A DNA stretch of 36,006 nucleotides, taken from the NCBI GenBank assembly GCA_001820055.1, contig MHOK01000002.1, positions 1-36,006 of the forward strand. Reading direction: 5' to 3'. Positions 1 to 36,006 of this stretch are shown here, one piece after another. A program made the translations under genes and the position numbers. The number at the start of each line of letters is the position of its first letter. Positions within the stretch are counted from its first letter, which is position 1. The notes below the pieces were generated by a model. It made no database searches and was not told the origin of the DNA. It saw only the letters and a list, made by a program, of their open reading frames with translations. This DNA is from Candidatus Spechtbacteria bacterium RIFCSPLOWO2_12_FULL_38_22. Its GTDB lineage: Bacteria > Patescibacteriota > Minisyncoccia > Spechtbacterales > 2-12-FULL-38-22.

Positions 1-50
1 CAAATATATAATTTTAAAAAGCCTCCTAAAGGAGAGTTTTTAAAATTTCA

Positions 51-124
51 TGGTTGCCTCGCAGGGATTCGAACCCCAATTTCTTGGACCAAAACCAAGC
101 GTGCTGCCGTTACACCACGAGGCA
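51..124 (-). tRNA. tRNA-Gln (anticodon UUG), CCA encoded
   Basis: Reverse complement folds as a cloverleaf: acceptor TGCCTCG/CGAGGCA, anticodon stem CTTGG-TTTTGGT-CCAAG, T-loop TTCGAAT, then discriminator A + CCA. Confidence 0.95.
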
Positions 125-233
125 ATAAGTGTCTTGAAAAACTAATCTAAAAACATTTAGTATGCTTATTTTAACACATATTTTTCTAAATGAAAGAGCG
201 CACCTCGCGATGCGCTCTTCAACCCCGAAGGGT

Positions 234-318
234 TGGTAGGGGCGGTGGGACTTGAACCCACACATCTTACGATACTGGATCTTAAGTCCAGCGCGTCTGC
301 CAATTCCGCCACGCCCCC
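234..318 (-). tRNA. tRNA-Leu (anticodon UAA), long variable arm, CCA encoded
   Basis: Acceptor GGGGGCG/CGCCCCT, anticodon loop CTTAAGA, TTCAAGT T-loop, long variable arm, ACCA 3' end. Confidence 0.95.
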
Positions 319-335
319 ATGTTTTATAAACTTTT
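295..335. repeat. 41-bp direct repeat, copy A (5' end of intact tRNA-Leu plus 3' end of the GIY-YIG gene)
   Basis: gtctgccaattccgccacgcccccatgttttataaactttt is identical to 607..647 (offset 312). Confidence 0.95.
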
Positions 336-557
336 TAGAAACTCCTTACCAACCCCAGATTTTAAATATTTTTCTTTTTTTCTAGCTTTAATACGAGTCT
401 CAAATTTTTCTGTATATATAATTTTAAATGGTCTATATGCTTTAGTTGTTTTTTCATTATCTAGGTTATGTTCTCTAAATCTTCGATCCAAATTGTTTGT
501 TAAACCAACATAAATATAATTTCGAATTTTACTTTTTATTGCATACACTACGTACAT
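324..557 (-). CDS. Small GIY-YIG endonuclease family protein (about 77 aa)
   Basis: MYVVYAIKSKIRNYIYVGLTNNLDRRFREHN matches the GIY-YIG N-terminal pattern. The upstream part of the supplied ORF (to 632) is translated tRNA fragment plus palindrome, so the ATG at 557 is the likelier start. Confidence 0.8.
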   Translation of the reverse strand: MYVVYAIKSKIRNYIYVGLTNNLDRRFREHNLDNEKTTKAYRPFKIIYTEKFETRIKARKKEKYLKSGVGKEFLKSL

Positions 558-573
558 ACTTATAAATAAGTAT

Positions 574-632
574 TTAAGTCCATCACGCCTACCTGCCGGC
601 AGGCAGGTCTGCCAATTCCGCCACGCCCCCAT
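574..632 (-). pseudogene. Truncated tRNA-Leu 5' half interrupted by a 20-bp palindrome
   Basis: GGGGGCGTGGCGGAATTGGCAGA is identical to tRNA-Leu(UAA); then comes CCTGCCTGCCGGCAGGTAGG; then CGTGATGGACTTAA resembles tRNA-Leu CGCGCTGGACTTAA. No T-arm follows. Confidence 0.8.
588..607. repeat. 20-bp palindromic element (CCTACCTGCCGGCAGGCAGG), one mismatch from perfect
   Basis: Same family as 859..878; splits the truncated tRNA-Leu copy. Confidence 0.85.
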
Positions 633-647
633 GTTTTATAAACTTTT
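607..647. repeat. 41-bp direct repeat, copy B
   Basis: Identical to 295..335. Confidence 0.95.
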
Positions 648-689
648 GAGAGGCGAGCTGAGAGCGTAAAGCTTTATCAGCTCGCCTTC

Positions 690-766
690 TGGTACCCCAG
701 ACAGGACTTGAACCTGCAACCTGCGGATTAGAAGTCCGCCACTCTATCCAATTGAGCTACTGGGGC
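690..766 (-). tRNA. tRNA-Arg (anticodon UCU), CCA encoded
   Basis: GCCCCAG acceptor, anticodon arm GCGGA-CTTCTAA-TCCGC, TTCAAGT T-loop, ACCA. Confidence 0.95.
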
Positions 767-797
767 TCGTATCGTCGGATAAAAATATCCGACTGCA

Positions 798-889
798 TGT
801 TCCCTGTTGGATTTGAACCAACGACCTCCTCCGTATAAGGGAGGCGCTCTGCCGCTGACCTGCCTGCCGGCAGGCAGGGCTAAGGGAAC
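798..889 (-). tRNA. tRNA with UAU anticodon and Val-like body, D-stem interrupted by a 20-bp palindrome; possible pseudo-tRNA
   Basis: GTTCCCT-TA-GC[20 bp]TC-AGCGGCA-GAGC-G-CCTCC-CTTATAC-GGAGG-AGGTC-GTTGG-TTCAAAT-CCAAC-AGGGAAC-A. Removing 859..878 gives a complete cloverleaf. Confidence 0.85.
859..878. repeat. Perfect 20-bp palindrome CCTGCCTGCCGGCAGGCAGG inside a tRNA gene
   Basis: Sequence equals its own reverse complement; it separates TTAGC from TCAGCGG of the tRNA D-arm. Confidence 0.95.
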
Positions 890-895
890 AGGTCT

Positions 896-925
896 GGCCC
901 CTCACATGCGTGCATGTGAGGGGCC
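896..925. repeat. Inter-tRNA hairpin (14-bp stem, 2-nt centre)
   Basis: GGCCCCTCACATGC-GT-GCATGTGAGGGGCC. Confidence 0.9.
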
Positions 926-927
926 CG

Positions 928-999
928 TGGGCCTTCAGGGACTCGAACCCTGCCCGTCGGGTTAAAAGCCCGATGCTCTGCCTGATGAGCTAAAGACCC
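928..999 (-). tRNA. tRNA-Lys (anticodon UUU), CCA not encoded
   Basis: GGGTCTT/AAGGCCC acceptor, anticodon arm TCGGG-CTTTTAA-CCCGA, TTCGAGT T-loop. Confidence 0.95.
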
Positions 1000-1004
1000 G
1001 TGTC

Positions 1005-1036
1005 AACTCTTTCACATGCGTACATGTGAAAGAGTT
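1005..1036. repeat. Inter-tRNA hairpin (14-bp stem, 4-nt loop)
   Basis: AACTCTTTCACATG-CGTA-CATGTGAAAGAGTT; shares core TCACATGCGTRCATGTGA with 896..925. Confidence 0.9.
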
Positions 1037-1038
1037 CG

Positions 1039-1111
1039 TGGGCCCGGGTGGAATTGAACCACCCACCTTCTGTTTATAAGACAGATGCTCTAACCAATGA
1101 GCTACGGGCCC
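1039..1111 (-). tRNA. tRNA-Ile (anticodon UAU), CCA not encoded
   Basis: GGGCCCG/CGGGCCC acceptor, anticodon arm TCTGT-CTTATAA-ACAGA, TTCAATT T-loop. Confidence 0.9.
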
Positions 1112-1232
1112 AAATTTCGCCTCGTAAAATTTGTCCGCCGTAGTTCACAAGGACGTAGGCGGGCTACTATATCAAAAAAAGCCGAGATAAGACCCCGACT
1201 TAAAAATACAAATTAAATCGAAGTTTTATATG

Positions 1233-2315
1233 TTATTCACCAATAATTTCTATAACAGCTAATTCTAATGGCAACTGTGGCATTGGTGAATATTTGATAT
1301 TGTTTACTGCTTCCAGTAATTGTTTTATTATACCGTAAATTTTCTTTTCTGTCAATCCAGTTGTTTGAATTTTTGCTTTTTTTAATTCTTCTTTAGTTAA
1401 ATTACCCGATATTAAAACTTCGCTTGACGGACTTAATTTTAAAAACAACAACTTTCTTACATAATCTATAGAACTATTTATAAATTGCTCCAAATCCTCT
1501 CCCCCACTTACCATATCATTAATATATTTGAGTACCGCTTCTTTATTGTTTTCTATAATAAAATCTATAAAATTAGATATAGACGCTAAATCTGTAGCGC
1601 CTAATAATTTTCGAATTTCACTTTCCTCGATATTGTTTAACGAAAATATCTTACCCAAAATACTTTCCGCATCACGCAAAGAACCGCCGGAAGCGCCGGC
1701 TACTAAATTTAATACGCCATCGTCTATCTTTCTTTTTTCTTTGTTTGTTAAATTCTTTAACCGCCCCAGTATCTCTTCTAAAGTTAAAAACCTAAAATCA
1801 AAACGCTGTGTGCGTGATATTATTGTTGGTAAAAGTTTATGAGGTTCTGTAGTTGCTAAAACAAAAATAACATGAACAGGTGGCTCCTCCAACATTTTAA
1901 GGAGAGCATTGGAAGCCTCCTTGGTTAACATGTGTGCTTCGTCAATTAGATAAACCTTAAAAATTCCTTGATTAGGAGCAAATTGTACAGATTCCTTCAG
2001 CGCGCGTACATCATCTATCCCCCTGTTTGAAGCGGCATCGATTTCTATTAAATCTATAAAACTTCCATTATCTATTCCAGCGCATACACTACAACTTAAA
2101 CATACACCATCTTTTTCTTTTGAATCCTGACAGTTTAAAGTTTTTGTCAAAACACGCGCCATAGTTGTTTTCCCCGTGCCCCTAGGCCCACTAAACAAAT
2201 ATGCATGGGCTACTTCTCCCATTTTTATTGCATTTCGAAGAGTCGTAACTATATGCTCCTGTCCTACAATATCCTCAAAAGATTTAGGACGATACTTTCT
2301 ATATAAAACAGCCAT
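1233..2315 (-). CDS. dnaX: DNA polymerase III gamma-type subunit (short, 360 aa)
   Basis: YRKYRPKSFEDIVGQEHIVTTLRNA, GPRGTGKTTMARV Walker A, CxxC zinc motif, LEEPPVHVIFVLATTEPHKLLPTIISR. Confidence 0.97.
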   Translation of the reverse strand: MAVLYRKYRPKSFEDIVGQEHIVTTLRNAIKMGEVAHAYLFSGPRGTGKTTMARVLTKTLNCQDSKEKDGVCLSCSVCAGIDNGSFIDLIEIDAASNRGIDDVRALKESVQFAPNQGIFKVYLIDEAHMLTKEASNALLKMLEEPPVHVIFVLATTEPHKLLPTIISRTQRFDFRFLTLEEILGRLKNLTNKEKRKIDDGVLNLVAGASGGSLRDAESILGKIFSLNNIEESEIRKLLGATDLASISNFIDFIIENNKEAVLKYINDMVSGGEDLEQFINSSIDYVRKLLFLKLSPSSEVLISGNLTKEELKKAKIQTTGLTEKKIYGIIKQLLEAVNNIKYSPMPQLPLELAVIEIIGE

Positions 2316-2384
2316 AATTTTGTTTATAAACTCACACTAGCGAAACTTGCGTGTTTTGATTGTAGCATAAATTTATTAACTTAA

Positions 2385-2408
2385 AAACTCCGCAAATCTG
2401 CGGAGTTT
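2385..2408. terminator. Hairpin terminator-like element
   Basis: AAACTCCGCA-AATC-TGCGGAGTTT with flanking A/T runs. Confidence 0.7.
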
Positions 2409-2413
2409 AATTT

Positions 2414-3769
2414 TTAGACTACAATTGTCTGATTTCTTTCTGGGCCTACAGAAATATATTTAGCCGAGACATCACACGCCCGCTCTATAAAATCAACATA
2501 CAACTTTGCTTCATCGGGTAGGTCTTCTCTACTCCTTACTTCGGTAATACCTTTGTTCCACACAGGAAGGTTGCCCAGCACTGCCTCTGCGCCATTGAAT
2601 GCACACTCAACATGATTACAACTCTCGCATGTTGGGGCTCTCTGACAACGATAACTAAAACCTATTGGTATGGTTTTATCTAAACAAGATAAAACATCCA
2701 ACTTGGTTATCGCAATTTCGCTAAACCCATTCAAGCGAGAGGCGTAACGCAGAAGCGGTATGTCAATAGGCGCGCACATACGCGGACGAGCTGTTGTTGA
2801 ACCAAATTCACGCCCAACCTCGCGAACCAATGTATCAAAATTACCCTTACTAAAAGTCGGAAATGGGCCTGTGCCAACTCTCGTGCTGTACGCTTTTACA
2901 ACGCCTATTACACGCACTTCATTTGAAGGCACAACATTAAATGCAATTCCTGCACCGCTAAACGCGCCATTTGCGCCACAACTAGTTGAAGTAACAAAAG
3001 GATAAGTACCGTGGTCTAAATCTAACAATGCTCCCTGCGCGCCTTCCAAAAGCACACCCTGCCCTCTTGAAAAAAGAGCAATACGAAGTTCGTCGTCTGT
3101 ATTTCTAATAAATTCCTTAATCTCTTCAGCAGATTCCATATAATACTCAAATAAATCATCTACGCTTAAGAGTGTAAACTCCGAAAGTCCGTATAGTTGT
3201 TCCAATATGGGTAGATAAACACTCTGGGAACACCCATAAACTGACTCAAGGATTTGTCTTTTTTCTCTGTATCTTTCAATAAATAATTTATAAAAATCTC
3301 TGCGCAATAAATCGCCTACGCGCAATCCGCTTCTAGCCGCCTTATCTGCCCTAACCGGACCCATCCCACGCTTAGTTGTTCCAATTTTATCCGCGCTAGA
3401 TCTACTTTCTTCTTGAATACCGTCTAACAGCCTATGCCAGGGCATCACTAGGTGCGCTTTAGGACTAATGGCTAACTGATAGTCAGTTATTCCTGCTTTT
3501 TGTAAACCAACCAACTCCTCGCCATAAAGCACAAGCGCATCTACAACAGTTCCGGGACCAATAACATTTTTAATATTTGGGTGTAAAATTCCGGAAGGTA
3601 CTATATGAAGTTTGAATTCTCCCAGGTCATTAACCACCGTATGGCCCGCATTGTTTCCACCGTCGTATCTAACAACGTATTCGTAGTTGCCACTACTTGC
3701 TTCCAGATCTGTTATTTTTCCCTTACCTTCATCTCCCCACTGAGCACCAACGACAATAGTTAAAGGCAT
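2414..3769 (-). CDS. purA: Adenylosuccinate synthetase
   Basis: VVGAQWGDEGKGKI, GGNNAGHTV, GTTKRGMGP, STSCGANGAFSG motifs. Confidence 0.96.
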   Translation of the reverse strand: MPLTIVVGAQWGDEGKGKITDLEASSGNYEYVVRYDGGNNAGHTVVNDLGEFKLHIVPSGILHPNIKNVIGPGTVVDALVLYGEELVGLQKAGITDYQLAISPKAHLVMPWHRLLDGIQEESRSSADKIGTTKRGMGPVRADKAARSGLRVGDLLRRDFYKLFIERYREKRQILESVYGCSQSVYLPILEQLYGLSEFTLLSVDDLFEYYMESAEEIKEFIRNTDDELRIALFSRGQGVLLEGAQGALLDLDHGTYPFVTSTSCGANGAFSGAGIAFNVVPSNEVRVIGVVKAYSTRVGTGPFPTFSKGNFDTLVREVGREFGSTTARPRMCAPIDIPLLRYASRLNGFSEIAITKLDVLSCLDKTIPIGFSYRCQRAPTCESCNHVECAFNGAEAVLGNLPVWNKGITEVRSREDLPDEAKLYVDFIERACDVSAKYISVGPERNQTIVV

Positions 3770-3807
3770 TAACTACCCCTTTTTGTTTAAGAACCATTTG
3801 GATTATA

Positions 3808-4551
3808 TTATAAAAAAAATATTAGTGCAACTCCTGAAAAAAGTAATAAAAAATGAATTAAGTCATATTTGTGTTCGCTTTGATGGTGAATAATTGGAAT
3901 GAGATCACTTAAAGCAACGTAAATAAAAACACCTGCGGCTATTGCCAGTATGTATGCTGTAAACTTCTCAGTTCCACTTAAACTAAAATATGCAAGAAGG
4001 GCACCTAAAACAGTCACGAGGCTAGATAAAAAATTTAGTATTAAAACTTTAGCACGCTTCATTCCCGTACCCAACATAATCGCAAAATCTGCTATTTCTT
4101 GGGGTATCTCATGAGCTATAACCCCAATAGCAACTCCAACTCCCAGTGGGAAGCTCGAAAAAAATGCCGCCGCAATTAAAACACCATCTATAAAGTTATG
4201 TATCGAATCACCAATTAACAACAAATACGCCTGATTCTCGTGCACATGTTTGTGGGGATGTTCCTCTGTTTCCATTCTATGGTGGTGATACCACCATAGA
4301 GCGCGTTCAACTATAAATAAAAAAACGATAGTTACTAATATAAAAAACCCTAACGGTTCAAATCTGTCTAACTTTTCTACCGCCTCGGGAAGGACGTCAA
4401 GAAACGCTACTGCAAGTAAAACCCCTACAGCAAAACTAATCAAAAATGAGGATATTTTTTTAGTAAATTTCTCTTTCCATAATAAAAATAGGCCACCGAC
4501 GGTGGAAAAAATACTGCCAAGCAAAGAAAAAATTATAATGTAGGATAGCAT
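3808..4551 (-). CDS. ZIP family metal transporter
   Basis: Multiple TM helices, His-rich loop HHHRMETEEHPHKHVHE, HNFIDGVLIAAAF and HEIPQEIADFAIM motifs. Confidence 0.93.
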   Translation of the reverse strand: MLSYIIIFSLLGSIFSTVGGLFLLWKEKFTKKISSFLISFAVGVLLAVAFLDVLPEAVEKLDRFEPLGFFILVTIVFLFIVERALWWYHHHRMETEEHPHKHVHENQAYLLLIGDSIHNFIDGVLIAAAFFSSFPLGVGVAIGVIAHEIPQEIADFAIMLGTGMKRAKVLILNFLSSLVTVLGALLAYFSLSGTEKFTAYILAIAAGVFIYVALSDLIPIIHHQSEHKYDLIHFLLLFSGVALIFFL

Positions 4552-4576
4552 AATATTCGCTCACTACGTTCGCAAA

Positions 4577-4676
4577 GTTAGTAACTAGTAACACGCCTGC
4601 CTGCGGGTAGGCAGGCAACAAGTAACTAGTAATTTTTGTTCCGACACGTCGGGGTTTTTACTTGTTACTAGTTACT
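4577..4676. repeat. Intergenic inverted-repeat module (AGTAACTAGTAACA ... TGTTACTAGTTACT) enclosing a CCTGCCTGC-type palindrome
   Basis: Left arm at about 4580 complements the right arm at about 4663..4676; palindrome variant at 4596..4615. A similar module occurs at about 29543..29656. Confidence 0.75.
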
Positions 4677-4710
4677 GATTACTGGTTACGACGAGCGCGA
4701 AGCGCGAGCG

Positions 4711-6177
4711 TTACTTGGGTCTCATTGTTGGAAACAATATAACCTCTCTCAAGCTGTGCGAATCAGTAAGAAGCACAGTTAATCTGTCTATACCCATTCC
4801 AAAACCAAATGCAGGAGGCATACCATATTCTAATGCTTCCAAAAATTCTTTATCAAAAGGCTGGGCTTCTTTATCTCCTTTTTTGCGTAATTGCGCCTGT
4901 TGTTTAAAATTTTCTTCCTGAATAACCGGGTCGTTCAATTCCGAATACGCATTAATGAGTTCCATGCCTGCAACAACTAACTGCATGGTTGCAGCGTAAG
5001 CAAAATTTTGCTCCAACGGTTTTGCTAGGGGTTTCATTTCTATTGGATGATGTATTACAAAAGTAGGCTGAACTAATTTGGGCTGTATCATTTTTTTATA
5101 AATTAAGTCTGCCACCTCTCCTTTAGAAAAAACTTTTTTATCTATCTTAATACTTAGTTCTTGCGCCTTTTTTAATAAACTTTGAAAGTTGTAATCTTCA
5201 TAATTGATGTTTGTATGCTTTTGCAACAATTCATTAAATTCAACCCTTTCAAAACTTTTAGAAAAATCTATTTTTTTTCCCTCAAACTCAAAACTCTGTT
5301 TACCCAAAACTTTTTTTGCGATATGTCTTAACATTTTTTCTGTAAATTTCATTCCCTCTTTGTAATCAGAGTAAGCCCAGTAAAATTCCAGCATTGTAAA
5401 TTCAGGATTATGCGCATAGTCCACTCCTTCGTTTCTAAAATTTCTTCCCATCTCATATACCTTATCAAAACTGCCAACAAGCAGACGTTTTAAATAAATT
5501 TCCGGAGCAATCCTCAATGCAACATCCAAATCCCATGCGTTTAGATGTGTTGTAAAAGGAGTAGCGTTTGCCCCACCGGGAGTTACTTGCAACACCGGCA
5601 CCTCAACTTCCATAAATCCGTTCTGATCCAAAAATTCTCTAATTGAACTTACAATTAGAGAACGTTTTTTAAACACTTCTTTTGCTTGAGGGTTCATTAA
5701 AAGATCTAATTCTCTCGTTCTATACCGCGATTCTATGTCTTTTAGACCGTGCCATTTTTCAGGCAATGGCCTAATAGATTTTGTAATAATATTATAGTTT
5801 GTTACATCCAGCGTTTTTTCTCCTCTTTTTGTTTTAAATAAAGTTCCTTCAACTTGTAAAAAATCGCCAACATCGATAAACTCTGCCACCTGCGCGTAAG
5901 TGTTTTTACCTAAAGCATCTTCGCGAAAAGCTATTTGGATTTTACCATCTCCATCTTGAATTTCCCCAAAAGTAAGGCCCCCATGCTGACGAAAGCTCAT
6001 CAAACGACCAGCTATTTTAACCTGTTTTTTCTCTCTAAATAATTTAGAAAAATTGTCTAAAAGTTCTTGGGTTTTATGCGTACTGCTAACAAAAGATGGA
6101 TAGGGATTTTTCCCTCTTTCTTTTAGAATTTTACGTTTTTTTAACCGTTCTTTGAGTATTTTATCTAAAGAAGACAT
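4711..6177 (-). CDS. lysS: Lysyl-tRNA synthetase, class II
   Basis: VEVPVLQVTPGGANATPF, RNFRNEGVDYAHNPEFTMLE, FGFGMGIDRL motifs. Confidence 0.97.
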   Translation of the reverse strand: MSSLDKILKERLKKRKILKERGKNPYPSFVSSTHKTQELLDNFSKLFREKKQVKIAGRLMSFRQHGGLTFGEIQDGDGKIQIAFREDALGKNTYAQVAEFIDVGDFLQVEGTLFKTKRGEKTLDVTNYNIITKSIRPLPEKWHGLKDIESRYRTRELDLLMNPQAKEVFKKRSLIVSSIREFLDQNGFMEVEVPVLQVTPGGANATPFTTHLNAWDLDVALRIAPEIYLKRLLVGSFDKVYEMGRNFRNEGVDYAHNPEFTMLEFYWAYSDYKEGMKFTEKMLRHIAKKVLGKQSFEFEGKKIDFSKSFERVEFNELLQKHTNINYEDYNFQSLLKKAQELSIKIDKKVFSKGEVADLIYKKMIQPKLVQPTFVIHHPIEMKPLAKPLEQNFAYAATMQLVVAGMELINAYSELNDPVIQEENFKQQAQLRKKGDKEAQPFDKEFLEALEYGMPPAFGFGMGIDRLTVLLTDSHSLREVILFPTMRPK

Positions 6178-6178
6178 A

Positions 6179-6640
6179 CTATATTAATTTTGTAATTCTA
6201 TATCTTTTTTTACCCTTAGGAGTTATGACCTCAAAATATTCTCCCTCTTTTTTTCCCATCATTGCTTTTCCAAGCGGAGATTCATTAGAAATTTTCCCTT
6301 CGTCTACCTCTGTCTCTTCGGAACTAACAAGCGTAACTTTAGCTTTTCTATGAGAAACTGTTGCAAATTCAACCGTAGCGCCAACTTCAACCACACCTTT
6401 TCTTTCTCTTCTTACGATCTTTGCTTTTCTTATTTTTTCTTCCAAGTCCTTTACTCTATTTTCTAAAGCAGTCTGAGCCTCCTTAGCTTCTATATACTCG
6501 GCGTTTTCAGACATATCTCCTTGCGCAGAAGCCTCTCTAAGCCACGCGGCGATTTCCCACTTCTTTTTGGTTTCTAACTCACTTAATTCTTCTTTGAGTT
6601 GATTAAAAGCTTTCTGTGTTACGTAATATTCCTCCATCAT
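6179..6640 (-). CDS. greA: Transcription elongation factor GreA
   Basis: N-terminal coiled coil with AQGDMSENAEYIEAKEAQ; C-terminal SPLGKAMMGKKEGE. Confidence 0.96.
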   Translation of the reverse strand: MMEEYYVTQKAFNQLKEELSELETKKKWEIAAWLREASAQGDMSENAEYIEAKEAQTALENRVKDLEEKIRKAKIVRRERKGVVEVGATVEFATVSHRKAKVTLVSSEETEVDEGKISNESPLGKAMMGKKEGEYFEVITPKGKKRYRITKLI

Positions 6641-6707
6641 CTAGCTACGCTCGGATATTAATATTAAATATTAAATACCAAAGTTTTGATAATTTCGCTT
6701 TAATTTT

Positions 6708-8630
6708 TTATTTTATATTTTCGAAATATGCATTGAATATGTCGTGCGCTACATGTACTGCCCTGTCGCTTGTTTCACCCGCCTCCAGCAATACTGTCAC
6801 AACAATTTCTGGGTCATCATAGGGCCCAAACCCGCTAAACCATGCATTATTATAAGTATTAGATGTTTGCGCTGTCCCAGTTTTTCCCGCTACCTCATGT
6901 GGCAAACTGGATAAGTACACACTAGAACCTCTAACTACTGCCTCCCGCATACCTTCTTTCACGATGTTAATAGTTTCCCCAGATATAAAATTTTCATTTA
7001 TTATATCACTTCCAAATTCCTCAACCAAACCATTCTGTGAATAAACTTCTTGGACAACGAACGGTCTAAATAATTTGCCGTCACTTGCAAATACGGCGCT
7101 TGCTACAGCCACCTGAAGAGGAGTAGCCAATACATCTCCCTGCCCTATGCTTACGTTATAGGTATCTCCTATAGTCCACGCCTCATTTTTTGTAGCTTGT
7201 TTCCAGTCTGGTGTAGGAACAAACCCCCTACCCTCTGTGGCAAAATTTATACCTAAGGCCTCGCCCCAGTTAAATTTACGCAAATATTCCGCTATACCGC
7301 TTATACCTAATCCCTTTTGATTCTCATACCCGCCACCTATGGTATAAAAATATACATTTGAGGATACAGCAATTGCGTCGCGCATGTCAACAGCTCCATG
7401 ATTTTTCCAGTCGTCAAAACGATACACGATACTTGAATCATATATGCTTGGTACTTCAATATACCCCTTTGTAAATAAAATCTTATTAGGGTCTATTACT
7501 TTTTTTTCCAAAGCCGCAGTCGCAATTATTGGTTTAATTATAGAACCTGTCGCATACTCTCCTGCTGTAGCCCTATTAAATAAAACCTCAATATTACTAT
7601 TTAAATATATTTGAGCTTGATTTTCTGTTAAACCCCTCGCAAAATAATTCGGATTGAAGCTTGGTGCAGAAACCAAAGCCAAAATAGCGCCACTTTTTGC
7701 ATCTAAAACTATGGCCGCCCCAGAATTTAAGTTATTTTCTTGCAAAGATTTGTGTAGCGCATTGTAACTTGCCTCTTGTAACTTAGAATTTATGGTTAAA
7801 GTTACTTTATTACCCGTCTGTATTTCTCTTACCAAACCCTCTTTTATAACCTCCCCTGAAGTTGTAGTAAATTTTGCAAAAAGACCGTTTATGCCGCGTA
7901 AAAAATTTTCAAAATAGTATTCTATACCCCCCTTACCAATTTCATCAGACAGTTTATACTTTTTTAATTTTTTTAATTCCTCTTTTGTTACTTCGGATGT
8001 ATATCCAAGCACGTGTGAATATATCTCCCCGTATGGATAATATCTTATAGATTGTTCGCGTAAAGAAAGAGATGGGTACTCTGAAATTAGGTTACCAATA
8101 TTCTGCACCTGTGTACTGCTTAAATTTTTAACTAAAAGCAAACTTCCTATTTTTTGATTTTTTGATGTAAGCAATTTATTTTCCCAGTATTGCCCGTCGT
8201 ATTCTAAAAAATTTTCAGCAACATAAACAGCTAATTGAGAAATTTGACTTTCATCGATTTTAGATGGATTTACCAACAAATCAAAAACCGTGTCTGATGT
8301 TGCTAAAGCAACGCCGTCACTAGAAAATATTTCCCCACGTGAAGGTCCTACCTCATAAGCCTGATAAGCATTAGTTTGCGCAATTTCTCTATAATAATCC
8401 CCTTTTTTGTAGTTAAGATAAAAAATATAAACAATAAACAAGAAAAAAATAATAAAAACTCCAACGAAAAATATCCTAAACCTCATAGAAGCTACTGAAA
8501 CTTCAAGTTTTTTTTCGTTAACCTCGTCAAAAAGTGGACTTGCAACATCGGAAAATATGTCTTCGGGATCGATAGATTCTTTAGAATTAATATCTATACG
8601 AAATTTATTTCTTCTAAAAATAGTTTTCAT
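6708..8630 (-). CDS. mrdA: Penicillin-binding protein 2-type transpeptidase
   Basis: N-terminal TM segment, PSRGEIFSSDG, ATGSIIKP (SxxK), SSNVYFY (SxN), AGKTGTAQ (KTG). Confidence 0.93.
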   Translation of the reverse strand: MKTIFRRNKFRIDINSKESIDPEDIFSDVASPLFDEVNEKKLEVSVASMRFRIFFVGVFIIFFLFIVYIFYLNYKKGDYYREIAQTNAYQAYEVGPSRGEIFSSDGVALATSDTVFDLLVNPSKIDESQISQLAVYVAENFLEYDGQYWENKLLTSKNQKIGSLLLVKNLSSTQVQNIGNLISEYPSLSLREQSIRYYPYGEIYSHVLGYTSEVTKEELKKLKKYKLSDEIGKGGIEYYFENFLRGINGLFAKFTTTSGEVIKEGLVREIQTGNKVTLTINSKLQEASYNALHKSLQENNLNSGAAIVLDAKSGAILALVSAPSFNPNYFARGLTENQAQIYLNSNIEVLFNRATAGEYATGSIIKPIIATAALEKKVIDPNKILFTKGYIEVPSIYDSSIVYRFDDWKNHGAVDMRDAIAVSSNVYFYTIGGGYENQKGLGISGIAEYLRKFNWGEALGINFATEGRGFVPTPDWKQATKNEAWTIGDTYNVSIGQGDVLATPLQVAVASAVFASDGKLFRPFVVQEVYSQNGLVEEFGSDIINENFISGETINIVKEGMREAVVRGSSVYLSSLPHEVAGKTGTAQTSNTYNNAWFSGFGPYDDPEIVVTVLLEAGETSDRAVHVAHDIFNAYFENIK

Positions 8631-8659
8631 TTGTAATAAAAATATTACTATGTTATACT
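8631..8659 (+). promoter_or_regulatory. Putative sigma70-type promoter: -35 TTGTAA, 17-nt spacer, -10 TATACT
   Basis: Direct match upstream of the plus-strand ORF at 8691. Confidence 0.65.
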
Positions 8660-8690
8660 ATAAAAAGTATCACAAATAGTAGGAGGCGCA

Positions 8691-8897
8691 ATGGGAGGAA
8701 CGATAGATGAAAATTTATCTAAACCTACGGCTTTAACAGGTATAGTATGTATTTTTTCTTTTTTTATAATTTTTGGAATTCTAAACACTTTGAAAATCTT
8801 TGCGATTTCTGCTATTATCACACTCGTCCTTACTTTTTTTGTATTGAGTATGGAAGAAAAAAGCCAGAAAAAGTTTAGACGGAATCACGATATTTAG
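8691..8897 (+). CDS. Small membrane protein of unknown function (68 aa, two predicted TM segments)
   Basis: Strong RBS AGGAGG upstream of ATG, promoter-like sequence, dedicated terminator downstream; hydrophobic stretches GIVCIFSFFIIFGIL and FAISAIITLVLTFFVL. Confidence 0.8.
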   Translation: MGGTIDENLSKPTALTGIVCIFSFFIIFGILNTLKIFAISAIITLVLTFFVLSMEEKSQKKFRRNHDI

Positions 8898-8904
8898 ATT
8901 TACC

Positions 8905-8927
8905 AAACCCCATCATTGATGGGGTTT
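8905..8927 (+). terminator. Rho-independent terminator
   Basis: AAACCCCATCA-T-TGATGGGGTTT followed by T residues. Confidence 0.85.
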
Positions 8928-8957
8928 TTATCTGTAAAACGACAGTCTTCTGGTACG

Positions 8958-10016
8958 CTATAATCTCGGAGGGGTTTGGTTCTCTTCCATATCAACTAAA
9001 ACTTCCCAAAGACCATCTAAATCTTCCAGCACCACTCCGGTACCCCTTACAACTGCGGTTAAAGCATCTTCTGTAATATGCACAGGAATCTGTGTTTCTT
9101 TTTCTACTCTTTCGTCAAAACGACGCAATAAACTTCCACCCCCACTCATAACTATCCCCTTTTCCATTATATCGGCCAAAAGCTCGGGAGGAGTTTGTTC
9201 GACGGTAGCTTTAATTGCTCGAGCAAGTATATCTACTGACGATGATATTGCCTCTCTTATGTGTTTGTCAGTAACTATGATTTCTTTTGGCAGACCGGTT
9301 ATTAAGTCTCTACCGCGCATAGGAGCAGTTAAAGATTCCTCCAATGGAAGCGCAGACCCGATGGATATTTTTATATCTTCTGCTGTACGCTCGCCAAGCA
9401 ATAAATTAAATTCGTCCCGCGCAAAATTAATAATATCTTCGTTCAATTTATCCCCTGCTATGCGCACACTTTGACTTGTAACGATTCCGCCTAAAGAAAT
9501 TACAGCAATTTCTGTAGTTCCCCCGCCTATATCCACTACCATCGTTCCTGCGGGCTCCTGCACGTTTAAACGAGCTCCAAGAGCTGCGGCCATCGGCTCT
9601 TCAATTAAATACACCTCACGCGCTCCTGCGGCTCGAGCCGCATCTATAACTGCTCTTCGTTCTACCTCTGTAACACCGCTTGGAATATCTACAACCACAC
9701 GTGGGCGCGGCAAAAAACGAGAACTGCCAGAATGCACTTTATCTATAAAATACTTAAGCATTTGTTCTGTAATCTCAAAATTAGAAATAACCCCATTAGC
9801 GAGGGGCCTTGTCGCAACAATATGCGCAGGGGTTTTACCAACCATGCGACGCGCCTCTTCACCTATAGCAAGCACGCGGCCTGTTTTTTGATTTATCGCA
9901 ACCACGGATGGTTCATTTATAACAATCCCTTTGTTACTAACGTAAACCAAAGTGTTGGCTGTTCCTAAATCTATTCCAATATCCTGTGAAAATTTTCCCA
10001 AAATTTTATTAAACAT
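8958..10016 (-). CDS. mreB: Rod shape-determining protein MreB (paralog 1)
   Basis: DIGIDLGTANTLVYV, VDIGGGTTEIAVISLGG, GIVMSGGGSLLR. Confidence 0.97.
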   Translation of the reverse strand: MFNKILGKFSQDIGIDLGTANTLVYVSNKGIVINEPSVVAINQKTGRVLAIGEEARRMVGKTPAHIVATRPLANGVISNFEITEQMLKYFIDKVHSGSSRFLPRPRVVVDIPSGVTEVERRAVIDAARAAGAREVYLIEEPMAAALGARLNVQEPAGTMVVDIGGGTTEIAVISLGGIVTSQSVRIAGDKLNEDIINFARDEFNLLLGERTAEDIKISIGSALPLEESLTAPMRGRDLITGLPKEIIVTDKHIREAISSSVDILARAIKATVEQTPPELLADIMEKGIVMSGGGSLLRRFDERVEKETQIPVHITEDALTAVVRGTGVVLEDLDGLWEVLVDMEENQTPPRL

Positions 10017-10045
10017 AAAACAAACTGTAAAATCAGACTATTTGT

Positions 10046-11308
10046 CTATTTAGATAAGTCATCTATTTTTATAATTTCTTCTTTATCAGAATCGCGCATC
10101 TTTATCTCCACTCCTCCTTTTTTTAAGCTTTTCTCACTAACAACCGCGCGCATAGATATGCCTATTAAATCGGCGTCAGCAAATTTTTCACCAACAGATA
10201 CATCACGGTCATCGTACAGCACTTGGACCCCTTTTTCAATGAGTGTTTGATAAATTTTATCTGCGTCCTTATTTTTATCTAAACTCAACAAATGCATACC
10301 AAATGGAGCAACGCTACTTGGCCAAATAATACCTTTGTCGTCGTTATACTTTTCTACAATTGTAGCCATTAATCTACCCAACCCGATTCCATAAGAACCC
10401 ATAACAACCTGCTTCTCATTTCCGTCTTCATCTTTATATTTTAAATTAAGAGCTTTAGAATACTTTGTTCCAAGAGGAAAAATATTGCCAACTTCAATAG
10501 AATTTGCGCTTTGCATTTTTCCATTGCATTCTTTACACTTATCTCCTGTTTTTAGCTTGCTAACTTCTTTGTTTTCTGCGTATTTACATTTATTACAGTA
10601 TAAAATTGAATCCTCTCCAACTTCTGCTAAAACCTGAAATTCATGCGTATAATCTTCGGTAAAATCTCCGCCCGCAGCTAATGTGTAAAGCGCTTCAAGC
10701 CCGCAACGTTCAAAGATACGCAAATACGCAAATTTTACTACTTCGTAAAAACACTCCAAATCTTTTTGGTCTGTGTGAAAGCTATACAAATCTTTCATCA
10801 TAAATTCGCGACCTCTCAAAAGCCCGCTTTTAGGACGTTTTTCATTTCTAAATTTTGTTTGTATTTGATACGTAAAAAACGGCAAATCCCGATACGAATT
10901 TACGTAGTTGGAAGCGATTACTGTTATAACTTCCTCGTGAGTCCAACCAAGAACGTACTCTTCTTGGAGCTTGTCCGCCAGCTGGCGGATTGGAGCTTGA
11001 AGCTTGTCTAAATCGGTTTGAGATACAACTTTAAAACCGACCCCTTTGTCCCACCGATCTGTTGCTTGCAAATACTCCTTGCTTACCAAAGCTGGCATAA
11101 ACATCTCAACACTACCAATAGCATTCATTTCTTCGCGTATTATATTTGAAAGTTTTTCTATAACACGCCACCCAAGGGGTAAATATGTATAAATCCCAGC
11201 AGAGTTTTTATAAATAAAACCACCGCGCGTCAATAACTGCGCGTTTTTTGAAGTTTCACCAGCTGAAACTGTTTTTTGTGTTTTTGTAAATAATTTTGAT
11301 TGTCGCAT
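10046..11308 (-). CDS. proS: Prolyl-tRNA synthetase, compact form lacking the editing insertion
   Basis: TRGGFIYKNSAGIYTYLPLGWRV, VLGWTHEEVIT, FRNEKRPKSGLLRGREFMMKDLYSFH, GSYGIGLGRLMA. Confidence 0.95.
   Translation of the reverse strand: MRQSKLFTKTQKTVSAGETSKNAQLLTRGGFIYKNSAGIYTYLPLGWRVIEKLSNIIREEMNAIGSVEMFMPALVSKEYLQATDRWDKGVGFKVVSQTDLDKLQAPIRQLADKLQEEYVLGWTHEEVITVIASNYVNSYRDLPFFTYQIQTKFRNEKRPKSGLLRGREFMMKDLYSFHTDQKDLECFYEVVKFAYLRIFERCGLEALYTLAAGGDFTEDYTHEFQVLAEVGEDSILYCNKCKYAENKEVSKLKTGDKCKECNGKMQSANSIEVGNIFPLGTKYSKALNLKYKDEDGNEKQVVMGSYGIGLGRLMATIVEKYNDDKGIIWPSSVAPFGMHLLSLDKNKDADKIYQTLIEKGVQVLYDDRDVSVGEKFADADLIGISMRAVVSEKSLKKGGVEIKMRDSDKEEIIKIDDLSK
10974..10989. repeat. Perfect 16-bp palindrome TCCGCCAGCTGGCGGA within proS
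   Basis: Self-complementary; bracketed by GACAAGCTYCAA direct repeats in frame. Confidence 0.85.
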
Positions 11309-11313
11309 AGTTC

Positions 11314-13038
11314 TTATACCAACGGGGCTTTGATCTCATCGCTTAACCTTTTCATTATAAAACGCAAAATTTCATTTCTGTCTAAAAGATATGCCCCCGG
11401 GAAAACCCCTTTTAGTAATTCGTCCATATTAATAGCCCACCACTCATGGAGCTCATTAAACCCTTTGCGCACCAATTCTCCATATGTTACGGGCGAACTT
11501 TCCTCTGTACCTTTTCCTATTCTTAAAAGAGTCTCTTCTTGTTTTTGTTTTATAAATTCCATTATATCATTTATAACCTCCCCAACTCTTTTCCTTGCTT
11601 CAGGCGTGTCAAGTTTGTAATGCTTAATCAATTTATCCATGTAGCGCAGAAGTACCTCAAGCATTGGCGCGTTATCTGCTGTTAAATTAAAGCCCCACAA
11701 TCTGTTTTGTAACTTGACTGTATATCCTAGTTTAACCGGAAAAGGATTCCCATCCTGATCCTGCGCATTCGCATCCCCTACCCCTGGCTCTATACTCTCA
11801 CCCTCATCTTCATTTTTATTTATTTCTATCAGATGCGCGTATTGACGTCTATACATAAAGGCAACTCTGCCGATACTATTATAAATTATTCCGATAAGTT
11901 CCAAAAGAAAATAAATACCTTCACGCGACTTTATATCCTGCGATAAATTAGCCAGTGTTTCCTCCCCGCCCGGAATTCCTATATTTATATGAACACTATC
12001 ATATACTCCAACCACTTGCCTGTCTTCGTCTGATGAGTCTTTTATGTGTTGCTTCATTTCTTCGTATATTTGTTTTTGAACCTCATCTAATTTTTTAACA
12101 AAATTTACTATTAAACTTATATCATTTGTTATGGGGGTATTTAATTCCATTTCTACATCTATATTCATCGCCTCTATTTCTAGGTTATATGATGGTTTTT
12201 CGGTATCAATTTGGCTTTCGCTATGGCGAAGCTTTCCCAGCGCGCTTGCTAAATCTGTGGTATGTGGCTGGTATTTTTCAAATAACGATGCAACTAGCCC
12301 TCCCATATTTTTAGCAAGTTCTGCAACCCTCAAATATTTATGAGGAAAAAGAAGAAACATTCTAACTATGTATAAAATTTTTACAGGATCATTTTTTACA
12401 ACATCTGCGCTTAATAAAAACTCTATTTTATTAAGCGCATAATCTTGTGTTTCTAACAACTGTGTACCATTATAATTTGTGTACATTGCTACTCCGCGGT
12501 AAACACCTTCCAAGATACTCAAAAAGTTTGTATCCGAAGATAATAAATCGTTAACATCTTCAATCCTGTCTAGGCTAGAGACGATCACATCCAGATAATC
12601 TCTTTGTAACAACTCTTCCACTATCCAATTATCTAATTTAAATTTAAGTAATCCTAAATCTAACACACGCGCAACACTACTCCACAATTCTCTTTTTATT
12701 AACTCGTCTAAAACTTTTCGCTGATTTACGTTTTCAAATATCCTCAATGCATCTACAATATATTTGGCGAAATAGTACATTAACCCACCTTGTTCTGCTA
12801 AAAATTTTATTACCTCTTCGCCATCAACTCCATAAAAATATTCCGAATTCTGGAAAAAAAAATCAGCTTTGTGGTCTTTTATAAGTCTTATAACTATTTG
12901 GGTTACATCTTGCGAATCTAGACCCTCAAGAACACTAAAATCTCCAAAATCAACCAGTTTTTCTGTTAGTTGCTTAATATCTCTCTTCTTACCCAAGACT
13001 TCTTGTGGAACTATTTTTTCATTTTCTGGCATTAACAT
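11314..13038 (-). CDS. Large protein of unknown function (574 aa, predicted soluble, helix-rich)
   Basis: Long ORF 5 nt from the proS start and 5 nt from the rseP stop; no recognisable motif or signal peptide. Confidence 0.85.
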   Translation of the reverse strand: MLMPENEKIVPQEVLGKKRDIKQLTEKLVDFGDFSVLEGLDSQDVTQIVIRLIKDHKADFFFQNSEYFYGVDGEEVIKFLAEQGGLMYYFAKYIVDALRIFENVNQRKVLDELIKRELWSSVARVLDLGLLKFKLDNWIVEELLQRDYLDVIVSSLDRIEDVNDLLSSDTNFLSILEGVYRGVAMYTNYNGTQLLETQDYALNKIEFLLSADVVKNDPVKILYIVRMFLLFPHKYLRVAELAKNMGGLVASLFEKYQPHTTDLASALGKLRHSESQIDTEKPSYNLEIEAMNIDVEMELNTPITNDISLIVNFVKKLDEVQKQIYEEMKQHIKDSSDEDRQVVGVYDSVHINIGIPGGEETLANLSQDIKSREGIYFLLELIGIIYNSIGRVAFMYRRQYAHLIEINKNEDEGESIEPGVGDANAQDQDGNPFPVKLGYTVKLQNRLWGFNLTADNAPMLEVLLRYMDKLIKHYKLDTPEARKRVGEVINDIMEFIKQKQEETLLRIGKGTEESSPVTYGELVRKGFNELHEWWAINMDELLKGVFPGAYLLDRNEILRFIMKRLSDEIKAPLV

Positions 13039-13043
13039 TTTGT

Positions 13044-14123
13044 TTAAAAAAACTTATTTATATCATTAAATGTAGCGGCAATCACCAATAAAATTAAAAT
13101 CGCAAATCCTACTGCGTGAGTTGCGCCTTCCACTTTTTTGGAAACAGGTGAACCTTTTATTTTTTCTATCAGTAAAAATAACAGCCGCCCCCCATCAAGC
13201 GCCGGAAATGGAATTAAGTTAATAATGCCTAAGTTTAAAGAAATTAAAGCAACAAACTGAAGTAAATAAATAAAACCCAAATTACGAACTGTCCCTGTTA
13301 AATATGCTATACCCACAGGTCCTGAAACATCTTTAGGAAGTGTGCCATTAAGTACTGCGTTTTTTATCATATCGCCAAAAGCCCCAAGAGTTCCGCTAGC
13401 CACAAGCCAAAAAGTTTTAGCACCCTCCACAAACGCCCTATACCAAGGATATTTTACTGTTCCAATGCGCACAAGCGCAATTCCAGTTGCCCCTTCTCCT
13501 TGTGGAAAGTTCTCCCTAACGCTAGTTTTTAAAGTTAACTTCTCTCCTGCTCTTTCTATTTCAAAATTAACTTCCGCGCCCTTGTTATCTATTATAAAGT
13601 TTTGCACCTCCTGCACTGTAACCGTATTTATATTTTTTGATTCGTTAAAAATTCTAAGCACCTTATCTCCTACTTTAACTCCTGCCTCATCTGCTGGAGA
13701 GTTTGGCGCTACATCTACTATTTGTATATATGCAGTTTTGTTAGAAACGTCGTTGTCGTCAAGAACTTTTGGAGTTCCAATCATGTGACCTACAGAAAAT
13801 AAAATATAAGCAAATAAAAGATTGGTTAAAACGCCCGCCACTATAACTAAGGAACGTATCCATACAGGACGCGAACTAAAACTTTTGATGTCATTGCGTG
13901 AACCTCCGTCTTCTCCAAATATTTTTACAAAACCTCCGATGGGAAATAGATTGAAAGAATAACGCGTCTCTCCTTTTTTTATACTTGCAATACGAGGTGG
14001 AAAGCCAAAACCAAATTCATCTACGCGCATGCCAGATTTTTTAGCAACAATAAAATGCCCAAATTCATGAGATAACACTAATACCGCAAGAACCGCTACA
14101 AAAATGGCAATCGTAATTATCAC
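13044..14123 (-). CDS. rseP: RIP/site-2 protease family zinc metalloprotease
   Basis: LSHEFGHFIVAKKSG (HExxH), PDZ-like region, INLIPFPALDGGRLLF. Confidence 0.95.
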   Translation of the reverse strand: MIITIAIFVAVLAVLVLSHEFGHFIVAKKSGMRVDEFGFGFPPRIASIKKGETRYSFNLFPIGGFVKIFGEDGGSRNDIKSFSSRPVWIRSLVIVAGVLTNLLFAYILFSVGHMIGTPKVLDDNDVSNKTAYIQIVDVAPNSPADEAGVKVGDKVLRIFNESKNINTVTVQEVQNFIIDNKGAEVNFEIERAGEKLTLKTSVRENFPQGEGATGIALVRIGTVKYPWYRAFVEGAKTFWLVASGTLGAFGDMIKNAVLNGTLPKDVSGPVGIAYLTGTVRNLGFIYLLQFVALISLNLGIINLIPFPALDGGRLLFLLIEKIKGSPVSKKVEGATHAVGFAILILLVIAATFNDINKFF

Positions 14124-14133
14124 AATGCTATAA

Positions 14134-14658
14134 TTAATTTGTTAAAATTTCTTTCTCTTTATGTTCCTGTATTTCCTTTATTTTAGCATTATATTCATCT
14201 ATCATCTTCTGAATTTCTTTTTCTTGTCTAAATTTTTCATCTTCGGATAGGGTTTCTAAATCTTTTAAAACCTCCTCCCGTATATTACGAATAGAAACTT
14301 TTGCTTCTTCTACGTATTTGGAAACGTCTTTTACAAGGTCGCGTCTAGTTTCTTCGGTGAGCGGAGGCAATGTCAGTCTAATAGAATTTCCTTCCACAAT
14401 AGGATTTATCTGCAGTTGGGAATTTTGAATCGCAGATTGTATGGCTGACAGTACACCAACATCCCATGGTGTTATCAAAATTTGATTGTGACTTGGTATA
14501 CTAACTGATGCCACTTGGTTAAGCGGCATTTTATTTTCATATACGTTTACCATAATTAACTCCACCATACCCGCATTGGCTCGGCCAACTCTAAGAACCC
14601 TCAAGTCTTGGCGTAATACTTCAAGCGTATTTTCTAATTTGGATTTTATATTTATCAT
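14134..14658 (-). CDS. frr: Ribosome recycling factor
   Basis: LRQDLRVLRVGRANAGMVE, PLTEETRRDLVKDVSKYVEEAKVSIRNIRE. Confidence 0.96.
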   Translation of the reverse strand: MINIKSKLENTLEVLRQDLRVLRVGRANAGMVELIMVNVYENKMPLNQVASVSIPSHNQILITPWDVGVLSAIQSAIQNSQLQINPIVEGNSIRLTLPPLTEETRRDLVKDVSKYVEEAKVSIRNIREEVLKDLETLSEDEKFRQEKEIQKMIDEYNAKIKEIQEHKEKEILTN

Positions 14659-14659
14659 T

Positions 14660-14761
14660 TTAAAATACAAACTCTAGATACTTTAATAAAAGAGGGACAG
14701 TTATAATAAATAAAATTATTATGAGCGCTGTTGTTAATGCGCCTTTTATAAATTCTTGCAT
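14660..14761 (-). CDS. 33-aa single-TM microprotein MQEFIKGALTTALIIILFIITVPLLLKYLEFVF
   Basis: ATG lies 1 nt after the holB TAA; stop codon is 1 nt before the frr ATG; strong hydrophobic segment. Absent from the supplied ORF track. Confidence 0.6.
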   Translation of the reverse strand: MQEFIKGALTTALIIILFIITVPLLLKYLEFVF

Positions 14762-14762
14762 A

Positions 14763-15569
14763 TTAGGGCTTCTTGATTTTTACAGCCACACTCCGTAGTG
14801 AAAACTGTATATTGAAATTAGTGGTTATAAGACCTTTGTATACATTAAACAAATCTCGCAATACAAAAAATTTATTTTGTATTTTTGAACTGCGTAAATA
14901 TTCCATCAATATGTTCACAAATAAGCCCGTGTCTGTCTTTGAATATTTTTCGATGATTTTAAATTTGGTATTTAACTCTTTATTAAAAAACTCTCCTGCG
15001 TCGTTTCTGCATTCTCTGATTTTTTTTAAATAGTTTGGATCCTCTAAAAGACGCTGAGCATACGCTGGTCTACCACTCCAGTGATCATACAAATCTATTA
15101 CCTTTTTTGTGTCAAACTTCTCATTTATACTTAGATTATCTACATAAAAAAAGTTCATCGTATAACATCTGGACCGAATTGTGGGTAAAATTAACCCAGT
15201 ATTAGACGTAAGTAAAAAAAAGATTGAATCTCCGCTTGGCTCTTCTAGAATTTTTAACATCGCATTTGCGGCCTCCAATTTTATATTACTGGCATTATTT
15301 ATTATAACTACTTTATATTGCGAGTTTAATGGTGAAAGTGCCAATTTTTTCTTTAATATCCGAGCTTCTTCTATGGTTAAGCCATTCTCATACAAATACC
15401 CGTCAGGACTTTTGTTAAAATCGGACTTTAATAAAAGTTCCCCAAAATCTATCGCAACATTTAACTTACCTATGCCATCCACTCCGCTAAATAAATAAGC
15501 GTGAGCCAAAGAATTTTTGTCGTGCATTTCTCTTAGTATATTCAGCTGTTTTTTGTGTCCAATAATCAT
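14763..15569 (-). CDS. holB: DNA polymerase III delta' subunit
   Basis: MIIGHKKQLNILREM, AHAYLFSGVDGIGKLNVAIDF, LKILEEPSGDSIFFLLTSNTGLILPTIRSRC. Confidence 0.9.
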   Translation of the reverse strand: MIIGHKKQLNILREMHDKNSLAHAYLFSGVDGIGKLNVAIDFGELLLKSDFNKSPDGYLYENGLTIEEARILKKKLALSPLNSQYKVVIINNASNIKLEAANAMLKILEEPSGDSIFFLLTSNTGLILPTIRSRCYTMNFFYVDNLSINEKFDTKKVIDLYDHWSGRPAYAQRLLEDPNYLKKIRECRNDAGEFFNKELNTKFKIIEKYSKTDTGLFVNILMEYLRSSKIQNKFFVLRDLFNVYKGLITTNFNIQFSLRSVAVKIKKP

Positions 15570-15577
15570 ACGTATAA

Positions 15578-16816
15578 TCAAAAACTGGGAATTGAAGCCT
15601 TTGACTGTAAAACTTCCGGTTTAAAGTTTATAGCTAAATTCTCCGCGGAATCTTCTTCCGCGCTACCATTAAGTTCCGCTACTAAAATCTTCTTTAAAAC
15701 TCTACGAAATTCATCTTGAAATCTCTCTTTGCTAAACCGTTGACCCAAGCTTTTTATTAAAAATTCGTTATAATTTTGATAATTATTATTTAATCTTCTA
15801 ACGCCATCTGCTAAAACAGCAGGATGGTCGGAATCAAAAAACTCTCCGTTCACACCCTCCACTACCGTTTCCAAAGAACCTCCCCCTCTATATGCTAAAA
15901 CCGGCTTACCAAAAAGCATTGCCTCAACCGGAGAAATGCCAAAATCGTCTTTTGCAGGTTGTATGTACGCATAACAATTTTGGTAACAATACTTAACAAT
16001 GTCATCGGACTGTCTGCCAAGCAAAATAATATTTGGCGAAGCTATTTTTTTAATTTCCTTAAACAAACGCCCCTCGCCTATCATAACAAGCGGGTACTTA
16101 AGTTTACTAAAAGCGTCTACCGCTGTTTTAATATTTTTATAACTTTCCAATTGGGTAATTATCAAAAAAAACTTTTCTGGTAATCTATCTATTATAGATT
16201 TTTTTACTAAAGCACTACTTAAATCTCCATTTTCTATAAAATCAATATCTGCTGGAGGATAAACAACAAAAGAATCTTTTTTATAAAACTTACCAATACG
16301 TTTCTTAGTATATTTAGAATTAGCTATAAAATAGTCTACTCTATCTGCCGCATTAAAATCCCACAACCTCAGTATGTGGGTTCCAATAACATCCACAAGT
16401 TTTTTGAACATGCCGCTATCATCGTACGTACTCTCCCAAAGATATTTTGTCGGCGTGTGGCAATAGCAAATATGTATTGTATTGTGGTCGCTAATAATAC
16501 CTTTGGCAAAAAAGGCGCAAGAAGATATCACTATATCGTAATTATTTAACTTAAAATTTTCAATAGCGCTAATTGCTAAAGGAGAAATCCACTTAAACCT
16601 GCGACGCAAAAAGTTAGGAAAGCGCTGTAAAAAAGAAGCCTCCATTTTAGCATTTGGAAAATACGTATCAACTATTTCTTGTTTATAAAAAAGCGTATAA
16701 ATAGGTGCTGCTGGAAACATGTTATGCAACGCATATAAAACACGTTCCGCACCACCAAATTTACCCAGATGGTCGTGTACAAGAGCAACTTTCAGTTTTC
16801 CGTTAATTTTATCCAT
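15578..16816 (-). CDS. Glycosyltransferase family 4-like
   Basis: VALVHDHLGKFGGAERVLYAL; C-terminal DDFGISPVEAMLFGKPVLAYRGGGSLETV. Confidence 0.93.
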   Translation of the reverse strand: MDKINGKLKVALVHDHLGKFGGAERVLYALHNMFPAAPIYTLFYKQEIVDTYFPNAKMEASFLQRFPNFLRRRFKWISPLAISAIENFKLNNYDIVISSCAFFAKGIISDHNTIHICYCHTPTKYLWESTYDDSGMFKKLVDVIGTHILRLWDFNAADRVDYFIANSKYTKKRIGKFYKKDSFVVYPPADIDFIENGDLSSALVKKSIIDRLPEKFFLIITQLESYKNIKTAVDAFSKLKYPLVMIGEGRLFKEIKKIASPNIILLGRQSDDIVKYCYQNCYAYIQPAKDDFGISPVEAMLFGKPVLAYRGGGSLETVVEGVNGEFFDSDHPAVLADGVRRLNNNYQNYNEFLIKSLGQRFSKERFQDEFRRVLKKILVAELNGSAEEDSAENLAINFKPEVLQSKASIPSF

Positions 16817-16841
16817 ACAAATAATATATATAAAAAAATTT

Positions 16842-17852
16842 TTACTTTTTAGCCATAATAGAACGCTTGTAAGTTTCCAAATTTTCTAACGCAACTCCTG
16901 TTCCTATAACAACACACAAAAGAGGATCCTTAGCAATGTAAGCTGGAACCCCAGTGGCTTCGGTTATAAGTTCATCTATGTTACTCAATAATGCTCCCCC
17001 GCCGCTCAATATCATACCTTTATCCATAACGTCCGCAGAAAGCTCGGGTGGGGTTTCCCGCAAAACAGTTTTTACTGTGTATATAATGTCCTTTAGTTGG
17101 TCGCTTATGGCCTCTACTATCTCACTACTTTTTATTTCAATATTTTTAGGCAAGCCCGTACCCAAGTCCCTTCCTCGCAGTTCATATATTTCCTCCTCCT
17201 TTTGGGGAAGCGCGGATCCAATAGATATTTTTATATCTTCTGCCGTGCGCTCACCAATCGCTAAATTATATTTATTTTTAATATAATTAGAAATTGCTAC
17301 ATCCATTTTATCTCCGCCTACTCGTGTTGAAGCGCTTGAAACAATCCCTCCCAAGGATATAACTGCTACCTCGGTGGTTCCCCCGCCAATATCTACAACC
17401 ATATTGCCACTGGGCGAATTAATGGGAACTCCTGCTCCGATTGCGGCAAGCACGGGTTCTTTAACAACATACGTGGCCTTAGCGCCAGCGTTCATGCTAG
17501 ATTGTATAACAGCGCGTTTCTCTGTTGAAGTAATGCCTGCGGGAACCGATATCATAACTTCCGGTTTTAAAATCCTTATACGCCCAGAAACTTTATTAAT
17601 GAAATACTTTATCATCGCTTCAGTCACTCTATAATCTGCTATTACCCCATCCTTTAATGGTCTGTGAGCAATAATGCTGTCGGGCGTCATACCGATCATT
17701 TTTTTTGCCTCTTTGCCCACAGCCAAAATTCTGTTGTCAAAAACAGATACAGCAACCACAGAAGGTTCGTTTATAACTATTCCTCTTCCTGGAACATACA
17801 CAAGTGAATTAGCCGTTCCAAGATCTATTCCTATTTTACGAGGGCTTATCAT
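16842..17852 (-). CDS. mreB: MreB-family actin (paralog 2)
   Basis: KIGIDLGTANSLVYVPGRGIVINEPSVVAV, VDIGGGTTEVAVISLGG, MILSGGGALL. Confidence 0.95.
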   Translation of the reverse strand: MISPRKIGIDLGTANSLVYVPGRGIVINEPSVVAVSVFDNRILAVGKEAKKMIGMTPDSIIAHRPLKDGVIADYRVTEAMIKYFINKVSGRIRILKPEVMISVPAGITSTEKRAVIQSSMNAGAKATYVVKEPVLAAIGAGVPINSPSGNMVVDIGGGTTEVAVISLGGIVSSASTRVGGDKMDVAISNYIKNKYNLAIGERTAEDIKISIGSALPQKEEEIYELRGRDLGTGLPKNIEIKSSEIVEAISDQLKDIIYTVKTVLRETPPELSADVMDKGMILSGGGALLSNIDELITEATGVPAYIAKDPLLCVVIGTGVALENLETYKRSIMAKK

Positions 17853-17863
17853 AAATTAATATT

Positions 17864-19129
17864 TTAAATTCTTTGTATATTAGCGCCTAATTTAAACAAT
17901 TTTTGATCAATTTTTTCATATCCTCTATCTACTTGATATGCGTCTTTTATAAATGTCTGGCCACTTGCCACAAGTCCAGCAATAATTAAACTCATACCCC
18001 CTCTTATGTCCTCTTTTTTTACAAATTTTATACCCTTCAATTTAGTTGGACCAGTAATGTACGCGCGATGTACGTCAAGAATTTTAACATTAGCGCCCAT
18101 TTTTTTCAATTCTTTCAAATAGCTTAAGCGCCCCTCGTACAAGGTGTCAAAAATTTCACTTGTACCATTGCACTGTGTTCCTAAAACTCCCAATGGAGAC
18201 TGGAGGTCAGCGGCAATTCCAGGATGAATTCTTACATCCATACGAAAAGCTTTTAGGTTCGGGCTTGTTTTTACCCTTACTGTAGTAGGATTTATAATTT
18301 CTATGTTTGCCCCTATTCTTTTTAGTCTATGTAAAAAAAGCTTTAAATCTTGAGTTGGAAAATTACATATCCTTATATCTCCGCCAACAACAAGCCCCGC
18401 GACAACCCATGTTCCTGCCTCAATATAATCATATATTACCCTCTGGTCAACTCCGCGCAAGCTCTTTTTTCCTCTAATAACTATCTGATTTTGAGGTTTC
18501 ACTTGAATGTTGGCCCCCATTCGCCTTAGCATTTCAACCAAATTTTGTATGTGAGGCTCTTCTGCGACTGTAGAAAACTCAATTTCTCTTTCCTGCCCCG
18601 CCGCCCACATAAGGGCGGTTTCTGTAGCGGTTACACTAAAGCCGTCCAAGATAACTTTAGATACTTGTGGCATTTTTTTGGATTTTGATATTGTAAAATT
18701 TTTTTCTGATTCTTTAACACTAAACCCCAAATCACGAAATAAATTAAAATGAAAACTAAGGGGACGCCTGCCAATTTTATCACCTCCAGGATAGGGCATG
18801 ACTACAGAACCAAATCTAGATAATAAGGGCCCCATTATAACGACAGATCCTCTTACTTTGCCTACAAGTTTATAATCTAAGGTGCTGGGTTTAATGTTTT
18901 TATTACTAATGTAAACTGTGCGACCGCGTTGATTTATGTCAGACCCAATACTGCGCAAAATATCAAACATGACTTCCACGTCTTTTAATATTGGAACATT
19001 TGTAAGTTTGCATGGCCTATCAGTAAGCAAAGTAGCGGCAATCAACTTCAGTGCCGCGTTTTTACTACCACTAACATGCACATCACCCCTAAGAAGGTTA
19101 CCGCCCTTAATTAGAAAAGAATCACTCAT
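17864..19129 (-). CDS. murA: UDP-N-acetylglucosamine 1-carboxyvinyltransferase, Asp in place of the catalytic Cys
   Basis: SGSKNAALKLIAATLL, PYPGGDKIGRRPL, LQSPLGVLGTQCNGTSEIFDTLYEGR. Confidence 0.95.
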   Translation of the reverse strand: MSDSFLIKGGNLLRGDVHVSGSKNAALKLIAATLLTDRPCKLTNVPILKDVEVMFDILRSIGSDINQRGRTVYISNKNIKPSTLDYKLVGKVRGSVVIMGPLLSRFGSVVMPYPGGDKIGRRPLSFHFNLFRDLGFSVKESEKNFTISKSKKMPQVSKVILDGFSVTATETALMWAAGQEREIEFSTVAEEPHIQNLVEMLRRMGANIQVKPQNQIVIRGKKSLRGVDQRVIYDYIEAGTWVVAGLVVGGDIRICNFPTQDLKLFLHRLKRIGANIEIINPTTVRVKTSPNLKAFRMDVRIHPGIAADLQSPLGVLGTQCNGTSEIFDTLYEGRLSYLKELKKMGANVKILDVHRAYITGPTKLKGIKFVKKEDIRGGMSLIIAGLVASGQTFIKDAYQVDRGYEKIDQKLFKLGANIQRI

Positions 19130-19209
19130 ATCTGACTCATAGTACCACGGAAAATATAGACAAACTAGATCTTCCAAAATTTAAAAAAGTATTGTACAAT
19201 AAAGCCCAA

Positions 19210-20601
19210 ATGACTTACCGAATAAGAAAAAGGCTTTTTATAGCCTTAACAATCTTATTTTTTGCAACCGTCCCTCTGATTGTATTGCTTACTCAAGGAT
19301 ATAGAGTAGATACAGAAAATAAACGCCTAGTTAAAACAGGTGGTATTGATTTAGATATAAAAACCGCAAACACCAGTGTTTTTTTAAATAATGAACTCAA
19401 AAAAGAAACAAACTTCTTATTTAAGGGGATTATCTTTAGAAATATTATTCCCGGGCAATATCAAATTAAACTAGAAAAAAATAACTACGCTACATGGGAA
19501 AAGACTATACTAGTTGCGGAAGAACAGGTCACTAAATTTTTTGATATAAAACTTTTTCCTAAAGAACTGCATGAAAATTTAATACTAAAAAACATTGTGT
19601 ACGCAAACATATCTCCCAACCAAAAACATACAATAGCCTACGGTCAAAATCCCAAAAATAACACTACGCAAATTTTTTTGATCAACCTTGAAAATTTAAA
19701 TATAAATCCCATACTCAATCCAGAAAACCTGCAAGACATACGCAGTATTAACTGGAATAACGAATCCTCTTTATTTTCTATTACATCCAAGAATTCTGCT
19801 TACATAGGTGCCGTGGACAGTTTAGAAAACACAAAAAACTGGACAAACTTCTTACTAAATAAAAAATCCACGGCATTCAGCTTAAATTCAAAAATAATAC
19901 CAATAAACACAGACTCAATTTTCGTTTTAGAAACAAACACAGACGCGACTACGAATGTGCACTACTTGAATGTAAATAAAAATATAGCAAAACTTAAATT
20001 GGTGGAAAAAGCTATAGCTTTAGATATTGTAGACGATCAAATTTTTTACCTAGACTCGGGAGGTATACTTAACCAAATATCTCCAAACGACTCCTCCCCG
20101 CTTGAATTAACCGAAACCGCAATCGTTCGCCCAACAACCACTAACGCTAAAATACAGATACAAAAAAACAGCGACTCTTCGCTAATAATAAACAGGGGAA
20201 ATTTATTTCTATGGCAGAGAGGAAAACCTTTTGAAAAAATAGCTTCAAACGTAGAAAATGCGATATGGGGAAAAGAAAAAATATTGTATTGGAATTCAAA
20301 TGATATTTATATTTATTGGCTAAAGGAATTATTCGGACCTCCTCGCAGGTTGCCCGCTGATACAGAACACATACGAGTAGCCTCCCCAGTTATAAATGCT
20401 GACTGGGCATCAAAAGAAGAAGCACACATTGCTATACAAACCTCAAATAATTTAGTACTGGCAGAAATTGACTCCAGAGATAAAAGAATAACCACAGAAT
20501 ACAAATTAGACTTTGTACATAATTTTATTGGAAATAATTTGAATAAGGAGGCTGTATATGTTATTATTAATAATGACCTCACAGAATTTAATTATCGTTA
20601 A
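19210..20601 (+). CDS. PEGA-domain-like membrane-anchored protein
   Basis: N-terminal TM RLFIALTILFFATVPLIVLLTQGY followed by a PEGA-like segment (VFLNNELKKETNFLFKGIIFRNIIPGQYQIKLEKNNYATWEKTI). Confidence 0.75.
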   Translation: MTYRIRKRLFIALTILFFATVPLIVLLTQGYRVDTENKRLVKTGGIDLDIKTANTSVFLNNELKKETNFLFKGIIFRNIIPGQYQIKLEKNNYATWEKTILVAEEQVTKFFDIKLFPKELHENLILKNIVYANISPNQKHTIAYGQNPKNNTTQIFLINLENLNINPILNPENLQDIRSINWNNESSLFSITSKNSAYIGAVDSLENTKNWTNFLLNKKSTAFSLNSKIIPINTDSIFVLETNTDATTNVHYLNVNKNIAKLKLVEKAIALDIVDDQIFYLDSGGILNQISPNDSSPLELTETAIVRPTTTNAKIQIQKNSDSSLIINRGNLFLWQRGKPFEKIASNVENAIWGKEKILYWNSNDIYIYWLKELFGPPRRLPADTEHIRVASPVINADWASKEEAHIAIQTSNNLVLAEIDSRDKRITTEYKLDFVHNFIGNNLNKEAVYVIINNDLTEFNYR

Positions 20602-20603
20602 AA

Positions 20604-20699
20604 ATGGGAACTAAGTTAAAAAATAAAAGACAGTCTGTAAAAAAAAGAAAGCGCAAAAAAATTAGACGCCGAAACAGACATAAAAAAAATAAAAAATAA
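20604..20699 (+). CDS. 31-aa highly basic microprotein MGTKLKNKRQSVKKRKRKKIRRRNRHKKNKK
   Basis: ATG 2 nt after the PEGA gene stop, terminator follows; composition like a tiny ribosomal-type protein. Absent from the supplied ORF track. Confidence 0.6.
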   Translation: MGTKLKNKRQSVKKRKRKKIRRRNRHKKNKK

Positions 20700-20721
20700 A
20701 CGTCTAATTTTTAGTAACTAC

Positions 20722-20752
20722 ACAAAAACGCTCCTTGTGGAGCGTTTTTGAA
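20722..20752. terminator. Bidirectional terminator hairpin
   Basis: CAAAAACGCTCC-TTGT-GGAGCGTTTTTG. Confidence 0.85.
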
Positions 20753-20754
20753 AT

Positions 20755-21771
20755 TTAATAACTTAATTCAACTATGTTTATATTCTTAAATCCAGGAAAT
20801 AAACTGCTATCATTTAATATTTCTGGGTTTTCTAATTTGGGAATACTCTGATGATTAGATATGGGAAGTGCATTAATTTTAATAATTTTGTCTCCTTGAA
20901 TTTCCAATTTTAAAACAAGGCCGTATTGCGTAGGTTGAGAAAAATACTGATCAAAAATAAAATTTCCTAAAGAATAAAATACTGCTTTCCCGTCTATAAT
21001 TTCGTATGGTTGGACAACGTGGGGATGGTGGCCAACCACTAAATCCGCCCCTGCCTCAAAAAACGCTTTTGCTGTACTTTTTTGAAAACTATTTGCAAAT
21101 TGCTCGTATTCGTTGCCCCAATGCGCAGATATGATATCCAGAGTATCGTCGCCTGCGTTATTTATTATAAGATTTACAATTTCATCTTTAGTTTGAGCTA
21201 ACGCATTAAAACCATAAAAATTAACCTCAATTCCGTTTATATTTTTTTTTAAAATATCGTAATCCGAACTTCCCTCAATCGGCCTGCCAAATATATCAAA
21301 TTCTAAATTTAACAAATTTTTCTGAGTTTGTTCATATATTTTTCCACCAAAGTTATACGAGTGATTATTGGCCAGATTGGCAACATTAACACCAGATTCT
21401 TTCAATTTTTCTACAAGTTCTCTTCTGAAAGAAAAAAATAAAGAATGTATGTGCTGGGGAATATCAATATCAGGAAAAGTTCCTTCAAAATTTACTACAA
21501 TCAAATCCGCGTCTTTAGACAAGTCTCTTAATAATACAAACATTTTATCTCCGGCCTGTGTTTGATACGCGATATCTACCGACCGATCAAGCATAACATC
21601 TCCTGTAAAATAAACAGTAGTCTTTTTAGGAGTAAGCACGTCGTGTTTTATCTGTTTTGAATAACTGTAAGTAGATAACTTCTCTACTGGTTTATTTGCA
21701 AAATAATATACGGCTATAGCCAGTATAAGCGCAATCAAACTTAAAATACCGATTTTTTGTTTATCTATCAT
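20755..21771 (-). CDS. CapA/poly-gamma-glutamate-synthesis-like metallophosphatase family protein
   Basis: VYFTGDVMLDRSVD, NFEGTFPD, NLANNHSYNFG, GADLVVGHHPHVVQPYE, FYSLGNFIFDQ. Confidence 0.92.
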   Translation of the reverse strand: MIDKQKIGILSLIALILAIAVYYFANKPVEKLSTYSYSKQIKHDVLTPKKTTVYFTGDVMLDRSVDIAYQTQAGDKMFVLLRDLSKDADLIVVNFEGTFPDIDIPQHIHSLFFSFRRELVEKLKESGVNVANLANNHSYNFGGKIYEQTQKNLLNLEFDIFGRPIEGSSDYDILKKNINGIEVNFYGFNALAQTKDEIVNLIINNAGDDTLDIISAHWGNEYEQFANSFQKSTAKAFFEAGADLVVGHHPHVVQPYEIIDGKAVFYSLGNFIFDQYFSQPTQYGLVLKLEIQGDKIIKINALPISNHQSIPKLENPEILNDSSLFPGFKNINIVELSY

Positions 21772-21805
21772 TCATTTTTTAAAAAACGCTGCTTTGCAAC
21801 GTTTT

Positions 21806-22519
21806 TTATTTTGTTATTTCTAACAAACTGTCCTTCCCTTCTTCCGCTGAATATTCCCGCACATGAACCGCTGTAAGTTTTATTCTTAACTGGGGATATT
21901 GTTCGTGCAACTGCTTAAGCGCCAACAGAACTTCGGCATTCATTCTTCCATACTTTTTTAAAAAAAATCCATCAACCCTACGGGCCGCAGAAGCAATATC
22001 CATAAATCCCGGATATATTTTTATTGTGCCACCAGGTTTTAAAACCCTTACCGCTTCTCCAATTGACACAGGTATATCCCACGGCCTGTTTGCGGTGGTG
22101 GCTTGCATTATCGGAACAGAACAATGCATTAATATGTAGTCAAAACTCTCATCTTTGAACGGCAACTGTTTTACATCTCCTTGCACATCCATACGCCCTT
22201 CCCAAAGATCAACAGAGGCGTTGTCTAAATTTACAAAAAACCTAGGAAAAATCATCCTTTCTAAGACCTTCTTAAATGCCCCGGATCCAGAACCAATATC
22301 CAAAATTGTTTTATTGTTTAAACTTTCGATATCACCGATATTCAACATCTCTACATACTGTAAAAACGTATCTGCCTCATACTCTGTAACTCCGAGTCTG
22401 TCAATTAACTCCTCCGTTTTTTGTTTAAAATCTGAACTTACATCTCTTGGCTCATCAACCTGTATAAATCCTGGGATATTCCCTATCCTTTCTTGTTTTG
22501 GTGTTTCAAGTTTACTCAT
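21806..22519 (-). CDS. Class I SAM-dependent methyltransferase
   Basis: ILDIGSGSGAFKKVLE, DESFDYILMHCSVP, EAVRVLKPGGTIKIYPG. Confidence 0.85.
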   Translation of the reverse strand: MSKLETPKQERIGNIPGFIQVDEPRDVSSDFKQKTEELIDRLGVTEYEADTFLQYVEMLNIGDIESLNNKTILDIGSGSGAFKKVLERMIFPRFFVNLDNASVDLWEGRMDVQGDVKQLPFKDESFDYILMHCSVPIMQATTANRPWDIPVSIGEAVRVLKPGGTIKIYPGFMDIASAARRVDGFFLKKYGRMNAEVLLALKQLHEQYPQLRIKLTAVHVREYSAEEGKDSLLEITK

Positions 22520-23207
22520 ATTTATTATCTAAAAATTTTTTAGCAACTTTGTAAGCCTCTTCTGCGCTGTCCACTAAAGTATATATGTCTAAATCGTCTT
22601 TATCTACTGTGCTGTGTTGTTTATACAAACTTTTTTCTATCCATTTTAAAAATGGTTTCCAATAACGACGCCCTACCAATATAATGGGTATCGGTTTTAT
22701 CTTTTCTGTTTGTATCAATGTTACCATTTCAAAAAACTCATCCAAAGTACCGAATCCTCCGGGGAAAAAGAAATAAATTTGTGAAGCAAATGTAAGCATA
22801 ACCTTGCGGGAAAAAAAATAATGAAACGCCTTAGCCTCCTTTACGTACTTATTTATTCTCTGTTCTTTTTCTAACATAATATTTAATCCAACCGATCTGC
22901 CACCAGCTTCACTTGCTCCTTTATTAGCGGCTTCCATTATGCCCGGTCCACCACCGGTAATTACCGCAAAACCATCTTTTGCAAACATGTAAGCAAGCTC
23001 GGTTGCTTCTCGATAATATTCATGTTCAAGACCCGCATGAGAAGAACCAAAAATTGAAACAGCTTTATCAAAATTTAACAAAAATTCAAATCCAAGACGA
23101 AATTCATCTTTTATTCTTTCGGCTCTATCCTCTATTTCTTCAATTTTTTGAATCACCTCCCCCACTCTTGATGATTTTGGCACATAACCAATATCTCTTT
23201 TTCTCAT
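22512..23207 (-). CDS. LOG/TIGR00730-family Rossmann-fold protein
   Basis: FAVITGGGPGIMEAANKGASEAGG and FFPGGFGTLDEFFEMVTLIQ. Confidence 0.92.
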   Translation of the reverse strand: MRKRDIGYVPKSSRVGEVIQKIEEIEDRAERIKDEFRLGFEFLLNFDKAVSIFGSSHAGLEHEYYREATELAYMFAKDGFAVITGGGPGIMEAANKGASEAGGRSVGLNIMLEKEQRINKYVKEAKAFHYFFSRKVMLTFASQIYFFFPGGFGTLDEFFEMVTLIQTEKIKPIPIILVGRRYWKPFLKWIEKSLYKQHSTVDKDDLDIYTLVDSAEEAYKVAKKFLDNKYE

Positions 23208-23249
23208 GCTTTTTGTAATGCTTTAATTATTGAATTTATTGTAACATAA

Positions 23250-23270
23250 AACCCCGTTAACACGGGGTTT
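23250..23270. terminator. Terminator hairpin
   Basis: AAACCCCG-TTAACA-CGGGGTTT, just downstream of the 66-aa ORF. Confidence 0.75.
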
Positions 23271-23276
23271 GTGGTA

Positions 23277-23477
23277 TTAAACAAAAACCTCAAATCCATA
23301 ACCCCTGGTTTTATTAAAATACAGTTTGCGTACCTTAAGATCGCTAACCGCAACGCCCCATCTATTGGCAAGAAGGCGAACGTATCGCAGCGCAAGGAAC
23401 TCTTCTTCGGTCATATCACTCTTGACGTGAACAATTTGGTACTTTTTTTGATCACCATTCTTCCCGCGCCCCATCAT
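23277..23477 (-). CDS. Small protein of unknown function (65-66 aa)
   Basis: ORF with RBS-like GGGAGGGA upstream of ATGATG and its own downstream terminator hairpin. Confidence 0.6.
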   Translation of the reverse strand: MMGRGKNGDQKKYQIVHVKSDMTEEEFLALRYVRLLANRWGVAVSDLKVRKLYFNKTRGYGFEVFV

Positions 23478-23581
23478 TCCCTCCCGTGTTTAGCCTACAT
23501 AATTATAATAGTATATAAATATCTAATCAAGTATTTTTATCTGCTTTACTAATTTTTTTTCTTTGAATTCTCTCAATATAC

Positions 23582-23616
23582 TTATATATAGGGTTGCCAG
23601 GCAACCCTATATATAA
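23582..23616. repeat. Perfect inverted repeat, 17-bp arms and 1-nt centre
   Basis: TTATATATAGGGTTGCC-A-GGCAACCCTATATATAA. Confidence 0.9.
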
Positions 23617-23617
23617 A

Positions 23618-23655
23618 AAATACCTCAATTCGCCAGCTGGCGAATTGAGGTATTT
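23618..23655. repeat. Perfect 38-bp palindrome without spacer
   Basis: AAATACCTCAATTCGCCAGCTGGCGAATTGAGGTATTT. Confidence 0.9.
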
Positions 23656-23661
23656 GAATTT

Positions 23662-25560
23662 TTAAAGAACTAATCTTTGGTCGTCTGCCAACCTACGAAA
23701 AGTTGGAGAGCTTCCATAAAGTTCTTCAAACGAGCCTGCTTGAGCTTCAATTTGCGACTCGCCTTCAAGAACTTCGTTTGGACTCCGCAAAACTATAAAC
23801 TTGTCACAAATTTCTCTTACCGTGCTTAGTCTGTGCGCGACAATAAAAGCGCTCCTCCTGCCACTTAACACTTTGGTCAAGCCCTCTTGAACCTGTCTTT
23901 CTATAGTGGAATCCAGACTGCTTGTTGCTTCATCAACAACAAGCAATTTAGGATTTTGTATAGCGGCGGCGGCAATCATCAAGCGCTGTTTCTCGCCCCC
24001 TGAAAGCTCTATACCCCCACGACCAACTCGGACATCAAGACCCTTATCTTTTCTGGATCTAAAATCCCTAAAATCTACCCTGAAATCTTGCATAATTTGC
24101 CACAAATTTTCTCTAGTTAGCCTGTCTTTTTCATCTTGAGAAAGGCCATAAGTTAGGTTATATTCTATGGTTCCATCAAAAATCTTAGGATCCTGCGCAA
24201 TATAAGCATGATATCTTGTCCAGGAATTCAACTCTATGTTCTGCAAATTTACTCCGCCAACTAAAATTTCGCCACCATCGGGATCCATGTAACGCAAGAG
24301 TAAACGCATTATAGTGCTTTTACCGGCGCCACTCTCACCAATTAACGCCACTTTCTGTCCTGGCTCTATGGTGAAATTAATATCTACCAAAGCGTGATGA
24401 TTTGACTTAATATGCGCTAAACCCTGTTCGGTATTACCTGCAGGATAAACATAACTCACGCTTCTAAATTCAACACCGGGATGGTCATGTCCTTTTATGG
24501 TCAGAGCATTTTTTCTTTCTTTAATTGCAGGTGGAAGAGTCACTGCGTCAATCATTGCCTTAACAGCTGGCATATGCCAATTAAGTTGATGTTCTACTTC
24601 GCTAACACGCCATAGATTATTTTTAAACTGGCCGGTCCATGCAAATAAAGGATACAAAAGTCCAACACTCCAACTTCCTATCCAAACTAACCAAATTCCA
24701 TACAGCATCGCGCACAAAACACCCATGTCCCGTACAGCGCCCTTTAGACGAGACTGCTTAATATACCAAAGCCAAAAATTGCGATCCTCTTTAATAACAG
24801 CATTAAATCTATCTGTCATATACTTTAATTCATCACCAGAACGCCCTGAAACTTTTACCCTTTCCGCCTTCTCCCATCTTTCATATCTATAACGATTAAG
24901 GCTCCTAAGTTCTTTATCAATTGGCAATATCTGTTGCATTACTTTTTGATTTAAATAAAGCGACCAAATGATATAAGTAAAAACAACAACAGAAATAATT
25001 ACGCCCGCGACCCAACTAATAATCCAAATGCCTATATAAACGAAAAGAAGGGTGGCAATTGAAGGGATTCCTTCAAATAAAAGCATCGCCTGTACATCTA
25101 GGGTCTTCCATTTCCCCTTGTCTATATTGGATACGTTGAGAACGGCGCTTTCTTGAAGATGTTGACCCATAGATTTTTCAAACATCAATTCTGTAACTTT
25201 TTTATCTACGCTTCCATAGTTCAATCCCAACATCCACTCGCGAGCAATCTGTTGAAAATACATAGTCCATCTTTCGGCATACAAAATTACCGAATATACC
25301 ACAACTCCCAAAACAATCAACGACAAATTCTTTGTAACCAATCCATCAAAAACCTTGCTCAATATAAAGGGCTGGCTAGTACCTATGGCTATAGCTAATA
25401 CGGCTAGCGGAATAAATTTATGTTTCGCCCATTTTTTACTTTCAACGCTGATCATATTATCCCAAACCCATTTATAAATACCCAAAGAACGCTTAAAGTC
25501 CTTCAGATATTCACGAAAGTTTTTTGGAGCTATTCGGTCAAATTTTGGATCTTCAGCCAT
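23662..25560 (-). CDS. ABC transporter, fused permease and ATPase (exporter type)
   Basis: ALIGESGAGKSTIMRLLLRY Walker A, IELSGGEKQRLMIAAAA signature, LLVDEATSSLDS Walker B; N-terminal TM domain. Start at MAEDPK preferred (upstream AGGAGAG). Confidence 0.95.
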   Translation of the reverse strand: MAEDPKFDRIAPKNFREYLKDFKRSLGIYKWVWDNMISVESKKWAKHKFIPLAVLAIAIGTSQPFILSKVFDGLVTKNLSLIVLGVVVYSVILYAERWTMYFQQIAREWMLGLNYGSVDKKVTELMFEKSMGQHLQESAVLNVSNIDKGKWKTLDVQAMLLFEGIPSIATLLFVYIGIWIISWVAGVIISVVVFTYIIWSLYLNQKVMQQILPIDKELRSLNRYRYERWEKAERVKVSGRSGDELKYMTDRFNAVIKEDRNFWLWYIKQSRLKGAVRDMGVLCAMLYGIWLVWIGSWSVGLLYPLFAWTGQFKNNLWRVSEVEHQLNWHMPAVKAMIDAVTLPPAIKERKNALTIKGHDHPGVEFRSVSYVYPAGNTEQGLAHIKSNHHALVDINFTIEPGQKVALIGESGAGKSTIMRLLLRYMDPDGGEILVGGVNLQNIELNSWTRYHAYIAQDPKIFDGTIEYNLTYGLSQDEKDRLTRENLWQIMQDFRVDFRDFRSRKDKGLDVRVGRGGIELSGGEKQRLMIAAAAIQNPKLLVVDEATSSLDSTIERQVQEGLTKVLSGRRSAFIVAHRLSTVREICDKFIVLRSPNEVLEGESQIEAQAGSFEELYGSSPTFRRLADDQRLVL

Positions 25561-25647
25561 GTGCTCTCCTCTGCGCTTGTGTTCAGAACTAAACAACTTA
25601 TATAATACTTCCCAAAGTTTGTCAAGTGTCACTCCCACGAAAACAAA

Positions 25648-25681
25648 AATACGACTAAGGAACTTGTCTTAGTCGTATTTA
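25648..25681. terminator. Terminator hairpin
   Basis: AAATACGACTAAG-GAACTTGT-CTTAGTCGTATTT. Confidence 0.8.
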
Positions 25682-25712
25682 AATAAAAGTTAAAACATTA
25701 TAATAGACACCG

Positions 25713-26171
25713 CTATCTCTTGCTCCATTGCGGAGATTTTCGCGCTTTCTTTAATCCATATTTCTTTCTTTCTTTTGCGCGTGGATCTCGTTTTAAATAT
25801 CCTGATTTTTTAAGACGCAAACGTAGCTCTGGATCATATTTTACGAGCGCCCGAGCAACCCCATGACGCATAGCTTCCGCCTGACCTGTAATCCCGCCCC
25901 CGTTAGTGATAACTGATACCTTAAAATTATCCAACATTTTAATTTTACGAAGCGGAGCGTTAGATATTGTTGCTAAGTCCTCGGTTGAAAAAAAATCTTT
26001 GTAGTTCTTACTATTAACAGTTATACTACTGTCTTGAGATTCCCAAATACGCACGCGAGCTATTGAAGTTTTTCTTCTTCCAACAGCCTCAAAATACTTT
26101 TTGCTTTCTTGTAATTTAGTAGAAGCTTTTTTGCTCCTGGGTGTTTTTGGTTGTGTTTTCGTAATTGGCAT
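25713..26171 (-). CDS. rpsI: 30S ribosomal protein S9 (uS9)
   Basis: YFEAVGRRKTSIARVRIW ... DPRAKERKKYGLKKARKSPQWSKR. Confidence 0.97.
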   Translation of the reverse strand: MPITKTQPKTPRSKKASTKLQESKKYFEAVGRRKTSIARVRIWESQDSSITVNSKNYKDFFSTEDLATISNAPLRKIKMLDNFKVSVITNGGGITGQAEAMRHGVARALVKYDPELRLRLKKSGYLKRDPRAKERKKYGLKKARKSPQWSKR

Positions 26172-26220
26172 AAAAAATATTTAATAACCCACTATAGTTT
26201 TCAAAACTTATTAGGCGATA

Positions 26221-26589
26221 TTATCCCTCTATAACAAGCCTCTCCATTCTTAATTTTCTTAATCTATTTTTAGGAAGCATTCCCCTTACTGCATATTTTA
26301 TTACAGAGGAAGGATCTTTTTTAAACGTATCTGCATATGTTTTACCATACAGACCTCCGGGATAACCAGAATGACTCCTATACACTTTATTTTTTGCTTT
26401 TTTACCAGTAATACTGATTTTGCCAGCATTTTTAACCTTGACCGTAGTATTGCTCTCTTTGTTTGGCTGGTAGTCTGCTTTATGTTTTCCTTGTAAGTAA
26501 TGCGCAATATCAGAGGCTAAACGTCCAAGAACCTGACCTTCTGCATCAAGTTCTATTATCTCTAATTCAGTTTTGGTTTTAGAAGACAT
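26221..26589 (-). CDS. rplM: 50S ribosomal protein L13 (uL13)
   Basis: DAEGQVLGRLASDIAHYLQGKHK ... YRSHSGYPGGLYGKTY ... AVRGMLPKNRLRK. Confidence 0.97.
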   Translation of the reverse strand: MSSKTKTELEIIELDAEGQVLGRLASDIAHYLQGKHKADYQPNKESNTTVKVKNAGKISITGKKAKNKVYRSHSGYPGGLYGKTYADTFKKDPSSVIKYAVRGMLPKNRLRKLRMERLVIEG

Positions 26590-26599
26590 AAATAAAATT

Positions 26600-26950
26600 T
26601 TATTCTACAAATTCAATTATTGCCCTTGGAGCGGCATCTCCTTTTCGTGGAGCTCGTCTTATTATTCTTGTGTAACCACCGTGTCTATTTTTAAATTTTG
26701 GAGCTATTTCCTTTAACAGCTTAAGACCGACATCGTCTGAAAAAAGTTTGGCCAACATGCGTCTTGTATATAAACTGTTTTTTCTACTTTTTGTTACCAA
26801 TTTTTCTATAAAAGGCCTGAGCTCTTTTGCCCGCGCTTCTGTAGTTTCTATTCGGCCATTTTTGACTAAGGCTACTGCCAAATCACGCATAAAAGCCTTC
26901 CTTTGATCTCTCTTCCTGCCAAATTTTCTTCCTTTTTTAAGCTTGCGCAT
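26600..26950 (-). CDS. rplQ: 50S ribosomal protein L17 (bL17)
   Basis: GRKRDQRKAFMRDLAVALVKNGRIETTEARAKELRPFIEKLVT ... RHGGYTRIIR. Confidence 0.97.
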   Translation of the reverse strand: MRKLKKGRKFGRKRDQRKAFMRDLAVALVKNGRIETTEARAKELRPFIEKLVTKSRKNSLYTRRMLAKLFSDDVGLKLLKEIAPKFKNRHGGYTRIIRRAPRKGDAAPRAIIEFVE

Positions 26951-26952
26951 AA

Positions 26953-27750
26953 TTATTTCTTCTTAGCCGTAATTCTTTTTTTTGCTGTGGTTTTAATTAC
27001 TTTTCCGCCTGAAGCTTTTTTACTACTTTTTAAAACAGATTTTTTCTTAGTCTTAGTTACAGGAGAACCTCCCTCTAACTCTTTAATTAGCTCAAAGTGA
27101 TTTAATAAAACTCCTGCTGCTTTCTGATATGCTTCTTGGGGTGTTATTGTCCCGTCTGTAGTTATGTCCAATAACAACTTATTAAAATCTGTTTTATCGC
27201 CAACTCGCATATCCTCTACTTCAAAATTAACCTTAACTACCGGCGTAAATACCGCATCAAGACGTATTATCCCTATGTCTTTTTTTTCTTTAGCCATTTT
27301 GTCGGTTTGCACATATCCCAGTCCTGATTCCACAGTGAACTCCATATCTATTGAAGTTTTTGGAGATGTCATCGTCATTATGTGCGCGTCTTTATTTATA
27401 ATTTCCACCTGGCTTGGAGTATCTATATCCTTTGCCTTAAGATCTTTTACCCCCCTTGCTTTAAGTGTCATGGTTTGGGCTTCGCTTCCGTGCAAAACCA
27501 ATCTAATATCTTTAAGGTTTAACCCAATTTCTATGACGTCCTCCAGAACGCCATCTATCGTAGAAAACTCATGTGGGACATTAGCTATTTTAAACGACGT
27601 TATGGCCGCACCCTCTATTGAAGAATACAAGGCCCTTCTTAGAGTGTTGCCTATAGTAGAACCATACCCAGGATAAAGTTCGCTGATTTCAATTACGGCT
27701 CTATTCCCATCTTTCTCTACAACTTTTGGTTTTTTAGGTAAAGTAAACAT
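26953..27750 (-). CDS. rpoA: RNA polymerase alpha subunit, N-terminal domain only with a Lys-rich tail
   Basis: LYPGYGSTIGNTLRRALYSSIEGAAITSFKI; ends FELIKELEGGSPVTKTKKKSVLKSSKKASGGKVIKTTAKKRITAKKK. Confidence 0.95.
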   Translation of the reverse strand: MFTLPKKPKVVEKDGNRAVIEISELYPGYGSTIGNTLRRALYSSIEGAAITSFKIANVPHEFSTIDGVLEDVIEIGLNLKDIRLVLHGSEAQTMTLKARGVKDLKAKDIDTPSQVEIINKDAHIMTMTSPKTSIDMEFTVESGLGYVQTDKMAKEKKDIGIIRLDAVFTPVVKVNFEVEDMRVGDKTDFNKLLLDITTDGTITPQEAYQKAAGVLLNHFELIKELEGGSPVTKTKKKSVLKSSKKASGGKVIKTTAKKRITAKKK

Positions 27751-27819
27751 TGATTGGCTTTTAGCTTACGACTTATAGTCTACAGCTAAAATAAAAATTA
27801 ATTTTTATTTTTTAAAACG

Positions 27820-28308
27820 TTAACGTGAATAGAATTCTATGACTGTTTGGAAGTTAAACGGTTGTAGTTGCTCTTTCATATCAGGTTTTCCTTTTATTTT
27901 TATCTCCATCTTTTTGTTATCAACTGTTATCCAACTAGGGGGTTTATGATTTTTGGTTCTCAGCACGAGATCAGCAAACATTCCCTTTTGTTTACTGATC
28001 TCTTTTATATTAACAGTATCGCCGTCACGTAGTGAATAAGACCTAACATTAACTTTTTTATTGTTTATCAGAATGTGTCCGTGATTTACCATCTGCCGTG
28101 CCGCCTTTCTGGTGGGAGCAAATCCGGAAGCAAAAACCACACTATCTAAACGTCTCTCTAACAATATAAAAATCTGGTCAGAACTTTTGCCCTTCTTAAA
28201 ATAATTTTTAAACTGTCTTTCTCTCAAGCCATACTCCTTCTTTATGTTCTGCTTCTCTTGAAGTTGCAATCCGTACTCAGATTTTGATTTTATATTTGCT
28301 TTAGCCAT
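27820..28308 (-). CDS. rpsD: 30S ribosomal protein S4 (uS4), N-terminally short
   Basis: SEYGLQLQEKQNIKKEYGLRERQFKNYF, LERRLDSVVFASGFAPTRKAARQMVNHGHI. Confidence 0.95.
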   Translation of the reverse strand: MAKANIKSKSEYGLQLQEKQNIKKEYGLRERQFKNYFKKGKSSDQIFILLERRLDSVVFASGFAPTRKAARQMVNHGHILINNKKVNVRSYSLRDGDTVNIKEISKQKGMFADLVLRTKNHKPPSWITVDNKKMEIKIKGKPDMKEQLQPFNFQTVIEFYSR

Positions 28309-28314
28309 TTTAGA

Positions 28315-28791
28315 TTATGTTCTTCTCATTTTTTTAGGTTTACATCCATTATGCGGCAGTGGTGTTATATCTTTTATAGACACAATATTTAAATCTTTAT
28401 TACTGGTTAAGGCGCGCACAGCAGCATCTCTACCAGAACCTATACCACTAACATACAAATGTACGCTTCCCAAATTTACCTTATCAAGTTTTTCCAGCAA
28501 TATGCTAACAACCCTAGAAGAAGCATACGGCGTAGATTTTCTTGGACCCTTAAATCCCGCTAAACCCGCGGTAGACCAAGCAATAACTCCTCCCTCTTCG
28601 TCGGTGGTTGTGATGGTCGTATTATTGTAACTTGCACGAACATAAAAATTAGTCCGTTTAAACGTACGAATCTTTTTTTTGTTTTTCAAATTCTTACTAT
28701 CGTCGCTGTCTACTGCTTCTGTAATTTCTGTTTCTGTTGTTTGAGTACCCTGTTGTTCTCCGGGTACTATTGCTACTCGTTTTTTACCCAT
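28315..28791 (-). CDS. rpsK: 30S ribosomal protein S11 (uS11)
   Basis: YVRASYNNTTITTTDEEGGVIAWSTAGLAGFKGPRKSTPYA. Confidence 0.97.
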   Translation of the reverse strand: MGKKRVAIVPGEQQGTQTTETEITEAVDSDDSKNLKNKKKIRTFKRTNFYVRASYNNTTITTTDEEGGVIAWSTAGLAGFKGPRKSTPYASSRVVSILLEKLDKVNLGSVHLYVSGIGSGRDAAVRALTSNKDLNIVSIKDITPLPHNGCKPKKMRRT

Positions 28792-28805
28792 ATTCCCTCA
28801 CTTCG

Positions 28806-28860
28806 CTCGGTCAAATTAAAAATTAAAAGTTAAAAGTTAAAAATGACAGAGAAGAATTTA
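28806..28860. repeat. Repeated 5'-leader element, copy 1 (upstream of rpsK)
   Basis: CTCGGTCAAATTAAAA..TTAAAAATGACAGAGAAGAATTT resembles 29330..29377. Confidence 0.7.
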
Positions 28861-28927
28861 AAATTAATTAAAATGTTTAATGTTTAGTTGTCGTTTTTTA
28901 TTTTTCATTTTCAGTTTTTCATTTAAA

Positions 28928-29320
28928 CTATGTTGGTGTTGATGCTGGCTTTCTGCCGGAACCAACAGTAACTCTTTTATTACCCCTGACAGTCCTCGAA
29001 TTTGTTTTTGTCCTCTGTCCGCGGACGGGAAGATTAGACGCGTGTCTTGAACCCCGATAGGAACCTATATCCCTCAAGCGTTTTATGTTATCTCTAACTT
29101 CTCTTTGTAAGTCACTCTCCAGCACATAACCTCCATTCGCAATATGATTTCTTATCGTATTTAATTCTTCTGCGCTTAAATCCTTGACTTTTTTATTTTT
29201 ATCTATACTCAGACTAGTCAAAATGCGGTTACTAAAAAATTTCCCTATCCCTTTTATGTAAGTCAGGGCAATTTCTGCTCTTTTGTTTTCTGGTATGTCA
29301 GCACCAGCTATACGAATCAT
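28928..29320 (-). CDS. rpsM: 30S ribosomal protein S13 (uS13)
   Basis: MIRIAGADIPENKRAEIALTYIKGIG ... RGQRTKTNSRTVRG; ATG at 29320 preceded by AAGGA. Confidence 0.96.
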   Translation of the reverse strand: MIRIAGADIPENKRAEIALTYIKGIGKFFSNRILTSLSIDKNKKVKDLSAEELNTIRNHIANGGYVLESDLQREVRDNIKRLRDIGSYRGSRHASNLPVRGQRTKTNSRTVRGNKRVTVGSGRKPASTPT

Positions 29321-29329
29321 GTTCCTTAA

Positions 29330-29377
29330 CTCGGTCAAATTAAAAGTTGGAAATTAAAAATGACGGAGAAAAATTTT
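29330..29377. repeat. Repeated 5'-leader element, copy 2 (upstream of rpsM)
   Basis: CTCGGTCAAATTAAAAGTTGGAAATTAAAAATGACGGAGAAAAATTT. Confidence 0.7.
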
Positions 29378-29400
29378 TGTTTTTTAATTATACTTTTGCA

Positions 29401-29517
29401 CTATCCCTGTCTCTGTTTGTGTTTTGGACTAGCCTTACAGACAATAAAAATACGCCCAGTTCTACGAACGACTTTACACTGTTTACACATCGGTTTTATG
29501 GATGAACGAACTTTCAT
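29401..29517 (-). CDS. rpmJ: 50S ribosomal protein L36 (bL36)
   Basis: [38 protein letters not shown]. Confidence 0.96.
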
Positions 29518-29542
29518 GATTTTTGTTCGCAAGCTCACAAAA

Positions 29543-29656
29543 TTAGTAACTAATAACACGTAACAAGTAGCTAGTAATTTTTGAACCCCACACAATAAAA
29601 TTGTTTACTTGTTACTAGGTTACTGACTACCGCGAGCCTGCCTGCCGTCAGGCAGG
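29543..29656. repeat. Intergenic repeat module related to 4577..4676, with palindrome CCTGCCTGCCGTCAGGCAGG at 29637..29656
   Basis: TAGTAACTAATAACACG...AACAAGTAGCTAGTAATTTTTG...TTTACTTGTTACTAGGTTACTGACTAC parallels the 4.6 kb copy. Confidence 0.75.
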
Positions 29657-29669
29657 CGTGTAGCGCAAA

Positions 29670-29888
29670 TTATTTATATCTATACGTAATCCTTCCCCTT
29701 CCATCTCCGGGTGGCATTTCTATCTTTACCTGGTCACCCACCAAAATTCTTATGCGATGTAAACGCATTTTGCCCGAAATGTATGAGAGAATCTCTGTGC
29801 CATCCGCAAGTTTGACACGAAAAAGGGTGTTGGGAAGCGCTTCCACTACCACACCCTCTTTCTCCTGTATATTATCTTTCTGTGTCAT
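29670..29888 (-). CDS. infA: Translation initiation factor IF-1
   Basis: [19 protein letters not shown] ... [34 protein letters not shown]. Confidence 0.97.
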
Positions 29889-29948
29889 GTAATATTTGTC
29901 GTAATTAGGATAGCAAATAACTTAAAAAACGTCAACCCCTATACTAAA

Positions 29949-31718
29949 TTAATTATTGGTTAATTCGCTATTATACTGTAAATTTATTTCTATTTTATTC
30001 AGTTCTTGGGGAATAGTGCGTACCCAAAACGGCCAGAGTCTCACCTGCGCACGCTCTAATTCCTCTTTAGCAGAAAGTATACGACGAACTTCAACTTCAT
30101 TTTTGCCCCTTATTTCCTCATATAATAATTCTGTAGGAAACGAACGATTAAAAATAGAATCTACCTCCAGCACAACACTGCTGTAACCCTTGCTGTAATC
30201 GAGTTCTTTTACATTATAGACAATTCTTCTTTTGTCGGACAGCTCGTAATCTTTACTATATTCAGTGGAGTTAACAAAAAAGTGCTCAATAGCATCCAGT
30301 ACATCGCTTTCCTTGACTAAAAACGTACGGGCAACAGCAACAACTCTCATAGAAAATTCCTCCTTGGGATCCTGAGGCTCTGCATTTAATTCTACGGTTT
30401 CAAACTCTACTTCAAATGTTTCGGCAACCACCAACAAGTTATCTGGGACTTTGTCTCTAAGAGTTTGCTCTACTGAGTTTAAAAATTCTTCGTTAACTTT
30501 TTCTTTAGCTTTATCAATATCTTCTTGGGTAACCACTGTAGTCTTTCCTTTAAAACCACCCTCCATACTACTTTCACTTTTTCCATAAAATTTTAAATAT
30601 TTATCCGTACCCTTAAATCCTGGTATAGAAAAATTGGTCGAACCTATATTAGATTCCTTTCCAGGAGCATCCGCAACCACATCAACCAACATAGAGCTCG
30701 ATACTATTTTGCCCCCAGATATAGAAGCTCCCGGAACGACTACTGTGGATACTGTTCTAAACAGTTGACCTTCAGAAGACAAAAATCTTGTATTAGCCAC
30801 CAATGTTTGGGGTACTGAACTAAATTCATTAAATACTCTTATTTGTCCCTCTGCTCTGGTTTCTAAATCAGCTTCGCCTGTTGCTTTAAATGTAAAATTA
30901 TTTTCTCTCCGTTCTTCTAAAACCTGGGCGGGTATTATGCCCTTAGACAGGTCGGCGGACGACACGTTAGAGTCCAATGATATTTGTGTAGCTATGGTAT
31001 CTTGTATTGTCTTTGGGTAAAGCGTAATAGTAGCAGATGGTAAAACAAAAATTAACAAATACCCCAAAAAACCTAACACCAGTGAGCCTAAAGCAGTAAT
31101 CAAAAATCTTTTTGGATTTTTTAATAAACGACTAAAAACACTGTTTACTTTGCCTACCAACTCAAAACTTCTTTTCTTTTTCTTATAAAATACCTCCTCG
31201 GTTGGCGCATGGGTACTAACCTTCGATGTTACAGATTGCTTCAAGTTGCGTATAAAATTATCTCTGGAACTGTTCTTAGCGGGTTTTTCTGACACAACTC
31301 CAGTCGAGTTAACAGCCGGCATAATTTTTATATCTTGCATCCTTTTTTCTTCCAATTCCATATCTTTCATATCAGTTGAAGGCGCGACAATGTCGGTTAC
31401 CATACGTTGTGGTCTTGTACTGATTGATTTTATGGTACTAGTGGCAGTATCCCGCTTTGGTGGCGGTAAAGACTCTCTTGTTCGCAAAGATGCCTTGGAA
31501 GCTAAACTTCTTATTCTTGGATTATTTGAAACAACTACCACGCTTTTTCCAACTACATCGGCCTCTCTTTTAAGTAGTCTAAAATTAAGTACGTTTTGAG
31601 CTATATAAGCATCTTCTGCTATCTCTAAAAAAACGATATCCGCGTCGTTTGTTAAAATCTTATCTATCACAAGCGCCAATTCATCAAATGCTTCAACTTT
31701 TATACTATTTTTGAACAT
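29949..31718 (-). CDS. Membrane-anchored protein with baseplate-J-like region
   Basis: One TM segment (FLITALGSLVLGFLGYLLIFVLPSATITLYPK) followed by a long beta-rich extracytoplasmic region; resembles proteins often annotated baseplate J in CPR genomes. Confidence 0.6.
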   Translation of the reverse strand: MFKNSIKVEAFDELALVIDKILTNDADIVFLEIAEDAYIAQNVLNFRLLKREADVVGKSVVVVSNNPRIRSLASKASLRTRESLPPPKRDTATSTIKSISTRPQRMVTDIVAPSTDMKDMELEEKRMQDIKIMPAVNSTGVVSEKPAKNSSRDNFIRNLKQSVTSKVSTHAPTEEVFYKKKKRSFELVGKVNSVFSRLLKNPKRFLITALGSLVLGFLGYLLIFVLPSATITLYPKTIQDTIATQISLDSNVSSADLSKGIIPAQVLEERRENNFTFKATGEADLETRAEGQIRVFNEFSSVPQTLVANTRFLSSEGQLFRTVSTVVVPGASISGGKIVSSSMLVDVVADAPGKESNIGSTNFSIPGFKGTDKYLKFYGKSESSMEGGFKGKTTVVTQEDIDKAKEKVNEEFLNSVEQTLRDKVPDNLLVVAETFEVEFETVELNAEPQDPKEEFSMRVVAVARTFLVKESDVLDAIEHFFVNSTEYSKDYELSDKRRIVYNVKELDYSKGYSSVVLEVDSIFNRSFPTELLYEEIRGKNEVEVRRILSAKEELERAQVRLWPFWVRTIPQELNKIEINLQYNSELTNN

Positions 31719-31719
31719 A

Positions 31720-33003
31720 CTAACTGGTTACTAAGTTAAATATACGAGTTAACGTTTTTTCTGTTACGGTCTGGCTCTTTGCGATATTGTCTAAAATATA
31801 ATCAGAAATTCCCGCAATTGAAATAAGGCGCGGATCTGAAATCTTGATATCAAAAAACTTTATACTGCTTAATGTATCCAGATTTATACGATGTAATTTG
31901 GGACTATCAGAAAAAATTAAATCTTTTTTCCAGCTCTTCTTTTTTATTATAGCATCCATCAGGCCGACAGTCCCTCCTCCGCCGTAAAGATATATGTCCG
32001 AAGGTAGTATTGTTGTATGAGAAAAATCTCTCAAGACCATCTCAAAACCGCTTAGAAAAATATTTAGTTCTTTCTGTAATAAGTCGTCCAAAGATTTTGT
32101 AGCATCACTGGAAAGTTTACGATCACAATATTTTATCTTTATATTTTCCGCTTCCGACTCAGGAACGTTAAAATGGTTGGCAATTCTTCCCGTAAAAGAG
32201 TTGCCGCCAAAAGAAAAATACTTTATATCTTCAATACGTCCACGGCGAGCAAGCGTTACTCTTGTGGTTCCACCCCCTATATCAACTAGAAGGCCGTGCA
32301 TATCCGCATCTTTTTGTTTTTTTAAGGCGCTAAACACAGCGTACGGAGTATAAATTAGATCATACGTATTAAATTTCAAATTTTTTGCGATGCCTTCTAT
32401 GGCGTCCTTATAAAAACTAGGCGCGTAGGCGTTAAATATACTTACCAAAATTTCTTTTCCTTCCTTGCTAATAAGATCGGAAACATTTTTTCCATCAATT
32501 TGTAATTTTTGGATAGTTGGGTTTATTAGTATCACATCTGTCTCCGCATAACCGCTCTCTTCCATAAATCTTTTTCTTATTTCTTCATAAGCGCGCAGTT
32601 CCAACTTATGGATCATGTTTTTTATATCTCCTATGTCTATCGGGGTGTTCGGATTTTCTCTTGTAAAAATTTGCGCATAATTTAGCCCATTAATAAGTTC
32701 CGAGGATAAACCAATGACTAACTTTTTATCTCTTATTCTATTTTTCGTTTTTTTCAAACTAGAAAATAAGTCTTTTATGACATTATGAACTTCGCTCAAA
32801 TCACAATCTTTTTTTTCCGGAAAAATAGTCAAAGCAGGATAAGAAACTTCAACTATATCCACTATGCGGGCGTCCATCTCTTTGCGATCTCTTTCCATCA
32901 ATGCGGCTTTTATGCTAAAACGCCCAAAATCCAAGATGTAAAAATGTTCATATCTTTTTTCAAAGTAATTTTTAACTTTTTGTAATCTATGTTTAAAAAA
33001 CAT
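31720..33003 (-). CDS. PilM/FtsA-like actin-family ATPase
   Basis: FYILDFGRFSIKAALMERD, GLLVDIGGGTTRVTLARRG, IYLYGGGGTVG. Confidence 0.8.
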   Translation of the reverse strand: MFFKHRLQKVKNYFEKRYEHFYILDFGRFSIKAALMERDRKEMDARIVDIVEVSYPALTIFPEKKDCDLSEVHNVIKDLFSSLKKTKNRIRDKKLVIGLSSELINGLNYAQIFTRENPNTPIDIGDIKNMIHKLELRAYEEIRKRFMEESGYAETDVILINPTIQKLQIDGKNVSDLISKEGKEILVSIFNAYAPSFYKDAIEGIAKNLKFNTYDLIYTPYAVFSALKKQKDADMHGLLVDIGGGTTRVTLARRGRIEDIKYFSFGGNSFTGRIANHFNVPESEAENIKIKYCDRKLSSDATKSLDDLLQKELNIFLSGFEMVLRDFSHTTILPSDIYLYGGGGTVGLMDAIIKKKSWKKDLIFSDSPKLHRINLDTLSSIKFFDIKISDPRLISIAGISDYILDNIAKSQTVTEKTLTRIFNLVTS

Positions 33004-33005
33004 AT

Positions 33006-34793
33006 TTAAGTATTCAAAATTATGTCTGCAACAACGGCTCTAATTCTTTTTACTCCGGCTCCAACACTCTCCTGTTTTTTTATCTTAAAACCCACCAACT
33101 CCTTTGTGTTTTCAACATGCGGTCCCCCGCAAAGCTCGCTGGAAACTGGTTTTCCATTCTCGTCTATAACGGTATAAACTTTAACAGTGGCAGGGTATTT
33201 TTCTTTTGCAAAAAATAAAGCCCCTGTTTGTATTGCATCTTCGTAAGGCACGTTCTTAAAACTCATAGATAAACCCCTTTTTATTTTATCGTTAATCCAG
33301 TCTTCGATTTGCTTTATTTCTTCATCAGTTAAGCGTCGGTCAAATGTAAAATCAAAACGAAGGCGTTCAGCTGTTATATCACTCCCGTCTTGTTTCACAT
33401 TTTTACCTAATACAACTTGTAAAGCCGCCTGCAACAAATGAGTAGCCGTATGCAAACGTGTTACAATTTTTATTTCTTCTTCATTGTGTGCCTTTAACTC
33501 GCCAGTATCAAGCATAAGACCGTGTCCTCCAAATTTTGCCTCACTGCCTGCACGAGAAGTTTCTTTGTGATGTTCTAATTTTTTATCAAAATCTTCACGA
33601 GTTAATTTTTCAGCATGCTTTCCACCCACTTCTTTTATTACCTCGTACGGCAGGCCATAACTTTCATAAAGTTTAAACGCGCTTTGCGTATCTATCGCCT
33701 TCAGTTTTTCTAACTCCTTCAATCCCCTGCCTAGTGTTAAACGAAATCTTTCATCCTCTTCGCTAAATACTTCTTTTATGATATTTAAATTTAATTCCTG
33801 ATAAAAACCGCCATACACCTGCACAATTTTTTCAAAAAGCGACCACAAACTATACTGAGAATTTGTTTGTTGTTCCCAAATATACAATGAAGTTATTACT
33901 CTGCGCATAAGTCGGCGCAAAACATATCCCGCCTCTTTATTGCTGGGTCTTACACCGTCTGAAATTAAAAATGAAAAACCCCGTACATGATCTGTGATAA
34001 TTCTTTTTTTTCTATCTTCCAGATTCTGCGGTAATAGCTCTAAAATTGGAGCAAACAAATCAGTTTCAAATATGTGCTCCTTGTCCTGTAAAGCTACGGC
34101 TAAGCGCTCAAGACCCATTCCCGTATCCACGCCTGGAGTTTTTAATTTTTCTAATTTATTATCCGGTGAACCTACTTCACTAAGCGCGCGAGGCGAGCCT
34201 GCTTCGCTGACCGAACGAGGCGAGCAATAGTATTCGTTAAACACGATATTCCAAACCTCAACATTGTTTATAAAAATCTCTGTTGTTGGCCCGCACGGAC
34301 CCTCTGAACCTGTCGGACCCCAAAAATTCTCACTTTTAGGCTGTTGTCTTATGTCTTTGACTCCTAATTCTCTCCATATTTTTTCAGATTCATCGTCACG
34401 AGGAATTTCAGAATTACCTTCAAAAATGGTTACATATTGAATAATAAGTCCGTATTCTTTTACCAAATCGTATGCAAATTTAATTGCTCCTTCCTTAAAA
34501 TACCCCCCAAAAGAAAAATTACCCAACATTTCAAAAAATGTCAGGTGCGTTTCGTCTCCAACTTCGTCTATGTCTGACGTTCTAAACGATTTTTGTACAG
34601 ATGCTGTATTTAAAGAATTAAAATCACGCATTGCATCTGCTTTTCCTGTGTAATATGGCTTAAACTGTTGCATCCCCGCAGTTGTTAAAAGCACTGAAGG
34701 ATCATCAGGAATTAAACTTGAAGAAGGCACAACAGTATGTCCCCTTTCCTCAAAAAATTTTAAAAATCTGCTACGAATTTCGCCAGAGTCCAT
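33006..34793 (-). CDS. alaS: Alanyl-tRNA synthetase, C-terminally short (595 aa)
   Basis: IRSRFLKFFEERGHTVVPSSSLIPDDPSVLLTTAGMQQFKPYYTG; RLHTATHLLQAAL; SELCGGPHVENT. Confidence 0.96.
   Translation of the reverse strand: MDSGEIRSRFLKFFEERGHTVVPSSSLIPDDPSVLLTTAGMQQFKPYYTGKADAMRDFNSLNTASVQKSFRTSDIDEVGDETHLTFFEMLGNFSFGGYFKEGAIKFAYDLVKEYGLIIQYVTIFEGNSEIPRDDESEKIWRELGVKDIRQQPKSENFWGPTGSEGPCGPTTEIFINNVEVWNIVFNEYYCSPRSVSEAGSPRALSEVGSPDNKLEKLKTPGVDTGMGLERLAVALQDKEHIFETDLFAPILELLPQNLEDRKKRIITDHVRGFSFLISDGVRPSNKEAGYVLRRLMRRVITSLYIWEQQTNSQYSLWSLFEKIVQVYGGFYQELNLNIIKEVFSEEDERFRLTLGRGLKELEKLKAIDTQSAFKLYESYGLPYEVIKEVGGKHAEKLTREDFDKKLEHHKETSRAGSEAKFGGHGLMLDTGELKAHNEEEIKIVTRLHTATHLLQAALQVVLGKNVKQDGSDITAERLRFDFTFDRRLTDEEIKQIEDWINDKIKRGLSMSFKNVPYEDAIQTGALFFAKEKYPATVKVYTVIDENGKPVSSELCGGPHVENTKELVGFKIKKQESVGAGVKRIRAVVADIILNT
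34165..34225. repeat. 27-bp in-frame tandem repeat (about 2.3 units) inside alaS
   Basis: ggtgaacctacttcactaagcgcgcga / ggcgagcctgcttcgctgaccgaacga / ggcgagc, encoding SPRSVSEAG-SPRALSEVG-SP. Confidence 0.85.
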
Positions 34794-34858
34794 ACTCTAA
34801 ATAATATCACACATTTATAGAGTCTCTCAATTTTTTATAAATAAAAAACAGTCCCTTT

Positions 34859-34904
34859 TTTGGAAAGTAAATACGCTCCCATGGGAGCGTATTTACTTTC
34901 CAAA
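34859..34904. repeat. Perfect 46-bp palindrome overlapping the stop codon of the 96-aa gene
   Basis: TTTGGAAAGTAAATACGCTCCCATGGGAGCGTATTTACTTTCCAAA. Confidence 0.9.
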
Positions 34905-35183
34905 TCCTTCTTTTTGTAAATTGCGTGTTAAATCCTCTAACTCTTTTTTTACCTGATCTCTTCTGGGTTTAAGTCGCCTTAAGTCATCACCCAAAGTTCT
35001 AACTTCTCTTTCTTTAGATTGCACCTCCGTGTTCAAACTTATAATCCTTCGTTTGGTTTCATCCACTGTTTTCCTCAACTCTTCAAGGCTAGTTTCTTTG
35101 GTTTTTATATCTCTTTCGAGTCCCTCCAGTTGCAACTGCAATTTTTGTACATCTCTTTGTATATTTCCAGATAAATATGACAT
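34893..35183 (-). CDS. Small coiled-coil protein of unknown function (96 aa)
   Basis: Heptad-rich sequence LQLQLEGLERDIKTKETSLEELRKTVDETKRRIISLNTEVQSKEREVRTLGDDL. Confidence 0.75.
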   Translation of the reverse strand: MSYLSGNIQRDVQKLQLQLEGLERDIKTKETSLEELRKTVDETKRRIISLNTEVQSKEREVRTLGDDLRRLKPRRDQVKKELEDLTRNLQKEGFGK

Positions 35184-35273
35184 AAGTTATTAGGCGCTAA
35201 AAATTAAGCACCAAGGTTTAATTAGTATCTTTAGTATAGCAAAAAAACAAACTTTGTCATACTAATAGGTTGC

Positions 35274-36006
35274 CTAAACTATTATTCCACCACCCAAAAC
35301 CACATCGCCATCGTATATAACAGCACTTTGGCCGCTTGTTACTGCCCTTTGGGGTTCTTTAAAATTAAGGCGCAAAGAACCATCAAAATTTTCTGTTATT
35401 TTAACTTCTTGCGGTTCTTGGCGATACCTAATACTTGCTTGATACTTTTTGGGTAATTTAGGCTTGCCCGACACCCAGCTTATGTTTTCTATAGTTAATT
35501 GATTTGCAAAAAGGTTCTCGTCGTACTTGGAGCCAACAGTCAAAATATTTGTTTTAATATCTTTACCAACAACATAATATGGAATGCCCCCTCCAATACC
35601 TATCCCTTTTCTTTGCCCAATAGTATAGTACTGCACACCTTCATGCTCGCCAATTTTTTTACCCTTTGTAGTTATAACTATACCTTTTTTTTGCGGTATA
35701 TATTCTTTTAAAAATTTGTTTACATCAACTTTTCCTATAAAACAAAGCCCTTGGCTGTCTTTTTTGTCTGCATTGGGTAAATTAAACTTACGAGCCAATT
35801 TTCTTACATCTTTTTTTACATATTCACCAATGGGAAACATCGTATGAGCCAACTGTTCTGCTTTTACACGATACAAAAAGTACGTCTGATCTTTGTCCAA
35901 ATCCTTACCTTTTAATAGCTTGGCTGTTCGTTGTTCGTTGCTCGCCGTGCCCGCCATAGCTTCATGCGAAGGCTGGGTTGTTTGTTGTAATCGAGCATAA
36001 TGTCCG
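35274..36006 (-). CDS. mnmA: tRNA-specific 2-thiouridylase (5' part beyond window edge)
   Basis: GHYAR near the window edge, KDQTYFLYRV, DSQGLCFIGKVDVNKFL, GEHEGVQYYTIGQRKGIGIGGG. The frame stays open to 36006, so the M at 35957 is internal. Confidence 0.93.
   Translation of the reverse strand, partial: GHYARLQQTTQPSHEAMAGTASNEQRTAKLLKGKDLDKDQTYFLYRVKAEQLAHTMFPIGEYVKKDVRKLARKFNLPNADKKDSQGLCFIGKVDVNKFLKEYIPQKKGIVITTKGKKIGEHEGVQYYTIGQRKGIGIGGGIPYYVVGKDIKTNILTVGSKYDENLFANQLTIENISWVSGKPKLPKKYQASIRYRQEPQEVKITENFDGSLRLNFKEPQRAVTSGQSAVIYDGDVVLGGGIIV

Follow-up and report, generated by a model that had tools for sequence, protein, structure and literature searches.

The closest known system is SegB, a GIY-YIG homing endonuclease of T-even phages that is encoded beside tRNA genes and introduces breaks inside tRNA genes, with recombination between the 5' part of the tRNA and the 3' part of segB (PMC13096335). 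The bacterial gene described below is likewise a free-standing GIY-YIG gene adjoining tRNA genes, and a 40-bp repeat at its locus suggests similar recombination; however, SegB belongs to phages whereas the present genes lie on chromosomes, the SegB paper reports no hairpin-bearing tRNA half, and cleavage by the bacterial nuclease is only putative. REP sequences, usually found in more than 100 copies, have an obligate RAYT transposase (PMC2817692). They share with the palindrome considered here the character of short dispersed bacterial palindromes, and some of the hairpins described below carry a tetranucleotide tail reminiscent of REPs, but the relatives that we searched contain only 0-19 copies each, there is no link to a transposase, and the location is inside tRNA genes. 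The insertion sequences IS1397 and IS621 target REP palindromes (PMC1525189). The likeness lies in insertion directed at palindromic DNA, whereas the insert here is a bare 20-bp palindrome without a gene. Rickettsia palindromic elements, in which palindromes also lie within genes, are only a loose analogy, being much longer and located mostly in reading frames. The 20-mer string, its translation LPAGRQ, and the combination of GIY-YIG, tRNA and Candidate Phyla Radiation gave no match in the open literature, and no description of the combined pattern (GIY-YIG gene, displaced tRNA and hairpins) was found there, a coverage that leaves out many subscription papers and all preprints. The finding reported here is real and is part of a larger pattern that is apparently undescribed.

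The window, that is, the whole stretch of 36,006 nucleotides that was analysed, comes from a 24-contig draft assembly (93.7% complete) of a Candidatus Spechtbacteria bacterium and contains the following relevant features.

798..889, minus strand: interrupted tRNA-Ile(UAU) gene with an insert between positions 11 and 12 (below, 11/12), recognised from the sequence, from ARAGORN once the 20-mer is removed and from a partial Rfam match
859..878: perfect 20-bp palindrome CCTGCCTGCCGGCAGGCAGG, the insert in this tRNA-Ile gene
1038..1111, minus strand: intact tRNA-Ile(UAU), differing in sequence from the interrupted one
574..630, minus strand: displaced tRNA-Leu(UAA) fragment, the 5' half (positions 1 to about 37), bearing a hairpin at 21/22
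588..607: second copy of the palindrome, with one mismatch, inside the displaced tRNA-Leu half
324..557, minus strand: GIY-YIG endonuclease gene (77 aa, MYVVYAIKS...; PF01541, with UPF0213-type relatives in PDB) between displaced and intact tRNA-Leu
234..318, minus strand: intact tRNA-Leu(UAA), the partner of the displaced half
608..647, minus strand: first copy of a 40-bp direct repeat, consisting of a flank resembling the 3' end of the GIY-YIG gene plus tRNA-Leu positions 1-23
296..335, minus strand: second copy of the repeat, consisting of the GIY-YIG stop codon region plus positions 1-23 of the intact tRNA-Leu

A first-pass annotation had described a perfect palindrome at 859-878 lying between tRNA positions 11 and 12 and had proposed that its removal restores a cloverleaf. 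Both statements hold, the coordinates being exact. Read from 889 to 798, the gene is GTTCCCT TA GC(20-mer)TC AGCGGCA GAGC G CCTCC CTTATAC GGAGG AGGTC GTTGG TTCAAAT CCAAC AGGGAAC A, in which, the insert apart, all four stems are perfect and the anticodon is UAU. With the insert in place, ARAGORN reports no tRNA in 798-889, and after its removal the program calls a complete tRNA-Ile(tat); the Rfam tRNA model matches the interrupted gene only partially (positions 9-63, 36.8 bits). The chance expectation for the 20-mer pattern in the window, with up to 3 mismatches allowed, is 0.00. A group I tRNA intron, which would be self-splicing and located in the anticodon region, was considered and rejected: the insert is 20 nt long and lies in the D-stem, and an Rfam scan of 1-3000 gave no intron family. 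The two different tRNA-Ile genes with the anticodon UAU belong to one array, and the only two CAU tRNAs called in the genome are both called as Met. The spacers of the array at 774-793, 896-925 and 1005-1036 form strong hairpins, two of them with a common core (CACATGCGTGCATGTG, CACATGCGTACATGTG).

The intact tRNA-Ile(UAU) gene at 1038-1111 has the same anticodon and in this respect makes the interrupted gene redundant. The two are not duplicates, and the interrupted gene has no sequence twin and no GIY-YIG gene beside it. Among 59 relatives, no uninterrupted ortholog was found, the best matches being Lys, Asn and other tRNAs at no more than 83% identity. Most likely, a dispersed hairpin repeat has disabled the tRNA-Ile gene of the window, a redundant copy that would be dead. 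That the tRNA still works, with the hairpin either protruding from the D-stem or excised from the RNA, appears quite improbable, although the cloverleaf around the insert is perfect and another genome, the draft of Parcubacteria GW2011_GWF1_45_5 (L059), contains a tRNA-Asp that is structurally intact and carries the palindrome at the same 11/12 position. This is the sole Asp tRNA among the 46 tRNA hits of that draft; each of its five family relatives has an intact Asp tRNA, flanked in three of them by orthologous neighbours. Against function, the folds predicted for both RNAs absorb the D-arm into the hairpin, and a cloverleaf with a protruding hairpin lies above the minimum by 14 kcal/mol for Ile and 7.5 kcal/mol for Asp; the genome of the window has the second, intact tRNA-Ile(UAU); and we know of no enzyme in these bacteria that would excise such a hairpin. 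Since tRNA-Asn is also not found in the L059 draft, the tRNA-Asp case is suggestive only. The broader proposal that some bacterial tRNAs function with a 20-nt hairpin at 11/12 or are precisely freed of it, so that the tRNA-Ile of the window and the tRNA-Asp of L059 would be five-armed or RNA-processed, strikes us as more doubtful still.

Overlooked in the first-pass annotation was the nearly identical palindrome at 588-607, only 250 bp away, which is located at the junction of the D-loop and D-stem (21/22) of the 5' half of tRNA-Leu(UAA). The adjacent gene product contains the GIY-YIG catalytic domain (PF01541, E=2.5e-18, residues 1-67), and the direct repeat shared by 608-647 and 296-335 is perfect over its 40 bp. 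The tRNA-Leu locus of the window is a full example of an arrangement in which a displaced tRNA copy, a GIY-YIG gene and an intact tRNA follow one another.

With up to 3 mismatches allowed, the 20-mer occurs 11 times in the genome, which also had gone unnoticed, and 4 of the 11 copies lie in tRNA sequence, namely, in tRNA-Ile (11/12), in the halves of tRNA-Leu(UAA) and tRNA-Leu(CAA) (both at 21/22, a GIY-YIG gene being present with each) and in a fragment of tRNA-Arg(GCG) (11/12). The ends of contigs C1 and C22 overlap by about 65 bp inside this displaced tRNA-Arg fragment and probably join there, so the fragment is most likely located directly upstream of an intact tRNA-Arg(GCG). ARAGORN calls neither tRNA-Asn nor tRNA-Phe in this draft genome. 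Near-copies at 4596-4615 and 29637-29656 of the window are intergenic and adjoin repeats of the type GTAACAAGTAACTAGTAA; the arrangement at 4596 is seen again on contig C19 (L009). Two long perfect palindromes, at 34859-34904 (46 bp) and 23618-23655 (38 bp), are unrelated to the 20-mer.

A scan of 85,488 species genomes with a pattern consisting of the 20-mer and a T-arm yielded 43 stretches in Patescibacteria, Bacteroidota, Omnitrophota, Elusimicrobia, Ignavibacteria and other groups, isolates included. Over all loci, there are 47 distinct tRNA sites with the 20-mer across public genomes, excluding those not recognisable as tRNAs (L012 from the phylum scan and some of the 43 scan loci, e.g. 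L026, L034 and L049), and these sites fall at 21/22 (36), 11/12 (6), 23/24 (4) and 10/11 (1), position classes that were set by patterns chosen after the first examples and that leave a few further tRNA sites (L126, L027, L053) outside. An intact twin tRNA was present at 19 of 26 genome-scan loci, and the majority of hits are displaced, redundant tRNAs associated with GIY-YIG nuclease genes. A shorter version of the pattern was rare in 389 genomes of the phylum, occurring in three, in one of these without a recognisable tRNA; in viral contigs, no interrupted tRNAs were found. This recurrence bears on the possibility of an assembly artefact, which could be entertained for a 24-contig draft in which one interrupted copy lies at a contig end. 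Unrelated assemblies, however, one of them from an isolate, show the same insert at identical tRNA positions. Because the isolate Flavobacterium sp. SUN046 has an exact copy within a long contig, and a single-contig genome (G157, L131) has a nested variant, we regard an artefact as extremely unlikely.

Matches to the GIY-YIG family were detected in 165 of 194 genomes of the class. In a class-wide sample of 69 loci, of which the first 30 were the best matches to the GIY-YIG gene of the window and the remainder were picked among weaker ones, 55 of 74 GIY-YIG ORFs had an intact tRNA within 150 bp, on the same strand in every case. On the far side of the gene, a displaced tRNA copy was found in 40 of 56 GIY-tRNA pairs, compared to none in a control with reversed flanks. 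Typically, the order is a 5' tRNA fragment with a hairpin, the GIY-YIG gene and an intact tRNA, or else an intact tRNA, the GIY-YIG gene and a tRNA copy with a hairpin. Inserts of at least 8 nt were present in 29 of the 40 displaced copies, 12 such inserts being exactly at 21/22, and the other 11 copies had none (e.g. L201, L218, L234 and L236). Of 41 inserts, 36 fold significantly better than shuffled sequences and so are hairpins, of several families. The density of GC-rich hairpins is 12.8 per kb in displaced copies versus 0.59 per kb in the surrounding background; such hairpins are found in 23 of 40 displaced copies versus 1 of 40 intact copies, the latter set being ARAGORN-accepted by selection. 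Among the displaced fragments upstream of GIY-YIG genes, there are further hairpin families with fixed four-base tails, such as TTTA-GTCGCC...GGCGAC at 21/22 and CCCGCC...GGCGGG-TAAA at 9/10 (L127-L131, L134, L135, L138, L139, L141, L144), sometimes nested or three to a fragment.

Conceivably, the hairpin is a by-product of the GIY-YIG event itself, such that the nuclease or the subsequent repair opens the tRNA gene at 21/22 and leaves a palindrome at the junction of element and target. The predominance of 21/22 is compatible with this explanation, and so is the presence of the hairpin copy either upstream or downstream of the GIY-YIG gene, as both arrangements can be drawn as a single insertion at 21/22. 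A by-product is nevertheless rather unlikely: as many as three hairpins from different families may share one displaced copy, and some are nested (L139, L145, L131), which suggests repeated independent insertion; the displaced fragments extend beyond the hairpin and often reach the anticodon arm; and the 20-mer is widespread outside tRNAs as well.

The comparison of occupied and empty sites comes from Flavobacterium, where the arrangement in the isolate SUN046 sits downstream of yqeY. Among 30 yqeY loci of the genus, 27 have a plain intact tRNA-Arg, two have the GIY-YIG gene together with the palindrome, and in one the contig stops short of the tRNA, so that the palindrome is seen only where the GIY-YIG gene is present (2 of 30). 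Thus, at the yqeY/tRNA-Arg locus, occupied and empty sites occur in the manner of a homing element. In SUN046, the 3' end of the dead copy matches the native end seen in the closest relative, and the acceptor of the intact copy differs from that of the closest relative and matches other species; the native sequence 3' of the palindrome and the foreign-looking intact copy can also be read in favor of the by-product explanation. As for the initial proposal of a mobile palindrome that can land in tRNA genes, the landing is borne out by the occurrence of the same 20-mer at a few precise D-arm positions in several phyla, whereas the evidence for mobility consists of presence versus absence at this one syntenic site only.

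Another possibility is that hairpins land anywhere, and that those splitting the direct repeats around a GIY-YIG gene block its recombinational loss and are therefore the ones we see. This would account for both arrangements, for the several hairpin families and for dead copies as hosts, and the flanking repeat in the window, perfect over 40 bp, fits as well. Selective survival leaves the exact preference for 21/22 unaccounted for, as it does the interrupted tRNAs without a GIY-YIG gene, and long uninterrupted copies do occur (72 identical nt in L236); although possible, it seems unlikely.

The copies outside tRNAs offer a further view of site preference. Around 68 non-redundant copies of the 20-mer, no clear sequence consensus of a target was found. 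Of the non-tRNA copies, 10 of 57 (17.5%) are located inside a loop that belongs to a different inverted repeat (6 bp or longer), versus 1.5% of 1,140 control positions. The four best examples lie at stem-loop junctions with stems of 11-13 bp, three of them being related sites from one genome. In a sample based on the palindrome, 8 of 75 copies fell in tRNA sequence, versus 0 of 123 control points. Within the tRNA, 21/22 is the stem-loop junction of the D-arm, and 11/12 lies within the D-stem rather than at a junction. An element of REP type, with a Y1 (RAYT/IS200-type) transposase as its mover, could be envisaged, given the several hairpin families with fixed tetranucleotide tails (TTTA/TAAA, CAAG) and the three Y1_Tnp matches in the genome of the window. 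However, the 20-mer itself is tailless, and among 60 relatives it is present in 16 of 31 with Y1_Tnp and in 14 of 29 without, showing no association; we consider such an element improbable.

The reading that we prefer, with a probability of roughly 0.6, is that the 20-mer represents one of the several families of GC-rich hairpins found in these bacteria, a dispersed and self-complementary repeat. It would insert at stem-loop positions with no duplication of the target, chiefly in the tRNA D-arm, at 21/22 and less often at 11/12. The tRNA copies that harbor it are almost always spare ones, in which insertion may be tolerated owing to their redundancy, and the main supply of such copies would be a small, seemingly selfish GIY-YIG endonuclease element that resides at tRNA genes. 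By cleavage, this element would create the displaced copy and leave it on one side of the GIY-YIG gene, with the intact tRNA on the other, in either order, after which the displaced copy would gain one or more hairpins; the structure of hairpins, as single-stranded loops or cruciforms, probably guides the insertion. Several observations weigh against this reading: the tRNA-Ile gene of the window has perfect stems but neither a GIY-YIG gene nor a twin in sequence; the sole assembled tRNA-Asp of L059 bears the same insert at 11/12, which is inside the D-stem; only 17.5% of the non-tRNA copies lie in an obvious hairpin loop; 11 of the 40 displaced copies are free of inserts; and the presence of Y1 transposases is uncorrelated with the 20-mer, no enzyme that would move the repeat having been found.

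The dispersed-repeat reading points to a widespread bacterial system in which a GIY-YIG element occupies tRNA genes and the displaced copies are marked by hairpins at fixed D-arm positions. These loci provide a natural test of the way in which bare palindromes pick their insertion sites at stem-loop junctions, and the tolerance of a tRNA for an extra D-arm hairpin becomes directly testable. They also draw attention to tRNA pseudogenes of a kind that can be overlooked or miscalled by annotation pipelines.
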